DNA of 64,000 nt from the NCBI RefSeq assembly GCF_947259555.1, contig NZ_CAMYMD010000025.1, forward strand, positions 1 to 64,000, in the 5' to 3' direction. Position 1 is the stretch's first letter. Each line of letters begins with the position of its first letter. The translations under genes and the position numbers were made by a program. Source of the stretch: an uncultured Roseovarius sp. (GTDB lineage: Bacteria; Pseudomonadota; Alphaproteobacteria; Rhodobacterales; Rhodobacteraceae). Below the pieces are notes generated by a model, which worked only from the letters and a program-made list of their open reading frames with translations, was not told where the DNA came from and made no database searches. Positions 1-64,000 of the stretch are shown piece after piece.

Positions 1-546
1 CAGCGCGGCGATGCCCGCTGCCACCAGCGGCGTCAGCCCGAGATGCGCGAGCATGTTGCGCGCCTCGCCGCCCGGCACCAGCCAGAGCGTCGCCAGACCC
101 TCGCGCGCGGGCGACAGTGCGCCGCGCAGCGCCGATTGCGCCACGATGGTCAGCACCAGCCCGGTGACGAGCGCGCGCAGATTGCCCGTGGCCGACAGCA
201 CCAGAAGACGGCTCGCACAGCCGCGCGCAAGGATCATCCCCGCGCCGAACATCAGCCCGCCAATGATCGCGCCCGACATGCTGCCGGTGGCGGCCAGTGG
301 CCGCGCCTCGCTCACGTCCAGAAAACCTGCGGCGATGGCCCCCTGCACCGACAGAACCCCGGCGGAAAAGGCGATGATCCAGATCGACAGGCGGGGGCCC
401 AGCCCGCGCTCCGCCACCTCGATGGTCGCCGCCCGCAGGCAAAACCGCGAATGCTGCGCCGCCGCCCCGAAGATCACGCCGACGAGCGCCCCGGCCATGG
501 CAAGCACGGCCCCGTCGCCGTAGGTGTCGATGAGTGTTTCCAGCAT
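1..546 (-). CDS. YeeE/YedE (SoxT-like) sulfur-compound transporter, cut by window edge
   Basis: This is the first 182 codons of a leftward gene whose 3' end lies outside the window. The start is the ATG at 546, giving MLETLIDTYGDGAVL. The protein is hydrophobic, with several probable membrane helices. It carries the cysteine motifs of the YeeE/YedE (DUF395, TsuA-type) family: QHSRFCLRA near residue 31 and ARGCASRLL near residue 105. Family members move thiosulfate or related sulfur species through a path lined by cysteines. It lies just downstream of the sox operon on the same strand but has its own 119-base leader with an FNR-type palindrome, so it is probably a separate unit. A role in sulfur import is inferred from family and context. 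Confidence 0.85.
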   Translation of the reverse strand, partial: MLETLIDTYGDGAVLAMAGALVGVIFGAAAQHSRFCLRAATIEVAERGLGPRLSIWIIAFSAGVLSVQGAIAAGFLDVSEARPLAATGSMSGAIIGGLMFGAGMILARGCASRLLVLSATGNLRALVTGLVLTIVAQSALRGALSPAREGLATLWLVPGGEARNMLAHLGLTPLVAAGIAAL

Positions 547-567
547 GGCAGTGTTCCATCGTGACGT

Positions 568-582
568 TATGCTGTCAGCATA
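568..582. promoter_or_regulatory. 15-base perfect palindrome in the leader of the YeeE gene
   Basis: The sequence reads TATGCTG-T-CAGCATA, a perfect inverted repeat with a single central base. It lies 22-36 bases upstream of the ATG at 546. It could be an operator or a short hairpin in the 5' leader. No regulator is identified. Confidence 0.35.
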
Positions 583-604
583 CACATTCACGGGCGCGCA
601 TGTC

Positions 605-618
605 TTGACTTGGGTCAA
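605..618. promoter_or_regulatory. FNR/CRP-family-type site upstream of the YeeE gene
   Basis: TTGAC-TTGG-GTCAA is a perfect inverted repeat with a 4-base spacer. This is the geometry of FNR/DNR/NNR boxes, whose family consensus is about TTGAT-N4-ATCAA. It is centred about 65 bases upstream of the leftward start codon at 546. Oxygen- or NO-linked control is inferred from the motif alone. Confidence 0.45.
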
Positions 619-631
619 TCAGGGGGGCAAT

Positions 632-655
632 CCGGGCCGCGCGGATGCGGCCCGG
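632..655 (-). terminator. Strong hairpin at the end of the sox operon
   Basis: CCGGGCCGC and GCGGCCCGG form a perfect 9-bp stem with a 6-base loop. It begins 11 bases downstream of the stop codon of the DUF302 gene. There is no T-run on the minus strand, so it may act as an RNA-stabilising or weak terminating hairpin rather than a canonical intrinsic terminator. Confidence 0.5.
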
Positions 656-665
656 CACCGGCGCT

Positions 666-1094
666 TTATTCCAGCGCGTCCTGCACAATCTCGTCCAGAA
701 ACGTCTGCACCTTCTGCATCTCGCCTTCGGGGTAGGTGCGATAGCCCACCATCACCTCGCCCTCGCGCTCGGCGACAAAGACGCCATAGGGGCAATGCGC
801 GATATTCATCGGATCGGCCTCCATCACCTCGCGCGACAGGGTGGCGGAACAAAACAGGAAGATATCCGCCGCTTCGAAGATCTTGACGTCACTACCCACA
901 TCCGCGCCCGTGCGGTTGAGCATCTCGCCGACATGGCTGGTGAGGTCGATCACCAGCCCCCGGTCGAGGATTGCGCTTTCGACCGCGAATGTCGCATCGC
1001 CGAAGGTGCCGTTGAACGGGTAGGTCACCGCCTCCTGCGCCGCCGCCGGCAGCGCCATGAGGCCGAAAACCCCGGCCAGAATTGTCCGTTTCAT
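666..1094 (-). CDS. Secreted DUF302-domain protein of the sox operon
   Basis: A 142-residue protein with a clear Sec signal peptide (MKRTILAGVFGLMALPAAAQ, cleavage near residue 19-20). It continues as a single small DUF302-like domain; phrases such as AHCPYGVFVAE and TYPEGEM fit that family. DUF302 proteins are small periplasmic or cytoplasmic proteins of unknown function that often accompany sulfur-oxidation genes. It starts 39 bases downstream of soxF on the same strand and is the last gene before a stable hairpin, so it is probably cotranscribed with soxBCDEF. Two cysteines are present (FLFCSAT, AHCPY). No enzymatic role can be assigned. Confidence 0.8.
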   Translation of the reverse strand: MKRTILAGVFGLMALPAAAQEAVTYPFNGTFGDATFAVESAILDRGLVIDLTSHVGEMLNRTGADVGSDVKIFEAADIFLFCSATLSREVMEADPMNIAHCPYGVFVAEREGEVMVGYRTYPEGEMQKVQTFLDEIVQDALE

Positions 1095-1133
1095 TGCCTT
1101 TACTCCTTTGTCAGACAGGCGTTCGCGCGCCGA

Positions 1134-2402
1134 TCAATCGAACATGTCCGTGGTGATACCGGCATACCAACCGACCGATTCCTCGTAGGTCGCCTTGCGG
1201 GTTGCGGCGTCTTCGCCGGTCTGCGAGATAAACCCATCGACCTTGGCAATCTTGTCAGACGTCGCCTCGTAGGTTGCCCCCACCTTGACGCCATCATCCT
1301 CGGCGATGAGGGACCAGCAGGTATTGGTAAACTTCGCCGGGAACACTTTGGACCCGGTCAGCGCGCCGCGCACCGCCATGGCACAGACCTTGGCCTGTGA
1401 ATTGGCGGCAAAGCCGGATTTGGGCATGTCGCCCTGCGCCGCTGCATCGCCCAGAACATGCACGTCCGGGTCGGCCTTTGACGACATGTCGGCCGCGTTC
1501 ACCGGCGCCCAGTTGCCATCTGTCACGCCCGCCATGTCAGCGATACGACCGGCCTTTTGCGCGGGAATGACATTGCAGACATCCACAGTCTCGACCATTC
1601 CGTCAATGTCGATTGTCATGGCCTCCGGGTCGACAGTGACATTTGCACCGCCAAAGTCCGGGCCGATGCGCTCAATCATCCCGCTATAGTGACGCTGCCA
1701 GCCCTCTTCAAAGAGCGCCTGCTTGGAAAAGTTAGGCTTGGGGTCTGCCACGAGGATCTTGGCGGTCGGGTTCATTTGGCTCAGGACATGCGCCACCATC
1801 GAGATCCGCTCATAGGGGCCCGGCGGGCAGCGGTAGGGGTTGGGCGGGGCCACCATGGCAAAGCGCCCGCCCTCGGGCATCGCCATGATCTGCGCCTTCA
1901 AAAGCTCGCTTTGCGATCCGGCCTTGTAGGCATGCGGCATCTTGTTCTGCGCCGCCACAGACCAGCCCGGCACGGCATCCTCGACAAAATCAATGCCGGG
2001 GCTGAGGATCAGCTTGTCATAGGGCAGCACCGTGCCCCCGGCGAGGCTAACGGTCTTGGCATCGCGGTCCACATCCACCGCCCAGTCATGCACCACGTTG
2101 ATGCCGTATTTCGCGGCCAGCGCGCCGTAGGTATGGCTGATATCCTCCAGATCGGTGAAGCCGCCGATATAGAGGTTCGAGAAATAGCAGGTGAAATAGC
2201 TGCGCGAGGGCTCGACCAGCGTCACATTGATGGCACCCTTGCTGTCCTTGGCGATATAGCGCGCGGCCGTGGCCCCGCCCGAGCCGCCACCGATCACGAC
2301 AACCCGCGGCTTGCCATGCCCGTCAGCCAGCACCGCAGGCGACGAGAGCGTGGCAGCCGCAGCCGTTCCCACAGCAATGAATTTGCGTCGGTTGAAAGTC
2401 AT
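1134..2402 (-). CDS. soxF: SoxF, FAD sulfide dehydrogenase (flavocytochrome c flavoprotein)
   Basis: The 422-residue protein opens with a twin-arginine-type leader (NRRKFIAVG) and the dinucleotide-binding motif VVVIGGGSGGATAAR near residue 35. The rest matches FccB/SoxF: FTCYFSNLYIGG near residue 70 carries one redox cysteine, and the C-terminal segment with NTCWSLIAEDDG carries another and fits the flavocytochrome c flavin-binding region. The family oxidises sulfide to sulfur in the periplasm and passes electrons to a c-type cytochrome. The likely partner is SoxE, encoded 28 bases upstream. Gene order soxE-soxF matches Paracoccus-type sox clusters. Identity is secure; exact substrate in this organism is inferred. 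Confidence 0.93.
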   Translation of the reverse strand: MTFNRRKFIAVGTAAAATLSSPAVLADGHGKPRVVVIGGGSGGATAARYIAKDSKGAINVTLVEPSRSYFTCYFSNLYIGGFTDLEDISHTYGALAAKYGINVVHDWAVDVDRDAKTVSLAGGTVLPYDKLILSPGIDFVEDAVPGWSVAAQNKMPHAYKAGSQSELLKAQIMAMPEGGRFAMVAPPNPYRCPPGPYERISMVAHVLSQMNPTAKILVADPKPNFSKQALFEEGWQRHYSGMIERIGPDFGGANVTVDPEAMTIDIDGMVETVDVCNVIPAQKAGRIADMAGVTDGNWAPVNAADMSSKADPDVHVLGDAAAQGDMPKSGFAANSQAKVCAMAVRGALTGSKVFPAKFTNTCWSLIAEDDGVKVGATYEATSDKIAKVDGFISQTGEDAATRKATYEESVGWYAGITTDMFD

Positions 2403-2430
2403 GGTGTCTCCTCCCAGATACGGACCGCGT

Positions 2431-3132
2431 TTAGTCGAGGTCCTTGAAATAGGCCGCCAGCGCTGCGATCTCCTCGTTCGACAGGCGTCCGGCCATCATC
2501 TGCATCACCGGATGGGGACGCAGTTTGTCCTTGTAGGCATGCATCGCGACGACGAAATCCTCTTCCGGCCAGCGGGTGATCGAGGGGATGCCGTCCGCGC
2601 TGCCATCGGCCTGATGACAGCTCACGCATTCGCTGCTGAGATATTCGCCGTATTCCGGATCGCCCTGAATGGCGAGAATTTCCGGATCGACCGAGTGATC
2701 CGTGCCAATGGCCGTCGGTGCGGCCTCGGGTATGTTCGCGGGATTGTCGGAAAAACGGCGAAGATACGCGAGCAGGTCGGCGCGCGCCTGTTCGTCCTTG
2801 AGACCACGATAACTCATCCGGGTCTTGGAAACGAGCGCGCGCGGGTTCTCGATATAGGCGTCGAGTGTCCTGAGATCCCAGATCAGCCCGTCGACGCCTG
2901 CGCGTTCCATCGAGTCGGAATAGCGATAGTCCTCATGCGCCGCCGCACGCCGCCCGAAGAGACCATTGAGATGCGGCCCGATACGGTCCTCGGCCCCCTT
3001 CCCGATCTGATGACAGCCTTTGCATTGATTGAACTGAGCCTCCCCCGCCTCGGCATCGCCGATAAGCTCCGCCCGCGCACCACCCGCCACCATCACAGCA
3101 GCGAGTGTCAGCGCGGGCAGGAGCGCGCGCAT
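2431..3132 (-). CDS. soxE: SoxE, periplasmic diheme cytochrome c
   Basis: The start chosen is the ATG at 3132, which gives a good Sec signal (MRALLPALTLAAVMVAGG) and lies just after the soxD stop; an in-frame start further upstream would lie inside soxD. The 233-residue product has two c-type heme motifs, CKGCH at residues 37-41 and CVSCH at 169-173, so it is a diheme class I cytochrome made of two domains. In Paracoccus-type clusters SoxE is the electron acceptor of the flavoprotein SoxF. The N-terminal domain resembles the second heme domain of SoxD upstream (GxRIGPHLNGLFGR versus NRVGPQLNGVVGR), suggesting common descent by duplication. Confidence 0.92.
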   Translation of the reverse strand: MRALLPALTLAAVMVAGGARAELIGDAEAGEAQFNQCKGCHQIGKGAEDRIGPHLNGLFGRRAAAHEDYRYSDSMERAGVDGLIWDLRTLDAYIENPRALVSKTRMSYRGLKDEQARADLLAYLRRFSDNPANIPEAAPTAIGTDHSVDPEILAIQGDPEYGEYLSSECVSCHQADGSADGIPSITRWPEEDFVVAMHAYKDKLRPHPVMQMMAGRLSNEEIAALAAYFKDLD

Positions 3133-3136
3133 CGGA

Positions 3137-4195
3137 TCAGTGTCCGAAGGTCGAGAGATACGCGGTGATCGCCGCAATATCCTCGTCCGATCTCAGCCCG
3201 GCAAAGGCCATGCGTGTCCCCTTCATAAAGCCGCGCGGATCAGCCAGAAATGCGGCGAGGCTTTCATTGTCCCAGAACAGCCCGTCACCGGCCATGCCTT
3301 CGAGGGCCGAAGAATACTTGAACCCGTCCACGGCACCGGCGGCACGCCCCACCACACCGTTGAGCTGCGGGCCTACGCGATTCTTGGCACCCTCGCCCAC
3401 CTGATGGCAAGCCTTACATTTGCGGAACACCTTTTCCCCGGCGGCCACCAATTCGGGATCGGCGGCGGGCGCGGGCGCGCTCTCGGCGGCAGGTTCAGCG
3501 GCAGCCGTCTCGACCGGCTCTGCCTCGGCGGCGGGCGCTGCGGCCTCGGTCTCGGCGCCTTCCTCATCCGGGGTCACGTCGAGCACGGCGGCACGCATGG
3601 TGATCTCGACACTGTCCTTGCAGTTCTCCATGCAGGGCGCACCGTGCCAGATCGCATATTCGGTCTCGGCCCGGTTATCGACGATGAACCCGTCGGCATT
3701 GGGCATCTCGAACTCGGCGAAATTCTCGTGGCTGAGGGTGAAATCATCCTCCACCAGATTGTTGGAATAGAGGATATAGGCGGTGATCGCATAGACATCG
3801 TCGGGCGTCAGGCTCTGCGCATTGCCAAAGGGCATCGAGCGGTTGACGTAATCCCACACCGTCGACAGGTGCGGCCAGTAGGATCCCACGGTCTTGAGCG
3901 GGTCCTTGCGGTCAAGCGTGCCCTGCCCCCCCGCGAGCTTGGGCCAGTTTCCGATACCCTCGGCAAAGTCACCATGGCAGACGGCGCAATGTTCGGCAAA
4001 GACCTCGTCACCTGTCCACACGTCGCCCGACCCTTCGGGCAGACCGCGACCGTCGGGCATGATCTTGACGTCCCAGGCGGCGATCTCTTCGGGCAGCGCC
4101 TCGCGCCCCAGCCCGTATTCGCCCGACCAGACGGCGGTGGCGGTGGCGCTGACGGTGATGCCCGCGACCAGCGTGAATTTAAGAAACTTCGACAT
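3137..4195 (-). CDS. soxD: SoxD, diheme cytochrome subunit of sulfane dehydrogenase
   Basis: The start is the ATG at 4195, 17 bases inside the end of soxC and followed by a signal peptide (MSKFLKFTLVAGITVSATAT). The 352-residue protein has heme motifs CAVCH at residues 70-74 and CKACH at 260-264. They are joined by a low-complexity Ala/Glu/Pro linker at about residues 209-247. SoxD takes electrons from the molybdenum subunit SoxC in the Sox(CD) complex, which oxidises the sulfane sulfur bound to SoxY in six-electron steps and so prevents sulfur globule build-up. Overlap with soxC implies translational coupling. The pair Cys188 and Cys192 is not heme-binding (CMENC). Confidence 0.94.
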   Translation of the reverse strand: MSKFLKFTLVAGITVSATATAVWSGEYGLGREALPEEIAAWDVKIMPDGRGLPEGSGDVWTGDEVFAEHCAVCHGDFAEGIGNWPKLAGGQGTLDRKDPLKTVGSYWPHLSTVWDYVNRSMPFGNAQSLTPDDVYAITAYILYSNNLVEDDFTLSHENFAEFEMPNADGFIVDNRAETEYAIWHGAPCMENCKDSVEITMRAAVLDVTPDEEGAETEAAAPAAEAEPVETAAAEPAAESAPAPAADPELVAAGEKVFRKCKACHQVGEGAKNRVGPQLNGVVGRAAGAVDGFKYSSALEGMAGDGLFWDNESLAAFLADPRGFMKGTRMAFAGLRSDEDIAAITAYLSTFGH

Positions 4196-5462
4196 TCTCT
4201 GCCTCCCCGTTGGGCCGCACCCACCATGTCTGAATACAGTTGTTGTGATAGATCGAGTTTTCGCCGCGTACCTCGCGTAGCTGCGCCTTGGTGGGCTGGA
4301 TATAGCCGGTGTCATCCATCGCGCGGCTTTGCAGCAGCATCTCCTCGCCGTCCCACTCGGTGTCGAGGTAGAAGCGGGTGAGCGCCTTGGCCTCGCCTTC
4401 CTTGGCGAGCCGTGCGGTTTCCCAGGTCTTGCCACCATCCTTGGAGACATCGACGCGGGTGATCGCGCCATGGCCCGACCAGGCCAGCCCGGTGATCACC
4501 AGCGGCCCCTTGCCATGGGTGATCGGCGACTGCGGGCTGGGGCTGGTGACGACTGACTTGGCGTCCATCACCCAGGTCCATTTGCGGCTGATGCCATCGG
4601 CCAGCGTGTCGGTGTATTTCGAGGTTTCTTCGCGGCTCTCGACGGGGCCGTCAGTCACTTCGATGCGGCGGATCCACTTGACCCACATGTTGCCTTCCCA
4701 GCCCGGCACGACGAGGCGCACAGGGTATCCGTGTTCCTTGCGCAGCGCCTCGCCATTGGCCTTGAACGCCACCAGACAGTCGCCAAGCGCCTTGCCCATC
4801 GGGATCGAGCGGCCGTTCGAGGACGCATCGGCCCCCTCGACATAGACCCACTTGTCCTGCAACTCGCCCGCCACGTCGAGCCCCGCCTCTTCCAGCAGGG
4901 TGCGCAGCGGCACGCCGGTATATTCCATGTTGTGGATCATGCCATGGGTGAACTGCGCGCCATTGAGTTGCGCCCCCGCCCATTCCATGCCCGTGTTGGC
5001 CGCGCATTCGCAGAAATAAACGTGGTTCTCACGCGGGAAGCGTTCGAGATCGGCATAGGTGAACACCAGCGGCCGATCCACCAGCCCGTTGATCATCAGC
5101 CGGTAATCTTCCTTCTTGAGGTCAATCGCGCCGGAATGGTGCCGCTCAAAGGCGCAGCCCTGCGGCGTGATCGTCCCGTCAAGCGCGTGGATGGGCGTAA
5201 AGTTGATCGAGGAGATCGTATCGGCGGTCAGCCACTCGACATTGCGGCGCACCACGTCCGACTCGTATTCGATGGGCAACCCATAGGGCGAGGCATCGAC
5301 CCCGTCGCCAAGGCCCGTGGCCCAGGGCTGCACATCCGTGATCAGCGGGTCGGGCGTGCCCGCCTGTGCCGCGCCTGCGGTGACGGCCCCGGCTGCCGCG
5401 GCCACGCTACCGCGCAGGAACGCGCGGCGCGAGGTGGGTTTTCCCTTGAAAAGCTCAGACAT
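4179..5462 (-). CDS. soxC: SoxC, molybdenum sulfane dehydrogenase subunit
   Basis: The start at 5462 is preferred because AGGAGG sits at the right distance upstream. The alternative ATG at 5492 overlaps the soxB stop but lacks a good ribosome site. The 427-residue product has a twin-arginine export signal (TSRRAFLRGS) and belongs to the sulfite-oxidase-like molybdopterin family. The conserved segment around VYFCECAANTGMEW holds the cysteine of the cofactor site. Residues beyond about 300 form the Mo-co dimerisation domain (VVTSPSPQSP onward). With SoxD it oxidises protein-bound sulfane sulfur in the periplasm. Its presence indicates the complete Sox pathway from thiosulfate to sulfate. Confidence 0.94.
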   Translation of the reverse strand: MSELFKGKPTSRRAFLRGSVAAAAGAVTAGAAQAGTPDPLITDVQPWATGLGDGVDASPYGLPIEYESDVVRRNVEWLTADTISSINFTPIHALDGTITPQGCAFERHHSGAIDLKKEDYRLMINGLVDRPLVFTYADLERFPRENHVYFCECAANTGMEWAGAQLNGAQFTHGMIHNMEYTGVPLRTLLEEAGLDVAGELQDKWVYVEGADASSNGRSIPMGKALGDCLVAFKANGEALRKEHGYPVRLVVPGWEGNMWVKWIRRIEVTDGPVESREETSKYTDTLADGISRKWTWVMDAKSVVTSPSPQSPITHGKGPLVITGLAWSGHGAITRVDVSKDGGKTWETARLAKEGEAKALTRFYLDTEWDGEEMLLQSRAMDDTGYIQPTKAQLREVRGENSIYHNNCIQTWWVRPNGEAENVEVS

Positions 5463-5488
5463 CTCGAATGCCTCCTCTCGACTGGATC

Positions 5489-7186
5489 TCATGCGCCAAT
5501 CACCTTGACGCTGTCATTGGGCGCGACACGCACGGTGCCCTGCTTGGCGATGTGGTTCTCGACCACGTCCCAGATCTGCGGGCCCTCGGTGTCCTCGTTG
5601 ACACTGGCCCAACCGGCGACCACGTAATTCTTCTCGGGGTCAATCGCCTCGCCGGTCTTGAGCAGCACCATGTCGCTGATCCGGCTGCCCTGCGGCTGGT
5701 TGATGTCGATCCGGTAGCCCATGCCACCGATCCGCACCATGTCGCCGCCCTGCTGGTAATAGGGATCGGGGTTGAAAATGTTGTCGGCCACGTCCTCGAG
5801 GATCACCTTGATAAATTCGCCGGTCATCTCACTGCGATAGGCCTTGCCATAGGTCATTGAGGTCACGTTGAAGATATCCTCGCGGGTGATGTCTTGGCCC
5901 GGGATCAGGCTTGGCCCCCACCGCACGCCGGGCGACATCGCAATATCCGCCTCGCGCTCTTCGATCAGTGCCTCGCAGATCAGGTCATCCCACGAGCCGT
6001 TGAAATTGCCGCGCCGGTAAAGCAGACTCTCGGTCTGGCCGATCACCTCCTCCAACTCGGATTTGAACGGCGCGCGCTGCTCATCAATGAGCGCGGCCAC
6101 CTCCTTGTCCGGTTCGATCACGTCACTGAAAATCGGGATCAGCTTGTGGCGAAAGCCCATCATCCGGCCGTCACGCACATCCAGATCGACGCGGCTGACG
6201 AATTTGCCGTTGCTGCCCGACGCGATGAGGATCGTCTCGCCCACCAGCACCGGCTCGGGCAGCGCGTCGTGGGTGTGGCCCGTCAGAATGACGTCAATGC
6301 CCTTGACGATACCCGCCATCTTCTTGTCCACGTCAAAGCCGTTATGGCTGAGCACGACCACGAGATCCGCGCCTTGGCCCCGCACCTCGTCGACCATCGC
6401 CTGCATGTTCTCGTCGCGGATACCGAAAGAGTATTCCGGGAACATCCAGCCCGGATTGGCAATCGGCATATAGGGGAAGGCCTGACCGATCACGGCGATC
6501 TTGGCCCCGCCACGTTCAAAGAACTTGTAGGGCGGGAACAGCTCTGCAGGCTCGTCCCATTCGGCGTCGAAAATGTTCTGGCCAAGCGCGGCAAAAGGCA
6601 GGCCCTCGACGATCTCGTGCACCCGGTCAGAGCCGAGCGTGAATTCCCAGTGAAAGGTCATCGCATCCGGCTTGAGCGCGTTCATCACGTTGACCATGTC
6701 CTGGCCTTGCGAGTGATAGCAGGTGTAAGAGCCATGCCACGTGTCGCCCCCATCCAGCAAAATCGCATCAGGCCGGTCAGCGCGGATGGCATTGATCACA
6801 GTCGCCATCCGGTCCAGCCCGCCGACCTTGCCATAGCCCTGCGCCAGCGCACTGAAGTCGCCCGAGGACAGCGCATAATGCGACGGGCTGCCATCGTCGA
6901 TGTCATAGAGCTTGCGGAACTCTGCGCCGGTGACATGCGGGACAGCCCCCTTGTTGTCGCCCACGCCGATATTGATCGACGGCTCGCGGAAATAGATCGG
7001 CTTGAGCTGCGCGTGAATGTCGGTGATGTGGATCAGGCTCACATTGCCGAACGTGTCGAACTGCAAGAGCTGATCCTGCGTCAGCGCCTGTTGCGCCGCC
7101 AGTTTCGCCCAGTTGCCAAAGGACGACGCCCCCAGAATGGCCGAAGCCGCCATGCTCGTTTGAAGAAAATCACGACGCGAGATCAT
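5489..7186 (-). CDS. soxB: SoxB, sulfate thiohydrolase (dimanganese)
   Basis: The start at 7186 gives MISRRDFLQTSMAAS, a twin-arginine leader, with GGAAAGG upstream. The 565-residue protein is of the metallophosphoesterase/5'-nucleotidase type. Metal-site motifs are in order: ITDIHAQLKP near residue 54, LLDGGDTWHGS near 150, the SoxB-specific HWEFTLG, LSHNGFDVD, and TGHTHDALPEP. SoxB hydrolyses the terminal sulfonate from the SoxY-bound S-thiocysteine sulfate and releases sulfate. It is the first gene after a terminator-like hairpin in the soxA-soxB gap and is followed 26 bases later by soxC. Confidence 0.96.
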   Translation of the reverse strand: MISRRDFLQTSMAASAILGASSFGNWAKLAAQQALTQDQLLQFDTFGNVSLIHITDIHAQLKPIYFREPSINIGVGDNKGAVPHVTGAEFRKLYDIDDGSPSHYALSSGDFSALAQGYGKVGGLDRMATVINAIRADRPDAILLDGGDTWHGSYTCYHSQGQDMVNVMNALKPDAMTFHWEFTLGSDRVHEIVEGLPFAALGQNIFDAEWDEPAELFPPYKFFERGGAKIAVIGQAFPYMPIANPGWMFPEYSFGIRDENMQAMVDEVRGQGADLVVVLSHNGFDVDKKMAGIVKGIDVILTGHTHDALPEPVLVGETILIASGSNGKFVSRVDLDVRDGRMMGFRHKLIPIFSDVIEPDKEVAALIDEQRAPFKSELEEVIGQTESLLYRRGNFNGSWDDLICEALIEEREADIAMSPGVRWGPSLIPGQDITREDIFNVTSMTYGKAYRSEMTGEFIKVILEDVADNIFNPDPYYQQGGDMVRIGGMGYRIDINQPQGSRISDMVLLKTGEAIDPEKNYVVAGWASVNEDTEGPQIWDVVENHIAKQGTVRVAPNDSVKVIGA

Positions 7187-7216
7187 GTCTGACCTTTCCA
7201 CTACCGCAGGGATCAC

Positions 7217-7232
7217 ATGCGGAATTTTGAAT
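7217..7232. promoter_or_regulatory. Possible SoxR-type half-matching operator in the soxB leader
   Basis: ATGC-N8-GAAT matches seven of eight specified bases of the ATTC-N8-GAAT palindrome used by SqrR-type repressors. It lies between the soxA terminator and the soxB start. No convincing -10 box accompanies it, so internal promoter control here is only a possibility. Confidence 0.25.
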
Positions 7233-7244
7233 GTTTTAGTCAAG

Positions 7245-7276
7245 AAAAACCCCGCCCGGACCATGGCCAGGCGGGG
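7245..7276 (-). terminator. Rho-independent terminator or attenuator between soxA and soxB
   Basis: On the minus strand, CCCCGCC and GGCGGGG form a 7-bp GC stem with a 13-base loop, followed by five T residues. It begins only 8 bases after the soxA stop (7284). In an otherwise continuous sox operon it would lower expression of soxBCDEF relative to the carrier genes soxXYZA. Confidence 0.75.
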
Positions 7277-7283
7277 TCTTCAC

Positions 7284-8141
7284 TCAGTTGCGGACCGACG
7301 GCCCCTCGACCGACAGACCGTTGCCGCGGCTCGCGACATAAAGCTCAAGCGCCACGAATTCGGGGCTGCCGGGCTTGTATGTCTCGGCGCGGGTGTCGCG
7401 CACGCAGCCCTTGAAACGGGCATGCACCCCGTTCAGCTTGGTGTTCTTCAGCCGGTAGACCGGAAAGCCGTTGATCTGGCCCTGGCTCAGGTGGTCGGCG
7501 CGGATCATGCGGCCGTAATTGTCCTCGTGACAATTGGCGCAGCTCAGCTCCAGCTGGCCGGTGCGGGTATAGTAGAGCTCCTTGCCCGCCTCCCAGGTCT
7601 CGGCCACCGGGCCATCCGTCGCCACGTTCACGGGCATGCCGCGCGACACGGACGAGATCAGCGCCAGCATGCTGGTCATCTCGGTGCCGGTGTATTTCAG
7701 CGGCTCGGCCTCCATGTTCTCGGTGCGGCAGGCATTGACCTGCATCTCCAGCGTCCGAACCTCGCCCGCGTCCTCGTTCCACTTGGGGTAGACCGCGCGC
7801 ACGCCCTTCATGCTGTCCCCGGCATCGCCATGGCAGCTTGCACAGGACTTGCCCGCCTCGCCCTCGACCGTGTCCCAGGCATCCATCGCCTGCTCGACAA
7901 AGATCATCCCGGGATTGTCGAAATCGTCGGCCTGCATGGCGCGGGTCTCGGTGCCGCGGAAATGCCAGCCCGAGATCACCTCGGGCAGCGCCCCCTCAAC
8001 CGCCGCCGGGGCGTCGGTCCAGGTGGTAAGCTCGGTCTCTTCGTTGATGATCAGCGTATCCTCGACGGGTTCGGCCCATGCCATCCCCGCCGTGATTGCA
8101 CCCGCTCCCAAAAGCGCCGTTATCAGTGCTGTTTTTTTCAT
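7284..8141 (-). CDS. soxA: SoxA, diheme subunit of the SoxAX L-cysteine S-thiosulfotransferase
   Basis: A 285-residue periplasmic protein with a Sec signal ending near residue 23 (AMAWA-type site). Heme motifs are CASCH at residues 100-104 and CANCH at 201-205. Cys138 (VNACRTENM) and Cys246 (FKGCVRD) correspond to the cysteine axial ligands of the two SoxA hemes. The latter is the persulfide-bearing active-site cysteine in the family. It is therefore the diheme SoxA type. SoxAX conjugates thiosulfate to the SoxY carrier cysteine. It is the last gene before the intercistronic terminator. Confidence 0.95.
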   Translation of the reverse strand: MKKTALITALLGAGAITAGMAWAEPVEDTLIINEETELTTWTDAPAAVEGALPEVISGWHFRGTETRAMQADDFDNPGMIFVEQAMDAWDTVEGEAGKSCASCHGDAGDSMKGVRAVYPKWNEDAGEVRTLEMQVNACRTENMEAEPLKYTGTEMTSMLALISSVSRGMPVNVATDGPVAETWEAGKELYYTRTGQLELSCANCHEDNYGRMIRADHLSQGQINGFPVYRLKNTKLNGVHARFKGCVRDTRAETYKPGSPEFVALELYVASRGNGLSVEGPSVRN

Positions 8142-8171
8142 TGTCGTCCCTCCCTGACGGTGATGCCTCTC

Positions 8172-8501
8172 TCAGCCCAGCGCGATGCTCTTGGTCTCTT
8201 CGTAGACAGAGCCATCGTCGTCGTACCAGGTGAAGACCATGTCACCGGCATCGGGGATCACCGCCTCAAACTCGAAATACGGGTTGGTCGAAATCGCGGG
8301 CTCCATGGTCACGTCGACCACGGTCTCGCCGTTGAATTCGCAGGTGAAGCGGTTGATGATCGAGCGCGGGATGGTGTTGCCATCGGCGTCCTTGCGCTGA
8401 CCGGATTCCATCGGGTGGCTGATCAGGGTCTTGATCGTGACCGTCTCGCCGGCACTTGCCTTGCGCGGCGCTTTCACGCGGGGTTTCACATTGTCTGCCA
8501 T
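8172..8501 (-). CDS. soxZ: SoxZ, sulfur carrier complex subunit
   Basis: A 109-residue protein without an export signal, as expected because SoxZ crosses the membrane bound to the Tat-exported SoxY. Motifs typical of SoxZ are visible: VKAPRKASAGETVTIKTLI at the N terminus, HPMESGQRKD near residue 29, and FTWYDDDGSVYEETKSI at the end. SoxYZ presents the substrate on a mobile C-terminal arm of SoxY. The gene lies 24 bases after soxY and 30 bases before soxA, within one operon. Confidence 0.95.
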   Translation of the reverse strand: MADNVKPRVKAPRKASAGETVTIKTLISHPMESGQRKDADGNTIPRSIINRFTCEFNGETVVDVTMEPAISTNPYFEFEAVIPDAGDMVFTWYDDDGSVYEETKSIALG

Positions 8502-8525
8502 AGTCGGATTCTCCTAATTCCTGCC

Positions 8526-8942
8526 TCAGCCGCCGCAGCCGCCGATGGTGACCTTGACGTTGCTCGATGCCTTGACGAAAGAGCCGTCCTTCATCTTGGC
8601 GATCGCCACCACGTCCTGCGTTCCGGCCAGGCGGATACGGGTCGAGGCGCTGTGCGACCCGGCCAGCGGGCCGAACTTGAACTCGGCCACGCCGGGCGTC
8701 GGGTTGCCCATCGCCAGCACGAGAATCGCCTCGGCGCCGGGTGCGTCGACCTCGATCGGCACGGTGTTGCCGTTCTCGGCAATCTCGGGCGCGGTCAGGG
8801 TCAGGCCTTCGCTGCCCATGTCCGCCCCACCGGTGAACTCCGCGATGGCGTCCTCGGCAGCGGCGCTCGCGCGCATCGGCAGACCAAAGGCCACCAAGGC
8901 CCCCGCGCCCATTACCATCACGCTACGTCTCGTCATTGTCAT
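8526..8942 (-). CDS. soxY: SoxY, sulfur-binding carrier protein
   Basis: The 138-residue product has a twin-arginine signal (TRRSVMVMG) and ends in the swinging-arm motif VTIGGCGG. The cysteine at residue 136 is the covalent attachment point for sulfur intermediates. The first ATG at 8942 is preferred over a second at 8936 because AGGAG lies 10 bases from it. SoxY carries the substrate between SoxAX, SoxB and SoxCD in the periplasm and is exported folded with SoxZ. Confidence 0.96.
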   Translation of the reverse strand: MTMTRRSVMVMGAGALVAFGLPMRASAAAEDAIAEFTGGADMGSEGLTLTAPEIAENGNTVPIEVDAPGAEAILVLAMGNPTPGVAEFKFGPLAGSHSASTRIRLAGTQDVVAIAKMKDGSFVKASSNVKVTIGGCGG

Positions 8943-8987
8943 TGTGCTGAACTCCTGTTCGAAGCCGGCCCGGTGCAGGGGCGGCGG

Positions 8988-9458
8988 TCAGTATTTGAGG
9001 GTGGCGAGATAGGCCACCACGTCCTCGATCTGTTGCGCGGTGAGAAGCGGGCCAAAACTGTCATCCGCCGCCTCGCCGGTATAGGCGTTGCCGGGGCGGA
9101 TGAACCCATCGACCTTGTAAAAGGACGGCATCATCGAGCCCGGGAACATCATCTTGGCGTTGGCCACGATCCCCCGCAGCTCCGCTTCGCTCCAGCGTTC
9201 GCCCGCACCGTCGAGCATCGGACCGATCTCACCATGAAACGGAATGTCGCTCAGGTCGGAATTGGCATGGCAGGCCACGCAATTGCCGAGCGACTTGCTG
9301 CCCACCACCTCGCGGCCACGGGCAGGATCACCGGGCGCCCCGGTCAGCGATACGGCCACGGCGCCCTCCTCGAAGGGAACCTCGCCCGGGGCGATTTCTG
9401 CGGCGATGGCACCTGTTGCGGCACCGACCAGCGCGATCGTGAGACATGTTCGTTTCAT
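8988..9458 (-). CDS. soxX: SoxX, monoheme cytochrome c subunit of SoxAX
   Basis: A 156-residue secreted cytochrome with a signal peptide (first 20 residues), heme motif CVACH at residues 60-64, and a probable methionine axial ligand in FPGSMMPSFY (Met109 or Met110). With SoxA it forms the thiosulfotransferase that loads thiosulfate on SoxY. It is the first gene of the soxXYZA unit. The 116-base upstream gap after soxW contains a promoter and two ArsR-type operator candidates, so SoxR control is likely. Confidence 0.95.
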   Translation of the reverse strand: MKRTCLTIALVGAATGAIAAEIAPGEVPFEEGAVAVSLTGAPGDPARGREVVGSKSLGNCVACHANSDLSDIPFHGEIGPMLDGAGERWSEAELRGIVANAKMMFPGSMMPSFYKVDGFIRPGNAYTGEAADDSFGPLLTAQQIEDVVAYLATLKY

Positions 9459-9474
9459 GCGTCCTCCCTAACAC

Positions 9475-9490
9475 ATTCACATTTTTGTAT
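9475..9490. promoter_or_regulatory. SoxR operator candidate near the soxX transcription start
   Basis: ATTC-ACATTTTT-GTAT matches seven of eight fixed bases of ATTC-N8-GAAT. It lies immediately downstream of the proposed -10 box (minus strand, 9491-9496), where a bound repressor would block transcription. Confidence 0.5.
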
Positions 9491-9520
9491 ATCATAGGGC
9501 ACAATCGCGAGATCACACAA
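9491..9520 (-). promoter_or_regulatory. Candidate soxX promoter
   Basis: Read leftward, TTGTGT (9520-9515) and TATGAT (9496-9491) are separated by 18 bases, about 33 bases upstream of the soxX start codon. The match to sigma-70 consensus is 4/6 and 5/6. The position between two operator candidates supports it. Confidence 0.4.
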
Positions 9521-9524
9521 CAAT

Positions 9525-9544
9525 AAATTCTGATTTTTGAATTT
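9525..9544. promoter_or_regulatory. Perfect SqrR/SoxR-type operator in the soxW-soxX gap
   Basis: AAATTC-N8-GAATTT has perfect 6-base arms and an exact ATTC-N8-GAAT core at 9527-9542. This is the consensus I recall for SqrR-type sulfide-responsive ArsR repressors. The soxW-soxX gap is also where SoxR binds in related sox systems. SoxR is encoded about 2 kb away at 11352. Confidence 0.65.
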
Positions 9545-9574
9545 AATGTCACCCGGCGCGCCCCGTCTTCGGTG

Positions 9575-10144
9575 TCATTCCGCGGCGCGCTCCTGAATGC
9601 GCCGTGCGTGGTAACGCTGAAAATCTTCATCCGTATCAAGCGCATACCGCTTCTCGTTCACCCATGTCAGCATATCGAGCGTGGTGCCTGCCTCGAACGC
9701 GCCGGGCATCAGCGCCACCGCCGCCTGCGCCGCCGTCTGGCCCTCGGGCACCTCTTCGGGCAGGAACAGAATCGACGGCGTGAACAGCAGACCCCATTTG
9801 CGGGTCGCGGCCTTTTCGCTCAGTGATTCCCCGTCGAAATCGGTCACCTCGATGTCGCCATGCAGGTTGAGCTGCACGACAAAGAAGTTCTCGCGGATAT
9901 AATCGGCGATCTCGGGGCGCGGGAATACGTGCTCGTGCATCCGCGTGCAGTAGATGCAGCCGCGCTGCTCGACCATGATCATCAGCCGCTTGCCCTCGTC
10001 ATTCGCCTCATCCAGATCCTCGCGCAGGTCCTTGAACGTGTCGCGCATCCAGTCGGTCTTGTGCAGCCCGTCATCGCCCAACTCGGCGGCGGCAACCGGT
10101 AGCGCCAGCAGACAGGCCGCCAGCAGGCTCAGAAAACGTGTCAT
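9575..10144 (-). CDS. soxW: SoxW, periplasmic thioredoxin-like protein
   Basis: The 189-residue protein has a Sec signal (MTRFLSLLAACLLALPVAAA) and a thioredoxin fold with redox motif CIYC at about residues 63-66, preceded by MIMVEQRG. Its position directly after soxV matches the soxV-soxW pair of Paracoccus. There, SoxV delivers electrons across the membrane to keep periplasmic thioredoxins reduced and thereby the SoxY cysteine active. SoxW is often dispensable in relatives. Identity rests on motif, length and gene order. Confidence 0.88.
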   Translation of the reverse strand: MTRFLSLLAACLLALPVAAAELGDDGLHKTDWMRDTFKDLREDLDEANDEGKRLMIMVEQRGCIYCTRMHEHVFPRPEIADYIRENFFVVQLNLHGDIEVTDFDGESLSEKAATRKWGLLFTPSILFLPEEVPEGQTAAQAAVALMPGAFEAGTTLDMLTWVNEKRYALDTDEDFQRYHARRIQERAAE

Positions 10145-10157
10145 GATTCCTCCTCTC

Positions 10158-10895
10158 CTAGATAGTTTGAAATGCCGGAAACGTCTCCAGCATCCATTGC
10201 GCGATATGGTTGACGCTGTCGGTGGCGATCAGCCCGGCAAACACGATCAGCAGCAGCCCCATCGCCTTTTCCACCTTGGGCAGATGGCGGCGGAATTTCG
10301 AGGCAAACCGCAGGAACGGCCCGATAAAGAGCGACGCCACCATGAACGGCGTGGTCATCGCAAAGCCAAAGACCAGCAGCAGCCCCAGCCCCTCCATCGC
10401 CGTGGACTCGGTGCTCGCGGTAAAGACGACAGCGGTCAGCACGCCGCCCACGCAGGGCGTCCACCCGGCGGCAAAGGCAAAGCCGACCACATAGGCCCCC
10501 AGAACCGACATGTTCTTAGTGTCCCCCGCCTCCATCTGGAAAACCCGGTTGAGAAACCCGATCCGCAGCACGCCCAGAAAATGCAGCCCGAGGATCAGCA
10601 CCACCAGCGCCGCGAACAGGCGAAACTCGGTCTGAAAGCCGCGAAACGCCTGGCTGAGCCCGAAGGCCGCTGCCCCCAGCAGCACAAAGACTGTGATGAT
10701 TCCCGCCGAAAACATCACCGATGCGGCAAAGGCGCGGCGCCGCACGCCGGGGGCCAGCCGCCCCTCGGCGCTGATTTCCGACATCGAGGCGCCCGCCATG
10801 TAGCTCAGGTAAAACGGCACGATCGGCAGCACGCAGGGCGAGAAAAAGACGATCAGCCCGCCGACAAACGCGCTGAGCAGGGAGACATCGAACAT
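10158..10895 (-). CDS. soxV: SoxV, CcdA/DsbD-type transmembrane thiol reductant transporter
   Basis: A 245-residue membrane protein with six predicted helices and the paired cysteines of CcdA: SPCVLPIVPFYLS near residue 19 and GWTPCVGGVL near residue 143. It moves reducing equivalents from cytoplasmic thioredoxin to periplasmic partners, here most likely SoxS and SoxW. It starts at the ATG at 10895 and is transcribed divergently from soxS. The 81-base gap holds two opposed promoters sharing an operator. Confidence 0.92.
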   Translation of the reverse strand: MFDVSLLSAFVGGLIVFFSPCVLPIVPFYLSYMAGASMSEISAEGRLAPGVRRRAFAASVMFSAGIITVFVLLGAAAFGLSQAFRGFQTEFRLFAALVVLILGLHFLGVLRIGFLNRVFQMEAGDTKNMSVLGAYVVGFAFAAGWTPCVGGVLTAVVFTASTESTAMEGLGLLLVFGFAMTTPFMVASLFIGPFLRFASKFRRHLPKVEKAMGLLLIVFAGLIATDSVNHIAQWMLETFPAFQTI

Positions 10896-10913
10896 GAAGC
10901 GGCCTTACATGGG

Positions 10914-10963
10914 TTGATCCGAAAACATATTCAAACTATCATATGTTTTATTCCATCCGTCAA
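10914..10963. promoter_or_regulatory. Divergent soxV/soxS promoters with an overlapping operator
   Basis: Rightward, TTGATC (10914-10919) and TATCAT (10937-10942) are spaced by 17 bases for soxS. Leftward, TTGACG (10963-10958) and GATAGT (10940-10935) are also spaced by 17 bases for soxV. A perfect inverted repeat AAAACATAT-N10-ATATGTTTT (10922-10949) covers the spacer and -10 of both. It contains ATTC-N8-ATAT, a partial SqrR-type core. One repressor, presumably SoxR, could shut both directions. Confidence 0.6.
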
Positions 10964-10976
10964 TCGGAACAAAAAA

Positions 10977-11345
10977 ATGCGTATATGCGCCGCCGTTCTG
11001 GTCAGCCTCGGGCTGACGCTTGGCCTCACTGTCCCGCTTCGGGCGGCAGAGTTGATCATGGTCGAGCAGCACGGCTGTCACTGGTGCGAGCAATGGAATG
11101 CCGAGATCGCCCCAGCCTATCCCAACACCGAGGAAGGCGCGCGCGCGCCCCTGCGCCGGGTGCTGATCAGTGATCTGCCCGAGGACGTGGCCTTCACCTC
11201 GCGCCCGGTCTTTACGCCCACCTTCGTGCTGGTTCACGACGGGCAGGAGCTGGGCCGGATGGAGGGCTATGCCGGCGACGAGTTTTTCTGGTTCCTGCTG
11301 GCGCAACTGCTCGACGCGCATCCCGACGCCACGGCCGCGCGGTAA
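10977..11345 (+). CDS. soxS: SoxS, periplasmic thioredoxin-like protein
   Basis: The ATG at 10977 follows an A-rich stretch and gives a 122-residue secreted protein (MRICAAVLVSLGLTLGL leader). The thioredoxin-type motif is CHWC, within MVEQHGCHWCEQW near residue 36; PTFVLVHDGQELGRMEGY is the typical cis-proline and following strand. In Paracoccus SoxS reduces and reactivates SoxYZ after it is blocked by stray thiols. It lies 6 bases upstream of soxR and is divergent from soxV, its probable electron donor. Confidence 0.9.
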   Translation: MRICAAVLVSLGLTLGLTVPLRAAELIMVEQHGCHWCEQWNAEIAPAYPNTEEGARAPLRRVLISDLPEDVAFTSRPVFTPTFVLVHDGQELGRMEGYAGDEFFWFLLAQLLDAHPDATAAR

Positions 11346-11351
11346 CCGGCC

Positions 11352-11693
11352 ATGCTGCGCAAAGCCCCTCCAACACAAATGGACATCACATCAGAGAGCC
11401 TCGACACGATGCTGGGCCATGCCCATGACGCGGCCGAGTTTCTCAAGGCGATCAGCCACGAGGGGCGGCTGATGATCCTGTGCCACCTCGCCACCGGCGA
11501 AAAGACCGTGACCGAACTCGAAGAGTTGCTGTCCGCCCGTCAGGCGGCCGTATCACAGCAGCTTTCGCGCCTCCGTCTCGAAGGGCTGGTTACACCACGA
11601 CGTGAAGGCAAAGCGATATTTTACCGTTTGACAGACAGACGTGCGATACGGATGCTTGAGGTCGTCTACGATCTGTTTTGCAAGCAGCCCTGA
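11352..11693 (+). CDS. soxR: SoxR, ArsR-family sulfur-responsive repressor
   Basis: A 113-residue winged-helix protein with a typical ArsR core (HEGRLMILCHLATGEKTV, then ARQAAVSQQLSRLRLEGLV). Two cysteines, Cys44 and Cys110, are separated by 66 residues. This is the spacing of Cys41 and Cys107 in SqrR, which form a polysulfide link that releases DNA. The protein is therefore probably a persulfide sensor rather than a metal sensor. It is cotranscribed with soxS and soxT, and candidate operators lie at the soxV/S, soxX and pmpA promoters. Residue comparison with SqrR is from memory. Confidence 0.92.
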   Translation: MLRKAPPTQMDITSESLDTMLGHAHDAAEFLKAISHEGRLMILCHLATGEKTVTELEELLSARQAAVSQQLSRLRLEGLVTPRREGKAIFYRLTDRRAIRMLEVVYDLFCKQP

Positions 11694-11735
11694 CAGAGGA
11701 GCCGGGGCCTTGCCAGCGATAAACGGAGGAGAACC

Positions 11736-12782
11736 ATGCCCGGCGGCATTCCGGAACCTTTGCTGATTGCGCTTTTCGGCTTTGGCGGTGGGCTGATTTT
11801 GGGCCTCGCCGCCCGGCTGGGACGTTTTTGCACCCTGGGTGCGATCGAGGATCTGCTTTACCAGAACAGCGACACGCGCCTGCGCATGTGGGGGCTCGCC
11901 ATCGGCGTGGCCGGGCTTTCCGCCTTTGCGCTGGCCGGAATGGGGTTGTTCGAGATCGAACGAAATGCCTACTGGATCACACCCTGGTCGCCGCTCGCGA
12001 GTGTGATCGGCGGGCTGCTGTTTGGCTATGGCATGTCGCTGGCGGGAAATTGCGGATATGGCGCGCTCGCGCGGTTCGGTGGCGGCGACCTGCGCGCTTT
12101 CGTGATCGTGCTGGTCATGGGCATTTCCGCCTATATCATGATGTCGGGGCCGTTCGCGCGCTTGCGCATCATGGCGACAGAGGCCACCAGCCCCATTCTC
12201 GAAAGCCAATCCTACGCGCAGGTCCTCGGCGCGCTCACCGGGCTGCCGATGATTTACGTCGGCCTCGCGGTGTCTGCACTGATCGCGCTGTCGGCCCTCG
12301 CCTCGCGTGCCTTCCTTGCCGATCGCCGTTCGCTCTTTTGGGGGGCCATGGTCGGTATCGCCGTCACCACAGGGTGGGCGGGCACCTCGTGGGTTGCGAC
12401 CCACGGATTTTTGCCGCAGCCGGTCCAGACCCACACATTTTCAGCGCCATTGGGTGAATCCATCCTGTTTCTCATGACGGCGAGCGGCGGCGGGCTCAGC
12501 TTTGGCGTGGCATCGGTCTTTGGTGTCTTGGCCGGTGCCTTTTGCGGTAGCCTCATCAAGGGCCATTTTCGTTGGGAAGCCTGCGAAGACCCCCGCGAAC
12601 TGCGCCGTCAGATCCTCGGCGCGGTCTGCATGGGGTTCGGGGCGGTGCTGGCGTTTGGCTGCACCGTTGGACAAGGCATATCGGCGTTCTCGGTGCTCTC
12701 GTTCAGCGCACCGATCACCTTTGCGGCGATATTCATCGGCGCCTCCATCGGCCTCCGGCAACTGATCACCGGGTTCGCCTGA
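11736..12782 (+). CDS. soxT: SoxT, YeeE/YedE-family membrane transporter
   Basis: The 348-residue integral membrane protein has about nine to ten predicted helices and the YeeE/YedE signatures LAGNCGYGALARFGGG near residue 103 and FGCTVGQGISAF near residue 305. SoxT proteins have this position in alphaproteobacterial sox loci and are thought to import thiosulfate or a sulfur signal. The gene follows soxR by 42 bases with a strong GGAGGAGA ribosome site, making a soxS-soxR-soxT unit. It converges on the persulfide dioxygenase gene. Confidence 0.9.
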   Translation: MPGGIPEPLLIALFGFGGGLILGLAARLGRFCTLGAIEDLLYQNSDTRLRMWGLAIGVAGLSAFALAGMGLFEIERNAYWITPWSPLASVIGGLLFGYGMSLAGNCGYGALARFGGGDLRAFVIVLVMGISAYIMMSGPFARLRIMATEATSPILESQSYAQVLGALTGLPMIYVGLAVSALIALSALASRAFLADRRSLFWGAMVGIAVTTGWAGTSWVATHGFLPQPVQTHTFSAPLGESILFLMTASGGGLSFGVASVFGVLAGAFCGSLIKGHFRWEACEDPRELRRQILGAVCMGFGAVLAFGCTVGQGISAFSVLSFSAPITFAAIFIGASIGLRQLITGFA

Positions 12783-12803
12783 GCCAGCAGCCCCGGGTCT
12801 GCG

Positions 12804-13688
12804 TCACAAGCGGTTCACGGGCAGCTTGAGCATCGGAACACCCTGCGCGTCCTTCGGCACCTCGCCCGCCCGCATGTTGACCTGCAAGGACGGCAGGATC
12901 AGACGCGGCATCGCGAGTTGGGCATCGCGCTCGGTCCTGAAAGTCACAAACTCTTCACGGGTCTTGCCGCCCCCAACATGGATATTGTTGGCCTTTTCCT
13001 CGGCCACCGTGGTCTCCCACCGGATCTCACGTCCGTTCGGGCCGTAATCGTGACACATGAAGAGACGCATCGCGTCAGGCAGGGCCAGCACCTTCTGGAT
13101 ACTGTCATACAGCTCGCCAGCGTCGCCGCCGGGGAAATCCGCGCGCGCCGATCCGCCGTCCGGCATAAAGAGCGTATCCCCGACAAACGCCGCGTCGCCC
13201 ATCACATGCACCATGCAGGCGGGCGTGTGGCCGGGCGTGTGCATCGCAAAACAACGCATACCACCGACCTCGTAGGTATCGCCATCCTTGAACAACCGGT
13301 CGAATTGCGACCCGTCGCGCTGAAACTCGGTGCCTTCGTTGAATATCTTGCCGAACGTGTCCTGCACGATCAGGATCTTTTCGCCGATCCCGATCCTGCC
13401 ACCCAGCTTTTGCTGGATATAGGGGGCCGCGCTCAGGTGATCCGCGTGAACATGGGTCTCGATGATCCACTCCAGCGAGAGCCCTTCGCGCTCGATATGC
13501 GTGATCATCGCGTCGGCATGGTCATAGGTGATCCGCCCCGCCGCAATGTCGATATCCATCACACTGTCGACCACCGCACAGGCATTCGAGGCCGGGTCCT
13601 TCACCACATAGCTGATCGTATTCGTGGCCTCGTCAAAAAACGCGGTCACCTGCGGTTTCATAGTCATGTCAACGGGATAGTCGGTCAT
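12804..13688 (-). CDS. blh: Blh/ETHE1-like persulfide dioxygenase (metallo-beta-lactamase fold)
   Basis: The start at 13688 overlaps the stop of the preceding gene as ATGA. The 294-residue protein has the metallo-beta-lactamase motif THVHADHL at residues 79-85, HTPGHTP near 150-156 and GDTLFMPDGGSARADFPGG from 170. His79, His154 and Asp171 are the likely mononuclear iron ligands by comparison with ETHE1. Such enzymes oxidise glutathione persulfide to sulfite. The arrangement pmpA-pmpB-blh resembles BigR-controlled operons of Agrobacterium and Xylella that detoxify sulfide. A cytoplasmic location is implied by the lack of a signal peptide. Confidence 0.9.
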   Translation of the reverse strand: MTDYPVDMTMKPQVTAFFDEATNTISYVVKDPASNACAVVDSVMDIDIAAGRITYDHADAMITHIEREGLSLEWIIETHVHADHLSAAPYIQQKLGGRIGIGEKILIVQDTFGKIFNEGTEFQRDGSQFDRLFKDGDTYEVGGMRCFAMHTPGHTPACMVHVMGDAAFVGDTLFMPDGGSARADFPGGDAGELYDSIQKVLALPDAMRLFMCHDYGPNGREIRWETTVAEEKANNIHVGGGKTREEFVTFRTERDAQLAMPRLILPSLQVNMRAGEVPKDAQGVPMLKLPVNRL

Positions 13689-14119
13689 GCCAATGCCCCC
13701 TTTCCTGAGTGTCTGTTCTTGATCATGCGCGCCGTCCAGAGCCCGGCGAGCAGCGCGGCCACAAAGACCGCCACCTCCCACTGTCCCGATCCAAGCGCCG
13801 GTACAGCGGCACCGGGGCAAAACCCGGCAATCCCCCAGCCGATACCGAACACGGCAGAGCCGCCGATGAGACCTGTGTCAATGTCGCGTGATGTCGGTAG
13901 CTGAAACGTCGGCTCGACCAGCGGCGCGTCACGGCGCAACACGACCCGGTAGCCAATGAACGTGGTCACCAGCGCGCCGCCCATCACGAAGATCAGGCTC
14001 GGGTCCCACGTCCCGGCGATGTCAAAGAAGTTGAGCACCTTCGCCGGGTTGATCATGCCGGAAACGGCAATCCCTACGCCAAAGATCAGTCCTACGAGAA
14101 AACCGGACAGCAATCGCAT
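13685..14119 (-). CDS. pmpB: PmpB-like YeeE/YedE half-transporter
   Basis: A 144-residue membrane protein with about four predicted helices and the cysteine motif GIAGFCPGAAVPALGSG near residue 98. It corresponds to one half of a YeeE/YedE transporter. Together with the preceding pmpA product it would form the full unit, as in split Pmp pairs. It overlaps blh by four bases and follows pmpA by three. The substrate is presumably a sulfur compound; whether it imports or exports is not visible. Confidence 0.86.
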   Translation of the reverse strand: MRLLSGFLVGLIFGVGIAVSGMINPAKVLNFFDIAGTWDPSLIFVMGGALVTTFIGYRVVLRRDAPLVEPTFQLPTSRDIDTGLIGGSAVFGIGWGIAGFCPGAAVPALGSGQWEVAVFVAALLAGLWTARMIKNRHSGKGALA

Positions 14120-14122
14120 GGC

Positions 14123-14563
14123 TTACACTCCAATCACGTGACGGATGACGAAAACGGTAATGAAGCAGGCGATCATGAAGGTGATCGTCGCGCTGATCGA
14201 CCGCCGCGACAGCCGCGCCATTCCACACACCCCATGCCCGGATGTGCACCCCGAGCCAAAGGTCACGCCGATCCCCACGATGAAACCACCGATCAGGATC
14301 ATCGGCCAACTCACCGGCACATCGACCGCAGGCATCTGACCGGTCAGGGCAAAGACAAGGATAGGTCCTGCGATCATCCCCAGGACCATCGCCGCGCGCC
14401 AGCCTTTGTCGCCCGAGGTGTTGGCCGTCAAAAGGCCAGACAGGATACCGGTCGCCCCCATGATGCGACCCTGAAGGAACATCAGCAACACCGCGGACAG
14501 TCCGATCAAAACGCCGCCAACAAGAGACTGCACTGGCGTGAAAGCCGTTTCAAAGCCGGTCAT
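14123..14563 (-). CDS. pmpA: PmpA-like YeeE/YedE half-transporter
   Basis: A 146-residue membrane protein with a central helix bearing GSGCTSGHGVCGMARLS near residue 104, the cysteine-rich signature of the YeeE/YedE family. It is the first gene of the pmpA-pmpB-blh operon. The upstream 121 bases hold a good promoter and a perfect inverted repeat related to the other sox operators, so it probably belongs to the SoxR regulon. Confidence 0.87.
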   Translation of the reverse strand: MTGFETAFTPVQSLVGGVLIGLSAVLLMFLQGRIMGATGILSGLLTANTSGDKGWRAAMVLGMIAGPILVFALTGQMPAVDVPVSWPMILIGGFIVGIGVTFGSGCTSGHGVCGMARLSRRSISATITFMIACFITVFVIRHVIGV

Positions 14564-14608
14564 GTTCGGTCCTTTCGCAAAGGCACAGCAGCGGCAAGTC
14601 AGCCCTGC

Positions 14609-14656
14609 CCTTCATATCTTCTTATTTGAATATATGAAGGCGCGCCGCCATTTCAA
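14609..14656 (-). promoter_or_regulatory. pmpA promoter with overlapping operator
   Basis: Leftward, TTGAAA (14656-14651) and TATATT (14634-14629) are 16 bases apart, each matching consensus at five of six positions. A perfect inverted repeat CCTTCATAT-N14-ATATGAAGG (14609-14640) covers the -10 box. It includes ATCT-N8-GAAT, six of eight for the SqrR-type core. On the minus strand it shares ATATTCAAA with the soxV/soxS operator. Confidence 0.6.
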
Positions 14657-14684
14657 AGCCCGAAAGGCGCAAGTCACGCAAAAC

Positions 14685-15119
14685 TTATCTGACGACGAAG
14701 ACCGAGCAATGCGAATGCCGCACAACCCGCGCGGCATTGGGACCGAGCAGATAATCCTTGAAGTCGGGCTTGTGGGCACCAATCACGATCAGACCCGCAT
14801 CATCGGCGCGCGCGACGCGCAGAATCTCGTCATAGGCGCTACTTCCGCTCAGGATGACGTGCCGCACGGCCGCGTTGGCCTCTGCCCCGAGAACATCCGT
14901 CACAAGATCGTTGAGCAACCGCTTGGCCTCTTGCATGACGCTGTCATGGTGCGTCTTGTCAAAATAGCCGCCGACCACGCTCATCCCGTAATCAGGCACC
15001 ACGGTGATCACATCCAGTTGCGCATTTTCCAGTGCCGCGAGCTGCGCCGCCTTGCGCAGGACGTTGTCATCACGATGGGGCGTGCTGATATCCACAGCAC
15101 AAAGGACTGGACGGCTCAT
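14685..15119 (-). CDS. Universal stress protein (UspA family) of the TAXI-TRAP operon
   Basis: The 144-residue protein starts at the ATG at 15119, which overlaps the transporter stop as ATGA. It has the UspA fold: MSRPVLCAVDIS at the N terminus and the nucleotide-binding pattern VIGAHKPDFKDYLLGPNAARVVRHSHCSVFVV at the end (G-2x-G-9x-G(S/T)-like, here degenerate at the last part). UspA proteins linked to TRAP transporters, such as TeaD, bind ATP and adjust transport activity. Translational coupling to the permease supports this. Confidence 0.88.
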   Translation of the reverse strand: MSRPVLCAVDISTPHRDDNVLRKAAQLAALENAQLDVITVVPDYGMSVVGGYFDKTHHDSVMQEAKRLLNDLVTDVLGAEANAAVRHVILSGSSAYDEILRVARADDAGLIVIGAHKPDFKDYLLGPNAARVVRHSHCSVFVVR

Positions 15120-17725
15120 GCCGGGACTCCTTCTTTTGTCATGCGCGCGCGCTGCACAAGCGCGACCAGCCCCAGCAGGACAAGCGCCGGAATGAACACC
15201 AACTCTTGCGGCCATTGCGACTTGGGCGCCTTGACGCTCTCCAGCGTGACAGGATCATCACCATAGAAATCAAACCCTTGCAGAATCTCCGAGAACGGCG
15301 TGCCGAACATCGGCTCTTCCATCACCACGCGGTCGCCGTCCTCCATCAGCATGAGGCCCGAATTCTGCAAGCGCGCCGCACCGTCCGCCTCTTCAGTGAC
15401 CGACAGAACCAGCGTCGTTTCCTTGGGCTCGCCAGAGATAAAGTCCGGGCCAGACACGATCAGGCGCAAATCCTGCCCCGGCTCAACCTCGTCCAGCGCC
15501 TGTTCGAGCGCGGCAGGCGGAACCATGGCAAAGGGCGGTTGCAACCGATCCATGAAATAATCCGGCCTGAAGAGCGCAAAGGCGATGGCAACAAGGGCCA
15601 CACTCTCGTAGATGCGGTTGCGGGTCACGAACCAGCCCATTGTTCCGGCGGTAAAGACGAGTATGGCAATAGTCGCCACCACAAAGGTTATGATCCCCTG
15701 TATCCATGTGACGTCAATCAACAGCATGTTGGTGTTGAAGATGAACACGAAAGGCAGCGCCACGGTGCGCAGGCTGTAGAAGAACGCGGCAAAGCCGGTG
15801 CGGATCGCATCGCCGCCAGAGACGGCGGCAGCGGCAAAACTGGCAAGCCCCACAGGTGGCGTCACATCCGCCATGATCCCGAAATAGAACACAAAGAGAT
15901 GCACCGCGATCAGTGGCACAATCAGCCCCGATTGCGCCCCAAGCTCTACCACGACCCCAGCCATCAACGAACTGACCACGATATAATTGGCCGTCGTCGG
16001 CAGCCCCATACCGAGGATCAGACTGAGCAGCCCGACCATCACCAGCATCAGGATCAGATTTCCGCCCGACAGGAACTCGACCAGATTGGCCATGACCTGC
16101 CCGACGCCGGTCAGTGTCACGGTGCCCACGATCACACCCGCCGTCGCGGTCGCAAGGGCAATCCCGATCATGTTGCGCGCGCCATCGATCAGCCCGGCCA
16201 CCAGATCGCCCAATCCGGCGCGCGCGGCATTCAATGTTTCGCTTTCGCCGCGGAATAGTGTCTTGACCGGGCGTTGCGTGAGCAGGATGACAAACAACAG
16301 CATCGTCGCCCAAAAGGCCGAGAGGCCGGGGCTTTTCTGCTCGATCATGAGGAAATAGACCAGCACGATGATCGGCAGCAGGTAATATAGACCAGCCTTG
16401 TAGATCTCGCCAACCACAGGCAGTTGCACATCTTCGGCATTCGGATCGTCTGGTTCGAGATCCGGCACGCCGGATGCCAGCCACAACAGACCGAGATAAG
16501 CCAGGACCAACACCCCCGACAGGACGAGCCCCGACCCCTCGGGAAACAGCGCCACGATCCAGCCCACCGGGAACTGCACACCGTAGCAAAGCGCGGCAAA
16601 CCCCGCGAAGAACGCGAACATGCCCCCGATCGTACGCCCGAGGCTCACAACCCGGTCGCCCAGTGTCGGCATGTTCTGCTTCACCGCTTCAAGATGCACG
16701 ATATAGACCAGCGCGATATAGCTGATCGCGGCGGGCAGAAAGGCATGGGTGATGACCTCGACATAGGAAATGCCGACATACTCGACCATCAGAAACGCAG
16801 CCGCGCCCATCACCGGCGGCATGATCTGCCCGTTGACCGAGCTTGCGACCTCGACCGCACCCGCCTTTTCGCTGGTAAAGCCCACACGCTTCATCAATGG
16901 GATCGTGAACGTGCCGGTCGTGACGACATTGGCAATGGACGAGCCCGAAATCAGGCCGGTCGCGGCAGAGCCGACAACAGCGGCTTTGGCCGGGCCGCCA
17001 CGCAGGTGGCCGAGCGCGCCAAACGCCATCTTGATAAAGTAATTCCCCGCCCCGGCCTTATCGAGAAGCGCACCGAACAGCACGAAGAGAAAGACAAACT
17101 TGGTCGACACACCCAGCGCAATGCCAAACACGCCCTCGGATGTGATCCACATATGGCTCATAGCCTTTTTCAGGCTGGCACCCTTCCAGCGGATGACCTC
17201 GGGTACGATCTCGCTGGCGCCAAAAAAGACGTAGGCCAGAAAGATCGTGGCGATGATCGCCATCGCCGGGCCAAGCGCGCGCCGCGCGCCCTCGAACAGA
17301 ATAAGCAGCCCGGCAAGCGCGAACCACTTATCGACATCATCGGCCAGCCCTCCCGATTGCACGACCTTCTCGTAAAAGATGAAGCCATAAAGCGCCGTGA
17401 ATGTCCCCATCAGCCCCAGGACCCAATCATAGATCGGCACGTAGTGGCGCGGACTGCGCCGCAGCATCGGGTAGGCCATGAACGCCAGAAACACGGCGAA
17501 GGCGAGATGGATTTGCCGCGAGTTGTTGATCAGCGAGCCGGGCAGAACGTAATTGGCGATGGGCGAGGCCAGCAAGACCTGGAAAACCGACCAGACCAGA
17601 GCGACAACCACCAACAACAGCGCCACCGCCCCGGTTGGATTGCGCGCACCGGAGTCGGTCGATGCCACAAGCTCTTGCAGCTCTTCTTCGCTCAGCGGGC
17701 CTTTGCCCGAGCCCTTGTCAGCCAT
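15116..17725 (-). CDS. TAXI-type TRAP transporter, fused small and large permease
   Basis: This 869-residue membrane protein fuses the DctQ-like (about residues 30-180) and DctM-like (about residues 190-690) permeases. Clear family motifs include GGPAKAAVVGSAATGLISGSS-type sequence near residue 245 and NGQIMPPVMGAAAFLMVEY near 300. The C-terminal portion, after about residue 720, is a short soluble segment followed by a last helix, like DUF3394 tails of TAXI permeases. Transport is driven by an ion gradient, with ligand delivered by the TAXI binding protein encoded just upstream. Substrate unknown. Confidence 0.92.
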   Translation of the reverse strand: MADKGSGKGPLSEEELQELVASTDSGARNPTGAVALLLVVVALVWSVFQVLLASPIANYVLPGSLINNSRQIHLAFAVFLAFMAYPMLRRSPRHYVPIYDWVLGLMGTFTALYGFIFYEKVVQSGGLADDVDKWFALAGLLILFEGARRALGPAMAIIATIFLAYVFFGASEIVPEVIRWKGASLKKAMSHMWITSEGVFGIALGVSTKFVFLFVLFGALLDKAGAGNYFIKMAFGALGHLRGGPAKAAVVGSAATGLISGSSIANVVTTGTFTIPLMKRVGFTSEKAGAVEVASSVNGQIMPPVMGAAAFLMVEYVGISYVEVITHAFLPAAISYIALVYIVHLEAVKQNMPTLGDRVVSLGRTIGGMFAFFAGFAALCYGVQFPVGWIVALFPEGSGLVLSGVLVLAYLGLLWLASGVPDLEPDDPNAEDVQLPVVGEIYKAGLYYLLPIIVLVYFLMIEQKSPGLSAFWATMLLFVILLTQRPVKTLFRGESETLNAARAGLGDLVAGLIDGARNMIGIALATATAGVIVGTVTLTGVGQVMANLVEFLSGGNLILMLVMVGLLSLILGMGLPTTANYIVVSSLMAGVVVELGAQSGLIVPLIAVHLFVFYFGIMADVTPPVGLASFAAAAVSGGDAIRTGFAAFFYSLRTVALPFVFIFNTNMLLIDVTWIQGIITFVVATIAILVFTAGTMGWFVTRNRIYESVALVAIAFALFRPDYFMDRLQPPFAMVPPAALEQALDEVEPGQDLRLIVSGPDFISGEPKETTLVLSVTEEADGAARLQNSGLMLMEDGDRVVMEEPMFGTPFSEILQGFDFYGDDPVTLESVKAPKSQWPQELVFIPALVLLGLVALVQRARMTKEGVPA

Positions 17726-17791
17726 CCCTGTCGCTCCCTGGACTGCCGCGTGATCTACGGCTTTTTATCGTATTCTGGCTTGTTTGCCGGT

Positions 17792-17819
17792 GGGAGAGGG
17801 CGGCGCACCGCCCATCTCC
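17792..17819 (-). terminator. Intercistronic hairpin between TAXI binding protein and permease
   Basis: An 11-bp stem with one bulged base (GGAGA-GGGCGG pairing with CCGCCC-TCTCC) and a CGCA loop lies in the 114-base gap. It could protect the upstream message or cut read-through into the permease gene. There is no T-run. Confidence 0.5.
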
Positions 17820-17839
17820 TGACGTAAGCAGGACAGATC

Positions 17840-18811
17840 TTACTCGATCCAGCCCTGTTCCTTGTAGAATTTCGCAGCACCCGCATGCAGCGGCGCCGAA
17901 AGACCCGCAGTCGCCATTTCTTCGGGCTCAAGGATGGAAAACGCCGGGTGCAGACCCTTGAAGTCGTCGAAATTCTCGAACACCGACTTCACCACGGTAT
18001 ACACGGCCTCTTCCGAGACATCGGTGGATGTCACAAACGTCGCCCCCACGCCAAAGGTCGTCGTGTCTTCGTCATTGCCGCGATACATGCCACCGGGGAT
18101 GGTTGCGGTGCGGTAAAACGCATTGTCGGCGATCAGCTTGTCCACGGCATCGCCGGTCACGTTCACCAACACCGAATCACACGCCGTCGTGGCCTCCTGA
18201 ATCGAGCCGGACGGGTGCCCGACAGTATAGACCATCGCATCGATCTGGTTATCGCAGAGCGCCGCCGACTGCTCTGCCGCTTTCAGCTCTGTCGCGAGCG
18301 CGAAATCATCCGTGCTCCAGCCCATCGCGTCGAGCAGAACCTCCATCGTGCCACGCTGGCCGGAGCCGGGGTTGCCGATATTGACGCGCTTGCCCTTGAG
18401 ATCCTGGAACTCGCTGACATCGGAGTCGGCGCGCGCCACGACAGTGAACGGCTCTGGATGCACCGAAAACACCGCGCGCAGCCCCTCAAACGGCCCGGCT
18501 TCTTCAAACCGCGAGGTGCCGTTATAGGCGTGGTACTGCCAGTCCGACTGCGCGACACCAAATTCCAGCTCACCCTCGCGGATCGTGTTGATGTTGTAGA
18601 CCGATCCACCGGTCGATTCGACCGAACAGCGAATGCCATGATCCTTGCGCCCCTTGTTCACCAGACGGCAAATCGCGCCGCCCGTGGGGTAATAGACCCC
18701 GGTCACACCGCCCGTGCCGATGGTAATGAACTCTTCGGCCTGTGCCGCCGGAGCCGCCATCGCCGCAAGTGCCGCGGCGCAGACTGTGATCTTGAATTTT
18801 GCAAACATCAT
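17840..18811 (-). CDS. TAXI-family TRAP solute-binding protein
   Basis: The ATG at 18811 is next to GGGAGAGA; a second ATG follows directly. The 323-residue product has a Sec signal (cleaved near AAPAAQA) and the TAXI signature GTGGVTGVYYPTGGAICRL at the mature N terminus. VNIGNPGSGQRGTMEVLL near residue 140 and SVHPEPFTVVARADS also fit the family. It would bind the ligand in the periplasm for the fused permease downstream. TAXI ligands include glutamate and other acids; none can be named here. Confidence 0.93.
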   Translation of the reverse strand: MMFAKFKITVCAAALAAMAAPAAQAEEFITIGTGGVTGVYYPTGGAICRLVNKGRKDHGIRCSVESTGGSVYNINTIREGELEFGVAQSDWQYHAYNGTSRFEEAGPFEGLRAVFSVHPEPFTVVARADSDVSEFQDLKGKRVNIGNPGSGQRGTMEVLLDAMGWSTDDFALATELKAAEQSAALCDNQIDAMVYTVGHPSGSIQEATTACDSVLVNVTGDAVDKLIADNAFYRTATIPGGMYRGNDEDTTTFGVGATFVTSTDVSEEAVYTVVKSVFENFDDFKGLHPAFSILEPEEMATAGLSAPLHAGAAKFYKEQGWIE

Positions 18812-18847
18812 TCTCTCCCTTTTAGTCGATGTTTCTGGGTTCAACGC

Positions 18848-19711
18848 TCAGCCGTCCCAAACCTCTTGCAGACGGCGGTTGCTCTCTTCGATCTGGGCAA
18901 TGCGCGCGCGCGCTTCGGGCCCGGCGCGGTTGACCAGCATGCCGACCATGGTTTCGACCAGAACCATGGTCGCGACATAGGACGAATAAAAATGCGGGCT
19001 TTCGGTGGGCACGACAAACCCGGCCGAGGCATGGCGCAAGGCGGGGCAGGCATGCGTATCCGTGATGACCACGATGAACGCACCTTGCGCATGCGCCTGC
19101 TCGGCGGCACGAATCACACGCGTGGAAAACGGCGGCTTGGTGACGATGATCACCGCGTCCTCCTCTGCCAGCCCCGTAAGCCCCGAGGCAAAAGACGACC
19201 CCATGCGCCCCGCAATAGACCATTTGGAACACGCGAAACTTGCCATGTAGGCGAGGTACTCGACGACCCCGGTCGACCCGAGCGCACCCATCAACAAGAC
19301 GCTGCGGCAGGTATGCAGCCGCGCCACGGTCCGCTCCAGCAGGGCTTGATCTATCTCGTGCGCCAGGCTTTGCAGGTTGCTCTGGCAGGCGGCGATATGC
19401 GCCTCGAAAAACGTCACCTCCCCGCTCGCGCTGATTTCCTGCATGCGCTGCGCCCGAGTTGCAAAGCTGTTGACACGGTTGTTTATTTTCCGGCGCATGA
19501 CTTCGCGCAGCTCTTCAAAGCTCGCATAGTCGAGCGCGCGTGCCATCCGCGAAAACGTGGCCGGGGCAAGGCCGCTATCCTGCGCCACAACCCGCAAGGA
19601 CCGGGTCGCCGTGTTGACAGGATGACGTGCCACATATTCACCCGCACGCCGCAATTTTTCGCTCAGCGCATCGGATCTCTCGGCCAGTCTCTGTTCAAAG
19701 GATGTGTCCAA
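18848..19711 (-). CDS. RpiR/MurR-family transcriptional regulator
   Basis: The 287-residue protein has an N-terminal HTH_6 domain (residues about 1-80, with VAQDSGLAPATFSRMARAL) and a C-terminal SIS domain that normally binds a phosphosugar or other small ligand. The segment SVLLMGALGSTGVVEYLAYM begins the SIS fold near residue 137. It is divergent from the aminotransferase gene and lies upstream of the TAXI transporter, so it probably controls both. The SIS ligand is unknown. Confidence 0.88.
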   Translation of the reverse strand: MDTSFEQRLAERSDALSEKLRRAGEYVARHPVNTATRSLRVVAQDSGLAPATFSRMARALDYASFEELREVMRRKINNRVNSFATRAQRMQEISASGEVTFFEAHIAACQSNLQSLAHEIDQALLERTVARLHTCRSVLLMGALGSTGVVEYLAYMASFACSKWSIAGRMGSSFASGLTGLAEEDAVIIVTKPPFSTRVIRAAEQAHAQGAFIVVITDTHACPALRHASAGFVVPTESPHFYSSYVATMVLVETMVGMLVNRAGPEARARIAQIEESNRRLQEVWDG

Positions 19712-19752
19712 TACCGCCCCACGCTTTCGGTCGGATTGAGCGTTTCAGGTGT

Positions 19753-19775
19753 TTCATATCTTGTCAATAAGTGAA
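19753..19775. promoter_or_regulatory. Imperfect palindrome, possible RpiR operator
   Basis: TTCA and TGAA flank a mostly symmetrical 23-base sequence with TTG-N-CAA at its centre. GTTTCA recurs three times between 19742 and 19787. The site lies between the divergent regulator and aminotransferase genes. Confidence 0.35.
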
Positions 19776-19813
19776 TCATCTGTTTCAGATCGAGGACCTA
19801 ACCGGAGCACCCC

Positions 19814-21136
19814 ATGTCCCATGTCTTTCCCCGTCACACCAAGGCCCACCTGCCCACAGCCCAGCGCGGCGAGGGCGCATATATCTACGACAGCAGCGGA
19901 AAGGCGTATCTTGACGGATCCGGCGGTGCGGCGGTGTCATGTCTCGGGCATTCCGATCCGGACGTGACGGCGGCGATCAAGGCGCAGGCGGATCGCCTTG
20001 CCTTTGCGCATACCGGGTTCTTTACCTCGGACCCGGCCGAATCCCTTGCCGACAGGTTGATCGCACACGCCCCCGAGGGAATAGACCGTGTCTATTTCGT
20101 CTCGGGAGGGTCAGAGGCCGTCGAGGCCGCGCTCAAACTCGCACGCCAATATTGCATCGAAACCGGCGCACCCGAGCGGCATTGCTTTATCGCACGTCGT
20201 CAGAGCTATCACGGCAATACACTCGGGGCGCTCGGGACCGGCGGGAATGCGTGGCGGCGCGCGCCGTTTGCGCCGTTGATGGTCGAAACCAGCCATATTG
20301 CCCCCTGCTACGAATATCGCGGGCGCGCCGAGGACGAGACACCGCAGGCGTATGGCCTGCGCGTCGCGAATGAACTCGAAGCAGAGATTCTGCGTCTTGG
20401 CCCCGAGACCGTGATCGGCTTCGTGGCCGAACCCGTGGTCGGCGCAACCCTCGGCGCGGTGCCGCCGGTTCCGGGCTATTTTGCCCGAATCCGCGAGATT
20501 TGTGACACATACGGTATCCTCCTGATCCTCGACGAGGTGATGTGCGGGATGGGGCGCACCGGCACGCTCTTTGCCTGTGAGCAGGACGGCGTGCGCCCCG
20601 ACATCGTGACCATCGCCAAGGGTCTTGGCGCGGGCTATCAGCCGATTGGCGCGATGCTGTGCTCGGGCGAGATCTACGGCGAAATAGAGCATGGATCGGG
20701 GTTCTTTCAGCATGGTCACACCTATGTCGGTCACCCGATGGCCTGCGCCGCGGCCGATGCCGTCGTGACCAAGCTGACCGACGGTGGATTGACCGAGCGC
20801 GCCAGGCGCATGGGCGAACGCTTGGACACCGCGCTGCACGAGGTTTTTGGACAACACCCCCATATCGGCGACATTCGCGGTCGCGGCATGTTTCGCGGTC
20901 TCGAACTCGTCGAGGATCGTGGCACCAAGGCACCGTTCGCCCCGGAACGTGCGGTTCACAAGGCGCTCAAGGCCGCCACCTTCGAGGCGGGACTTATCTG
21001 TTACCCCATGGGCGGCACGATTGACGGGCAACGCGGCGATCATGTTCTGCTGGCTCCACCGTTCATTCTGACCGATGCGCAGGTCGACGAATTGACCGGC
21101 AAACTTTCTACAGCATTGACCACGGTGCTCGGATGA
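19814..21136 (+). CDS. Class III PLP aminotransferase paired with a BKACE enzyme
   Basis: A 440-residue fold-type I aminotransferase. Visible landmarks are FVSGGSEAVEAALKLARQY near residue 95, SYHGNTLGALG near 131, LILDEVMCGMGRTG near 237, and the PLP lysine Lys269 in TIAKGLGAGYQP. It belongs to the omega-amino acid / beta-amino acid type group. Its stop overlaps the start of a beta-keto acid cleavage enzyme (ATGA). This suggests it makes the beta-keto acid that enzyme uses, from a beta-amino acid. It shares the RpiR-controlled divergent promoter. The exact amine donor is unknown. Confidence 0.9.
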   Translation: MSHVFPRHTKAHLPTAQRGEGAYIYDSSGKAYLDGSGGAAVSCLGHSDPDVTAAIKAQADRLAFAHTGFFTSDPAESLADRLIAHAPEGIDRVYFVSGGSEAVEAALKLARQYCIETGAPERHCFIARRQSYHGNTLGALGTGGNAWRRAPFAPLMVETSHIAPCYEYRGRAEDETPQAYGLRVANELEAEILRLGPETVIGFVAEPVVGATLGAVPPVPGYFARIREICDTYGILLILDEVMCGMGRTGTLFACEQDGVRPDIVTIAKGLGAGYQPIGAMLCSGEIYGEIEHGSGFFQHGHTYVGHPMACAAADAVVTKLTDGGLTERARRMGERLDTALHEVFGQHPHIGDIRGRGMFRGLELVEDRGTKAPFAPERAVHKALKAATFEAGLICYPMGGTIDGQRGDHVLLAPPFILTDAQVDELTGKLSTALTTVLG

Positions 21137-21927
21137 CGGCACTGCCCGCCCTCATGGTCGCCCCGAACGGCGCGCGCAGGACCAAGGCCGATCACCCGGC
21201 CTTGCCGATGACCCTGCCCGAGATCGTCGCCACCGCGCGCGCCTGCGCCGCCGAGGGCGCGGATGGGCTGCATCTGCATTTGCGCGACGCGCAGGGGCGC
21301 CATGTGCTTGATGCCGGTCTCTACGCCGAGGCGCTTGCCGAGTTGCGCAGCGCGGTGCCGGGCATGGCGCTACAGGTCACGACCGAGGCGGTCGGGCTCT
21401 ACGCGTCGGAACACCAACGCCACGTCGCCCTGCATTCTGGGGCCGGGCTGGTCTCGATCGCACCACGCGAAATCGTCACTGATACGGCCCAAAACATCGT
21501 AATGCGGTTCTACCAGGACTGTGCCGAGCGTGGTATCGCCGTCCAACACATTCTCTACGAGGCGGGCGATCTGGAGCTTCTGCGCAATGTGTTACCACCC
21601 ACGCTCTTCACCGCGCCCGATCTGCAACTGATCTTTGTCCTCGGGCGGTATACCGCCGGGCAACAGAGCGACCCGACGGATCTGGAGGCATTTCTCAAGG
21701 CGTTGACCCGGGAAAACATCGCACCCGACTGGGCGCTCTGCGCCTTTGGCGTGGCCGAAACGGCCTGTCTTTGCCGGGCGCATCACCTGGGCGGCAAGAT
21801 GCGGGTCGGATTTGAAAATTCACTCTGGCATGCCGATGGCCGGGTTGCGCGGGACAATGCCGACCGGGTCCGCGCCCTGCGTTTTGCCTGCGCCGCCCCG
21901 TCAGACTCGAATACGCCGGCCCCCTGA
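21133..21927 (+). CDS. BKACE family (DUF849) beta-keto acid cleavage enzyme, short variant
   Basis: The 264-residue protein shows the BKACE zinc motif HLHLRD near residue 47 and the conserved RVGFENSL near residue 229, whose Arg and Glu are kept. In Kce the residue after that Glu is a catalytic Asp; here it is Asn. It is also shorter than the usual 290-310 residues and lacks the common NLSTGG motif, having TTEAVGLY. BKACEs condense a beta-keto acid with acetyl-CoA to give acetoacetate and a new acyl-CoA. The divergent active site means substrate, or even activity, may differ. Kce comparison is from memory. Confidence 0.82.
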   Translation: MTALPALMVAPNGARRTKADHPALPMTLPEIVATARACAAEGADGLHLHLRDAQGRHVLDAGLYAEALAELRSAVPGMALQVTTEAVGLYASEHQRHVALHSGAGLVSIAPREIVTDTAQNIVMRFYQDCAERGIAVQHILYEAGDLELLRNVLPPTLFTAPDLQLIFVLGRYTAGQQSDPTDLEAFLKALTRENIAPDWALCAFGVAETACLCRAHHLGGKMRVGFENSLWHADGRVARDNADRVRALRFACAAPSDSNTPAP

Positions 21928-21934
21928 TACGTGT

Positions 21935-23425
21935 TCAGTTGCCTTCGCGCGCGGCGTTCAGCGTTCCCCGTGCGATCGTCACGATCGCCAGAACCGTGAG
22001 TGCCCAGAACACCCAAGTGATCGGACCCCGGAGCAAGATATCGGGGCTACCGCCCGACATCAGCATGGATTGGCGAAAGTTGTCCTCAAGCAATGGCCCG
22101 AGGATGAACGCGATCAGAAACGGTGCCGGCGGGATATGATAGCGCCCCATGGCAAAGCCGACGCCCCCCATCACGAACATCACACCGACGTCGAAAATGT
22201 TGTTGTTGACCGCGAACACCCCGTAGATGCACAGCACCAACACCATCGGCATCAGGATGCGCTTGGGAATATCCGCCACCGGGCGAAAACCGCGAATAGC
22301 CAGCCCCCCGACGACGAACAGAATCCCAGAGGACAGGATAAGGCCGATAAAGAGCCCGTATATGATGTCGACATTCATGATGAACATCATCGGACCCGGT
22401 TGCAGCCCGTGCACCATGAACGCCCCGATGATGATCGCGGTGATCACGTCCCCCGGCACGCCCAGCGCCAGCAGCGGAATGAGCGTCGCGCCCGCCACGC
22501 CATTGTTACCGGCCTCCGAGGCCGCGACACCCTCGATCTCGCCCTTGCCGAAATTCGCCTTGTTGGGCGATTTGCGCCGCGCTTCGGAATAGCTGAGGAA
22601 CGCCGCCGGGGCGGCGCCGATCCCCGGAATAGAGCCGAGAAAAACCCCGATGAAACTGCCCCGGATGATCGAGCGAAAACAACGCTTGTATTCCACAAAT
22701 GTGACCCATTTGCTGCCCAACTTCTGCACTTTGCCCATGTGGCCGGTGGGGTGCCAGACCATGTTGATCACCTCGGGGATGGCAAAAAGGCCGATCAGCA
22801 CAGCGATGAAATTCAGCCCGCCCATCAGGTTCGGATCGCCGAAGGTGAACCGGTTGGTGCCGTAAACCAGATCGAGCCCGATGGTGGCCAGCAGCAGCCC
22901 CAACAGCGCCGACAGCGCCCCGCGCAGCAGGCTCTCGCCCGAGACACCGGCGATGATCGTCAATGAGAACAGGATCAGCGCGAAAAACTCCGGCGGCCCG
23001 AAACTGAGCGCGAAGGACGCAAGGAAGCCCGCAAAGAAGATCAGCGCAAGGTTAGAGACGAAATCCGCCGTGCAAGACGCCCAGAGCGCCATGCCCAGCG
23101 CGCGCCCCGCCTCGCCGCGTTCGGCCATCGGGTGGCCGTCGAGGATCGTGGCCGACGAGGCAGGCGTGCCCGGCGTCTTGATCAGGATTGCCGGGATCGA
23201 GCCGCCGAAAATGCCGCCCTTGTAGACGCCCAGCAGCAGCAGGATGCCGTTGATCGGCGCCATCGGAAAGGTGAAGGGTAGCGCCAGCGCCACCGCCATG
23301 GTCGCCGAAATGCCGGGGATCGCGCCACCCACCACCCCGATCACCACACCGATGGCCAGTGACAGGAACGCCTCCCAATTGCCGACAAGGGCCAGCCCCG
23401 CCATCACGCTGTCAATCAGGCTCAT
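21935..23425 (-). CDS. tctA: TctA-type tripartite tricarboxylate transporter large permease
   Basis: A 496-residue membrane protein of the TctA family with about 11-12 helices. Motifs include GGAIPGISATMAVALALPFTF-like sequence near residue 33, GVYKGGIFGGSIPAILI near 68, and GSIPGIGAAPAAFLSYSEA near 258. It overlaps tctB by four bases (ATGA). It converges with the BKACE gene, with only seven bases between stop codons. Substrate is likely a carboxylate, set by the TctC protein. Confidence 0.93.
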   Translation of the reverse strand: MSLIDSVMAGLALVGNWEAFLSLAIGVVIGVVGGAIPGISATMAVALALPFTFPMAPINGILLLLGVYKGGIFGGSIPAILIKTPGTPASSATILDGHPMAERGEAGRALGMALWASCTADFVSNLALIFFAGFLASFALSFGPPEFFALILFSLTIIAGVSGESLLRGALSALLGLLLATIGLDLVYGTNRFTFGDPNLMGGLNFIAVLIGLFAIPEVINMVWHPTGHMGKVQKLGSKWVTFVEYKRCFRSIIRGSFIGVFLGSIPGIGAAPAAFLSYSEARRKSPNKANFGKGEIEGVAASEAGNNGVAGATLIPLLALGVPGDVITAIIIGAFMVHGLQPGPMMFIMNVDIIYGLFIGLILSSGILFVVGGLAIRGFRPVADIPKRILMPMVLVLCIYGVFAVNNNIFDVGVMFVMGGVGFAMGRYHIPPAPFLIAFILGPLLEDNFRQSMLMSGGSPDILLRGPITWVFWALTVLAIVTIARGTLNAAREGN

Positions 23426-23913
23426 GGCAGTCTCACCAATTCACCTTGCGGGATCGCCACGCTCGCGACATGAGCGAAAAAGGCATAGAGTACGAGCGGC
23501 ACCACCACCGCACAGATCACCGCCGCGACCGGATGGCGTGTCTTGACGAGAAAGGCCAGCGCCACGAAGGCCAGCATCGAGGTCCAGACCATGCCGAGCC
23601 ACGGCATCACCAGGAACGTGACGACCATCAAGGCCGCCATCGCCACGAGGCGCAGCGCACCCTTGCCGGGGTCTTCAATCGGTGGATTGACCGGCCCGTC
23701 TTCGGAATGTGCGCCGCGCGCCGAAAACATCAGGCCCACCCCCACAAACGCCGTGAGCCCGGCCAGAATATACGGCCAAAAGAGCGGCGACAGCACGATA
23801 TTGCGCACATTGCTGGGCGACGAGACCCAGTTCGGAATGGCATATAGGATAAGAAAGAGGGCCGCGACTATGGCCCCGATGCCAAGCTGCACCTGCATTG
23901 CCCGATGGCTCAC
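23422..23913 (-). CDS. tctB: TctB-type small permease
   Basis: A 163-residue protein with four predicted helices, the small membrane subunit of the tripartite tricarboxylate transporter. It begins with a GTG codon at 23913 (MSHRAMQVQLG). TctB sequences are poorly conserved. The assignment rests on size, topology and its place between tctC and tctA. Confidence 0.86.
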   Translation of the reverse strand: MSHRAMQVQLGIGAIVAALFLILYAIPNWVSSPSNVRNIVLSPLFWPYILAGLTAFVGVGLMFSARGAHSEDGPVNPPIEDPGKGALRLVAMAALMVVTFLVMPWLGMVWTSMLAFVALAFLVKTRHPVAAVICAVVVPLVLYAFFAHVASVAIPQGELVRLP

Positions 23914-23949
23914 ACCTGACCCTCCCCGATCAGATAACGGCTTTTGTTG

Positions 23950-23976
23950 CCCGGGCGCATGACAGCGGCGCCCGGG
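23950..23976 (-). terminator. Intercistronic hairpin between tctC and tctB
   Basis: CCCGGGCGC and GCGCCCGGG form a perfect 9-bp stem with a 9-base loop, in the 81-base gap 19 bases after the tctC stop. It resembles the hairpins found after the other binding-protein genes in this window. Confidence 0.55.
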
Positions 23977-23994
23977 GCGTTTGTCAATCAGGCC

Positions 23995-24972
23995 TCAGCC
24001 TTCGATCCGCATGCCCAGCTTGTCCACCAGCGCGCGGAAGGTGTTGTATTGGGTCTCGATGAACTCGTTTGCCTCTTCCGGGCTCATCACCTCGATCACC
24101 GAGCCGCGTGCCGTCATCTGCTCGACGAATTTCTCGTTGCCAGCGGCCTCGGCAATCCACGCGCCCCATTTGGCGGCCACGTCGTCGGGCAGGTCATCCG
24201 GCCCGGCAATGCCGGTCCAACCAACCAGCTGGGTGAGATCGGGTTTCCCAAGCGAACTCGCCGAAGGCGCGTCAAAGCCCGGCACCGGCTCGTCCGTCGT
24301 CACCATCAGCGGCTTCAATTGCCCATTGGCCACGAAACTCGCCAGCGCCGAGGTGTTGGTGCACAGGAACGTCGCCGTGCCGTTGAGCACCGCCGTCGCC
24401 GCAGCACCGCCACCCTTTTGCGGGATATGCGTGGCCTTTTCCAGCGGCTCCGTGACGCCGAACTCATCCAGTACAAAGACCGCCGCCAGATGCAGCATCG
24501 ACCCCACGCCCGACGAACTATAGCTGGTGCCCTCGCTCTCGGTCAGGCTGACCAGATCCTCCATGCTTTCGATGCCGGAATCAGGCCGCACCGCACAGGC
24601 CACCGGGTTGATCTCGTAGACCGTGACAAAACGGTAATCGTCGAGCGTATAGGGCAGCGTCGCCTTCATCGCCGGGTTCACCGAATGCGAGCCGACCCGC
24701 GCGAACAGCATGGTGTAGCCGTCCGGCTTGGCGTTCTGCACCGCGACCGAGCCGGTCGCGCCCCCCGCGCCGGTGATGTTCGACATGACCAGCGTGCCGC
24801 CCACCGCGTTGCCCAATGGCTCGGCGATCGTGCGCGCGGAAATGTCCGTCGCGCCCCCCGCCCCATAGGGAATGACCATGTTGATCGGGCGTTCGGGATA
24901 TTCGGCCAGGGCAGGCAGTGCGCCTAGTCCGAGACCCATGGCGCAAACTGCGCCCAGATGTCTTAATTTCAT
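23995..24972 (-). CDS. tctC: TctC/Bug-family periplasmic binding protein
   Basis: The 325-residue protein has a Sec signal (MKLRHLGAVCAMGLGLGALPALA) and the TctC start of the mature chain, YPERPINMVIPYGAGGATD. It delivers a carboxylate-type ligand to TctAB. It is the first gene of the unit and is divergent from a LysR regulator, which probably controls it. No ligand can be read from the sequence. Confidence 0.93.
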   Translation of the reverse strand: MKLRHLGAVCAMGLGLGALPALAEYPERPINMVIPYGAGGATDISARTIAEPLGNAVGGTLVMSNITGAGGATGSVAVQNAKPDGYTMLFARVGSHSVNPAMKATLPYTLDDYRFVTVYEINPVACAVRPDSGIESMEDLVSLTESEGTSYSSSGVGSMLHLAAVFVLDEFGVTEPLEKATHIPQKGGGAAATAVLNGTATFLCTNTSALASFVANGQLKPLMVTTDEPVPGFDAPSASSLGKPDLTQLVGWTGIAGPDDLPDDVAAKWGAWIAEAAGNEKFVEQMTARGSVIEVMSPEEANEFIETQYNTFRALVDKLGMRIEG

Positions 24973-25061
24973 TGTGTCCTCCTCCTCTGTCAGGTCGCCG
25001 TCCGTCTGAACGCGGATTGCAACGCCTCCGTCTTTAGGTTTAACTTTAAGACAACCTTAAT

Positions 25062-25087
25062 ATAAGCAATATTCCGTTACAGCTTAT
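25062..25087. promoter_or_regulatory. Inverted repeat in the tctC-lysR intergenic region
   Basis: ATAAGC-N14-GCTTAT lies in an AT-rich stretch 30 bases before the lysR start. The position fits a LysR-type regulatory site that serves the divergent tct operon as well as autoregulation. Confidence 0.4.
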
Positions 25088-25116
25088 GTTAGAAAATATT
25101 ACGCAAGGGGCAAAAT

Positions 25117-26025
25117 ATGTCAATTCGGCGCCTGCGCACCCTGATTGCAGTAGACGACCACAAGACCTTCAGCGCGGCGGCGGATGCCGTATTCGTCACG
25201 CATGCGGCCGTCAGCCAGCAAATGCGCAGTCTGGAAGAGGAATGGGGCGTCGCGCTCTTTGACCGGTCACGCCGCTCGCCCTCGCTCACACCCGCGGGTC
25301 GCGCCTTCGTCGCCCGCGCGCGCGAGGTCGTGCGCGCCTACGATGGTATCGTGCCCTCGGTGCTGGGTGACGAGGGATTTCAGGGAGAAATCTCGCTTGG
25401 CGCAGTACCGATGACGCTGACCGGCCTCACGCCCCTTGCGGTGAGGCTATTGAAAGAACGGTTTCCGGATCTGCGTGTCAGGGTGTTCCCCGGAATGACC
25501 ACACCGCTCATTGCCGAGGTCGAACGCGGCGCGCTCGACGCGTCCATCCTGTCCCGTCAAGGCCCTATGCTGCCCGATATGGAGTATTCAGACGTCGCCG
25601 ATGAGCCGATGCAGCTGCTCGCGCCGATGGATGCCGAAAGTGACAATGCGCTTGAGCTACTCGAACACCACCCCTTCATCCGATTCAGCCGTGATGCGGT
25701 CGTCGGCAGCATGATCGATAGTTGGCTCCGCGAAACCGGGGTCAAGGTCTCGGTCACGATGGAACTCGAAGGGCTGGAAGCCATCTCAAGCATGGTCCTC
25801 GCCGGGCTTGGGGTGTCTATCGTGCCTGCGCGCTGCGTAAGAGGCTACAACCCGCTGCCGCTCAAGCGCCTCGCCCTGCCCGACGGGGCACCCACGCGGG
25901 TGCTCTCCCTTGCATGGCGGCGTGACAATCCTCGGATCCGGATTATTCAGGAGATCCACAAGGCCCTGCTGCGCGCGGTCGATATCGGCACCTTTACGCC
26001 CGCCAGACCCGGCAGCACCGCATGA
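25117..26025 (+). CDS. LysR-family transcriptional regulator
   Basis: A 302-residue LysR protein: N-terminal winged helix (MSIRRLRTLIAVDDHKTFSA, then TPAGRAFVARAREVV near residue 65) and a substrate-binding domain from about residue 90. It is divergent from tctC and overlaps the following tauE-like gene as ATGA. It may therefore regulate uptake on one side and an exporter on the other in response to the same metabolite. The effector is unknown. Confidence 0.9.
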   Translation: MSIRRLRTLIAVDDHKTFSAAADAVFVTHAAVSQQMRSLEEEWGVALFDRSRRSPSLTPAGRAFVARAREVVRAYDGIVPSVLGDEGFQGEISLGAVPMTLTGLTPLAVRLLKERFPDLRVRVFPGMTTPLIAEVERGALDASILSRQGPMLPDMEYSDVADEPMQLLAPMDAESDNALELLEHHPFIRFSRDAVVGSMIDSWLRETGVKVSVTMELEGLEAISSMVLAGLGVSIVPARCVRGYNPLPLKRLALPDGAPTRVLSLAWRRDNPRIRIIQEIHKALLRAVDIGTFTPARPGSTA

Positions 26026-26765
26026 GCCTTGAGGTTTCACTCTACGTTGCCGCCGGAGCCATGGCGGGGGGTCTGATCAATGGGCTGGCGGGATTTGGGA
26101 CTGCCCTTTTCGCGCTCGGCTTTTTTCTCACCGTCATGCCACCTGTGCAGGCCGTGGCGATGGTCGTCGTGCTATCTGTAGCCACCGGATTACAGGGCCT
26201 CTGGATCGTGCGCCACGCCATCGGCGCGAACAAACAGCGCCTGATGCGATTCCTGGTGCCCGGGATCATGGGGATTCCGTTGGGCGTCATGGTGCTCTCG
26301 GTGCTCGACGCCCGCAGCCTCAAGCTGGGGGTCGCCGGGTTTCTCATTCTCTATGGCGGCTACTTCAGCCTGCGCACGCATCTGCCCCGGTTTGAGCGCC
26401 CGACTCCAGTATGGGACATGATCGTGGGTTTCTCGGGCGGCGTCCTTGGCGGTGCCGCCTCGCTCTCGGGGGCGCTGCCGATGATGTGGTGCGCCCTGCG
26501 CCCCTGGCCAAAGGCCGAGACGCGCGCCGTGCTGCAACCGTTCAACGTCATGGTCCTCACATTAACCGCGGCAGCCCTCGCCATGAAAGGCGCCTACACG
26601 CCTCAGACATTGACATACCTCGCCCTCGCTCTGCCCAGCGCAATGGTATCTGCCCAGATCGGCATCGCGATCTTCAAGCGGCTGCCGGATGCAGCCTTCC
26701 GGCGGCTCCTGATCGCCATGACTTTCATTTCCGGCGCCGTGCTTCTGGCGCGCGAACTGCTTTGA
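26022..26765 (+). CDS. TauE/SafE-family sulfite/organoanion exporter
   Basis: A 247-residue membrane protein with about eight helices, beginning MSLEVSLYVAAGAMAGGLIN followed by GLAGFGTALFALGFF, the first TauE repeat. A second copy of the repeat begins near residue 130 (IVGFSGGVLGGAASLSGAL). The family exports sulfite, sulfoacetate and other anions. It is translationally coupled to the LysR gene. With the sox locus nearby, sulfite export is possible but not shown. Confidence 0.85.
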   Translation: MSLEVSLYVAAGAMAGGLINGLAGFGTALFALGFFLTVMPPVQAVAMVVVLSVATGLQGLWIVRHAIGANKQRLMRFLVPGIMGIPLGVMVLSVLDARSLKLGVAGFLILYGGYFSLRTHLPRFERPTPVWDMIVGFSGGVLGGAASLSGALPMMWCALRPWPKAETRAVLQPFNVMVLTLTAAALAMKGAYTPQTLTYLALALPSAMVSAQIGIAIFKRLPDAAFRRLLIAMTFISGAVLLARELL

Positions 26766-26770
26766 GCGAG

Positions 26771-26837
26771 AACGCCCTTGCAAGGGCGTTCCACCGCGAT
26801 TTCGAAATCGCGGGGAAAGCCGTTTGCAAACGGCTTT
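26771..26837. repeat. Three consecutive perfect palindromes between convergent genes
   Basis: Palindrome 1 (26771-26790) is AACGCCCTTG/CAAGGGCGTT, 20 bases with no loop. Palindrome 2 (26794-26813) is CCGCGATTTC/GAAATCGCGG, 20 bases. Palindrome 3 (26816-26837) is AAAGCCGTTTG/CAAACGGCTTT, 22 bases, ending directly at the fumarase stop codon. Each has a 6-base core of TTGCAA or TTCGAA. They probably act as a bidirectional terminator for the convergent tauE and fumarase genes. A related pair is at 52995-53040. Confidence 0.8.
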
Positions 26838-27509
26838 CTAGCCGATCACCTCATCCGAGCGGTCATCGGTCTCGCCATAGCGTTTGAGCGTCGCCGGGCG
26901 GGTGCCTTCATAGACCCGATCAAGGTTTTGCACGATCTTGGCGTTCTCGCGCTCGAACAGGCAATTGCCATCCAGATCAGACGCCACGATGAACGGCCCC
27001 ATCTTTTTGCAGCGGATGACCCACATCGCCTGCGCCAGCCCCAACTCGTCACGCCAGTGCACCGCCTCGACCTTCTCGATCCCGCGCCCGAGCAAGGCGC
27101 CGGTGCCGTACCCCACGGTCGACAGGTAAATCGCGCCGTTGGGCACGAAATACTCCTTGTAGTCCTTCGACGACATGCCACCCTTGCCGATGATCAGCCG
27201 CGCGCCGGTCTTTGCCATCCATTCGGGCAGCCACTTGGCAAAGCGGAACGACGCCGTCGCCGTCACCGCCCCCATGTCAAAACTGCCGTCAGAGCGGATC
27301 GCGGCGGCAGGCGAGCAATGGAAATTCGCCGCGCTCTCGCTTGGCAATTCCATCGGGATATTCGCCTGCTCTTCCAGCGCGCGCTTATAGACGCCTTCGC
27401 GCGCGGTGTAGAGCAACCCGTCGAGATAGACGATATCGCCAAGCCGCAACTCGGCCAGCGCTTCGGGCGTCGGCGTGGTGCTCAGCCGGATTTCACGAGG
27501 TTTGCTCAT
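26838..27509 (-). CDS. Class I fumarate hydratase, beta (C-terminal) subunit
   Basis: The start at 27509 overlaps the alpha-subunit stop (ATGA). The 223-residue protein matches the C-terminal swivelling domain of iron-sulfur hydratases: ARLIIGKGGMSSKDY near residue 103, GAIYLSTVGYGTGALLGRGI following, and WVIRCKKMGPFIV. With the alpha subunit it interconverts fumarate and malate, or acts on a related diacid such as tartrate. The operon position after a succinate dehydrogenase-like complex favours fumarase. Confidence 0.88.
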   Translation of the reverse strand: MSKPREIRLSTTPTPEALAELRLGDIVYLDGLLYTAREGVYKRALEEQANIPMELPSESAANFHCSPAAAIRSDGSFDMGAVTATASFRFAKWLPEWMAKTGARLIIGKGGMSSKDYKEYFVPNGAIYLSTVGYGTGALLGRGIEKVEAVHWRDELGLAQAMWVIRCKKMGPFIVASDLDGNCLFERENAKIVQNLDRVYEGTRPATLKRYGETDDRSDEVIG

Positions 27510-28465
27510 TCCGCCGCCTCCTGCGCGCTGCCCGGCCACTCGACCGTCTCGCGCCGCTGATAGGGGGTGAACCAGTCGGGGTCGGTGCGATACTCGACCC
27601 GCCCATCAGGATAGACCCGCGCCACCGCTCGCCGCGACGACAGGCAAAAGGCATGCACCGACATCTGCATGCCCCCGGTGTGGCAATAGCCCACCTCGAT
27701 ATTACAATCGACGACCATGTTTTTGCCGACAAACCCCATCGCCCCCATGCCGATGGAGTTGCCCAGATCCTTGAATTCCTGCTCCAGCGCCGCGATCTTG
27801 GGGTCCGGGTTCTCGCTGCCCACCACACGCAGGCAGGCGGCGCGCTTGCCCAGAACCATGCAGGTATCCTTGGAGCCGCCAAGCCCGATGCCGATGATCG
27901 CCGGCTGACAGGCCAGCCCGCGCTTGCCAAAGGCCACGAGGCTGTCGAGATAGAACCGCTTGATCCCCTCGATCCCGTCCGAGGGGAACAGCATCCGGTA
28001 ATCGGTGCCGAACAGACCACCCTTGTGCACGGTGATGAGGTCGATCCACTCGCCCCCCGGCTCGTAGCCATATTCGATCTCGGGTGCGCCGATCCCGACA
28101 TTGTTATTGTGATCGGTGCGCCAGAGCGGGTGCACCCGATTGGGCCGCAGCGGCACGCCGTCGGTCGCCTGCGCCGTGGCACGGCGGAGCGCGCATTCAA
28201 GCGCCACCGGCCCGCCCTCGATCTGCGTCTCGTTGCCCATCTTGACGTACCAGCGCGGACAGCCGGTATCGCCGCACATCGCGCGCCGATCCTCCTTGGC
28301 GGCCTTGTAATTCTCCAGCATGGCCTGAAGCACGAAGGACGAGAGGTCGCCATCCTCGGTCTCGGCGGCGTGTTGCAGCCCGGTGAGGTAGTCGTCGGGG
28401 ATCTCGATCGCCGCCTTGTCCATCAGCGTCCCGGCGGTGCTCTCTATCACGTCAATCGGTATCAT
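27506..28465 (-). CDS. Class I fumarate hydratase, alpha (N-terminal, Fe-S) subunit
   Basis: A 319-residue subunit with the iron-sulfur cysteines expected of the family, including MCGDTGCPRWYVK near residue 63, GLACQPAIIGIG near 181, and a third in the later CHTGG region. GGSKDTCMVLGKRA also matches. The two-subunit form is shared by archaeal and some bacterial fumarases and by L-tartrate dehydratase. The gene overlaps the flavoprotein gene upstream and the beta subunit downstream, so the products are probably made in fixed ratio. Confidence 0.88.
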   Translation of the reverse strand: MIPIDVIESTAGTLMDKAAIEIPDDYLTGLQHAAETEDGDLSSFVLQAMLENYKAAKEDRRAMCGDTGCPRWYVKMGNETQIEGGPVALECALRRATAQATDGVPLRPNRVHPLWRTDHNNNVGIGAPEIEYGYEPGGEWIDLITVHKGGLFGTDYRMLFPSDGIEGIKRFYLDSLVAFGKRGLACQPAIIGIGLGGSKDTCMVLGKRAACLRVVGSENPDPKIAALEQEFKDLGNSIGMGAMGFVGKNMVVDCNIEVGYCHTGGMQMSVHAFCLSSRRAVARVYPDGRVEYRTDPDWFTPYQRRETVEWPGSAQEAAE

Positions 28466-30216
28466 TGTGCTGCCACCAGTGTTTCGGGTGCGCCGTCGGG
28501 CATGATCGTCTCGCCCGGGCGCACCTTGGTGAATTGAACCGGGTCACGGCGCACATCCAGCGCCTCTCCGGATTGTGTGACCACGGTGAAATAGGACGCA
28601 TCGAGATCGCCCGTTTCCGGGAAATCCTCGCGGTAATGCGCCCCGCGAGAGTTCTCGCGGGCAAGGGCTGCCAACGTGATCGCCTCGGATATATCACAAA
28701 GCGAGCGCAGATTCAGCCAGTCATGCCAGGTGAGGTTGAAGGCCAGATCGTCACCCGCGACGCCGACCAACATCAACTCCGACGAGATATCGGCGATACG
28801 GGTCAGCCCGCGTTCCATGCCGGGAGCATTGCGCATCACGCCCACATCCTCCCACATCGCCTCTTGCAGGGCGTGTCGCATCGGCTGCACGAGGCCAGGG
28901 GTGCGGCTGAGCGGATGCAGGGCGCGGTCCACTTCGGCCTGCAACACTTCGGGGCAGGGGTCGCGCAGCGCACCCATTTGGCGGATATCCGCGCCCATCA
29001 CGTCGCCCGCCACGCCTCCATAAACGGTGGAATTGGCCACGCCATTGCCGCCCAACCGGTTGGAGCCATGCGCGCCGCCCGCGTCCTCTCCGGCGACGTA
29101 AAGCCCCTCCATCGCCGTGCGGGTGTCGGCATCCACGACCACGCCGCCCATGAAGTAATGCGCGGTCGGCACCACCTCGACCAGACCACCGGCAAGATCA
29201 AACCCGCTATCGGCGCAGCGCTTGACCATGCCGGGGAACTTGGCGCGCACATGGTCGGGGCCGAGATGCGACATGGAGATGAAAACGCCGCCATTATCCG
29301 TCGTGTTGTTCTTGGCGATCTCGGCATAGATCGCGCGGCTGACCACGTCGCGGGTGGCGCGTTCACCCTTGGGATCATAATCGAACATGAAGCGGTTTTC
29401 CGCCCCGTTAAGAAGCTGCCCACCCGCACCGCGCAAGCCTTCCTCCAGTACCGTGCCGGTCATCCGCGTGTGATCACCCGCCAACAGGCCTGTGGGGTGA
29501 AACTGCACCATTTCCATATCGCGCAGTTCCAGCCCCGCGCGCAGCGCCATGGCAAGGCCGTCCATCGTCTTGTCGCCCGAGGGGGTGTTGTACTTGTACA
29601 TGGTCGGGCCGCCGCCGGTGGCCATCAGCACCGTCTTGGCCCGCACCAGCCTGAACCCGCCAGTGCGCATGTCGATAAACAGCACACCCGCCAGCGCGCT
29701 GCCGTCGCGCGTCGGGATCAATCCGATGGCGCGATGCTCCTGAAGCTTGTCCACGGGCCGCGCCAGAACCTGCTCCATCAACCGGCTGATGATCTCGATA
29801 CCGGTCAGGTCGCCCTTGTGCACCGTGCGGTCGGCGGTCTGCCCGGCAAAGGCCTTTTGATGCAGGGTGCCGTCGGGGTTGCGGTCGAAATAGCAGCCGA
29901 TCTCGTTTTCCAGCTCATGGATGCGCACCACCGCCTGTTCGCACAGCTTCCACGCCATGTCCTGATTGGGCAGCCATTTGCCGCCCATGATCGTATCCAT
30001 GAAATGCCGCTCAACGGTGTCACCACCGCCGAGCGCGACGTTATAGCCGCCCTGCACCATCCGCGTGCAGCCGCTTTTGCCAATGAGGCCCTTGACGGCG
30101 ATGGTGATGCGCGTGCCCGCGGGCGCCGATTGCTGCGCGTGGAGTGCCGCGAAGAGGCCCGCGCCGCCGGTGCCGATGATCAGGATATCGGTGTCATGCC
30201 GGTCGATTTGCACCAT
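28462..30216 (-). CDS. Succinate dehydrogenase/fumarate reductase-type flavoprotein lacking the FAD-linking His
   Basis: The start at 30216 (MVQIDRHDTDILIIGTGGAG) shares a base with the preceding stop (TGATG). The 584-residue protein has the FAD-binding GTGGAG near residue 16 and family active-site motifs EMVQFHPTG, EEGLRGAGG and PTAHYFMGGV. The usual covalent-FAD motif RSHTxxAQGG is replaced by KSGCTRMVQGG near residue 50, so the flavin should be non-covalent. It likely forms a membrane complex with the next three gene products. Whether it works as a succinate dehydrogenase, fumarate reductase or on another diacid is open. Confidence 0.87.
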   Translation of the reverse strand: MVQIDRHDTDILIIGTGGAGLFAALHAQQSAPAGTRITIAVKGLIGKSGCTRMVQGGYNVALGGGDTVERHFMDTIMGGKWLPNQDMAWKLCEQAVVRIHELENEIGCYFDRNPDGTLHQKAFAGQTADRTVHKGDLTGIEIISRLMEQVLARPVDKLQEHRAIGLIPTRDGSALAGVLFIDMRTGGFRLVRAKTVLMATGGGPTMYKYNTPSGDKTMDGLAMALRAGLELRDMEMVQFHPTGLLAGDHTRMTGTVLEEGLRGAGGQLLNGAENRFMFDYDPKGERATRDVVSRAIYAEIAKNNTTDNGGVFISMSHLGPDHVRAKFPGMVKRCADSGFDLAGGLVEVVPTAHYFMGGVVVDADTRTAMEGLYVAGEDAGGAHGSNRLGGNGVANSTVYGGVAGDVMGADIRQMGALRDPCPEVLQAEVDRALHPLSRTPGLVQPMRHALQEAMWEDVGVMRNAPGMERGLTRIADISSELMLVGVAGDDLAFNLTWHDWLNLRSLCDISEAITLAALARENSRGAHYREDFPETGDLDASYFTVVTQSGEALDVRRDPVQFTKVRPGETIMPDGAPETLVAAQ

Positions 30217-30557
30217 CAGATCGCCCTCAGGAAGAATGTGCCGGACAGGAACAGCGCCGCGCCGATGGCGGCGGCGGCATAGGTCTTGTGCCGGTCGGAC
30301 CAGGGCAGAAATTCCAGCGCCAAAAGGCGCAGGCCACCGGCCATGTGAACGGCGAGCAGGAAGACGAGGCCGAACTCGGCCAGCTTCACCAGCGGGTGTT
30401 CCGCGAAGGCAAGGAACCCATCGAGCGTGGCAGGCGACGTGACCGCTTGGGACAGCAGCCACAGATGCACCGGCAGGAACAGCGCCAGCGCCAGACCCGA
30501 CAGACGGTGCAGGACAAAGGCCAGCCACAGGGGGTGAGAGCGGGGCGGCGCTTTCAT
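30216..30557 (-). CDS. Membrane anchor (cytochrome b-type) subunit of the SDH/FRD-like complex
   Basis: The start is the ATG at 30557, which overlaps the upstream stop as ATGA. The 113-residue protein has three predicted helices with histidines placed as in SdhC (HPLWLAFVLHRLSGLALALF, then LFLPVHLWLL and VHMAGGLRLL). These would hold a heme b and the quinone site. It belongs to the four-gene complex with one-base or four-base overlaps on both sides. Confidence 0.8.
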   Translation of the reverse strand: MKAPPRSHPLWLAFVLHRLSGLALALFLPVHLWLLSQAVTSPATLDGFLAFAEHPLVKLAEFGLVFLLAVHMAGGLRLLALEFLPWSDRHKTYAAAAIGAALFLSGTFFLRAI

Positions 30558-30886
30558 GGCAGGGCCACCGCGAATACCGCCAGAATACCGACGTAAAACA
30601 GACACGCGCCGATGCCCCACATCAGCCCGTCCAGCACCCGCCCCCGCAGCCCGCCCCATTCATGCGCGATGACGCGCAGACCGATGGCGGCGTGGACAGA
30701 GACGGCGATCACGAAGGTGCCGTAGAACAGGAACCACAGCAGGCTGCCTTGCGTGCGCCCTAGGATTTCGGCGGTGGAGAGGCCACCCTGAATGGCGTAA
30801 ATCATCACCGCGATATGGCCCAGAACGAAGGGCACCATCACCAATGCGCTCAGCCGTTGCGCCATGTAGAGCCGCAGATCAAGCAT
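30554..30886 (-). CDS. Second membrane anchor subunit of the SDH/FRD-like complex
   Basis: The ATG at 30886 gives MLDLRLYMAQRLSALVMVPF, with an 8-base overlap with the iron-sulfur subunit gene. The 110-residue product has three predicted helices and histidines in FVLGHIAVMIY and VSVHAAIGLRVIAHEW. The R-x-S motif AQRLSAL near the N terminus resembles quinone-site arginine/serine residues of SDH anchors. Cytochrome b-type partner of the following gene product. Confidence 0.78.
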   Translation of the reverse strand: MLDLRLYMAQRLSALVMVPFVLGHIAVMIYAIQGGLSTAEILGRTQGSLLWFLFYGTFVIAVSVHAAIGLRVIAHEWGGLRGRVLDGLMWGIGACLFYVGILAVFAVALP

Positions 30887-31613
30887 CGCGCTTGCCTCCC
30901 CAAGCGGCCCGGACGGTCTCGCGCTTAAGCCCCGCAATCGCCCGCATCGGGTTGAGATCATTGGGACAATACTGCGCGCAACTACCCATGGAATGACAGT
31001 TATGGCAACCGCCCTTGCCCGAGACCGCCGCCAGAATACCGTCGCGATCCGCGTCGCGGCTGTCGTTGAGCAGGGTCCAGGCGCGTTGCAGCGCGGCAGG
31101 ACCGAGATAGTCAGGATTGCCCGCCACAGTATCGCAGGCCGCGTAGCAGATGCCGCAATTGATGCATTCGATCCCGAGATCCGCCTCGGCACGGGCCGGG
31201 TCTTGGGCCGTAACAGGGTCGAAATCGTCGTCCCGCTCGGCAGAGGGGTGATGCCGTGCCTCCGCCGCCACCCATTTGTCAAAGAACGGATCCATGTCGG
31301 CGACCAGATCCTTGATCACCGGCAGGTTACGCAGCGGCCCGATGTCAAGCTCGCCGTCAGCGGCGACTTTCTTGACATGCGTCCGGCAGGTCCAGCGTGG
31401 CACGCCGTTGACCATCATCGCACAGGAGCCGCACATGCCGACGCGGCAGGCGAAGCGGTAGCTGAGCGTCGGGTCGGCCATCTGCTGAATCCACGTCACC
31501 ACGTCGAGCACGGTCTGATTTTCATAGGCCGGCACGTCGAAGGTTTCCTGGCGCAGCGCCGCTGCGGTGCCGCGCTGCACGGTGACGCGCAAGATATTGG
31601 GCGTGGTGGTCAA
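30879..31613 (-). CDS. Iron-sulfur subunit of the SDH/FRD-like complex
   Basis: A 244-residue protein with the three cluster motifs: CRVGMCGSCAMMVNG near residue 56 and a following Cys (WTCRTH) for [2Fe-2S], CINCGICYAAC near residue 150 for [4Fe-4S], and CHNCHSMGSCAQYCP near residue 205 for the remaining cluster(s). It is the first gene of the operon, an order (B, anchors, A, fumarase) different from the usual sdhCDAB. Start at the ATG at 31613. Confidence 0.9.
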   Translation of the reverse strand: MTTTPNILRVTVQRGTAAALRQETFDVPAYENQTVLDVVTWIQQMADPTLSYRFACRVGMCGSCAMMVNGVPRWTCRTHVKKVAADGELDIGPLRNLPVIKDLVADMDPFFDKWVAAEARHHPSAERDDDFDPVTAQDPARAEADLGIECINCGICYAACDTVAGNPDYLGPAALQRAWTLLNDSRDADRDGILAAVSGKGGCHNCHSMGSCAQYCPNDLNPMRAIAGLKRETVRAAWGGKRDA

Positions 31614-31889
31614 GAGACTCCCCCAAAGTGGCGGTAACGACTGTGACCCTTGTTATAAATATCAGCACAACTAACCAAAAGGAATAAATTCTAATGATTT
31701 TTGTAAGATTTACTATCGAAAAGGACGATCTTGATCAGCGCGTAATCCAACGCTCCCCGCGCGCCATGCTTTGCCAAAGCCTAAATTTTGTGCATGACTG
31801 AGAGATAAGCGGGCAAAAATTCACGATGGTCGCATCATGGCACAACAATTTAGATTGCGCAGCGCACCAGACAGGGAAACCATACACGT
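31614..31889. other. 276-base divergent intergenic region
   Basis: AT-rich stretch between the SDH-like operon (leftward) and the Anbu cluster (rightward). It should hold two promoters. A weak leftward pair TTGGTT and TATAAC lies near 31650-31680. I see no strong inverted repeat, RNA gene or small ORF in it. Confidence 0.5.
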
Positions 31890-33305
31890 ATGGATATGTT
31901 TGATGAAATGCAGGGGCAAGAGGGGCACATTCGTGACCCCTACGCCACGTTCGACGCCTGGCTCAGCGAGGAGGACGCGACGCGATTGCGCGCCAAGAGC
32001 CGCGAGGCGGAAGATCTCTTTCGCCTCACCGGTATTACGTTCAACGTCTATGGTCGCTCGGAAGCCGAAGAACGTCTGATCCCTTTCGACATAATTCCAC
32101 GCATCATATCAGGACGTGAGTGGCAACGGCTGGAGCGTGGGATCGAACAGCGTGTGCGCGCAATCAACGCGTTTCTGCATGACATCTATCACCGTCAGGA
32201 AATCTTGCGCGCCGGGCGCGTTCCGCAAGAGATGATTTCGGGCAACGAGGCGTTCCTGCCGCAAATGATCGGGGTGATGCCTCCGGGCGGCGTCTATACC
32301 CATATCACCGGCATTGACCTGGTTCGTACGGGGCCGGATGACTTCTTTGTGCTCGAGGACAATGCGCGCACGCCATCGGGCGTCAGTTATATGCTGGAAA
32401 ACCGGGAAACGATGCTTCGGATGTTTCCCGAGTTGTTCAATGCCAACAGGGTGCGGCCTGTTTCGGATTATCCGCGCAACCTGCGCCGTTCGCTCGCGGC
32501 CTCCGCGCCGCCAGCCTGCGAGGGCACGCCGACCGTGGCTGTGCTGACGCCGGGCATGTACAATTCCGCCTATTACGAGCATGCGTTTCTCGCGGACAAG
32601 ATGGGCGTCGAACTGGTCGAGGGTCACGACTTGCGTATCGTGGATGGGCGCGTCGCGATGCGCACCACACGCGGGTATCAGCCGATCGACGTGCTGTATC
32701 GCCGGGTCGACGACGATTTCCTTGATCCGCTCAGCTTCAACCCGGAAAGCACACTTGGTGTGCCGGGCATCATGGACGTGTACCGGGCCGGCGGCATCAC
32801 CATAGCCAACGCGCCCGGTACCGGCATTTCGGACGACAAGGCGATCTACAGCTACATGCCGGAGATCGTAGAGTTCTATACTGGCGAGCGCCCGATTTTG
32901 CAGAATGTGCCAACTTGGCGCTGCAACGAAAAAGAGAGCCTAGACTACGTCCTGGCAAATCTATCAGAGCTGGTTGTCAAGGAAGTGCATGGCTCCGGCG
33001 GCTATGGAATGCTGATCGGGCCGGCTGCGAGCAAAAAGGAACTGAAATCATTCGAGCGTAAGCTGCGTGCACGGCCTGGCAATTATATTGCCCAGCCGAC
33101 GCTCAGCCTTTCGACCGTACCGGTCTTTACCAACAAGGGTCTGGCACCCCGGCATGTCGATCTGCGGCCCTTCGTCCTGATGTCGCCAGAGCGGATCAAT
33201 GTGACGCCCGGAGGGCTGACTCGGGTGGCCATGAAAAAGGGCTCGCTGGTGGTTAACTCGTCACAAGGCGGGGGCACCAAGGACACATGGGTGCTGGAGG
33301 ACTAG
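31890..33305 (+). CDS. Circularly permuted ATP-grasp enzyme (COG2308) of the Anbu cluster
   Basis: The 471-residue protein matches the CP_ATPgrasp family (former DUF404/DUF407). Visible landmarks are YNSAYYEHAFLADKMGVELVEG near residue 215, LYRRVDDDFLDP near 268, VVKEVHGSGGYGMLIGP near 363 and HVDLRPFVLM near 420. ATP-grasp enzymes ligate a carboxylate to an amine, so a peptide-type ligation is expected. Genes follow at 3-, 3- and 14-base gaps for an alpha-E protein, a transglutaminase and the Anbu peptidase. This set recurs in many bacteria and has been proposed as a tagging-and-proteolysis module. Confidence 0.88.
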   Translation: MDMFDEMQGQEGHIRDPYATFDAWLSEEDATRLRAKSREAEDLFRLTGITFNVYGRSEAEERLIPFDIIPRIISGREWQRLERGIEQRVRAINAFLHDIYHRQEILRAGRVPQEMISGNEAFLPQMIGVMPPGGVYTHITGIDLVRTGPDDFFVLEDNARTPSGVSYMLENRETMLRMFPELFNANRVRPVSDYPRNLRRSLAASAPPACEGTPTVAVLTPGMYNSAYYEHAFLADKMGVELVEGHDLRIVDGRVAMRTTRGYQPIDVLYRRVDDDFLDPLSFNPESTLGVPGIMDVYRAGGITIANAPGTGISDDKAIYSYMPEIVEFYTGERPILQNVPTWRCNEKESLDYVLANLSELVVKEVHGSGGYGMLIGPAASKKELKSFERKLRARPGNYIAQPTLSLSTVPVFTNKGLAPRHVDLRPFVLMSPERINVTPGGLTRVAMKKGSLVVNSSQGGGTKDTWVLED

Positions 33306-33308
33306 GCG

Positions 33309-34250
33309 ATGCTGGGAAAAACCGCCGGAGGGCTTTTTTGGATGGCGCGCCTGCTGGAACGCGCCGAAAACACCGCCCGCATGATCGAGACCGGACAGCG
33401 CATTGCGCTGACCCGCGCAGGCAGTGGTGCAGATGACTGGCTATCGGTTCTTCAGGCCGCAGCGGTATCGCAGGGATATCAGGAAAAACATGGCGAAGTT
33501 GTGCCAGAACAGGCAATTGACTGGATGCTGCGCGACCCCGACAATCCCGCGTCGGTAATGGCTGTCGTGGCGCAGGCACGCGCCAACGCGCGCTTGGTGC
33601 GCACGGCCCTCACGCACGAAGCATGGGAGGCGGTCAACTCTTTCTGGATGCTGCTAAGGGACGCACTCGCGCGCAAGATCCCAATCCGCGACTTGCCCAA
33701 GGTTCTGTCTCTTATCCGGGAGCGGAATGCACTGACGCGCGGCGCGATCCTCGGTACGATGCTCCGTAACGAGATCTATGATTTCATTCGGATCGGCACA
33801 TTCATCGAACGTGCCGACAACACGGCCCGCATTCTCGATGTAAAATACTATGTCCTTCTGCCGTCGGCAGCAGCGGTGGGATCGCGGCTCGATAACGTGC
33901 AATGGGACACAATCTTGCGCTCTGTCAGCGCCGAAGGCGGATATCGCATGGCCGTCGGTCCGGACGTGACGCCGATGGGCATTGCACAATTCCTCATCCT
34001 CGACAAACGCATGCCTCGGAGCCTAAATTTCTGTTGTGCGAAACTGCGTGACAACCTCAATTACCTTGCCTCCGATTACGACCTGCGCCTGCCTTGTCAT
34101 CAGCTCGCCGATACGCTCTGCCGCCGATTCATGAGCCATGACGTCACTGCAATCTTCGATTATGGTTTGCACGAATATGTTCAGGAAGTTCTGGGGCATC
34201 TTTCAGGCCTCAGCCACCAGGTCGAAATCGACTACAGGTTTTACGGATAG
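33309..34250 (+). CDS. Alpha-E domain protein (DUF403, COG2307)
   Basis: A 313-residue, mostly helical protein starting MLGKTAGGLFWMARLLERAE. This N-terminal (FWMARYLERAE-like) motif is diagnostic of the alpha-E family. A second similar element is near residue 155 (FIRIGTFIERADNTARILD). No catalytic role is established for the family. It nearly always follows the permuted ATP-grasp gene, as here, and the two may form a complex. Confidence 0.88.
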   Translation: MLGKTAGGLFWMARLLERAENTARMIETGQRIALTRAGSGADDWLSVLQAAAVSQGYQEKHGEVVPEQAIDWMLRDPDNPASVMAVVAQARANARLVRTALTHEAWEAVNSFWMLLRDALARKIPIRDLPKVLSLIRERNALTRGAILGTMLRNEIYDFIRIGTFIERADNTARILDVKYYVLLPSAAAVGSRLDNVQWDTILRSVSAEGGYRMAVGPDVTPMGIAQFLILDKRMPRSLNFCCAKLRDNLNYLASDYDLRLPCHQLADTLCRRFMSHDVTAIFDYGLHEYVQEVLGHLSGLSHQVEIDYRFYG

Positions 34251-34253
34251 CCC

Positions 34254-35054
34254 ATGCGTCTCGCAATTAATCATACCACACGCTATCGCTACACCGCGCC
34301 AGTGCCTTATGGTGTTCAACAGATCAGGCTCTATCCCAAGCCGACACGCGCACAAACCGTGGTTGACTGGTCGATCACCGTGAAAGGGGCGACGAAGCAG
34401 GTTGAGTTCGACGACCATCACCGCAATCATGTGATGTTGTTCAGCTTCGATCCGGATGTGACCGAATTGGTGGTCCATTCGCAAGGTTTGGTAGACATGG
34501 CGGATACTGCTGGCATTGTCGGGCCACACGAGGGGCTGACACCACTCTGGCTGTTTCTGTCCTCCACGGGTCATACCAAGGCGGGCAAAGGATGCCGCGA
34601 AATTCTGCGTCGGATCGCAGGTGGCACTGATCTTGAGCGCCTTCATGACCTCTCATCGCAGATCCACGGCGCAATCGCGTATGAGACCGGCAAATCCGAG
34701 ATCGCCTGGACGGCCGAAGACGCGCTCGCGGCCGGGCATGGCGTTTGTCAGGACCATGCACATGTCTTTATTGCCTGCGCACGCGCGATGGGTCTTCCGG
34801 CGCGCTATGTTTCGGGCTATTTGCGCATGGATGGACAAGACGAGCAAAGCGCGACCCATGCTTGGGCCGAGGCGCATGTGGACAACATTGGCTGGGTGGG
34901 GTTCGATGTGTCAAACGCGATATCACCGGACATGCGCTATGTGCGTGTGGCAACCGGCCTTGACTATACCGAGGCCGCACCCGTCGCCGGACACCGCTAC
35001 GGAATGGCCGACGAAGACATGGACGTGACGCTGCGCGTGACGCAGCAGCAGTGA
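34254..35054 (+). CDS. Transglutaminase-family cysteine peptidase/amidase
   Basis: The 266-residue protein has an N-terminal beta domain typical of COG1305 proteins and a transglutaminase core. The catalytic triad is Cys165 (GHGVCQDHAH), His202 (SATHAWAEAHV) and Asp218 (WVGFDVSN). No signal peptide is present, so action is cytoplasmic. In Anbu clusters it could cleave or cross-link the product of the ATP-grasp ligase. Its substrate is unknown. Confidence 0.9.
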   Translation: MRLAINHTTRYRYTAPVPYGVQQIRLYPKPTRAQTVVDWSITVKGATKQVEFDDHHRNHVMLFSFDPDVTELVVHSQGLVDMADTAGIVGPHEGLTPLWLFLSSTGHTKAGKGCREILRRIAGGTDLERLHDLSSQIHGAIAYETGKSEIAWTAEDALAAGHGVCQDHAHVFIACARAMGLPARYVSGYLRMDGQDEQSATHAWAEAHVDNIGWVGFDVSNAISPDMRYVRVATGLDYTEAAPVAGHRYGMADEDMDVTLRVTQQQ

Positions 35055-35068
35055 CAGAGGATTGAGCG

Positions 35069-35800
35069 GTGACCTATTGCGTGGGCCTGTGCCTGGATCG
35101 TGGCATCGTATTCATGTCCGATACTCGCACCAATGCTGGCTTGGACAATATATCGACATTTCGCAAGATGCACAGATGGGAAGCCCCCGGAGAGCGGGCG
35201 CTGGTCCTGCTCAGCGCAGGCAATCTTGCAACCACACAAGCGGTGGTCAGCCTGCTGGAAGAGCGCACCAAGGCGCATGATGAGCGCGACCCGACCATTC
35301 TGTCCGTGCCGTCGATGTTTCAGGCCGCGCGGCTCGTTGCAGGCACCTTGCGGGACGTGATCGAGACACATGCCAGCACAGGACAGCGCGCCGACAGTTC
35401 TTTTCACGCCACGATCATTCTGGGCGGCCAGATCAACGGCGGCCCGCCCCGCCTGTTTCTGATCTATCCAGAGGGCAATTTCATCGAGTCGAGCAACGAG
35501 ACCCCCTTTTTCCAGATCGGAGAGACAAAATACGGTCGTCCCATTCTCGTGCGCGCGTTTGAGGCCGGCATGAGCTTTGCCGATGCGATGAAGCTCTTGC
35601 TTGTAAGCTTCGACTCGACGATCAAGGCCAACCTTTCGGTCGGTCTGCCGCTCGATATGTGTCTCTATGAGGCCGACTCGCTCACACTTTCCGACATTCA
35701 GAGGATCGAGGCGGACGATCCGTATTTTCGCACCATTTCCGACGGGTGGGGCGATGCGCTCAAACGTGCATTCGAGAGCTTGCCGAATCCCGAAATCTGA
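35069..35800 (+). CDS. Anbu, proteasome-like peptidase (COG3484)
   Basis: A 243-residue Ntn-hydrolase fold protein that starts with GTG and reads M-TYCVGLCLDRGIVFMSD. After loss of Met1, Thr2 would be the N-terminal nucleophile. SDTRTNAGLDNISTF matches Anbu and holds the Asp of the active site. Anbu assembles as a helical or ring oligomer distinct from HslV and the 20S proteasome. It is the last gene of the four-gene cluster and converges on the HyuAB gene with a 12-base gap. Confidence 0.9.
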   Translation: MTYCVGLCLDRGIVFMSDTRTNAGLDNISTFRKMHRWEAPGERALVLLSAGNLATTQAVVSLLEERTKAHDERDPTILSVPSMFQAARLVAGTLRDVIETHASTGQRADSSFHATIILGGQINGGPPRLFLIYPEGNFIESSNETPFFQIGETKYGRPILVRAFEAGMSFADAMKLLLVSFDSTIKANLSVGLPLDMCLYEADSLTLSDIQRIEADDPYFRTISDGWGDALKRAFESLPNPEI

Positions 35801-35812
35801 CGGGTCATAGTA

Positions 35813-38800
35813 TCATGCCTCCCCGAAACCTCCGGCCGTCGGGGTGATGACAGTCACTGCCTCACCGGCCTCCAGCACCGTCTGATCGCAAGCTTCAAGA
35901 GTCTCTATTTCACCGGAAAGCCGCCGAATTTCGGTCCGGCCAACCTGGCCGGCACCACCGCCATTTGCTCCTTGGGGCGCGCTCGCCCTATGCGACGAGA
36001 GCATCGCGCAATCCATACGGTCAAGGAAACGCAAGGTGCGTCGCGTACCATCCCCCGCCGATACCTTTCCCACGCCACCAGATCCTGTGCGCAAGGCGAA
36101 GTCTTCCAGCAGAACGGGAAAGCGCAGCTCAAGGATTTCAGGATCGGTCAGCCTGGAGTTGGTCATGTGAACATGCACGCCAGATGTACCCGGAAAAATG
36201 TGTCCGTCATTGAAGCACCCGGCGGGCGAGCCTGAACAGATCGTCTCGTAGTACTGGAACCGGTCATTGCCGAAAGTGAGATTGTTCATCGTGCCCTGGC
36301 TGTTGGCCATTGCGCCCATCGCACCGAACAGCGCGTTCGTCACATGCTGCGAGGTTTCCACGTTGCCCGCAACGACCGCCGCCGGATAGCGCGGCGCTAG
36401 CATCGATCCGTCAGGAACGATGATACGGATCGGCCGCAGGCAACCCGCATTCATCGGAATTGGCGCCTCGACCATCACGCGGAAGACATAAAGCACGGCG
36501 GCGCGGGTCACCGGCTCGGGCGCGTTGAAATTGTTGGGCTGCACATCTGATGTGCCGGTGAAATCGACCGTCGCCTCACGGGCCGCTCGATCGACCGAGA
36601 TCTTGACCCGGATAACCTGACCGGTGTCTGTCGTATACTCATACTCGCCATCAGACAGCTTTTCCAGCACCCGCGCCACGGCCTCGGCGGCGTTGTCCTG
36701 TACATGCGCCATATACGCCTGCACCACATCGAGGCCGAAGTTAGCCACCATCTTTCGCAATTCGTTTATACCGCGCGCATTGGCTGCGATCTGCGCCTTG
36801 AGATCGGCCACGTTCATGTCGGGGTTGCGGCAGGGGTAGGGGTGATCGTTCAACAGCGTGCGCAGCGCGTCCTCGCGGAACTCACCTCGTGACACCAGCC
36901 GGAAATTGTCGATCAGCACGCCCTCTTCGTCCACAGTCGTGGCGAGCGGCGTCATCGAGCCGGGGGCCGTGCCGCCCACATCGGCATGGTGTCCGCGCGA
37001 AGCAACCCAGAAGAGGATCGTCTTCTCGTCAGCGTCGAAAACCGGCGTGACCACTGTAATGTCGGGCAGATGCGTGCCGCCATTATAGGGCGCGTTGAGG
37101 GCAAAGACATCGCCGGGGTGAATGTCGCCTGCATTGAGACGGATCACCGTCTCGACGCTGCGATCCATCGAGCCCAGATGCACCGGCATATGCGGGGCAT
37201 TGGCCACCAACGCGCCGTCGGCGTCAAACACGGCGCAGGAGAAATCGAGCCGCTCTTTGATATTGACCGATTGCGCAGTGTTCTGGAGGGTGACGCCCAT
37301 CTGCTCCGCAATCGACATGAAGAGGTTGTTGAACACCTCGAGCAGGATCGGATCGGCCTCTGTGGTTCCGATCGCCATATCACGGGCGGCTTTCTCAAAC
37401 CGGGTTAGCACAACGTGATCGAGAGCGGTGATCTCTGCCCGCCAACCCGGCTCTATCACGATGGTCTGATTGTCCTCGATAATCAGCGCTGGACCCCTCA
37501 CGCTGTTACCGGGTGCGAGGGCCGCACGACGGAAAACGTCCGCGTCGACCCAGTTACTGCCCGTGAACAACCGCGTGCGCGAATCCGCAGTGGCCTCTGC
37601 ATCATGACGCTCTGCCTCTGCCTCGGGCGCCTCGGCCGCGGCGATATCCACAGCCTCTACCTCAGCGCTGTCGATGATCACTGTCTTGTCCGGCGTCGTG
37701 AACCCGAACTGCGCAAGGTGGGCGGCCTCAAAATCGGCGCGGGCCTGTTCAGGCGTCTCGTAAATGACGGGCAGTGCGGTATCGGTGCCATCATAGCGCA
37801 GATGCAAACGCGGGCGCGTGTTAGCCTTGTCCACACCCTGCGCCGTCATTTCCTCTATGACCTGTGCGGTAAGCTCGTCCATCACCGCGACAATCGACGT
37901 GCCGCTGTCTTCATCGAGCGGCTCGACGACCATCTGCTGCCGCGAGGCGCTGACCCGCGCGAGGCCGATCCCGTAGGCGGACAGGAGCCCCGACAGCGGG
38001 TGGATCAGAACCTTTTCCATGCCGAGCGCATCGGCCACGAGGCACGCGTGCTGACCGCCCGCGCCGCCAAAGGAATTGAGCAGGTAACGCGTCACGTCAT
38101 AGCCGCGCTGCACCGAGATTTTCTTGATCGCGTTTGCCATGTTCTCCACGGCGATGCGCACAAAGCCCTCGGCCACCTCCTCGGGCGACTTGCCCTCGCC
38201 CGCCTCAGCCGCGATCTCGGCAAAGCGCGTCGCGACAGTATCGCGATCCAGCGTTTGATCCTGTTCCGGCCCAAAAATGGCCGGAAAGAAATCGGGGTTT
38301 AGTTTCCCCAGCATCACATTGGCATCCGTCACGGTGAGCGGCCCACCATTGCGGTAACAGGCCGGGCCAGGGTGCGCGCCGGCGCTATCGGGCCCGACAC
38401 GAAAGCGGCCCGGCTCGGCATGCAGAACCGAGCCACCGCCGGCCGCCACCGTATGCACCCGCATCATCGGCGCGCGGATGCGCACGCCCGCCACCTCGGT
38501 GTCGAAAGCGCGCTCATAATCCTCGGCATAATGCGCCACATCAGTCGACGTGCCGCCCATATCGAAACCAATCACTTTGTCGAATCCGGCAAGCGCGCCG
38601 GTCTGGGCCATGCCGACAACGCCACCTGCCGGGCCAGACAGAATCGCATCTTTACCCTGAAACCGTTCGGCAGCGGTAAGGCCACCCGAGGACATCATGA
38701 ATTGCAGGGTCGGGCCCGCCTCTGCCGGCGGTGTCGCGCCAAGCGCGTCAGCCACACGCGACACATAGCGCCGCAGGATTGGCGAAAGATAGGCATCAAC

Positions 38801-39418
38801 GACTGTGGTATCACCGCGCCCCACCAGCTTTATCAGCGGCGAGACCTCGTGGCTCACCGAGACCTGATCAAATCCCGCCTCGCGCACGGCTCTCGCCATC
38901 TGCAACTCATGATCTGGGTTTTTCCAAGAATGCATAAAAACGATAGCCGCAGCGTCGATTCCGGCGAGACGAGCCTCGGACAGGTCTTCGGCAATTGCCT
39001 CCAGATCCAGAAGCATCTCTACACTTCCGTCAGCGCAGATCCTTTCGGGGACCTCGATAACGCGGGAATAGAGCTGTTCTGGCAGGATAATCTCTTTGGC
39101 AAAAATGTCGGGACGTGCTTGGTAGGCGATACGAAGCGCATCTCGAAAACCCTTGGTGATCAAAAGGACGGTCGCATCGCCTTTGCGCTCCAGTAATGCG
39201 TTGGTGGCGACGGTCGTGCCCATGCGCACCTTGCCAATACGCGACGCATCAATCTCCCCGCCCAAAAGGCGCCTGACCCCCTCTATGGCAGCATCGTCAT
39301 AGGCATCGGGATTCTCGGACAAGAGTTTGAGCGGTTTCAATGCACCATCGGGAGCACGACCGATAATGTCGGTGAATGTTCCACCCCGATCGACCCAGAA
39401 ATCCCAGATGTTGCTCAT
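35813..39418 (-). CDS. Fused HyuA-HyuB hydantoinase/5-oxoprolinase family enzyme
   Basis: A 1201-residue protein that joins HyuA (residues 1 to about 660; [18 protein letters not shown] at the start, [14 protein letters not shown] near 285) and HyuB (from about 690; [20 protein letters not shown]). It resembles ATP-dependent 5-oxoprolinase, which opens 5-oxoproline to glutamate. The family also contains hydantoinases and acetone carboxylase-like members. The divergent TRAP transporter suggests it acts on an imported cyclic amide or imide acid. Which ring it opens cannot be told from sequence alone. Confidence 0.9.
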
Positions 39419-39454
39419 GCCGCCCTATCTCCGCTTCGCTTCATTTACATTTTG

Positions 39455-39480
39455 TTGACAAATTATAATTGATCCGTCAA
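39455..39480. promoter_or_regulatory. Inverted repeat in the hyu-dctP divergent region
   Basis: TTGAC-N16-GTCAA flanks a palindromic AATTATAATT core (39461-39470) containing TATAAT on both strands. The 118-base gap must serve both the leftward HyuAB gene and the rightward TRAP operon. The MarR-type regulator at 42396 is a candidate ligand-responsive binder. Confidence 0.4.
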
Positions 39481-39536
39481 GCTTTCCTTGAGCCGGGGCA
39501 ACACCGGTCGAAACTTGCTCAACCAGGGAGACGATC

Positions 39537-40511
39537 ATGAAACACTTAATTACACTTGCGTTGTCGGGGACTTTCGCCTTTGGCATCGGCACGGCACAGG
39601 CGCAAACCACTTGGGATATGCCCACGCCTTACGGCGACTCGGTCTTTCACACTCAGAATATCATGCAGTTCGCCGATGACGTGGATAAAGCGACCGACGG
39701 TGACTTGACGATTACCGTCCATTCCGCCGGCTCGCTCTATGCACATCCGGAGATCCGTGATTCCGTACGCCGGGGCCTTGCCCCAATCGGCGAGATCCTT
39801 ATGTCCCAGCTTGCCAATGAAGACGCCGTCTTCGGTGTCGACTCGGTTCCATTTCTGGCCGCGAGCTATGACGATGCCAAGAAACTTTGGGATGCCTCAC
39901 GCGTCGAGATCAGCGCCAAATTGGCCGAGCAGGGGCTGACGTTGCTTTTTGCCGTGCCTTGGCCGGGCCAGAGCCTTTATCTGACGGAAGAAGTCACATC
40001 CATAGATCAGATGCAGGGAGTCAGTTTTAGGGCCTACAATACCGCGACAGAGCGCCTCGCTCAGTTGATGGGCGCAGTGCCGACCACGGTTGAAGCGGGT
40101 GACATTCCGACTGCCTTTTCCACATCGCGCGTCGAGGCGATGATCACCTCGCCCTCGACCGGTGTCTCATCTCAGGCATGGGATTTTGTGAGCCACTACA
40201 TCGACACCCAGGCATGGCTACCCAAGAACATGGTTTTTGTGAACACGCGCGCTTTCGAGGCCCTGCCCGAAGATCAGCAGCAGGCGATTTTCGAAGCGTC
40301 GGCCACTGCCGAGGCGAGAGGTTGGCAAATGTCCATGGAAGAAACTGACGAGAAGATCGCGACTCTAAAGGAAAATGGCATGCAAGTGTCTGCACCATCC
40401 GCAGAGCTGGCCAGCCAGTTGCGCGAAATCGGCGCAACCATGACAAAAGAGTGGGAGGCCAGCGCCGGTGACGCGGGGCAAGCCATCCTGTCAGCCTATA
40501 ACGCACGCTGA
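39537..40511 (+). CDS. TRAP transporter solute-binding protein (DctP family)
   Basis: The 324-residue protein has a signal peptide (MKHLITLALSGTFAFGIGTAQA) and DctP features: MPTPYGDSVFHTQNIMQFAD at the mature start, and VSFRAYNTATERLAQLMGA near residue 165 with the conserved Arg that binds a ligand carboxylate. It feeds the DctQ-DctM permease downstream. The divergent oxoprolinase-type enzyme suggests a pyroglutamate- or hydantoin-like ligand. Confidence 0.92.
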   Translation: MKHLITLALSGTFAFGIGTAQAQTTWDMPTPYGDSVFHTQNIMQFADDVDKATDGDLTITVHSAGSLYAHPEIRDSVRRGLAPIGEILMSQLANEDAVFGVDSVPFLAASYDDAKKLWDASRVEISAKLAEQGLTLLFAVPWPGQSLYLTEEVTSIDQMQGVSFRAYNTATERLAQLMGAVPTTVEAGDIPTAFSTSRVEAMITSPSTGVSSQAWDFVSHYIDTQAWLPKNMVFVNTRAFEALPEDQQQAIFEASATAEARGWQMSMEETDEKIATLKENGMQVSAPSAELASQLREIGATMTKEWEASAGDAGQAILSAYNAR

Positions 40512-40520
40512 CCGGTCTGG

Positions 40521-40541
40521 CGCGGGAGCAATCCTCCCGCG
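40521..40541 (+). terminator. Intercistronic hairpin between dctP and dctQ
   Basis: CGCGGGAG and CTCCCGCG form a perfect 8-bp stem with a 5-base loop, ten bases after the binding-protein stop. No T-run follows. It is probably a stability or attenuation element that favours binding-protein expression. Confidence 0.55.
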
Positions 40542-40571
40542 TCGCCATCTTCGTTCCAAGGGAGACCGCCA

Positions 40572-41132
40572 ATGCTGCGCAGGCTGCTCGACCGCCTTTA
40601 CGCTGCGGGGTTCATCCTGGCCGCATTGGCGCTCGTCATGATCGCGTTGCTTGTCTTGGTGCAGGTAATGGGCAGGGTGATTGACAAAACGATGCTGATA
40701 TTTGGTCAAGAGCCCGTCGGCATCGCGATAACGTCGCTTTCGGAGTTTGGCGGATTTCTGTTTGTCGGATCGGTCTTTCTTGCGCTCGCGGGAACGTTGA
40801 AATCAGGCGGGCACGTGCGCGTGACGATCCTCGTGCACGCGGTGTCTCCGGCGCTGCGACGCTTGCTGGCCGTTATAATACTCCTGCTCGCGCTCTTCCT
40901 TTGCACGTTCGCCCTTTACAGCGCCGCAGTTCAGGCTTGGGACTCGTGGACTTTCAACGCCGTTTCTTTCGGCATGGCCAAGTTTCCTCTGTGGATACCT
41001 CAATGTGTCATGATGCTGGGTTTGGCTCTGCTTTGGGTCGCGCTCACGGATGAACTGATCACAGTGCTACGCGGACGAGATCCGGCATTTGCACAGGTGG
41101 AAGCCGATAAGGAGGCCCAAAATGGGCATTGA
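40572..41132 (+). CDS. TRAP transporter small permease (DctQ family)
   Basis: The 186-residue protein has four predicted helices with the DctQ order. It starts at the ATG at 40572 (MLRRLLDRLYAAGFILAALAL), and SEFGGFLFVGSVFLALAGTL is near residue 56, followed by HVRVTI. It ends 11 bases inside the dctM gene, so the two permeases are translationally coupled. Confidence 0.9.
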   Translation: MLRRLLDRLYAAGFILAALALVMIALLVLVQVMGRVIDKTMLIFGQEPVGIAITSLSEFGGFLFVGSVFLALAGTLKSGGHVRVTILVHAVSPALRRLLAVIILLLALFLCTFALYSAAVQAWDSWTFNAVSFGMAKFPLWIPQCVMMLGLALLWVALTDELITVLRGRDPAFAQVEADKEAQNGH

Positions 41133-42426
41133 ACTTCTTTCACTGATCCTCGTGGTCGTGCTGTTCGGTGTTCTGGCGCTTGGCCTCTGGGTTGGCTTCG
41201 CATTGATCGCAGTCGGCCTTGTGGCGATGCTGCTGGCAAGCACCGCACCGGTCGAGTTGGTCTTTGGCACCAAGGTCTGGGGCGCGCTGAACATATGGGA
41301 TTTAACGGCGCTTCCGATGTTCATATGGATGGGCGAGATCCTTTTTCGCTCCCGGCTCTCGTCCGACATGTTTTCGGGCCTCGCGCCCTTGACCGGGCGT
41401 CTCCCCGGGAGACTCTTGCACGCCAATATCTTTGGCTGCGCGCTCTTCGCGGCCGTCTCGGGGTCTTCTGCGGCCACGACAGCCACCGTCGGGCGCATGT
41501 CGGTGCCGGAATTGACCAAGCGCGGCTACGACGCCCGGATGATAATCGGCACACTCGCAGGATCGGGTACGTTCGGTTTTCTCATTCCACCATCCATCAT
41601 CCTGATCGTCTACGGTGCCGCGACCGAGCAAAGCATCGCCCGGCTTTTTCTGGCCGGGATCGGGCCGGGACTGCTCCTGGCGGTGCTCTTTTCCGGCTAC
41701 ACGATGATCTGGGCTCTTTGGCATAGAGATAGGATGCCCGCGAGGGAACCGCAGACAACATGGAGCGACAAGTTACGTGCCATGGTCCTTCTGGGGCCGA
41801 CAATTCTACTGATTATCGCTGTTATAGGCTCTATTTATGCCGGACTCGCCTCACCCACCGAGGCTGCTGTCGTCGGTGTTCTCGGCGCGCTCATTCTGTC
41901 GGGGCTCGGCGGATCATTGAACCGAGAAAGCACTTGGGGCGCTCTGAGGGGGGCCACGATCACAACTTGCATGATCTCTTTCATTCTCGCCGGAGCGGCC
42001 TTTTTGACTGTAGCCATGGGCTATACCGGCATCCCTCGCGCGCTAGCGGCCTGGATCGGAGAACAAGGGTATTCAGCCAACTTGCTCTTGGCTGCTCTTG
42101 TCGTGTTCTTCATCGTGCTGGGCATGTTTCTTGATGGAATTTCCATCGTCGTACTCACCACGTCTGTTATCCTACCAATGGTACTTTCCGCGGGAATAGA
42201 TCCGATCTGGTTCGGCATCTTCCTCGTTCTGGTTGTTGAGATGAGCCAGATCACGCCACCCGTGGGATTTAACCTGTTCGTGCTTCAATCCATCACCGGG
42301 CGCAACATTTTCGAGATCGCGCGATATGCGTTTCCCTTTTTCCTGCTCCTTGTGCTGGCCACTGCCATTCTGACCCTGTTTCCGGAGATTGCCCTATGGA
42401 TCCCTCAAACAATGCTGGCGCGTTAG
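41122..42426 (+). CDS. TRAP transporter large permease (DctM family)
   Basis: The ATG at 41122 is chosen because GGAGG lies seven bases upstream. The 434-residue product has about 12 helices and the DctM motifs ALFAAVSGSSAATTATVG near residue 112, GTLAGSGTFGFLIPPSIIL near 145 and FLDGISIVVLTTSVILPM near 337. It makes the ion-coupled channel of the transporter. The end overlaps the MarR-type gene by 31 bases. Confidence 0.92.
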   Translation: MGIELLSLILVVVLFGVLALGLWVGFALIAVGLVAMLLASTAPVELVFGTKVWGALNIWDLTALPMFIWMGEILFRSRLSSDMFSGLAPLTGRLPGRLLHANIFGCALFAAVSGSSAATTATVGRMSVPELTKRGYDARMIIGTLAGSGTFGFLIPPSIILIVYGAATEQSIARLFLAGIGPGLLLAVLFSGYTMIWALWHRDRMPAREPQTTWSDKLRAMVLLGPTILLIIAVIGSIYAGLASPTEAAVVGVLGALILSGLGGSLNRESTWGALRGATITTCMISFILAGAAFLTVAMGYTGIPRALAAWIGEQGYSANLLLAALVVFFIVLGMFLDGISIVVLTTSVILPMVLSAGIDPIWFGIFLVLVVEMSQITPPVGFNLFVLQSITGRNIFEIARYAFPFFLLLVLATAILTLFPEIALWIPQTMLAR

Positions 42427-42923
42427 GGCCTGTCGTCTCGTCGGCGCATCTTGCCAATTCGGGCCTTCCTGAATTGTCAGAGATGGAATTTGCCCTGACC
42501 ATGGCGAACAATGCCTTTCAACGCTGGATGGTGCGCTGCATGACGGCGGCTGGCATGCCGTCGCTTACCCCTCTGGAGGTGCTCATCGTGCATCTCGTCC
42601 ACCACCGGGAACGCCCCAAGAGCCTCGCCGATATTTGCCTTGTCCTGAATGTAGAGGATACGCATCTTGTCAATTATGCCGTGCGGAAACTGGAAAAACA
42701 GGGACTTGTGCAATCTGGCCGGAATGGCAAGGAAAAGACCGTTTCCATTACCGGGGCCGGGCAGGACTACTGCTCACAATACGGACGGGTGCGAGAGGCG
42801 CTGCTTGTGCGAGCCGTGTCTCAAATGGGGGTCGACAAGGCGGAAATTTCAAGATTGGCGGCGCTCTTGCGCGCGCTGTCCGGGGTCTACGACCAGGCCG
42901 CCAGAGGGGCGGCCGCGATTTGA
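42396..42923 (+). CDS. MarR-like winged-helix regulator
   Basis: A 175-residue protein with a winged-helix domain at about residues 60-125 (SLTPLEVLIVHLVHH, then SLADICLVLNVEDTHLVNYA as the recognition helix region, and VRKLEKQGLVQ). It belongs to the family of predicted MarR-type transcription factors (COG5631-like). It begins inside the dctM gene and its stop overlaps a TTG start of the next gene. It probably controls the hyu-TRAP region. Effector unknown. Confidence 0.82.
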   Translation: MDPSNNAGALGPVVSSAHLANSGLPELSEMEFALTMANNAFQRWMVRCMTAAGMPSLTPLEVLIVHLVHHRERPKSLADICLVLNVEDTHLVNYAVRKLEKQGLVQSGRNGKEKTVSITGAGQDYCSQYGRVREALLVRAVSQMGVDKAEISRLAALLRALSGVYDQAARGAAAI

Positions 42924-43843
42924 TAGCCCTTCTGCATGGGCTTGCACGGCAGGGGCGGCTTGTTCTGGTGATTGGTCTGATCGTCGGTATACTTGCCCCC
43001 GGCCTTGCAGAGTCGATGGCACCGCTGATCTTTCCCATGATTGTCTTTCTCCTGTTTCTGAGTGTGCTGCGCGTGGATGTCCTAAGCGCGTTCGGGGACT
43101 GGCGCGATGTGCCCGGCGCCGTGGGCATATCCGCGGCAATGCAGATCGGACTACCTCTCACGGCGATTGCCGTGCTCTGGGGCATTGGGGCGTTGGATTC
43201 CATACTCGGAATTGGCGTGGTTCTGGTGCTGGCCGCTGCCCCACTGACCGGTAGCCCGGGCCTTACGATTCTTGCGGGCGGTGACCCTGCCCCGGCCTTG
43301 CGCCAACTTATTACAGGCACAGCGATCCTACCCTTGACCGTCTTGCCGGTTTTCTGGCTGATGCCCGTATTCGGCGCACCCGAAGTTGTTGCAGGCGCCG
43401 CCGCACGCCTGCTGGGCGTGATAGGACTGGCGGGCGGCATAGGAGTTTGGGTAAGGCGATCCGCAGGTTTTCTGCAAACCACGCGCGGCGGAAAGGCTGT
43501 CGACGGTGTCATCACCTTGGTGATGGCTGTTGTCGTGGTGGGCTTGATGTCCTCAGTAGGGCCTGCCCTGATTGCGATGGAGCAGGATATCTGGGCAACT
43601 CTTGCGGTCGTCTGCGGTTTGAATTTTGGAGCACAAGCAGCCGCGCTTTTCATCCTGCGTCGGGGCAAATTCACATCAGAAGCACCAGCACTTGCGATCA
43701 TCGCCGGCAATCGAAATCTCGCTCTGTTTCTGGGTGCGCTGCCAGCGGATACAGGGGCCGCGCTACTTCTCTTCATCGGCTGCTATCAGGTGCCGATGTA
43801 TCTGACACCAATGATTATGGGTCCTCTCGTCCGCAGGCTTTAG
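42920..43843 (+). CDS. BASS-like (bile acid:sodium symporter superfamily) membrane protein
   Basis: The start is not certain. A TTG at 42920 overlaps the MarR stop (TTGA), with AGAGGGG upstream, and gives a 307-residue protein with 9-10 helices. No ATG occurs near the start of the hydrophobic region. Features such as VLVLAAAPLTGSPGLTILAGG near residue 107 and GNRNLALFLGALP near 265 resemble BASS/SbtA-type and arsenite permease-like carriers. A role in moving an organic anion of the same pathway is a guess from linkage. Confidence 0.68.
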   Translation: MIALLHGLARQGRLVLVIGLIVGILAPGLAESMAPLIFPMIVFLLFLSVLRVDVLSAFGDWRDVPGAVGISAAMQIGLPLTAIAVLWGIGALDSILGIGVVLVLAAAPLTGSPGLTILAGGDPAPALRQLITGTAILPLTVLPVFWLMPVFGAPEVVAGAAARLLGVIGLAGGIGVWVRRSAGFLQTTRGGKAVDGVITLVMAVVVVGLMSSVGPALIAMEQDIWATLAVVCGLNFGAQAAALFILRRGKFTSEAPALAIIAGNRNLALFLGALPADTGAALLLFIGCYQVPMYLTPMIMGPLVRRL

Positions 43844-44122
43844 GGCGTGTCGTCATTTAGAATGCGCTGCGTCCAAGAAGCAAAATAATGCCAGTTTGGA
43901 ACCAAGCGGAAAAATCTCTTCTTACGTGTTAATTTGAATTGTATTCTACCATTAGATGTAGTTCTTTTACCTCATAACGTGCGGCGATGTCTGTGCCGCA
44001 ATGACATGACACGCATGTGTCCAAGGGTAACGCGTACCCCGTAAATGTGAGTGATCTCAGTCTTTAGCCATTCGAGGGTGTTTTCGACATGTCGTCAGTT
44101 CAGCCGACCGAAAGAGAGAGCT
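43844..44122. other. 279-base AT-rich noncoding region
   Basis: The base composition drops clearly below that of the flanking genes, with runs such as TTAATTTGAATTG. I see no tRNA cloverleaf, strong terminator or conserved ORF. It presumably contains the promoter of the following gene. It marks the boundary between the TRAP operon and a stretch of less conserved genes. Confidence 0.5.
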
Positions 44123-44884
44123 TTGACAAATACAGCCTACGAAGCACTGATGCAGAATCCTGCTTATCCAGCCGAGGAGCGCACGCAGCCCAAACCACCC
44201 GGACAGGCGATGACCGTGGTGTTGATGAGCATGGTCGCAATGCTCGGTGTTGCCGTTGGCGCAATGGCGATGGGAACCTCGTTTTGGTGGGCAATTCTAT
44301 TTGGATATGGAGCACAGATGATCTTTATCGTGCTCATGATCGGAGGATTTATGGCCTTGCATAAACTCAGACAGACTGGAAATCCCCGTAACGCGGTAGA
44401 AATCGACGCGCTGAATTATACATCGTCTCAAACTGATCCAGCGGTTTGGCTATCCTTTCAGCCAAGAGCAAATGTGGATCGTATCAAAGACAGGATCGCT
44501 GTCAGCGCGGCGAATGACAGGAACAGCAAGAAATGCTGCCAGTGGCTCTCGGAACACGATTGCGAAGTTCACCTATGCTCGGATCATGATAGCCTGTTGG
44601 CAGACCTTCTCGCGGCACCCGACAGATGGTCTGCACTTATTGTCGATGCGGATCACATAGGGGGCGCAAGGTCTGTCTCGCAGGAAATAGAATATCTGCG
44701 GAGCGAGTTGAGAGATGTTCCAATAATCATTCTCGGCAATCGTCAGGAAAAGGACGAACTGAGCGATCTTGCGTCAGCAAGCAAGAGTGTTGTTCTCGCC
44801 AAACCGTTCTTTCGCAAGACACTCTTCGCCGCGTTACACCGCGTGACGTCGTTTCAGGTTTCATTCGCATCCGTACGTCATTGA
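44123..44884 (+). CDS. Membrane protein with a degenerate response-receiver-like domain
   Basis: The start is unclear: TTG at 44123 follows AAGAGAGAG, while GTG at 44051 and ATG at 44150 are in the same frame. From the TTG the product is 253 residues. It has two predicted helices at about residues 30-80 (MTVVLMSMVAMLGVAVGAMA and MIFIVLMIGGFMAL). The C-terminal half looks like a receiver: SALIVDADHIGG holds an Asp where phosphorylation would occur, and VVLAKPF has the conserved Lys-Pro. The acidic pair expected near the first strand is missing (RIAVSAANDRNSK). I do not recognise a family. Confidence 0.6.
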   Translation: MTNTAYEALMQNPAYPAEERTQPKPPGQAMTVVLMSMVAMLGVAVGAMAMGTSFWWAILFGYGAQMIFIVLMIGGFMALHKLRQTGNPRNAVEIDALNYTSSQTDPAVWLSFQPRANVDRIKDRIAVSAANDRNSKKCCQWLSEHDCEVHLCSDHDSLLADLLAAPDRWSALIVDADHIGGARSVSQEIEYLRSELRDVPIIILGNRQEKDELSDLASASKSVVLAKPFFRKTLFAALHRVTSFQVSFASVRH

Positions 44885-44992
44885 CGACAAGCTGCTTACT
44901 CGGAGCGCAGGGCAGACTCGCGTCATCCTGTCTTGATCTGCAAGTATCGCCTGGGTTCCACCGGCGCGGCGAGACCCAAATACATGCGGATT

Positions 44993-45385
44993 TCAGTCGG
45001 TTTGCAAGGCGCTTGCCACAAGCGCAAAGAACCCGAGATACGTCATCTGGTGCAGGGCTTGATCCAGACCCAGATAGCGCCAGAACCGGGGGTCGGTCTC
45101 GTCAATACCCTGCAAACGGACAATGCGGGCTTTGCCCCAGTCGATATGATAATGCAGCACCAACTCCGCAGCCCCCAAGGTCAGGCACTGCCAGACAGAC
45201 AAGCCTGCCCAAAGAAAGATCGGCACACTAAGCGCGCTATGAAGCGCTGCATGTATCAGCCCAGAGGGATGCCCGTAGCGGCCCTTGTTCATGACCATCC
45301 AGCCAGTCTGGAAACGGAAATCGGCGAGGTAGTGCTTGATTTGGAACAACGCCAGAAAAAAGGCCCACTCGAAAATGCCCGTCAT
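44993..45385 (-). CDS. DUF3307-family membrane protein
   Basis: A 130-residue protein starting at the ATG at 45385, with GAGGAGAT upstream. It has three or four predicted helices and matches DUF3307 in QIKHYLADFRFQTGWMVMNK near residue 15 and HIDWGKARIV near 80, with several conserved His residues. Function unknown in the family. It is separated from the upstream cyclase gene by a terminator and so is its own unit. Confidence 0.78.
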   Translation of the reverse strand: MTGIFEWAFFLALFQIKHYLADFRFQTGWMVMNKGRYGHPSGLIHAALHSALSVPIFLWAGLSVWQCLTLGAAELVLHYHIDWGKARIVRLQGIDETDPRFWRYLGLDQALHQMTYLGFFALVASALQTD

Positions 45386-45447
45386 CAAAAATCTCCTCGG
45401 ACGGCACGGAAAACTGAAATCTGCGTTCGTACTTTGAGGCCAATGTC

Positions 45448-45474
45448 AAAAAAGTGACAGACTGCGACTGTCAC
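45448..45474 (-). terminator. Rho-independent terminator after the cyclase gene
   Basis: On the minus strand, GTGACAG and CTGTCAC make a perfect 7-bp stem with a 7-base loop, followed by six T residues. It ends the leftward unit that contains the permuted oxidase and cyclase genes. Confidence 0.85.
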
Positions 45475-45517
45475 AGCAAGCTATCCGATCAGTATATCAC
45501 ATTCCCAACGAATTGCA

Positions 45518-47296
45518 TCATCGTCTTGGCAGACCCATTTCAACAAGCGGTTCCAGATCATCCTTTATACCCGCGACAAGAGCAGGCCATTTTGGGAAAT
45601 GAAAACCGTATTTGATGATCTCCAAAGAGAAACCCGGCCGCACCAACAGCGCCTGATCGAGGGATCGACGAGCGGCTGCGGTATCTCCGGCACGCAATGA
45701 AACGACGGCCATGGCAGAATGTACAAACGCCTCTGCCCCGGGATGGCGGGCAGCGGATTCGAGATACTGGCGGGTATTCTCGCCGAGATGCATATCGCGC
45801 ATCCAGATCGCCACCGCGAGCATCCAGTAAAAAGACCAAAGCATCGGATCTTGCGGACTGAGGCGGATCGCCTCCAGCCCGGCTGCCTCCATTTCGTAGG
45901 TATCCGGGTCTTTTTGAAACAGGTTGATGAAGGTCTGAGCATTGTAAACGAGCGCGTCATTGTGATTGAGCGCGCGGGCACGCGCCAGAGCATCGCGCGC
46001 ATCGCTTTCACGTCCTTGCAAAGTGAGCAACTGTGCCAGCGTGATGTGGCCCAATTCAAGCCGGTCATCCAACTCGATCGCACGGTCGGCATGATACATG
46101 CCCGCAACGACGTCTTCACGAGGATTTCGGCTACGGCCCGAATAGATGCGTACGGCGTGCACGCGGCCAAGAAGCGCGTGTGGCAACGCATAGCTCGGGT
46201 CCGCCTCGGCCGCCGCCTTGAAAAGTGCGGTCGCAGTGCGCACCCCGCCGGTTGTGCGCATGTCGATCTCGGTCAAACCGCGCTGGCACATCTCCCATGC
46301 CGACAGACTCTCTGTTGGTTTGGCGCGGGACATCGCGCGCTCGTGAGCACCAATTTCGGGGGTCAAGCCAGTTACAATGCAACGCGTGATATCGTCTTGA
46401 AGCGCAAAAAGGTCGGACATGTCACGATCGTAGCGGTCTGACCAGATCTGATGCCCGGTTTCAGCCTCGATCAACTGAGCAGTGACTCTCAGGCGTGAAC
46501 CAGCACGTCTAACAGCACCCTGAACCACATAGCGCACCCGCATGTCCTGCGCGATCTGACGCATGTCCTGTGGACGTTCCTTGTAAGCAAAAGAAGACCC
46601 GCGGGCGATAACAAAGAGGGACCGAAAGCGCGACAGTTCGTTGATGAGATCTTCGGCGATTCCGTCGGCGAGAAATCCATCTTCGACAGCTGGAGAAAGG
46701 TTGTCAAATGGCAAGACGATCACGGACGGTCGGTCGGCGCTCTGGGTTACGGTGCTCCGGCTCGCGGCCTCGACACCCGTGGAGACCTGCCAGACCTCGA
46801 CAGGTGCGGGAATGTTGCGCACATACTGCATGCCCTGTCCGATGATGGTCATGGTTGCATCGTTCGCCATCATGTCTCGTACGGTACGGGAAATGCAGAT
46901 ACCGCCCGGCGCCGACAATGTCTCTAGCCGGGCAGCGATATTCACCACATCCCCCAGCACATCCGTACCGTCGATCAAGACGCTGCCGTGGTTGATTCCA
47001 ACCCGCAAGCGGATCCGCCGATCCTCCGGTACAGCATCTTCATGCGCCGCGATGGCGCGTTGTGCATAGAGCGATGCCCGAATGGCCGCGGCAGGGTCTG
47101 GAAACTCCACCAGAAGCCCGTCACCCATGGATTTTACGATCCGGCCTCCATTTTCAGCTATGGCAGGGTCTATTATGCCCTGTCGGAGCTCATGAAGGCG
47201 CGCGAAAACCGTTTCTTCATCCAAAGTAACCAGCCGCGAGAATCCCACCACGTCTGCGGCGGCGATGGTTGTCGCCCTGCGTTCCAGCGTCTTCAT
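45518..47296 (-). CDS. Class III adenylate/guanylate cyclase-like protein with TolB-like and TPR regions
   Basis: The 592-residue protein begins with a class III cyclase domain (residues about 8-170). Metal-binding aspartates are Asp15 (AADVVGFSRL) and Asp59 (VKSMGDGLLVEF), with VLGDVVNIAARLE as the adenine/transition-state region. Residues about 190-300 form a TolB-like N-terminal domain (SVIVLPFDNLSP, ELSRFRSLFVIARGSSFAYK). From about 330 to the end there are TPR-type helical repeats. No membrane segment is evident. This architecture is common in Rhizobiales and Rhodobacterales. It lies 50 bases downstream of the permuted oxidase gene and probably shares its transcript. Confidence 0.9.
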   Translation of the reverse strand: MKTLERRATTIAAADVVGFSRLVTLDEETVFARLHELRQGIIDPAIAENGGRIVKSMGDGLLVEFPDPAAAIRASLYAQRAIAAHEDAVPEDRRIRLRVGINHGSVLIDGTDVLGDVVNIAARLETLSAPGGICISRTVRDMMANDATMTIIGQGMQYVRNIPAPVEVWQVSTGVEAASRSTVTQSADRPSVIVLPFDNLSPAVEDGFLADGIAEDLINELSRFRSLFVIARGSSFAYKERPQDMRQIAQDMRVRYVVQGAVRRAGSRLRVTAQLIEAETGHQIWSDRYDRDMSDLFALQDDITRCIVTGLTPEIGAHERAMSRAKPTESLSAWEMCQRGLTEIDMRTTGGVRTATALFKAAAEADPSYALPHALLGRVHAVRIYSGRSRNPREDVVAGMYHADRAIELDDRLELGHITLAQLLTLQGRESDARDALARARALNHNDALVYNAQTFINLFQKDPDTYEMEAAGLEAIRLSPQDPMLWSFYWMLAVAIWMRDMHLGENTRQYLESAARHPGAEAFVHSAMAVVSLRAGDTAAARRSLDQALLVRPGFSLEIIKYGFHFPKWPALVAGIKDDLEPLVEMGLPRR

Positions 47297-47346
47297 CCCT
47301 GTTCCCTCTGTCGGAGTACCGTGCCCTTACTCCGCGCCGGTACTTT

Positions 47347-48909
47347 CTAAGGCATGCGGGTAATCTTTGTCACCTGCGCATTTTTTTGGATACTTAGTGT
47401 CGGTGCCATTTGTGTCCAGATGTCGAGCCAGCCTTTTGACAGTACTGTGACCGCAGGCTTGTCACTGAAAATCAGGCCAAGCGTCAGCGGCAGCGAAATC
47501 CAGATCATGCCATAATAGGCAGGGATCTGCCTTAGAGGTCCATAGCCCTGCACGGAATAAGCGTATTCCAGCATACCCGTCAGGATCAGCAAGTCATTCT
47601 TTTCAAGAAAATCATAAAAGCTGTCGTATTTCAGGAGTTCCGTTGGTGCGGTCATCGGCATCGGCATGGTCAACCCGCGATACAGCAACAGCAGCAAATC
47701 ATATTCCGCCAATTTCACCAGAATCTCGCCCTTGACCTTTTCCGCGTCGAAGCCGTCAAGCCAGTTCTGAGGGTCGGCAAAGGGTTTATTGGCTTCGTAA
47801 TAGCCTTTGAGCAGAGTGAACTCATCATAATCCATCAGCGTCGCGGGGGCCGGGACACCCGGAAACTGGCCGGTCGTCACCATGGCGCGGATCGTGTGCC
47901 CTGCCGGGTCCTGATGATCCGCTTTCACGTACATGCCTTCGCGGATATTATCGGTCATGAACCCGCATTCGGCAAAATGCGCCGCCATGTGATTATATGC
48001 GGGCGACAAATAGCAGGTGCCCAATTCACAAGCAGTCGCCGCACCGTCATTCGACGGCGCGGGGCTGTCATAGGTAACCGTGTGGGTCTTGCCGCCGAAC
48101 CTGTCAGTGGACTCAAGAATTTCCACGTTGGTGAATCCCTGCTGTTGAAGACGGTGCGCGAACATCATACCCGAGGGCCCCGCACCCAGCACGATGATCG
48201 GCGCGCTCTTGTCTTCGGGCAGGGACCAGCCGAGCTTTTCCTGGTGATCGAGCAGCATCCCGCCATATTGCCAGCATTGCAGGACAGACTCGAAGCAGGT
48301 TGAGCCATGCACGAACAGCGTATTGTTCTTTCCTTGCAGATCAAGATAACTCCACGGGCCGCCTGAAAGAAGCCCGGCATTGTCGAAATGGTCGAAATAG
48401 GGTGTACGCAGATCGACCGGGGCCCCGCGGGCATCTGAAACGATCTCGTAGTCCGGATAGGGCCACCAATCGAGCGTCGGCAGAGTATCCCTCAGATTCT
48501 GAATGAATTCCGCCTCGGTCATCGGGGGATCGGCGGGCCCTTGCAACTGGTAGACGGTCACAAGGTTTTCAGTCATGGCGTTGGCGGTTTCAAGCGAGAA
48601 CTGCTTTGCCGTCTCATTGCGATACCCGCTGACTTGGCCAGACATTTCGCCGATTTCGGTCGGGGCCAGAATGATCCCGTATTGCGGCGCGGGACTGGGC
48701 ACCTTTACCCGCACCAACGTCGTGTGAAAGGTGAAATTGGTCAGTTTACCAAACACATCCAACTCTGCCGGCGTATAATCGCAGACACCTATCAGGTTGC
48801 GCGGTTCGCAAGCGATGACCAACAAATCGCAAGTCTTGCTTACAGGTGCGGCCCCTTCAATAGAAACGGTGATCGAGACGGGCGAGGACGTCGAAGTCTG
48901 GGATTGCAA
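47347..48909 (-). CDS. FAD amine-oxidase-like protein with its halves in permuted order
   Basis: The TTG at 48909 is preferred because AAGGAGA lies seven bases upstream; an ATG at 48948 would add 13 residues. The 520-residue protein has the FAD Rossmann motif VLGAGPSGMMFAHRL not at the N terminus but near residue 240, with the acidic residue in ILESTDRFGGKTHT following. Residues 1 to about 230 resemble the C-terminal half of such oxidases (CDLLVIACEPRNL, FHTTLVRVKVPSP, and YLDLQGKNNTLFVHG with FESV). The end, SIQKNAQVTKITRMP, is the strand that normally leads into that half. Joining the end to the start restores a normal order. Function unknown; see findings. Confidence 0.8.
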   Translation of the reverse strand: MQSQTSTSSPVSITVSIEGAAPVSKTCDLLVIACEPRNLIGVCDYTPAELDVFGKLTNFTFHTTLVRVKVPSPAPQYGIILAPTEIGEMSGQVSGYRNETAKQFSLETANAMTENLVTVYQLQGPADPPMTEAEFIQNLRDTLPTLDWWPYPDYEIVSDARGAPVDLRTPYFDHFDNAGLLSGGPWSYLDLQGKNNTLFVHGSTCFESVLQCWQYGGMLLDHQEKLGWSLPEDKSAPIIVLGAGPSGMMFAHRLQQQGFTNVEILESTDRFGGKTHTVTYDSPAPSNDGAATACELGTCYLSPAYNHMAAHFAECGFMTDNIREGMYVKADHQDPAGHTIRAMVTTGQFPGVPAPATLMDYDEFTLLKGYYEANKPFADPQNWLDGFDAEKVKGEILVKLAEYDLLLLLYRGLTMPMPMTAPTELLKYDSFYDFLEKNDLLILTGMLEYAYSVQGYGPLRQIPAYYGMIWISLPLTLGLIFSDKPAVTVLSKGWLDIWTQMAPTLSIQKNAQVTKITRMP

Positions 48910-49073
48910 AACAAATCTCCTTGAATGTCTGAATTTTAAAACACCCATCCAATGGGCTGGTGAAAGAGTACCTCAACTTGACCTTGGATAGAATTGACAA
49001 ATGCAACCGCAACGCAATCCTTGAACGTGGGCGGGTTGGAAGAGTAACTCTCCCGCGCACCACCATCAAACAC
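48910..49073. other. 164-base gap upstream of the permuted oxidase
   Basis: Holds the leader of the oxidase gene (leftward) and the 3' flank of the LysR gene. A small hairpin, AGAGT-A-ACTCT, is present near 49039-49049. No second Rossmann motif or gene fragment is seen, which argues against a broken neighbouring copy of the oxidase. Confidence 0.5.
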
Positions 49074-50042
49074 TCAGCGATAGGTTCGCTCCTCAATCGG
49101 CGTGGCCTCGATCCGCGCACGCAGGCGGTCAACCAACCACTGCTCTGCCCGGTTCAGCACCGCGCGCGGGTTCCACACCACATGCACATCCACCGCCGCC
49201 GTCTGATCGAAAGGAGGTAATTGCCACAGGAGGTTGTCGCGCACGTCGCGTTCGGCCACGTGCAGCGGCAAGGGTCCGATGCCAAGGCCCGCGATGATCA
49301 TGCGCCGCACCTCCTCCAGATGGCTCGATGTGGCGATGATCTGATCGCCGAGTTCCGCCTGCGCGCGCATCAGCGTCACCGGTTTGAGCGCGTCCTGCAA
49401 GCGATCGGTCTCGAAACTGACGGCGCTTTGGCCCGCCAGATCGGCGCGCGTCAGGTCGCGGCGGCCAAACAGGGGATGCGGCGGGCCGCAAAACAGGCCG
49501 AAGAATTCGCGGTAAAGCCGCAGATATTCCAGCTTGGGATTGCGCTGATGCACGAGGCAGATGGCGAAAGAGGCCGAGCGCGCCGAGACCGTTTCGATCG
49601 CCTGCGCCGAGGAATGCACCTCGATCGAGAGGGTCGCGCGCGGGTTCTCGGCGTGGAACTCCGCCAGCACCTGATCAAAAAGCGGGCAGATGACATGGCT
49701 TGCCAGGGATACCCGCACATGCCCTGTCACCTCGTCGGTCATGTTGCGCATGAGGGTGGAGAGCCGCAGGATCGAGCCTTGGATATCGAGCGCCTCGCGA
49801 TAGAGCACCTCACCCGCCTCGGTCAGCTCGAACCGCCCCGGCGAGCGGTGAATGAGGCGCTTTCCCACCCTATCTTCCAGCCTTTTCAAAGCGGTAGAAA
49901 CCGAAGGCTGGGTCAGGCGCAGCCGGTTTGCGGCATCTGTGACCGACCGTGATTGCGCGAGGACGACGAAGGTGCGCAAGAGATTCCAATCCATCTCGCG
50001 CATGATCCGTTCGGGGCTGTCGCGGCTTTCCATAGATTTCAT
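49074..50042 (-). CDS. LysR-family regulator of the polyamine-type operon
   Basis: Up to 322 residues from the ATG at 50042; starts at MREMDWNLL or MDWNLL (near residue 14-17) are also possible. The winged helix is clear: MDWNLLRTFVVLAQSRSVTD, then LRLTQPSVSTALKRLEDRVG. The ligand-binding domain follows from about residue 105. It is divergent from the ABC transporter operon, with 100 bases between, so it most likely activates it in response to the substrate or a breakdown product. Confidence 0.9.
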   Translation of the reverse strand: MKSMESRDSPERIMREMDWNLLRTFVVLAQSRSVTDAANRLRLTQPSVSTALKRLEDRVGKRLIHRSPGRFELTEAGEVLYREALDIQGSILRLSTLMRNMTDEVTGHVRVSLASHVICPLFDQVLAEFHAENPRATLSIEVHSSAQAIETVSARSASFAICLVHQRNPKLEYLRLYREFFGLFCGPPHPLFGRRDLTRADLAGQSAVSFETDRLQDALKPVTLMRAQAELGDQIIATSSHLEEVRRMIIAGLGIGPLPLHVAERDVRDNLLWQLPPFDQTAAVDVHVVWNPRAVLNRAEQWLVDRLRARIEATPIEERTYR

Positions 50043-50142
50043 CTATTGTCACAATTCCTCTTATCTATTTGATTAATGATGGACCGCTTTGCACCCTCTG
50101 GGCAAGCCCGCATTGAACGGGACGCGCATGAAAGGGAGACGC

Positions 50143-51009
50143 ATGTCGGTCGAAGCCCGCGAGGCAAGACAGCCGTGGATACTGCTTTCACCCGCCCTCG
50201 CGGCGGTGCTCTTCCTGCTGATCATCCCGCTGATGTTCATCGTGGTCTATTCGTTCTGGCTGCGCTCGGCGATGGGCGCGGATCAGGTGGGATTCTACCT
50301 CGACAACTGGCAAAAGGCGCTGAGCGACCGGTTTTATCGCGACATCCTGCTGAATACGCTGAAGATCGCGGCGATCACCACGCTGATCTGCGGGCTGATG
50401 GGCTATCCGGCGGCCTATTTCATTGCCCGGTCCAAGGGCAACAAGATGATCCTGCTGCTGCTTTTGATGCTGCCGTTCTGGATCAGCTACATCATCCGCA
50501 CGATGAGCTGGATCAACATCCTCGGCACGTCGGGGGCGCTCAATACCCTGCTGATGACGCTCGGGATCATCAGCGATCCGATGCAGATGCTCTATAACGA
50601 GGCGACGGTGATCCTCGGCCTCGTGCATTTCCTGCTGCCGTTCATGGTGCTGAATGTCTATGTCAGCCTCGAGGGGATCGACACCAATCTCGAAGACGCC
50701 GCCACCTCGCTCGGGGCGACCCGGTGGGAGGCGTTTACCCAAGTGACCCTGCCGCTGTCGCTGCCGGGTCTGGCGGCGGGCGGATTGCTGTGCTTCGTGC
50801 TGGGCGCGGGCACCTATATCACCCCGGTGATCCTTGGCGGGCCGACCGATGCGATGTTCGCCAATCTGGTGTTCGAGGCGATCATCACGCAACTCAACTG
50901 GCCGCTCGGCTCGGCGCTGTCGCTGCTGCTGCTGGCGGTCCTCGGCGTGCTGGTGGCGATCTACAACCGCTATCTCGGCATGGCGCAACTTGCCAAGGGG
51001 CTGGGCTGA
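50143..51009 (+). CDS. ABC transporter permease, PotB-like
   Basis: The ATG at 50143 has AAAGGGAG upstream and is preferred to an ATG 15 bases earlier. The 288-residue protein has six predicted helices and the permease loop EDAATSLGATRWEAFTQVTL near residue 190, where it meets the ATPase. It belongs to the spermidine/putrescine-type family. It shares a base with the next permease (TGATG). Confidence 0.92.
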   Translation: MSVEAREARQPWILLSPALAAVLFLLIIPLMFIVVYSFWLRSAMGADQVGFYLDNWQKALSDRFYRDILLNTLKIAAITTLICGLMGYPAAYFIARSKGNKMILLLLLMLPFWISYIIRTMSWINILGTSGALNTLLMTLGIISDPMQMLYNEATVILGLVHFLLPFMVLNVYVSLEGIDTNLEDAATSLGATRWEAFTQVTLPLSLPGLAAGGLLCFVLGAGTYITPVILGGPTDAMFANLVFEAIITQLNWPLGSALSLLLLAVLGVLVAIYNRYLGMAQLAKGLG

Positions 51010-51794
51010 TGGGCTGGCAGGCGATCCGCATCTGGACCGTGCTGGTCTATGGCTTCATGTTCCTGCCGGTGGCGGTGGTGGTGCTCTTGTCGTTCAACGC
51101 CAATCAGTTCGGCAGTTTCCCGATGACCGGCATGTCGCTGCGCTGGTTCGAGGAATTGTGGAACAACGACGCGGTGATGCGCGCCTTTCGCACCTCGATC
51201 GTGCTGGGGCTGATGACGGCGGTGATCTCGACCACGCTGGGCATTCTCGCGAGCCTTGCGCTGGTGCGCTACAAGATCCCCGGGCGCAACACGATCACAA
51301 CGCTGCTGATCGCACCCATTCTGGTGCCCGAGGTGGTGCTGGCGGTGGCGCTTTTGCTGTTTCTCAACTGGCTTGGCCTTGGCAAGAGTTTCGCCTTGCT
51401 GCTGGCGGGACACGTCATCTTTACCCTGCCTTTCGTGATCCTCGTGGTGCAGGCGCGGCTGGTGTCGATCAAGCGCGACGTCGAAGAGGCGGCCCTCAGC
51501 CTCGGGGCCTCGCCGGTGCAGACGTTTTTCTCGGTCACGCTGCCGCTGATGCTTCCGGCGGTGGCTGCCGGCGCGCTCTTTGCCTTCACCATCAGTTTCG
51601 ACGACATCACCGGCACGCTCTTCTGGAAGCCGGGTGGGGTGGAGACCGTGCCGACGCAGATCTTCTCGATGCTGCGCAATTCGATCAGCCCGGAAATCAA
51701 CGCGCTTGGCACGGTGATGATCGTGATGACCGTGGGCCTGCCGCTACTAGGTGCGGCGGTGGCCCGCAAACTCGCCATGAAAAGCGGCACTTAA
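51009..51794 (+). CDS. ABC transporter permease, PotC-like
   Basis: A 261-residue protein with six predicted helices. FEELWNNDAVMRAFRTSIVLG near residue 46 is typical of PotC, and EEAALSLGASPVQTFFSVTL near 160 is the ATPase-coupling loop. It follows potB-like directly and precedes the binding-protein gene by 35 bases. Confidence 0.92.
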   Translation: MGWQAIRIWTVLVYGFMFLPVAVVVLLSFNANQFGSFPMTGMSLRWFEELWNNDAVMRAFRTSIVLGLMTAVISTTLGILASLALVRYKIPGRNTITTLLIAPILVPEVVLAVALLLFLNWLGLGKSFALLLAGHVIFTLPFVILVVQARLVSIKRDVEEAALSLGASPVQTFFSVTLPLMLPAVAAGALFAFTISFDDITGTLFWKPGGVETVPTQIFSMLRNSISPEINALGTVMIVMTVGLPLLGAAVARKLAMKSGT

Positions 51795-51829
51795 GAACCG
51801 CATTAACCCTCAACAAGGAGATATGAAAA

Positions 51830-52972
51830 ATGGACAATACCAAACGTTATGAACGCCTGCTGGAGCGCTATCGCAATGGCGATCTGGACCGGCGCAATTT
51901 TCTGGGGCTGATCGGGGCGGCGGGCCTCGCCTACGGCGTGCAGACGCCCTTTGCCAAGTTCGCCCATGCGCAGGACGTGCAACAGGTCCGCTTCGACGGC
52001 TGGGGCGGTGTCGTGTCCGAGGCGTTCCGCGAGCATGCCTTTGAGCCTTACACCAAGGAGACCGGCATCGAGGTTGTGGACGGCACCTTTGCGGGCAGCG
52101 ACGAATATCTCGCGCAGGTCCGCTCCAGCCAGGAGGGCGAATACAACATCGCGCATCTGTCGGGCGTGTTCGATTACGCCCGCTACGTCAATTTCGGCCT
52201 GACGGTGGAACTCAACCTCGACAACATCCCCAACATGTCGCTGGTGATGGATGCGCTGACCAGCGCGTTTCGGGGTGTGACGCCGGATTACCTGTCGGCT
52301 GTGCCTTATGATTACGGCACCACGGGTCTGGCCTATAACCGCAAGTATATTTCGGACGAGGAGATGAAGGAGAAAGGCGCCAGCATCCTGATCGACGAGG
52401 CCTACAAGGGCAAGATCGGTGGTTGGGGCGAATGGCGCACACGGATCTGGTACGGCGCGCTGCAGACGGGCCAAGACCCCAACAACATTCAGGATATGGA
52501 GGCCGTCTGGGACGCGATCCGCAGTCATCGCGATCTGGCGCTGAAATACTGGTCGTCAGGCGCGGAACTGATGAGCCTTCTGGCCGAGGAAGAAATCTAC
52601 GTGACCGAAGGCTGGTCGGGCCGCATCGCGGCGCTGCAGCAGCAGGGCCACGATATCGGCTATTACGACGCGCCCGGCAGCTTTGCCTGGCAGGAATGCC
52701 TGCACGTGCTCAAGGGCAGCCCGGTCGAGGCCTGCGAGGAACTCCTGAACTTCATGCTGGCCCCGGAGACCTCCATCGCCGTGGCCGAAGGGCAGAACTA
52801 TCCGCCCGCGCTCGACGGGACCAAGGTCGATTTGGGTGACAAGATCCCGACGCTGCCGGCCTATGATCCGACCGGCACGCTCGACTCGCTCACCTTCGCC
52901 GATCCCAACTACTGGAACGGCAATGAGGCAGAGTGGTCCGAGACCTTCAGCCGCGTGCAGCGCGGCTACTGA
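51830..52972 (+). CDS. Polyamine-type ABC substrate-binding protein (PotD-like)
   Basis: A 380-residue exported protein with a twin-arginine leader preceded by a short extension (LDRRNFLGLIGAAGLAYGV at residues 19-37). The mature chain starts near residue 48 (QDVQQVRFDGWGGV). SAVPYDYGTTGLAYNRKY near 155 and EGWSGRIAALQQQGHDIGYY near 260 fit spermidine/putrescine-binding relatives. Acidic and aromatic residues of the family suggest a cationic ligand. The ligand itself cannot be read from sequence. Confidence 0.9.
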   Translation: MDNTKRYERLLERYRNGDLDRRNFLGLIGAAGLAYGVQTPFAKFAHAQDVQQVRFDGWGGVVSEAFREHAFEPYTKETGIEVVDGTFAGSDEYLAQVRSSQEGEYNIAHLSGVFDYARYVNFGLTVELNLDNIPNMSLVMDALTSAFRGVTPDYLSAVPYDYGTTGLAYNRKYISDEEMKEKGASILIDEAYKGKIGGWGEWRTRIWYGALQTGQDPNNIQDMEAVWDAIRSHRDLALKYWSSGAELMSLLAEEEIYVTEGWSGRIAALQQQGHDIGYYDAPGSFAWQECLHVLKGSPVEACEELLNFMLAPETSIAVAEGQNYPPALDGTKVDLGDKIPTLPAYDPTGTLDSLTFADPNYWNGNEAEWSETFSRVQRGY

Positions 52973-52994
52973 GCGATCCGGCTCGCAAAGAGTG

Positions 52995-53040
52995 CCAAGG
53001 CCGTTGAAACGGCCTTGGTCACGCAATTTCGAAATTGCGT
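52995..53040 (+). repeat. Two tandem hairpins between the binding-protein and ATPase genes
   Basis: CCAAGGCCGTT-ga-AACGGCCTTGG (52995-53018) has perfect 11-base arms. ACGCAATTTC/GAAATTGCGT (53021-53040) is a perfect 20-base palindrome with a TTCGAA core, close in sequence to the middle element at 26794-26813. The pair probably limits read-through or stabilises the upstream message. Confidence 0.7.
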
Positions 53041-53080
53041 GCCCGCCGCCCCGCGCGGCCTCGCAACATAGGAGACCGCG

Positions 53081-54151
53081 ATGAGCGCCGTCACCCTGCA
53101 AGACATCGTCAAGCGTTTCGGCAGCTTCACCGCCGTGCATCGCACCACGCTGGAGATCCCCGAAGGCGCGTTTGTCACGCTGCTCGGCCCTTCGGGCTGT
53201 GGCAAGACCACCAACCTGCGGATGATCGCCGGGCTTCTCGACCCGAGCGAGGGCGAGATCCTGATCGGAGGCAAACGCGTCAATGACGTGCCCATTCACA
53301 AGCGCAACCTTGGCCTAGTCTTTCAGAACTACGCGCTTTTTCCGCATAAAACCGTGGCCGAGAACGTGGCCTTCGGCCTGAAATACCGCGACGTGCCAAA
53401 ATCCGAGATCCCGGCCAAGGTGCAGGACGCGCTGGAGCTGGTGCAACTGCCCAATGTCGGCGACCGCTATCCCAAGGAACTGTCGGGCGGCCAGCAACAG
53501 CGCATCGCGCTGGCCCGTGCCATCGTGATCGAGCCGGATGTGCTGCTTCTGGACGAGCCGCTCTCGGCGCTCGATGCCAACCTGCGCGAGGATATGCGCG
53601 TGGAGTTGAAGCGCATTCAGGAGCGCATCGGCGTGACGACCGTTTTCGTCACGCACGATCAATCCGAGGCGTTGGCCATGTCCGATCTGATCGTCGTGAT
53701 GTCCGAAGGACGCGTGGAGCAGGTGGGCAAGCCCGAAGAGGTCTACAACACGCCTGCCTCGGAATTCGTCGCCAACTTCCTCGGGGCGTCCAACATCACC
53801 GAGGCGCAATGTATCGAGCATGGCGCGAGCGTGGTGGTCGAGGATGCGACCTTTGGCAAGGTCACCGTGCCCGCCGCCAAGGCACCTAACCTGACCGGCA
53901 CGGGCAAGGCCAAGCTGGTGGTGCGTGCCGAAAAGCTCTTGCTTGCGAGGGATGCCGCCCCCGAGGGCGTGATCTCGGTGCCCGCCACCGTGGAGACCGT
54001 GGATTATCAGGGGCAGGCGGTGCGTTATTTCGTGCGTGTGGGCGAGGCGCAGCTGCAAGCCATCAACATGATCGACGAGCGCCCCTTTGCCGCGGGCGAC
54101 GCGGTCAATCTGCATCTGCGTCCGCAGGATTGCGCGGCGCTTCCGGGATAA
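53081..54151 (+). CDS. Polyamine-type ABC transporter ATPase (PotA-like)
   Basis: A 356-residue ATPase with Walker A GPSGCGKTT at residues 36-44, signature LSGGQQQRIALARAI near 133, Walker B VLLLDEPLSALD near 156, and switch His in VFVTHDQSEA. A C-terminal TOBE-type regulatory domain follows from about residue 240. It completes the transporter, and its stop is four bases before the aminotransferase start. Confidence 0.94.
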   Translation: MSAVTLQDIVKRFGSFTAVHRTTLEIPEGAFVTLLGPSGCGKTTNLRMIAGLLDPSEGEILIGGKRVNDVPIHKRNLGLVFQNYALFPHKTVAENVAFGLKYRDVPKSEIPAKVQDALELVQLPNVGDRYPKELSGGQQQRIALARAIVIEPDVLLLDEPLSALDANLREDMRVELKRIQERIGVTTVFVTHDQSEALAMSDLIVVMSEGRVEQVGKPEEVYNTPASEFVANFLGASNITEAQCIEHGASVVVEDATFGKVTVPAAKAPNLTGTGKAKLVVRAEKLLLARDAAPEGVISVPATVETVDYQGQAVRYFVRVGEAQLQAINMIDERPFAAGDAVNLHLRPQDCAALPG

Positions 54152-54155
54152 GAGA

Positions 54156-55508
54156 ATGAACGTGAAACCCTCTCACCTTTTCTATCAGGGACGCGAGCGC
54201 AAGCCGGTGCTCGATCAGGCGCGCGGCGTCTACATGTGGGATGTGGATGGCAAGCGCTATCTGGACGGATCAAGCGGCGCGATGGTCTGCAATATCGGCC
54301 ATTCCAACGAGAATGTGCTTGAGGCGATGCGCCGTCAGATGGAGAAATCCACTTTTGGGTATCGCCTGCATTTCGAGACCGAGGCATCCGAGAAACTCGC
54401 CGCCAAGACCGCCGCCTTGTGCCCCGCGGGCCTCAACCGGGTGTTCTTCGTCTCGGGCGGGTCCGAGGCGGTGGAATCGGCGCTGAAGCTGGCGCGGCAA
54501 TACGCGCTCGCGACCGGCGAGGGCAGCCGGTGGAAGATCATCAGCCGCGCGCCCTCCTATCACGGCTGCACGCTCGGCGCGCTCGCCATCACGTCTTATG
54601 CGCCGCTGACCGATCCCTTCGCGCCGATGATGCAAGCGATGCCCAAGGTGCCTGCCCCGCGCGCCTATCTCGACGGGCTTGACCCAGAGGACGAGGCGAC
54701 AGGCCACCATTACGCCGACATGCTGGAGGCGAAGATACTGGAGGAAGGCCCCGAGAGCGTGCTGGCCTTCGTGGTCGAGCCGATCGGCGGCGCCTCGACC
54801 GGCGCGCTGGTGCCGCCCAAGGGTTATATGGAGCGGGTGCAGGAGATTTGCCGCCGATATGGCGTGCTGCTGATCCTCGACGAGGTCATGACCGGCGCGG
54901 GGCGCACGGGCAGGTTCCTCGCGTCCGAGCATTGGGGGCTGACGCCGGATATCGCTGTCATGTCCAAGGGCTTCGCCGCCGGTTACGTGCCGCTTGGCGC
55001 GATGGTGGCGCATGAGCGGCTGGTCGAGGCGGTGCTGGATGCGGGCGGGTTCCTGCATGGCTACACCTATGCCGGCAACCCGCTGGCCTGCGCCGCCGGT
55101 CTGGCCGTGATCGACGAGATCGAGCGGCAGGATCTGGTGGGCAACGCCGCGCGGATGGGCCTGAAACTCAAGGACCGGCTGGAGGGCCTGATGCAGCGCT
55201 ATGCCATCGTCGGCGACGTCCGCGGCAAGGGGCTGCTGACGGCGTTCGAGTTCATGGCCGACCGGGGCAGCAAGGCCCCGCTGCCGAAGCACCTGAATGC
55301 CTTCAACCGCTTCGTGCAGATCGCCTATGACAAGGGGTTGATCGTCTACTCGCGCCGCACCCGCGACGGGGTGGAGGGCGATCATATCATCATTGCCCCC
55401 CCGATGATCGTCACGGAAACGCATCTCGACGAGATCACCGAGATGCTGGATGCCTCTTTGGCAGAGTTCACCGAGGAAATCCGCCCCGCGCTGGGCCGGG
55501 CGGTGTAA
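54156..55508 (+). CDS. Class III PLP aminotransferase of the polyamine-type operon
   Basis: The ATG at 54156 gives a 450-residue enzyme. Landmarks are FFVSGGSEAVESALKLARQY near residue 97, SYHGCTLGALAITSY near 134, LILDEVMTGAGRTG near 239 and PLP lysine Lys271 in AVMSKGFAAGYVP. It resembles omega- and beta-amino acid aminotransferases. The stop overlaps the BKACE start (TAATG), so its product is probably the beta-keto acid that BKACE cleaves. This is the second such pair in the window. Confidence 0.92.
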   Translation: MNVKPSHLFYQGRERKPVLDQARGVYMWDVDGKRYLDGSSGAMVCNIGHSNENVLEAMRRQMEKSTFGYRLHFETEASEKLAAKTAALCPAGLNRVFFVSGGSEAVESALKLARQYALATGEGSRWKIISRAPSYHGCTLGALAITSYAPLTDPFAPMMQAMPKVPAPRAYLDGLDPEDEATGHHYADMLEAKILEEGPESVLAFVVEPIGGASTGALVPPKGYMERVQEICRRYGVLLILDEVMTGAGRTGRFLASEHWGLTPDIAVMSKGFAAGYVPLGAMVAHERLVEAVLDAGGFLHGYTYAGNPLACAAGLAVIDEIERQDLVGNAARMGLKLKDRLEGLMQRYAIVGDVRGKGLLTAFEFMADRGSKAPLPKHLNAFNRFVQIAYDKGLIVYSRRTRDGVEGDHIIIAPPMIVTETHLDEITEMLDASLAEFTEEIRPALGRAV

Positions 55509-56434
55509 TGCGCGAGATCATCATCACCTGCGCGCTCACCGGCTCGATCCACACGCCCTCGATGTCGCCGCACCTGCCGGTGACCGCCGACGAGATCGCA
55601 AAGGCGGGCGTCGAGGCGGCAGAGGCGGGCGCGTCGATCCTGCACCTGCACGCGCGCGATCCCGAAACCGGCCGCCCTTCTGCCGATCCCGACCATTTCC
55701 GCGCCTTCCTGCCGCGCCTCAAACAGGGCTGCGACGCGGTGCTCAACCTCTCCACGGGCGGCAGCGCGGTGATGAGCCTCGATGAGCGTCTGGCCGCCCC
55801 CAAGGAGGCCGCCCCGGAAATGGCCTCGCTCAACATGGGCACGATGAATTTCGCGCTCTACCCGATGGCCGAGCGGATCACCGACTGGCAGCATGACTGG
55901 GAAAAGCCGTTTCTCGAAGGCTCCGATGATCTGGTGTTCAAGAACACCCCGCGCGACATTGCCCGTATCCTCACCGAGTTGGGGCAGGAGCGCGGCGCGC
56001 GGTTCGAATTTGAATGCTACGATCTGGGCCATCTCTACATGCTGCGCCATTTTGCCGACAGGGGCCTGATCGAGGCGCCGTTCTTCATTCAATTCGTATT
56101 TGGCGTGCTCGGCGGCATGGGGCCGGACCCGGAAAACCTGAGCCACATGGTGCGCATCGCCGACAAGCTCTTCGGTGCGGATTATATGTTCTCGGTGCTG
56201 GCTGCGGGCCGCCACCAGATGCCGATGGCGGCGCAGGCGGCGGCGATGGGCGGGCATGTGCGCGTGGGGCTGGAGGACAGCCTGACGATTGCGCGCGGCA
56301 CGCTCGCGCGGTCCAATGCCGAGCAGGTGGAGAAAGTGCGCGGCATTGTCGAGGCCATGGGGCGCGAGGTGGTGGATGCCGACGGTGCGCGCCGTCTGCT
56401 GCGCCTCAAGGGCGCGGACCGGACGGCGATCTGA
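55508..56434 (+). CDS. BKACE family (DUF849) beta-keto acid cleavage enzyme
   Basis: A 308-residue protein of normal BKACE length. It has TCALTGSIHTPSMSPHLP at the N terminus, the zinc motif HLHARD near residue 48, LNLSTGGSAVMS near 80 and VRVGLEDSL near 256, keeping the Arg, Glu and Asp of the catalytic site. It would react a beta-keto acid with acetyl-CoA to give acetoacetate and an acyl-CoA shortened by two carbons. The neighbours suggest an amino- or acetamido-substituted substrate. Confidence 0.9.
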   Translation: MREIIITCALTGSIHTPSMSPHLPVTADEIAKAGVEAAEAGASILHLHARDPETGRPSADPDHFRAFLPRLKQGCDAVLNLSTGGSAVMSLDERLAAPKEAAPEMASLNMGTMNFALYPMAERITDWQHDWEKPFLEGSDDLVFKNTPRDIARILTELGQERGARFEFECYDLGHLYMLRHFADRGLIEAPFFIQFVFGVLGGMGPDPENLSHMVRIADKLFGADYMFSVLAAGRHQMPMAAQAAAMGGHVRVGLEDSLTIARGTLARSNAEQVEKVRGIVEAMGREVVDADGARRLLRLKGADRTAI

Positions 56435-56437
56435 ACC

Positions 56438-56920
56438 ATGGTGACGGAGTTTCGCGCGGTGAGAACGGAGGCGGATCTGGTCCTGCTGGATCGTGCCTTG
56501 CGCGCGCTCAGCGATGATCTGGGCGATACGCACCGGGCAGGGCTCGACGCCTTGCGCAAGGGGCTGATGGGCGATACGCCAGCGGCCTACGGGCTTCTGG
56601 CGGTAGAGCGGGACGTGATCGGCGCGGCGCTCTACAGCCCGTTGTTTTCCACTGCGCAGGGGGCGGCGGGGGTCTATGTCTCTGACCTCTGGGTCGATGC
56701 GGCGACCCGGGGGCAGGGGGCCGGGCGGCACCTGCTGGTCGAGGTGGCGCATCGGGCCGGGGCGCAATGGGGCGCGGCATGGATGACGCTGGCAGTTTAC
56801 GGTCACAGCACCGCCTCGCGCCGGTTCTATGAACGTCTCGGCTTTGCGCCGCAGGACCGCGTGACACAGATGCGCCTGCCACAGGCAGGATTTCACAGAC
56901 TGAAGGGAGAGGGCAGATGA
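56438..56920 (+). CDS. GNAT-family N-acetyltransferase
   Basis: A 160-residue acetyltransferase with the acetyl-CoA loop WVDAATRGQGAGRHLL near residue 85 and VYGHSTASRRFYERLGF near 124. Its place between BKACE and a deacetylase suggests it acetylates an amine of the pathway, for example the omega-amino group of a beta-amino acid before transamination. It overlaps the deacetylase gene by four bases. The acceptor is inferred. Confidence 0.88.
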   Translation: MVTEFRAVRTEADLVLLDRALRALSDDLGDTHRAGLDALRKGLMGDTPAAYGLLAVERDVIGAALYSPLFSTAQGAAGVYVSDLWVDAATRGQGAGRHLLVEVAHRAGAQWGAAWMTLAVYGHSTASRRFYERLGFAPQDRVTQMRLPQAGFHRLKGEGR

Positions 56921-57945
56921 AGGCCATTTTCGACGACCGCCAGTGGCAGCACGACCCGCAGCATTTCATGGCCAACGGCGTCATCCAGCCCAGCCCCGAA
57001 CAGCCCGAGCGCATCGCCCGTCTGACCGATGGCGCGCGCAAGGCGGGCTGCGAATTGACTGCACCGAAGGATGCCGGTCTTGGCCCCATCGCGGCGCTCC
57101 ATTCGCCAGAGTATGTGACCTTCCTGCGCAACATCCACACCCGCTGGCAGCGCATCGACGGCGGCGGGCCGGAGGTGATCCCCAACATCCACCCCGCCAC
57201 GCGCGGCGACAATTACCCGAAATCCGCCGTGGGGCAGGCAGGCTATCATCAGGCCGATACCGCCTGTCCCATCGGCGCAGGCACGTGGGAGGCCGCCTAT
57301 TGGTCGGCGCAGAGCGCCGTCACCGGGGCCGATCTGCTGGAGCAGGGCGAACGCGCCGCCTACGCCCTCTGCCGCCCGCCGGGGCACCATGCCTTCGGCG
57401 ATCTGGCGGGGGGATTCTGTTTTCTCAATAACGCATCCATCGCCGCCGAACGACTGCGTATGGCCGGGCGGCGCACCGCCATCCTCGACGTGGACGTGCA
57501 TCACGGCAATGGCACGCAGGGCATTTTCTACGACTGCGATGATGTGCTGACCGTCTCGATCCATGCCGATCCCGAACGCTTCTACCCGTTCTTCTGGGGC
57601 CATGCGTCCGAACGCGGCGAGGGGCGTGGCATGGGCTACAACCTCAACCTGCCGCTGCCGCGCAAGACCGGTGATGACGACTACCTGCGCACGCTCGACC
57701 GCGCGCTGGAGCGGATCGTGAATTTCGGGGCCGATGCGGTGGTCGTCGCCCTCGGCCTCGACGCCTACGAGGGCGATCCGTTCCAGGGCCTCGCCATCAC
57801 CACGCCGGGGTTCGGGCGCATCGGTGCGGCCATTGCGGGCCTCGGGTTGCCCACGCTGTTCGTGCAGGAGGGCGGCTATCTCTGCGAGGAGTTGGGCCAG
57901 AACCTCACCGCCACGCTGACCGGCTTCGAGGGGGCGCAGGTATGA
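56917..57945 (+). CDS. Acetylpolyamine amidohydrolase-like zinc deacetylase
   Basis: A 342-residue protein of the histone deacetylase superfamily, matching the 341-residue length of bacterial acetylpolyamine amidohydrolases. The catalytic pair is His157-His158 (PPGHHAFGD). Zinc ligands are Asp193 and His195 (DVDVHHGNGT) and Asp282 (LGLDAYEGD). It removes acetyl groups from amines. Its presence next to a GNAT enzyme and a polyamine-type transporter implies an acetylated amine intermediate. Confidence 0.92.
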   Translation: MKAIFDDRQWQHDPQHFMANGVIQPSPEQPERIARLTDGARKAGCELTAPKDAGLGPIAALHSPEYVTFLRNIHTRWQRIDGGGPEVIPNIHPATRGDNYPKSAVGQAGYHQADTACPIGAGTWEAAYWSAQSAVTGADLLEQGERAAYALCRPPGHHAFGDLAGGFCFLNNASIAAERLRMAGRRTAILDVDVHHGNGTQGIFYDCDDVLTVSIHADPERFYPFFWGHASERGEGRGMGYNLNLPLPRKTGDDDYLRTLDRALERIVNFGADAVVVALGLDAYEGDPFQGLAITTPGFGRIGAAIAGLGLPTLFVQEGGYLCEELGQNLTATLTGFEGAQV

Positions 57946-59045
57946 CCGATATCATCGTCATCGGCGGCGGCATCGCAGGGGTCAGTGCCGCGGCGGAATG
58001 CGCCCGCGCGGGGGCCGACGTGACCGTGCTGGAGAGCGAGCCGCAGATAGGCTATCACGCGACGGGGCGCTCAGCGGCGATCTTTATCCGCAATTACGGC
58101 AACGCGACGCTGCGCGCGCTCAACGCCTTGGCCGAGCCGATCTTCGAGCAGCCCGGCGAGATCAGCGACAAACCGATCCTCAGCCCCCGGGGCGAGCTTA
58201 TGGTCGCCTCCGAGGAAGAATTGCCGGTGCTCGACGCCTATCTTGACGGCGCGGTCGGGGTGGAGCGGCTGACCGGACAGGAGGCCGCCGAGATCGTCCC
58301 CATCCTGCGCCCCGAGCGCATCGCGGGCGCGATGATCGAGCGCGACGCGCGCGGTATCGACGTGGATCTGCTGTTGCAAGGCTACGCAAGGATGCTGCGC
58401 GCACGGGCTGGGTGCATTGTCACCGGCGCTCCGGTGCAGGCGCTGCACCATGAATCCGGGCAATGGCACGTGGAAACGGCACAGGGCAGCTTTGCTGCGC
58501 CAACAATCGTCAATGCCGCCGGGGCATGGGCCGATGAAATCGCCGCCATGGCCGGTCTGCCGCGCCTCGGGCTGCAACCCTATCGCCGCTCCGCTGCGAT
58601 CATTCCTGCCCCAGAAGGCCATGACACCGAGCATTGGCCGATCTTCGGCTCCATAGCCGAGACCTGGTACGCCAAGCCCGAGGCGGGCAAGCTGATGGTC
58701 TCGCCCGCCGACGAGGACCCGGTCGATCCCCACGACGCCTGGCCCGAGGATATGGTGCTGGCCGAGGGCCTCTACCGGTTCGAGCAGGCGGTGACGCATG
58801 AGGTCACCCGGCTGGAGCATAGCTGGGCAGGTTTGCGCACCTTCGCGCCCGACCGCACGCCGGTCGCAGGGTTCGATCCGCGCGCGCAAGGGTTCTTTTG
58901 GCTGGCCGGTCAGGGTGGCTACGGTGTGCAGACTGCACCGGCGCTGTCGACAGTGACGGCCGCGTTGATCAAGGGCGAGGTGCCGCAATTGCATCCATCA
59001 GTTTTGGCAGCACTATCACCCGAACGTTTCAGCCCTTCGCCCTGA
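57942..59045 (+). CDS. DauA-like FAD-dependent amino acid dehydrogenase
   Basis: The 367-residue protein opens with IIVIGGGIAGVSAAAECA, the FAD Rossmann motif, and GYHATGRSAAIFIRNYGN near residue 45, close to D-arginine dehydrogenase (DauA). The DAO family ends in a C-terminal FAD motif, here QGGYGVQTAPALS near residue 325. It probably oxidises an amine or D-amino acid, plausibly cationic. Its end overlaps the convergent GntR gene by 17 bases. Confidence 0.85.
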   Translation: MTDIIVIGGGIAGVSAAAECARAGADVTVLESEPQIGYHATGRSAAIFIRNYGNATLRALNALAEPIFEQPGEISDKPILSPRGELMVASEEELPVLDAYLDGAVGVERLTGQEAAEIVPILRPERIAGAMIERDARGIDVDLLLQGYARMLRARAGCIVTGAPVQALHHESGQWHVETAQGSFAAPTIVNAAGAWADEIAAMAGLPRLGLQPYRRSAAIIPAPEGHDTEHWPIFGSIAETWYAKPEAGKLMVSPADEDPVDPHDAWPEDMVLAEGLYRFEQAVTHEVTRLEHSWAGLRTFAPDRTPVAGFDPRAQGFFWLAGQGGYGVQTAPALSTVTAALIKGEVPQLHPSVLAALSPERFSPSP

Positions 59046-59715
59046 TTGAGGCGAACTTGCGCAGAAGGTGGTCTTTCATCAACCGGCCCGTGCGGTCTGA
59101 ATCCCGGGCGCGCAGGGCATCCAGAATAGCCTCGTGTTCCTCGACCGCCGCGCACCAGCGTTCAGGCGTCAGATTAGCCTGATACCGCGCGCGCTGAACG
59201 CGGAAGGCCAGCAATTCATGCGAGCGCAGCAATGTCTCGTTACCTGCCGCGGCAAGAATGGCTCTATGTATAGCTTGATTGATCCGAAAATAGGTCGGGC
59301 GATCCGCCTCTTCATACGTGCGGCGCAGCGCGTGCGTCATCTCCGCGATTTCGTCAAGCGTGTCATCACCCGCGGACTCAGCGGCCAGCTCCCCCGCCAA
59401 TCCCTCAAGGGCCGCGAGGACGCAAAACACTTCGGCCAGTTCAGCCTCGCTCTGGCGGGTGATCACGGCACCGCGATGCGGGATGAGATCGAGCAGCCCC
59501 TCGGCGGCCAGCACCTTGAGCGCCTCTCGCAGAGGCGTGCGGGACACGCCGAATTGCTCGGTCAGTGCCTTCTCGTTGATCTTCTCACCGGGCTGCAACT
59601 GGCCTTCGAGGATCATCTGCCGCAGGCGGTTGGTGATCTCGACAGCCAGCGCTGTGCGGCCGATGGGATCGGGTTTAAGGGCGGTCATCGGGGCCTCTTG
59701 GCGTTGGTCATCCAT
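59029..59715 (-). CDS. GntR/FadR-family transcriptional regulator
   Basis: A 228-residue GntR protein: N-terminal winged helix (LRQMILEGQLQPGEKINEKA, then LTEQFGVSRTPLREALKVLA) and an all-helical FCD ligand-binding domain from about residue 85. It begins inside the end of the dehydrogenase gene (8-base overlap) and is its co-transcribed regulator. The 19-base palindrome upstream of the dehydrogenase is a good candidate for its operator. Confidence 0.9.
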   Translation of the reverse strand: MDDQRQEAPMTALKPDPIGRTALAVEITNRLRQMILEGQLQPGEKINEKALTEQFGVSRTPLREALKVLAAEGLLDLIPHRGAVITRQSEAELAEVFCVLAALEGLAGELAAESAGDDTLDEIAEMTHALRRTYEEADRPTYFRINQAIHRAILAAAGNETLLRSHELLAFRVQRARYQANLTPERWCAAVEEHEAILDALRARDSDRTGRLMKDHLLRKFASIRAKG

Positions 59716-62638
59716 TGCTGCGGCCTTCCCTTACAGCATTTTCCGACGCCCTGTCGAAGATTTCCGCGATATGCAGCGCGCGGCGGTCGGTGCCGTCGGC
59801 GATTTGGTGGCGGCAGGAGGTGCCGTTGGCGATCAGAAGATCGTCGGACGCGGCGGCGTGTACGGCGGGCAGCAGAGACAATTCGCCCATTTTCAGCGAG
59901 ACCTCGATGGTTTCCGCCTGATAGCCGAACACCCCCGCCATGCCGCAGCAACTGCTCTCGATGGTTTGCGGGTCGAGCCCGGGGATCAATGCGAGGGCCT
60001 GGCCCATATCGCCCATCACGCCCGCCGCTTTCTGATGGCAATGGCCGTGAACGTGAGCAGTCTGGCCCAAACGGCCAAGGGACAGCTTGAGCTTTCCGGC
60101 GCGAGATTGGCGGGCGATGAATTCTTCGAAGAGATAGGCGTTTTCCGACAACAGGCGCGCATCCTCGCCGGGCAGGAGTGTCAGAAACTCGTCGCGCAGG
60201 GTCAGCAGGCACGACGGCTCCAGCCCCACCACAGGCACGCCCGCGCGGATATGCGGCAGGAGCGCATCGAGAGTGCGCCGCGCCTCGGCGCGGGCCTTGT
60301 CGATCATCCCCGCCGCCAGATAGGTGCGGCCACAGCAGAGCGGGCGACCGGGGGCATTTGCGGTGATCACCTCGTATCCCGCACGCGACAGCACGCGCAG
60401 AGCAGCGCGGGGAATGTCCGGCTCCATCCAGCGGTTGAACGTGTCAGCGAAGAGAATAACCTTGCCTGCCTTTGTCGCGGCACGGGCGCGCTTTACCTCC
60501 GAATCGCGGAAATAATCCCCGCGAAACATCGGCAGGGACCGCCCACGTGCCAGTCCGGTGACCCGCTCACCTATGCTGGCGAGAAACGGCACCCGGTTGC
60601 GCAGGGCGATGAGACCGCGCAGCGCCACGGCAATCCGCGCATAGCGCGGCATTTCGGCGATCAGGCGCGCCCGCAGACCGAACCCCAGTTTCTGGCCGCG
60701 CTGATAGAGCACCTCGGTTTTCATCCTGGCCATGTCCACGCCGGTGGGGCATTCGCGCTTGCAGGCCTTGCAGCCCACGCAAAGCTTCATCGTCTCGGCC
60801 ATCTCGTTCGAGAACAGCGCGTCCTTGCCGAGGCGGCCCGAGAGCGCGAGGCGCAGCGTGTTGGCACGGCCCCGCGTCACGTCGCGCTCATCGCGTGTCA
60901 CACGGTAGCTGGGGCACATCGCGCCGCCCGCCAGCTTGCGGCAGGCACCGTTATTATTGCACATCTCGACCGCGCCCTGAAATCCGCCGCCCTTGCCGGG
61001 CCAGGCAGACCAGTCATGCCCGGTCTTGAGATCGGCGAAATCATAGCCCGGCGGATAGCGCATCAGGCTGCGGTCATCCATCTTCGGCGCATGCACGATT
61101 TTGCCGGGGTTGAGGCGGGTGTCGGGATCGAAGGCAGCCTTGACCTCCTCGAAGGCGCGCAGGATGCGGGGGCCGAACATCGCGCCATGAAATTCCGAGC
61201 GCACGATTCCATCGCCATGCTCGCCGGAATGCGAGCCCTTGTACTCGCGCACCATCTCGAACGCGGCTTCGGCGATCTCGCGCATCTTGCGCACGTCCTG
61301 CTCCAGTTTGAGGTTGAGCACCGGGCGCACATGCAGGCAGCCTTCGGAGGCGTGGGCATACCATGTGCCAGTGGTGCCGTGCTGGTGGAACACCTCGGTC
61401 AGCCGGTCGGTGTAATCAGCCAGATGGTCGAGCGGCACGGCGCAATCCTCGACGAAGGACACCGGCTTGCCCTCGTCCTTCATCGACATCATGATGTTGA
61501 GCCCCGCTTTGCGTAACTCGCCGATCTCGGCGGCAAGGGCCATGTCCCAGACCTCGACGACGCCGCCCTCGTGGCTGCCGCCCTTACCGAAACCATAGCC
61601 AAGATCTGACAAGGTATCGAAGAGGCGGGCCATGTTCTCTTCGTTCTCGGGCGGGCTGTCGGCGAATTCCACCAGCAGCATCGCCGCCGGGTCGCCCCTC
61701 ACGAATTGCTCCAGCGTCTTTGCATAGAGCGGGATCGCGCGGGCGAGGTCAATCATGGTGCTGTCCACCAGTTCGACCGAGGTCGGGCCAAGGGCGACCA
61801 GTGATTTCGCGGCCTCCATCGCGGCGCGGAAGGTGGGGAAGTGGCATACCCCAAGAACGCGGGTCTTGGAGGGTAGCGGCGACAGCTTGATCTCTATGGC
61901 GGTGGAGGTGGCGAGCGTGCCCTCGGATCCGATCAGCAGATGGGCGAGGTTGATGGGCGTGTCGCCGGGCACAAGCGCATCGATATTGTAGCCGCCGACG
62001 CGGCGCTGCACCTGCGGGAAGCGGGCGGCGATCTCATTGGCCTCGCGCGCGCCCAGATCGAGCATCTGGCGCAGCAACGATTCGGGCACACGATTGCCCG
62101 ATCCGGGGCCGAAATCGAATGGGATGCCATCGGCAAGAAACCCCTCGATTCGGGCGACATTGTCCCGCGTCGTGCCATAGCGCAGCGAGCGCGAGCCGCA
62201 GGAATTGTTGCCGACCATGCCGCCGATGGTGGCGCGCGAGGCGGTGGAGACATCGACAGGAAACCACAATCCGTGCGGTTTCAGAGCGCGGTTGAGATCA
62301 TCCAGAACAATCCCCGGTTCGACCACCGCGCGCCGCCCTTCTACATCCAGCTCCAGGATACGGTTGAGGTGTTTGGAGCAATCCACGATAAGCCCGGAAT
62401 TCACCGTCTGCCCGCATTGCGAGGTGCCGCCGCCGCGCATTGTGAGCGGGATTTCGGCGGTACGCGCGGCCTCAATGGCGACGGCGATATCCTCTGGTGC
62501 ACGCGGTACGATCACGCCTGCGGGCATGATCTGATAGATCGAGGCATCGGTCGCATAACGCCCGCGCGAAAACGCATCGAAGCGGGTTTCTCCCCGCACC
62601 TCGCGGCTGAGGCGGTCTTTAATGGCGCTGTCCAGCAT
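59708..62638 (-). CDS. FAD- and Fe-S-containing hydroxyacid dehydrogenase (YdiJ/D-2-hydroxyglutarate type)
   Basis: The start is the ATG at 62638. The 976-residue protein has an FAD_binding_4 domain (MRGGGTSQCGQ near residue 68, then GIVGNNSCGSRSLRYGTT-like sequence) and an oxidase C domain. Then come two [4Fe-4S] sites (near residues 565 and 620; CVGCKACKRECPTG is the second), and two CCG domains (RPLCCGRTYLA, SCCGMAGVFGY). The length and order match YdiJ-like enzymes that oxidise D-2-hydroxy acids. Divergence from a serine-glyoxylate aminotransferase suggests a role in glycolate or hydroxyacid metabolism, but the substrate is unproven. Confidence 0.9.
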   Translation of the reverse strand: MLDSAIKDRLSREVRGETRFDAFSRGRYATDASIYQIMPAGVIVPRAPEDIAVAIEAARTAEIPLTMRGGGTSQCGQTVNSGLIVDCSKHLNRILELDVEGRRAVVEPGIVLDDLNRALKPHGLWFPVDVSTASRATIGGMVGNNSCGSRSLRYGTTRDNVARIEGFLADGIPFDFGPGSGNRVPESLLRQMLDLGAREANEIAARFPQVQRRVGGYNIDALVPGDTPINLAHLLIGSEGTLATSTAIEIKLSPLPSKTRVLGVCHFPTFRAAMEAAKSLVALGPTSVELVDSTMIDLARAIPLYAKTLEQFVRGDPAAMLLVEFADSPPENEENMARLFDTLSDLGYGFGKGGSHEGGVVEVWDMALAAEIGELRKAGLNIMMSMKDEGKPVSFVEDCAVPLDHLADYTDRLTEVFHQHGTTGTWYAHASEGCLHVRPVLNLKLEQDVRKMREIAEAAFEMVREYKGSHSGEHGDGIVRSEFHGAMFGPRILRAFEEVKAAFDPDTRLNPGKIVHAPKMDDRSLMRYPPGYDFADLKTGHDWSAWPGKGGGFQGAVEMCNNNGACRKLAGGAMCPSYRVTRDERDVTRGRANTLRLALSGRLGKDALFSNEMAETMKLCVGCKACKRECPTGVDMARMKTEVLYQRGQKLGFGLRARLIAEMPRYARIAVALRGLIALRNRVPFLASIGERVTGLARGRSLPMFRGDYFRDSEVKRARAATKAGKVILFADTFNRWMEPDIPRAALRVLSRAGYEVITANAPGRPLCCGRTYLAAGMIDKARAEARRTLDALLPHIRAGVPVVGLEPSCLLTLRDEFLTLLPGEDARLLSENAYLFEEFIARQSRAGKLKLSLGRLGQTAHVHGHCHQKAAGVMGDMGQALALIPGLDPQTIESSCCGMAGVFGYQAETIEVSLKMGELSLLPAVHAAASDDLLIANGTSCRHQIADGTDRRALHIAEIFDRASENAVREGRSNG

Positions 62639-62673
62639 GGTCCCCCGATCCGGTGGTGGTTTGAGATAATGTC

Positions 62674-62702
62674 TTGACAGAATATTGAATTCAGAATTCA
62701 AT
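62674..62702 (+). promoter_or_regulatory. Promoter of sgaA overlapped by a perfect 19-base palindrome
   Basis: TTGACA (62674-62679) and TTCAAT (62697-62702) are 17 bases apart. The palindrome ATTGAATTC-A-GAATTCAAT (62684-62702) covers the spacer and -10 box. Length and form suit a GntR dimer; the GntR gene lies in the divergent operon. Confidence 0.65.
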
Positions 62703-62783
62703 TCAACAAAATTCACCTGCATCCGAGTCTTCGCTACTCGGCCCCTCACGGGCGCAGGTGCCGTCATCTTGGGGAGGAACGAC

Positions 62784-63968
62784 ATGCCTGCTGGCCGCCA
62801 TTTTCTGCAAATTCCCGGGCCGTCGAACGTGCCTGACCGCATCCTGCGGGCGATGGATTATCCGACGATGGATCACCGTGGACCGGCCTTTGCCGATGTC
62901 GGGCGCAAGGCGCTGGAAGGGATGAAGAGTATCTTCAAGACCGAATCCCGCGTGGTGATCTACCCGTCTTCGGGCACCGGCGCGTGGGAGGCCGCAATGG
63001 TCAACACGCTGTCGCCCGGTGACACGGTGCTGATGTACGAGACCGGCCATTTCGCGATGCTGTGGAAGAAACTGGCCGAAAAGCTGGGCCTGAATCCGGT
63101 GTTCATCGAGGGCGATTGGCGTGGCGGTGCCGATGCCGCAGCCATCGAAGAGCATTTGCGTGGCGACACAGGCCACGAGATCAAGGCGGTTTGCGTTGTG
63201 CATAACGAGACCTCGACCGGGTCTGTCACCGATGTCGCCGCTGTGCGCCGGGCCATCGACGCGGCGGGGCATTCGGCGTTGTTGATGGTCGATACGATTT
63301 CCTCGCTCGCCTCGGTCGATTTCCGGCATGACGAATGGGGCGTGGATGTCACCGTGTCTGGCTCGCAAAAGGGACTTATGCTGCCGCCCGGCCTGTCGTT
63401 CAACGCTGTCAGCGACAAGGCGATGAAGGCCTCCGAGAGCGCCAGGCTCATTCGCTCTTACTGGAGCTGGGCCGAGATGGCGGGCCCGAACGACACCGGC
63501 TATTTCCCCTACACGCCCGCGACCAATCTGCTTTACGGTCTAAACGAGGCGATCGACATGCTGCACGAGGAAGGGCTGGAAAATGTCTTTGCCCGGCATC
63601 GGCGGCACGGTGCTGCAGCGCGCGCGGCGGTCGAGGCCTGGGGGCTGGAGGTGCTGTGCAACACCCCCTCCGACCGCTCGCCGGTACTGACGGCGGTGAT
63701 GGTGCCCGAGGGGCATTCGGCCGACAATTTCCGCGCTGTCACCTTGCGCAATTACGACATGTCGCTTGGCAACGGCCTCTCGAAGGTCGCCGACCGGGTT
63801 TTCCGGATCGGACACCTGGGCGATTTCAACGATCTGATGCTGATCGGCACGCTGGCCGGTGTGGAGATGGGCCTGCGCGATGCAGGCGTGCCCTACCGCG
63901 CGGGCGGCGTGCAGGCCGCGATGGAGGTACTGGGCGAGACTGCCCCCGCCAATCGCGCCGCCGCCTGA
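62784..63968 (+). CDS. sgaA: Serine-glyoxylate aminotransferase (class V)
   Basis: The ATG at 62784 has GGGGAGGA upstream. The 394-residue enzyme begins HFLQIPGPSNVPDRILRAM, with YPSSGTGAWEAAMVNTLSPG near residue 60 and the PLP lysine Lys196 in VSGSQKGLMLPPG. Class V family members of this type convert serine and glyoxylate to hydroxypyruvate and glycine in the serine cycle or photorespiration-like metabolism. It is preceded by a promoter with a palindrome and is followed by another ribosome site. Confidence 0.88.
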   Translation: MPAGRHFLQIPGPSNVPDRILRAMDYPTMDHRGPAFADVGRKALEGMKSIFKTESRVVIYPSSGTGAWEAAMVNTLSPGDTVLMYETGHFAMLWKKLAEKLGLNPVFIEGDWRGGADAAAIEEHLRGDTGHEIKAVCVVHNETSTGSVTDVAAVRRAIDAAGHSALLMVDTISSLASVDFRHDEWGVDVTVSGSQKGLMLPPGLSFNAVSDKAMKASESARLIRSYWSWAEMAGPNDTGYFPYTPATNLLYGLNEAIDMLHEEGLENVFARHRRHGAAARAAVEAWGLEVLCNTPSDRSPVLTAVMVPEGHSADNFRAVTLRNYDMSLGNGLSKVADRVFRIGHLGDFNDLMLIGTLAGVEMGLRDAGVPYRAGGVQAAMEVLGETAPANRAAA

Positions 63969-63985
63969 CGGCGGATGTTCCGCGC

Positions 63986-63996
63986 GGGAGGAGGAG
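63986..63996 (+). promoter_or_regulatory. Ribosome-binding site of a gene beyond the window
   Basis: GGGAGGAGGAG lies just after the sgaA stop and near the window edge. A co-transcribed gene probably starts right after base 64000. Confidence 0.5.
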
Positions 63997-64000
63997 CCTG

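Follow-up and report, generated by a model that had tools for sequence, protein, structure and literature searches.

A probable natural circular permutant of the FAD amine-oxidase superfamily, encoded beside a class III cyclase gene in Roseovarius

Circular permutation is a rare kind of natural rearrangement. The fold of the two-domain FAD oxidases has been studied in depth, and the chain of such enzymes is expected to begin with the dinucleotide-binding motif. A gene in the window analysed here (the whole 64,000-nucleotide stretch from an uncultured Roseovarius sp.) very probably codes for an FAD amine-oxidase-superfamily protein that has undergone natural circular permutation. It contains one copy of each of two parts, both of which are homologous, by profile comparison and by rotation of the sequence, to the swapped halves of a canonical relative. 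The gene is directly followed by a class III nucleotidyl cyclase gene in every locus examined, and its swapped order is shared with a second genus.

Gene boundaries and the order of the two halves

On the minus strand, an open frame runs from an ATG at 48948 to its end at 47347, and the translation from this ATG (P0001) provides the residue numbers used throughout, which are those counted from an internal TTG at 48909 plus 13. This TTG has an AGGAG 7 bases upstream, and the aligned position in the same-genus loci, within one codon, is TTG in nine of ten and ATG in the other (L008). Four of these loci (L005, L006, L007 and L009) have in-frame stops 4 to 8 codons upstream of the start position. 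Hence the conserved start codon and the upstream stops in orthologues make 47347-48909, the bounds chosen in a preliminary description of this DNA, the better gene call. Stops upstream of the TTG also fit the single stop inside each of two matches from the search of 60 same-genus genomes (L015 and L017), each starting before the TTG. The FAD Rossmann motif near residue 240, and the other motifs quoted in that description, all lie at the positions it gave in the translation (Table 1).

Table 1. Positions of the permuted gene, its parts and its conserved neighbour within the window
Feature	Coordinates	Strand	Basis
CDS, permuted FAD-type protein, 520 aa, TTG start	47347..48909	-	Open frame; conserved start and AGGAG-like stretch; dN/dS
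Likely ribosome-binding site (AGGAG), 7 bases upstream of TTG	48917..48921	-	Sequence; AGGAG-like stretches in orthologues
Equivalent of canonical oxidase C-terminal half, residues 22-243 of P0001	48220..48885	-	
Equivalent of N-terminal half, with FAD motif and substrate domain, residues 245-533 of P0001	47350..48216	-	
Linker, former C-terminal helix to former N-terminal strand, residues 235-248	48205..48246	-	Helix up to 234 and strand from 251 in the model; canonical ends/starts about here
IVLGAGPSG dinucleotide-binding motif, residues 252-260 of P0001, ~240 from TTG	48169..48195	-	Pfam NAD_binding_8, 3.9e-9 at 253-322
New N-terminal strand (strand 2 of the cut hairpin), model 24-30	48859..48879	-	
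New C-terminal strand, first strand of that hairpin at the cut, model 524-530	47359..47379	-	
Conserved downstream neighbour: class III nucleotidyl cyclase containing TPR-like repeats	45518..47296	-	PF00211, 1.4e-9; adjacency; co-occurrence

The swapped order is evident in three types of comparison. Firstly, a profile built from six canonical relatives (of which two share 96% identity) matched P0001 at 1.4e-38 in a search of 10 sequences, with profile blocks 279-477, 14-85 and 181-276 following each other along the chain as last, first and middle, an order repeated in 10 of 10 permuted proteins. The claim that joining the two ends would restore a standard oxidase with nothing missing or repeated holds at the profile level, as the junction falls at profile positions 276/279, in the turn that separates ...VTKITR from PVSITVSIEG..., and the profile stretch 86-180, unaligned in P0001, faces residues 328-442, which are present but divergent. 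Secondly, a profile of 10 permuted proteins aligned to the canonical L030 through its positions 241-315, 418-520 and 14-226, these blocks falling on residues 52-119, 200-311 and 317-514 of the target respectively; the pattern was the same for L031 and L036, and L035 had this order too, with one block weak. Thirdly, the Pfam Amino_oxidase family (PF01593) matched residues 259-406 of the unrotated protein, corresponding to profile positions 2-132 (1.5e-9), and matched residues 15-321 after rotation by hand, corresponding to positions 2-259 in one stretch (4.3e-13), a gain of 127 profile positions.

These comparisons were extended by a rotation scan, which gave the best single-domain score for 33 cut points plus a set of five close to residue 245, one of which was a repeat. 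The rise was large against L030 (36.5 to 75.4 bits) and L036 (27.8 to 68.8 bits), and small against L035 (36.1 to 39.8 bits) and L039 (28.9 to 34.4 bits); against the permuted L026, the score dropped from 788 to about 390 bits. Because the gain forms a plateau for starts from about residue 229 to 437, the scan supports rotation yet cannot place the junction, which is instead placed by the block boundaries.

The AlphaFold2 model of the swapped chain, for which the input alignment was arranged by halves, had a pLDDT of 84.9 and a pTM of 0.86. When compared with canonical oxidases, the two parts of the model match opposite halves of the fold, the N-terminal part with a middling score. Hence the proposal that the residues preceding the FAD motif correspond to the C-terminal half of an oxidase is borne out by the sequence profiles and, at this middling score, by the structure prediction. 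In such a permutant, the old N and C termini would be joined via a linker of about 10 residues, with the new termini opened in a beta-hairpin turn. Judging by the model, the permuted chain would be expected to reach the usual two-domain FAD enzyme fold, with folding bringing together, as usual, the dinucleotide-binding motif and LQGKNNT...CFES, which we take to be the second FAD-contact motif. The permuted protein would then presumably bind FAD.

The alternative of a fusion, in which a canonical N-terminal oxidase fragment sits behind an unrelated front domain without any permutation, is consistent with Pfam finding no family in residues 1-244 alone; it was tested and rejected as very improbable.

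Distribution, selection and origin

Homologues share the swapped order within Roseovarius and beyond it. It is present at full length in eight named Roseovarius loci (74-83% identity, five labelled as isolates), and in 9 of 60 same-genus genomes including its own, seven of these nine apparently being common with the eight named loci; in seven further genomes of the 60, the match was confined to the Rossmann part. At the family level, 2 of 394 genomes carried the permuted form, the window's own and G409, a 2-contig genome from a different genus whose protein matched at 40% over residues 22-531, and it was present in one of the two genomes of G409's genus. This work therefore distinguished 11 permuted loci (the window, L002-L009, L011/L048 and L026). 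No permuted protein beyond that of the own genome was found among the best three candidates per genome in overlapping draws from the class (385 genomes) and phylum (398 genomes), a depth at which distant permuted proteins can be missed.

Although the genome that contains the window is a 111-contig draft, the recurrence of the swapped order at full length in named Roseovarius genomes, isolates among them, and in the 2-contig G409 makes a mis-joined contig or a binning artefact extremely improbable as the source of the swap. The assembly rearrangement that the preliminary description had named as a possible refutation was looked for, and assembly error was excluded because the order recurs in independent genomes.

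Canonical relatives were found, at the cut-offs used, in 3 of 8 genomes of family f78 and 74 of 105 genomes of family f146. When the window's own genome was searched with P0001 at E 1e-3 for a canonical paralogue, the sole match was the gene itself. Canonical profiles returned nothing among the best 6 of 36 and of 42 candidates in this genome, a null result that says little, as the permuted gene itself was also not returned.

Purifying selection acts on both halves of the gene. Relative to nine orthologues, dN/dS was 0.07-0.13 for the whole protein and 0.06-0.14 for each half, although these are rough values, with dS exceeding 1. In a 39-row tree, which was unrooted, had long branches and drew a warning of long-branch joins from the tool, the 11 permuted rows fell on one side of a branch with support of 100/99. 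The cut site is common to two genera, which suggests one old event, and a single old origin of the permutation is accordingly likely.

The route was perhaps tandem duplication, followed by fusion and loss of the ends. It is somewhat unlikely that the route was instead one of fission and fusion, with the halves once being separate genes that were then fused in reverse, rather than duplicated in tandem and trimmed. The loci examined contained no tandem or trimmed intermediate, in keeping with such a history, but no split version was seen either, and each of the 34 extracted canonical frames was single, with canonical order under the canonical profile.

A mobile origin was rejected, as no relative of P0001 was found in the plasmids, phages or viral contigs searched, the last with an alignment query. 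The G409 protein had four weak matches in plasmids, with coverage of 15-24%. Separately, the Photobacterium plasmid NZ_CP119424.1 contains a weak match (28%) to the canonical L036 at 1564314-1565078, with no listed gene beneath it. The permuted gene has a GC content of 55%, below those of the window (61.6%), the cyclase gene (58%) and the upstream LysR gene (63%), which is possibly a sign of transfer.

Family membership and likely chemistry

Like the monoamine, polyamine and protoporphyrinogen oxidases of the PF01593 superfamily, the permuted protein has the FAD motif and a GG doublet, and its Amino_oxidase score exceeds the gathering threshold of 19.8 bits both unrotated (38.1) and rotated (49.8). 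The glycines of the GxGxxG and GG motifs (G255, G257, G260, G285 and G286) are invariant in the 11 permuted rows and at least 90% conserved in 28 canonical ones. However, the compared canonical relatives begin with the Rossmann motif, whereas the permuted protein departs from the canonical order, the motif lying near residue 240 and the second half preceding the first.

By both sequence and predicted fold, the closest branch of the superfamily is that of the polyunsaturated fatty acid isomerase (PAI), the P. acnes enzyme (PDB 2b9w) being the nearest solved relative. They differ in that 2b9w has the canonical order, and the permuted protein is without known isomerase activity; there is one candidate for a PAI-type active-site arginine, the placement of which depends on the alignment. 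No NCBIfam match reached the cut-off among the 25 of 50 matches listed. With the canonical alphaproteobacterial relatives (L030, L035, L036 and L051; L039 and its kin), the permuted proteins have in common 30 columns that are invariant in the 11 permuted rows and at least 90% conserved in the 28 canonical ones, drawn from both parts, with 11 in the N-terminal part. These relatives differ in their canonical order and in lacking cysteines 40, 47, 225 and 307, which are invariant in the 11 permuted proteins and missing from 28 of 28 canonical ones.

Three neighbourhoods of canonical relatives, each partly annotated, bear on the substrate. In L047, a large ORF (957-9185) with matches to ketoacyl-synthase, FabA-like (two stretches) and acyltransferase domains has a canonical relative directly downstream, at 9182-10627; in L092, the canonical relative is followed by a thioesterase-like gene, and in L091, by asparagine synthase. 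Hence two of the three neighbourhoods, together with the match to 2b9w, point to acyl substrates. The chemistry could tentatively be hydride transfer on a hydrophobic acyl-type substrate, in the manner of an isomerase or desaturase.

The neighbouring cyclase and the significance of the permutant

In the window, as in 10 of 10 further loci examined, the class III cyclase gene (PF00211) comes directly after the permuted gene, although in L003 the contig ends inside the cyclase gene. The two ORFs of G409 overlap by about 20 bases, and its cyclase matched that of the window at 44% (530 bits), compared with 133 and 115 bits for the two own-genome paralogues found. Across the 60 same-genus genomes, where the homologues listed were those at E 1e-100 or stronger, all nine that carry the permuted gene had an orthologue of the cyclase (identity 73-100%, E at most 1e-100) and the 51 others had none; as the same-genus cases are related, this co-occurrence represents fewer independent observations than is apparent. 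Two of the 51 genomes without the permuted gene contain 38% cyclase homologues (G028:C18:249-1913 and G052:C1:2388042-2389712). Upstream of the permuted gene and cyclase in L005, Pfam identified a SulP-STAS transporter-like protein with a cyclic-nucleotide-binding domain (3641-5836), and the upstream genes in L006-L008 are similar to it in length.

The chances that the permuted protein is functionally linked to the downstream cyclase appear to be even. A rival reading, in which the permuted flavoprotein is not a metabolic enzyme, but a sensory partner that controls the adjacent cyclase in response to redox state, light or a lipid, is unlikely. It would fit the adjacency in all ten other loci, the orthologue tracking the permuted gene among the 60 genomes (the two 38% homologues notwithstanding), and the cyclic-nucleotide-binding domain encoded upstream in L005. 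However, the 30 columns in common with canonical relatives, spanning both parts, imply that enzyme function may be kept, adjacency is no proof of regulation, and the same-genus cases are mutually related. Also unlikely is a two-gene signalling unit with the class III cyclase in which the new hairpin termini would help to couple flavin chemistry to cyclic-nucleotide output.

Natural permutation is described in other flavin-binding proteins: FMN-bind1 proteins are circularly permuted, with one helix displaced (PMC11334425), and a split-barrel flavin domain is referred to as a permutation (cited in PMC13327496). Both are FMN-binding folds, unlike the two-domain FAD oxidase fold predicted for the protein described here. 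The cpRAS GTPases are another natural case, in which a nucleotide-binding domain is permuted and retains its motifs, although their fold and function are unrelated (PMC2430557). No permuted protein of the amine-oxidase fold was found in the open-licence PubMed Central literature on permutation and flavins or oxidases, of which the top-ranked part was covered where lists were longer.

If a natural permutant is conserved, the fold of two-domain FAD oxidases would be seen to tolerate both opening at a hairpin and the joining of its termini, and the protein would serve as a natural reference for engineered permutants. It would also show how annotation based on the position of the motif can mislead. 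The conserved pairing of the permuted gene with a cyclase gene provides a testable link between flavin chemistry and cyclic-nucleotide signalling.
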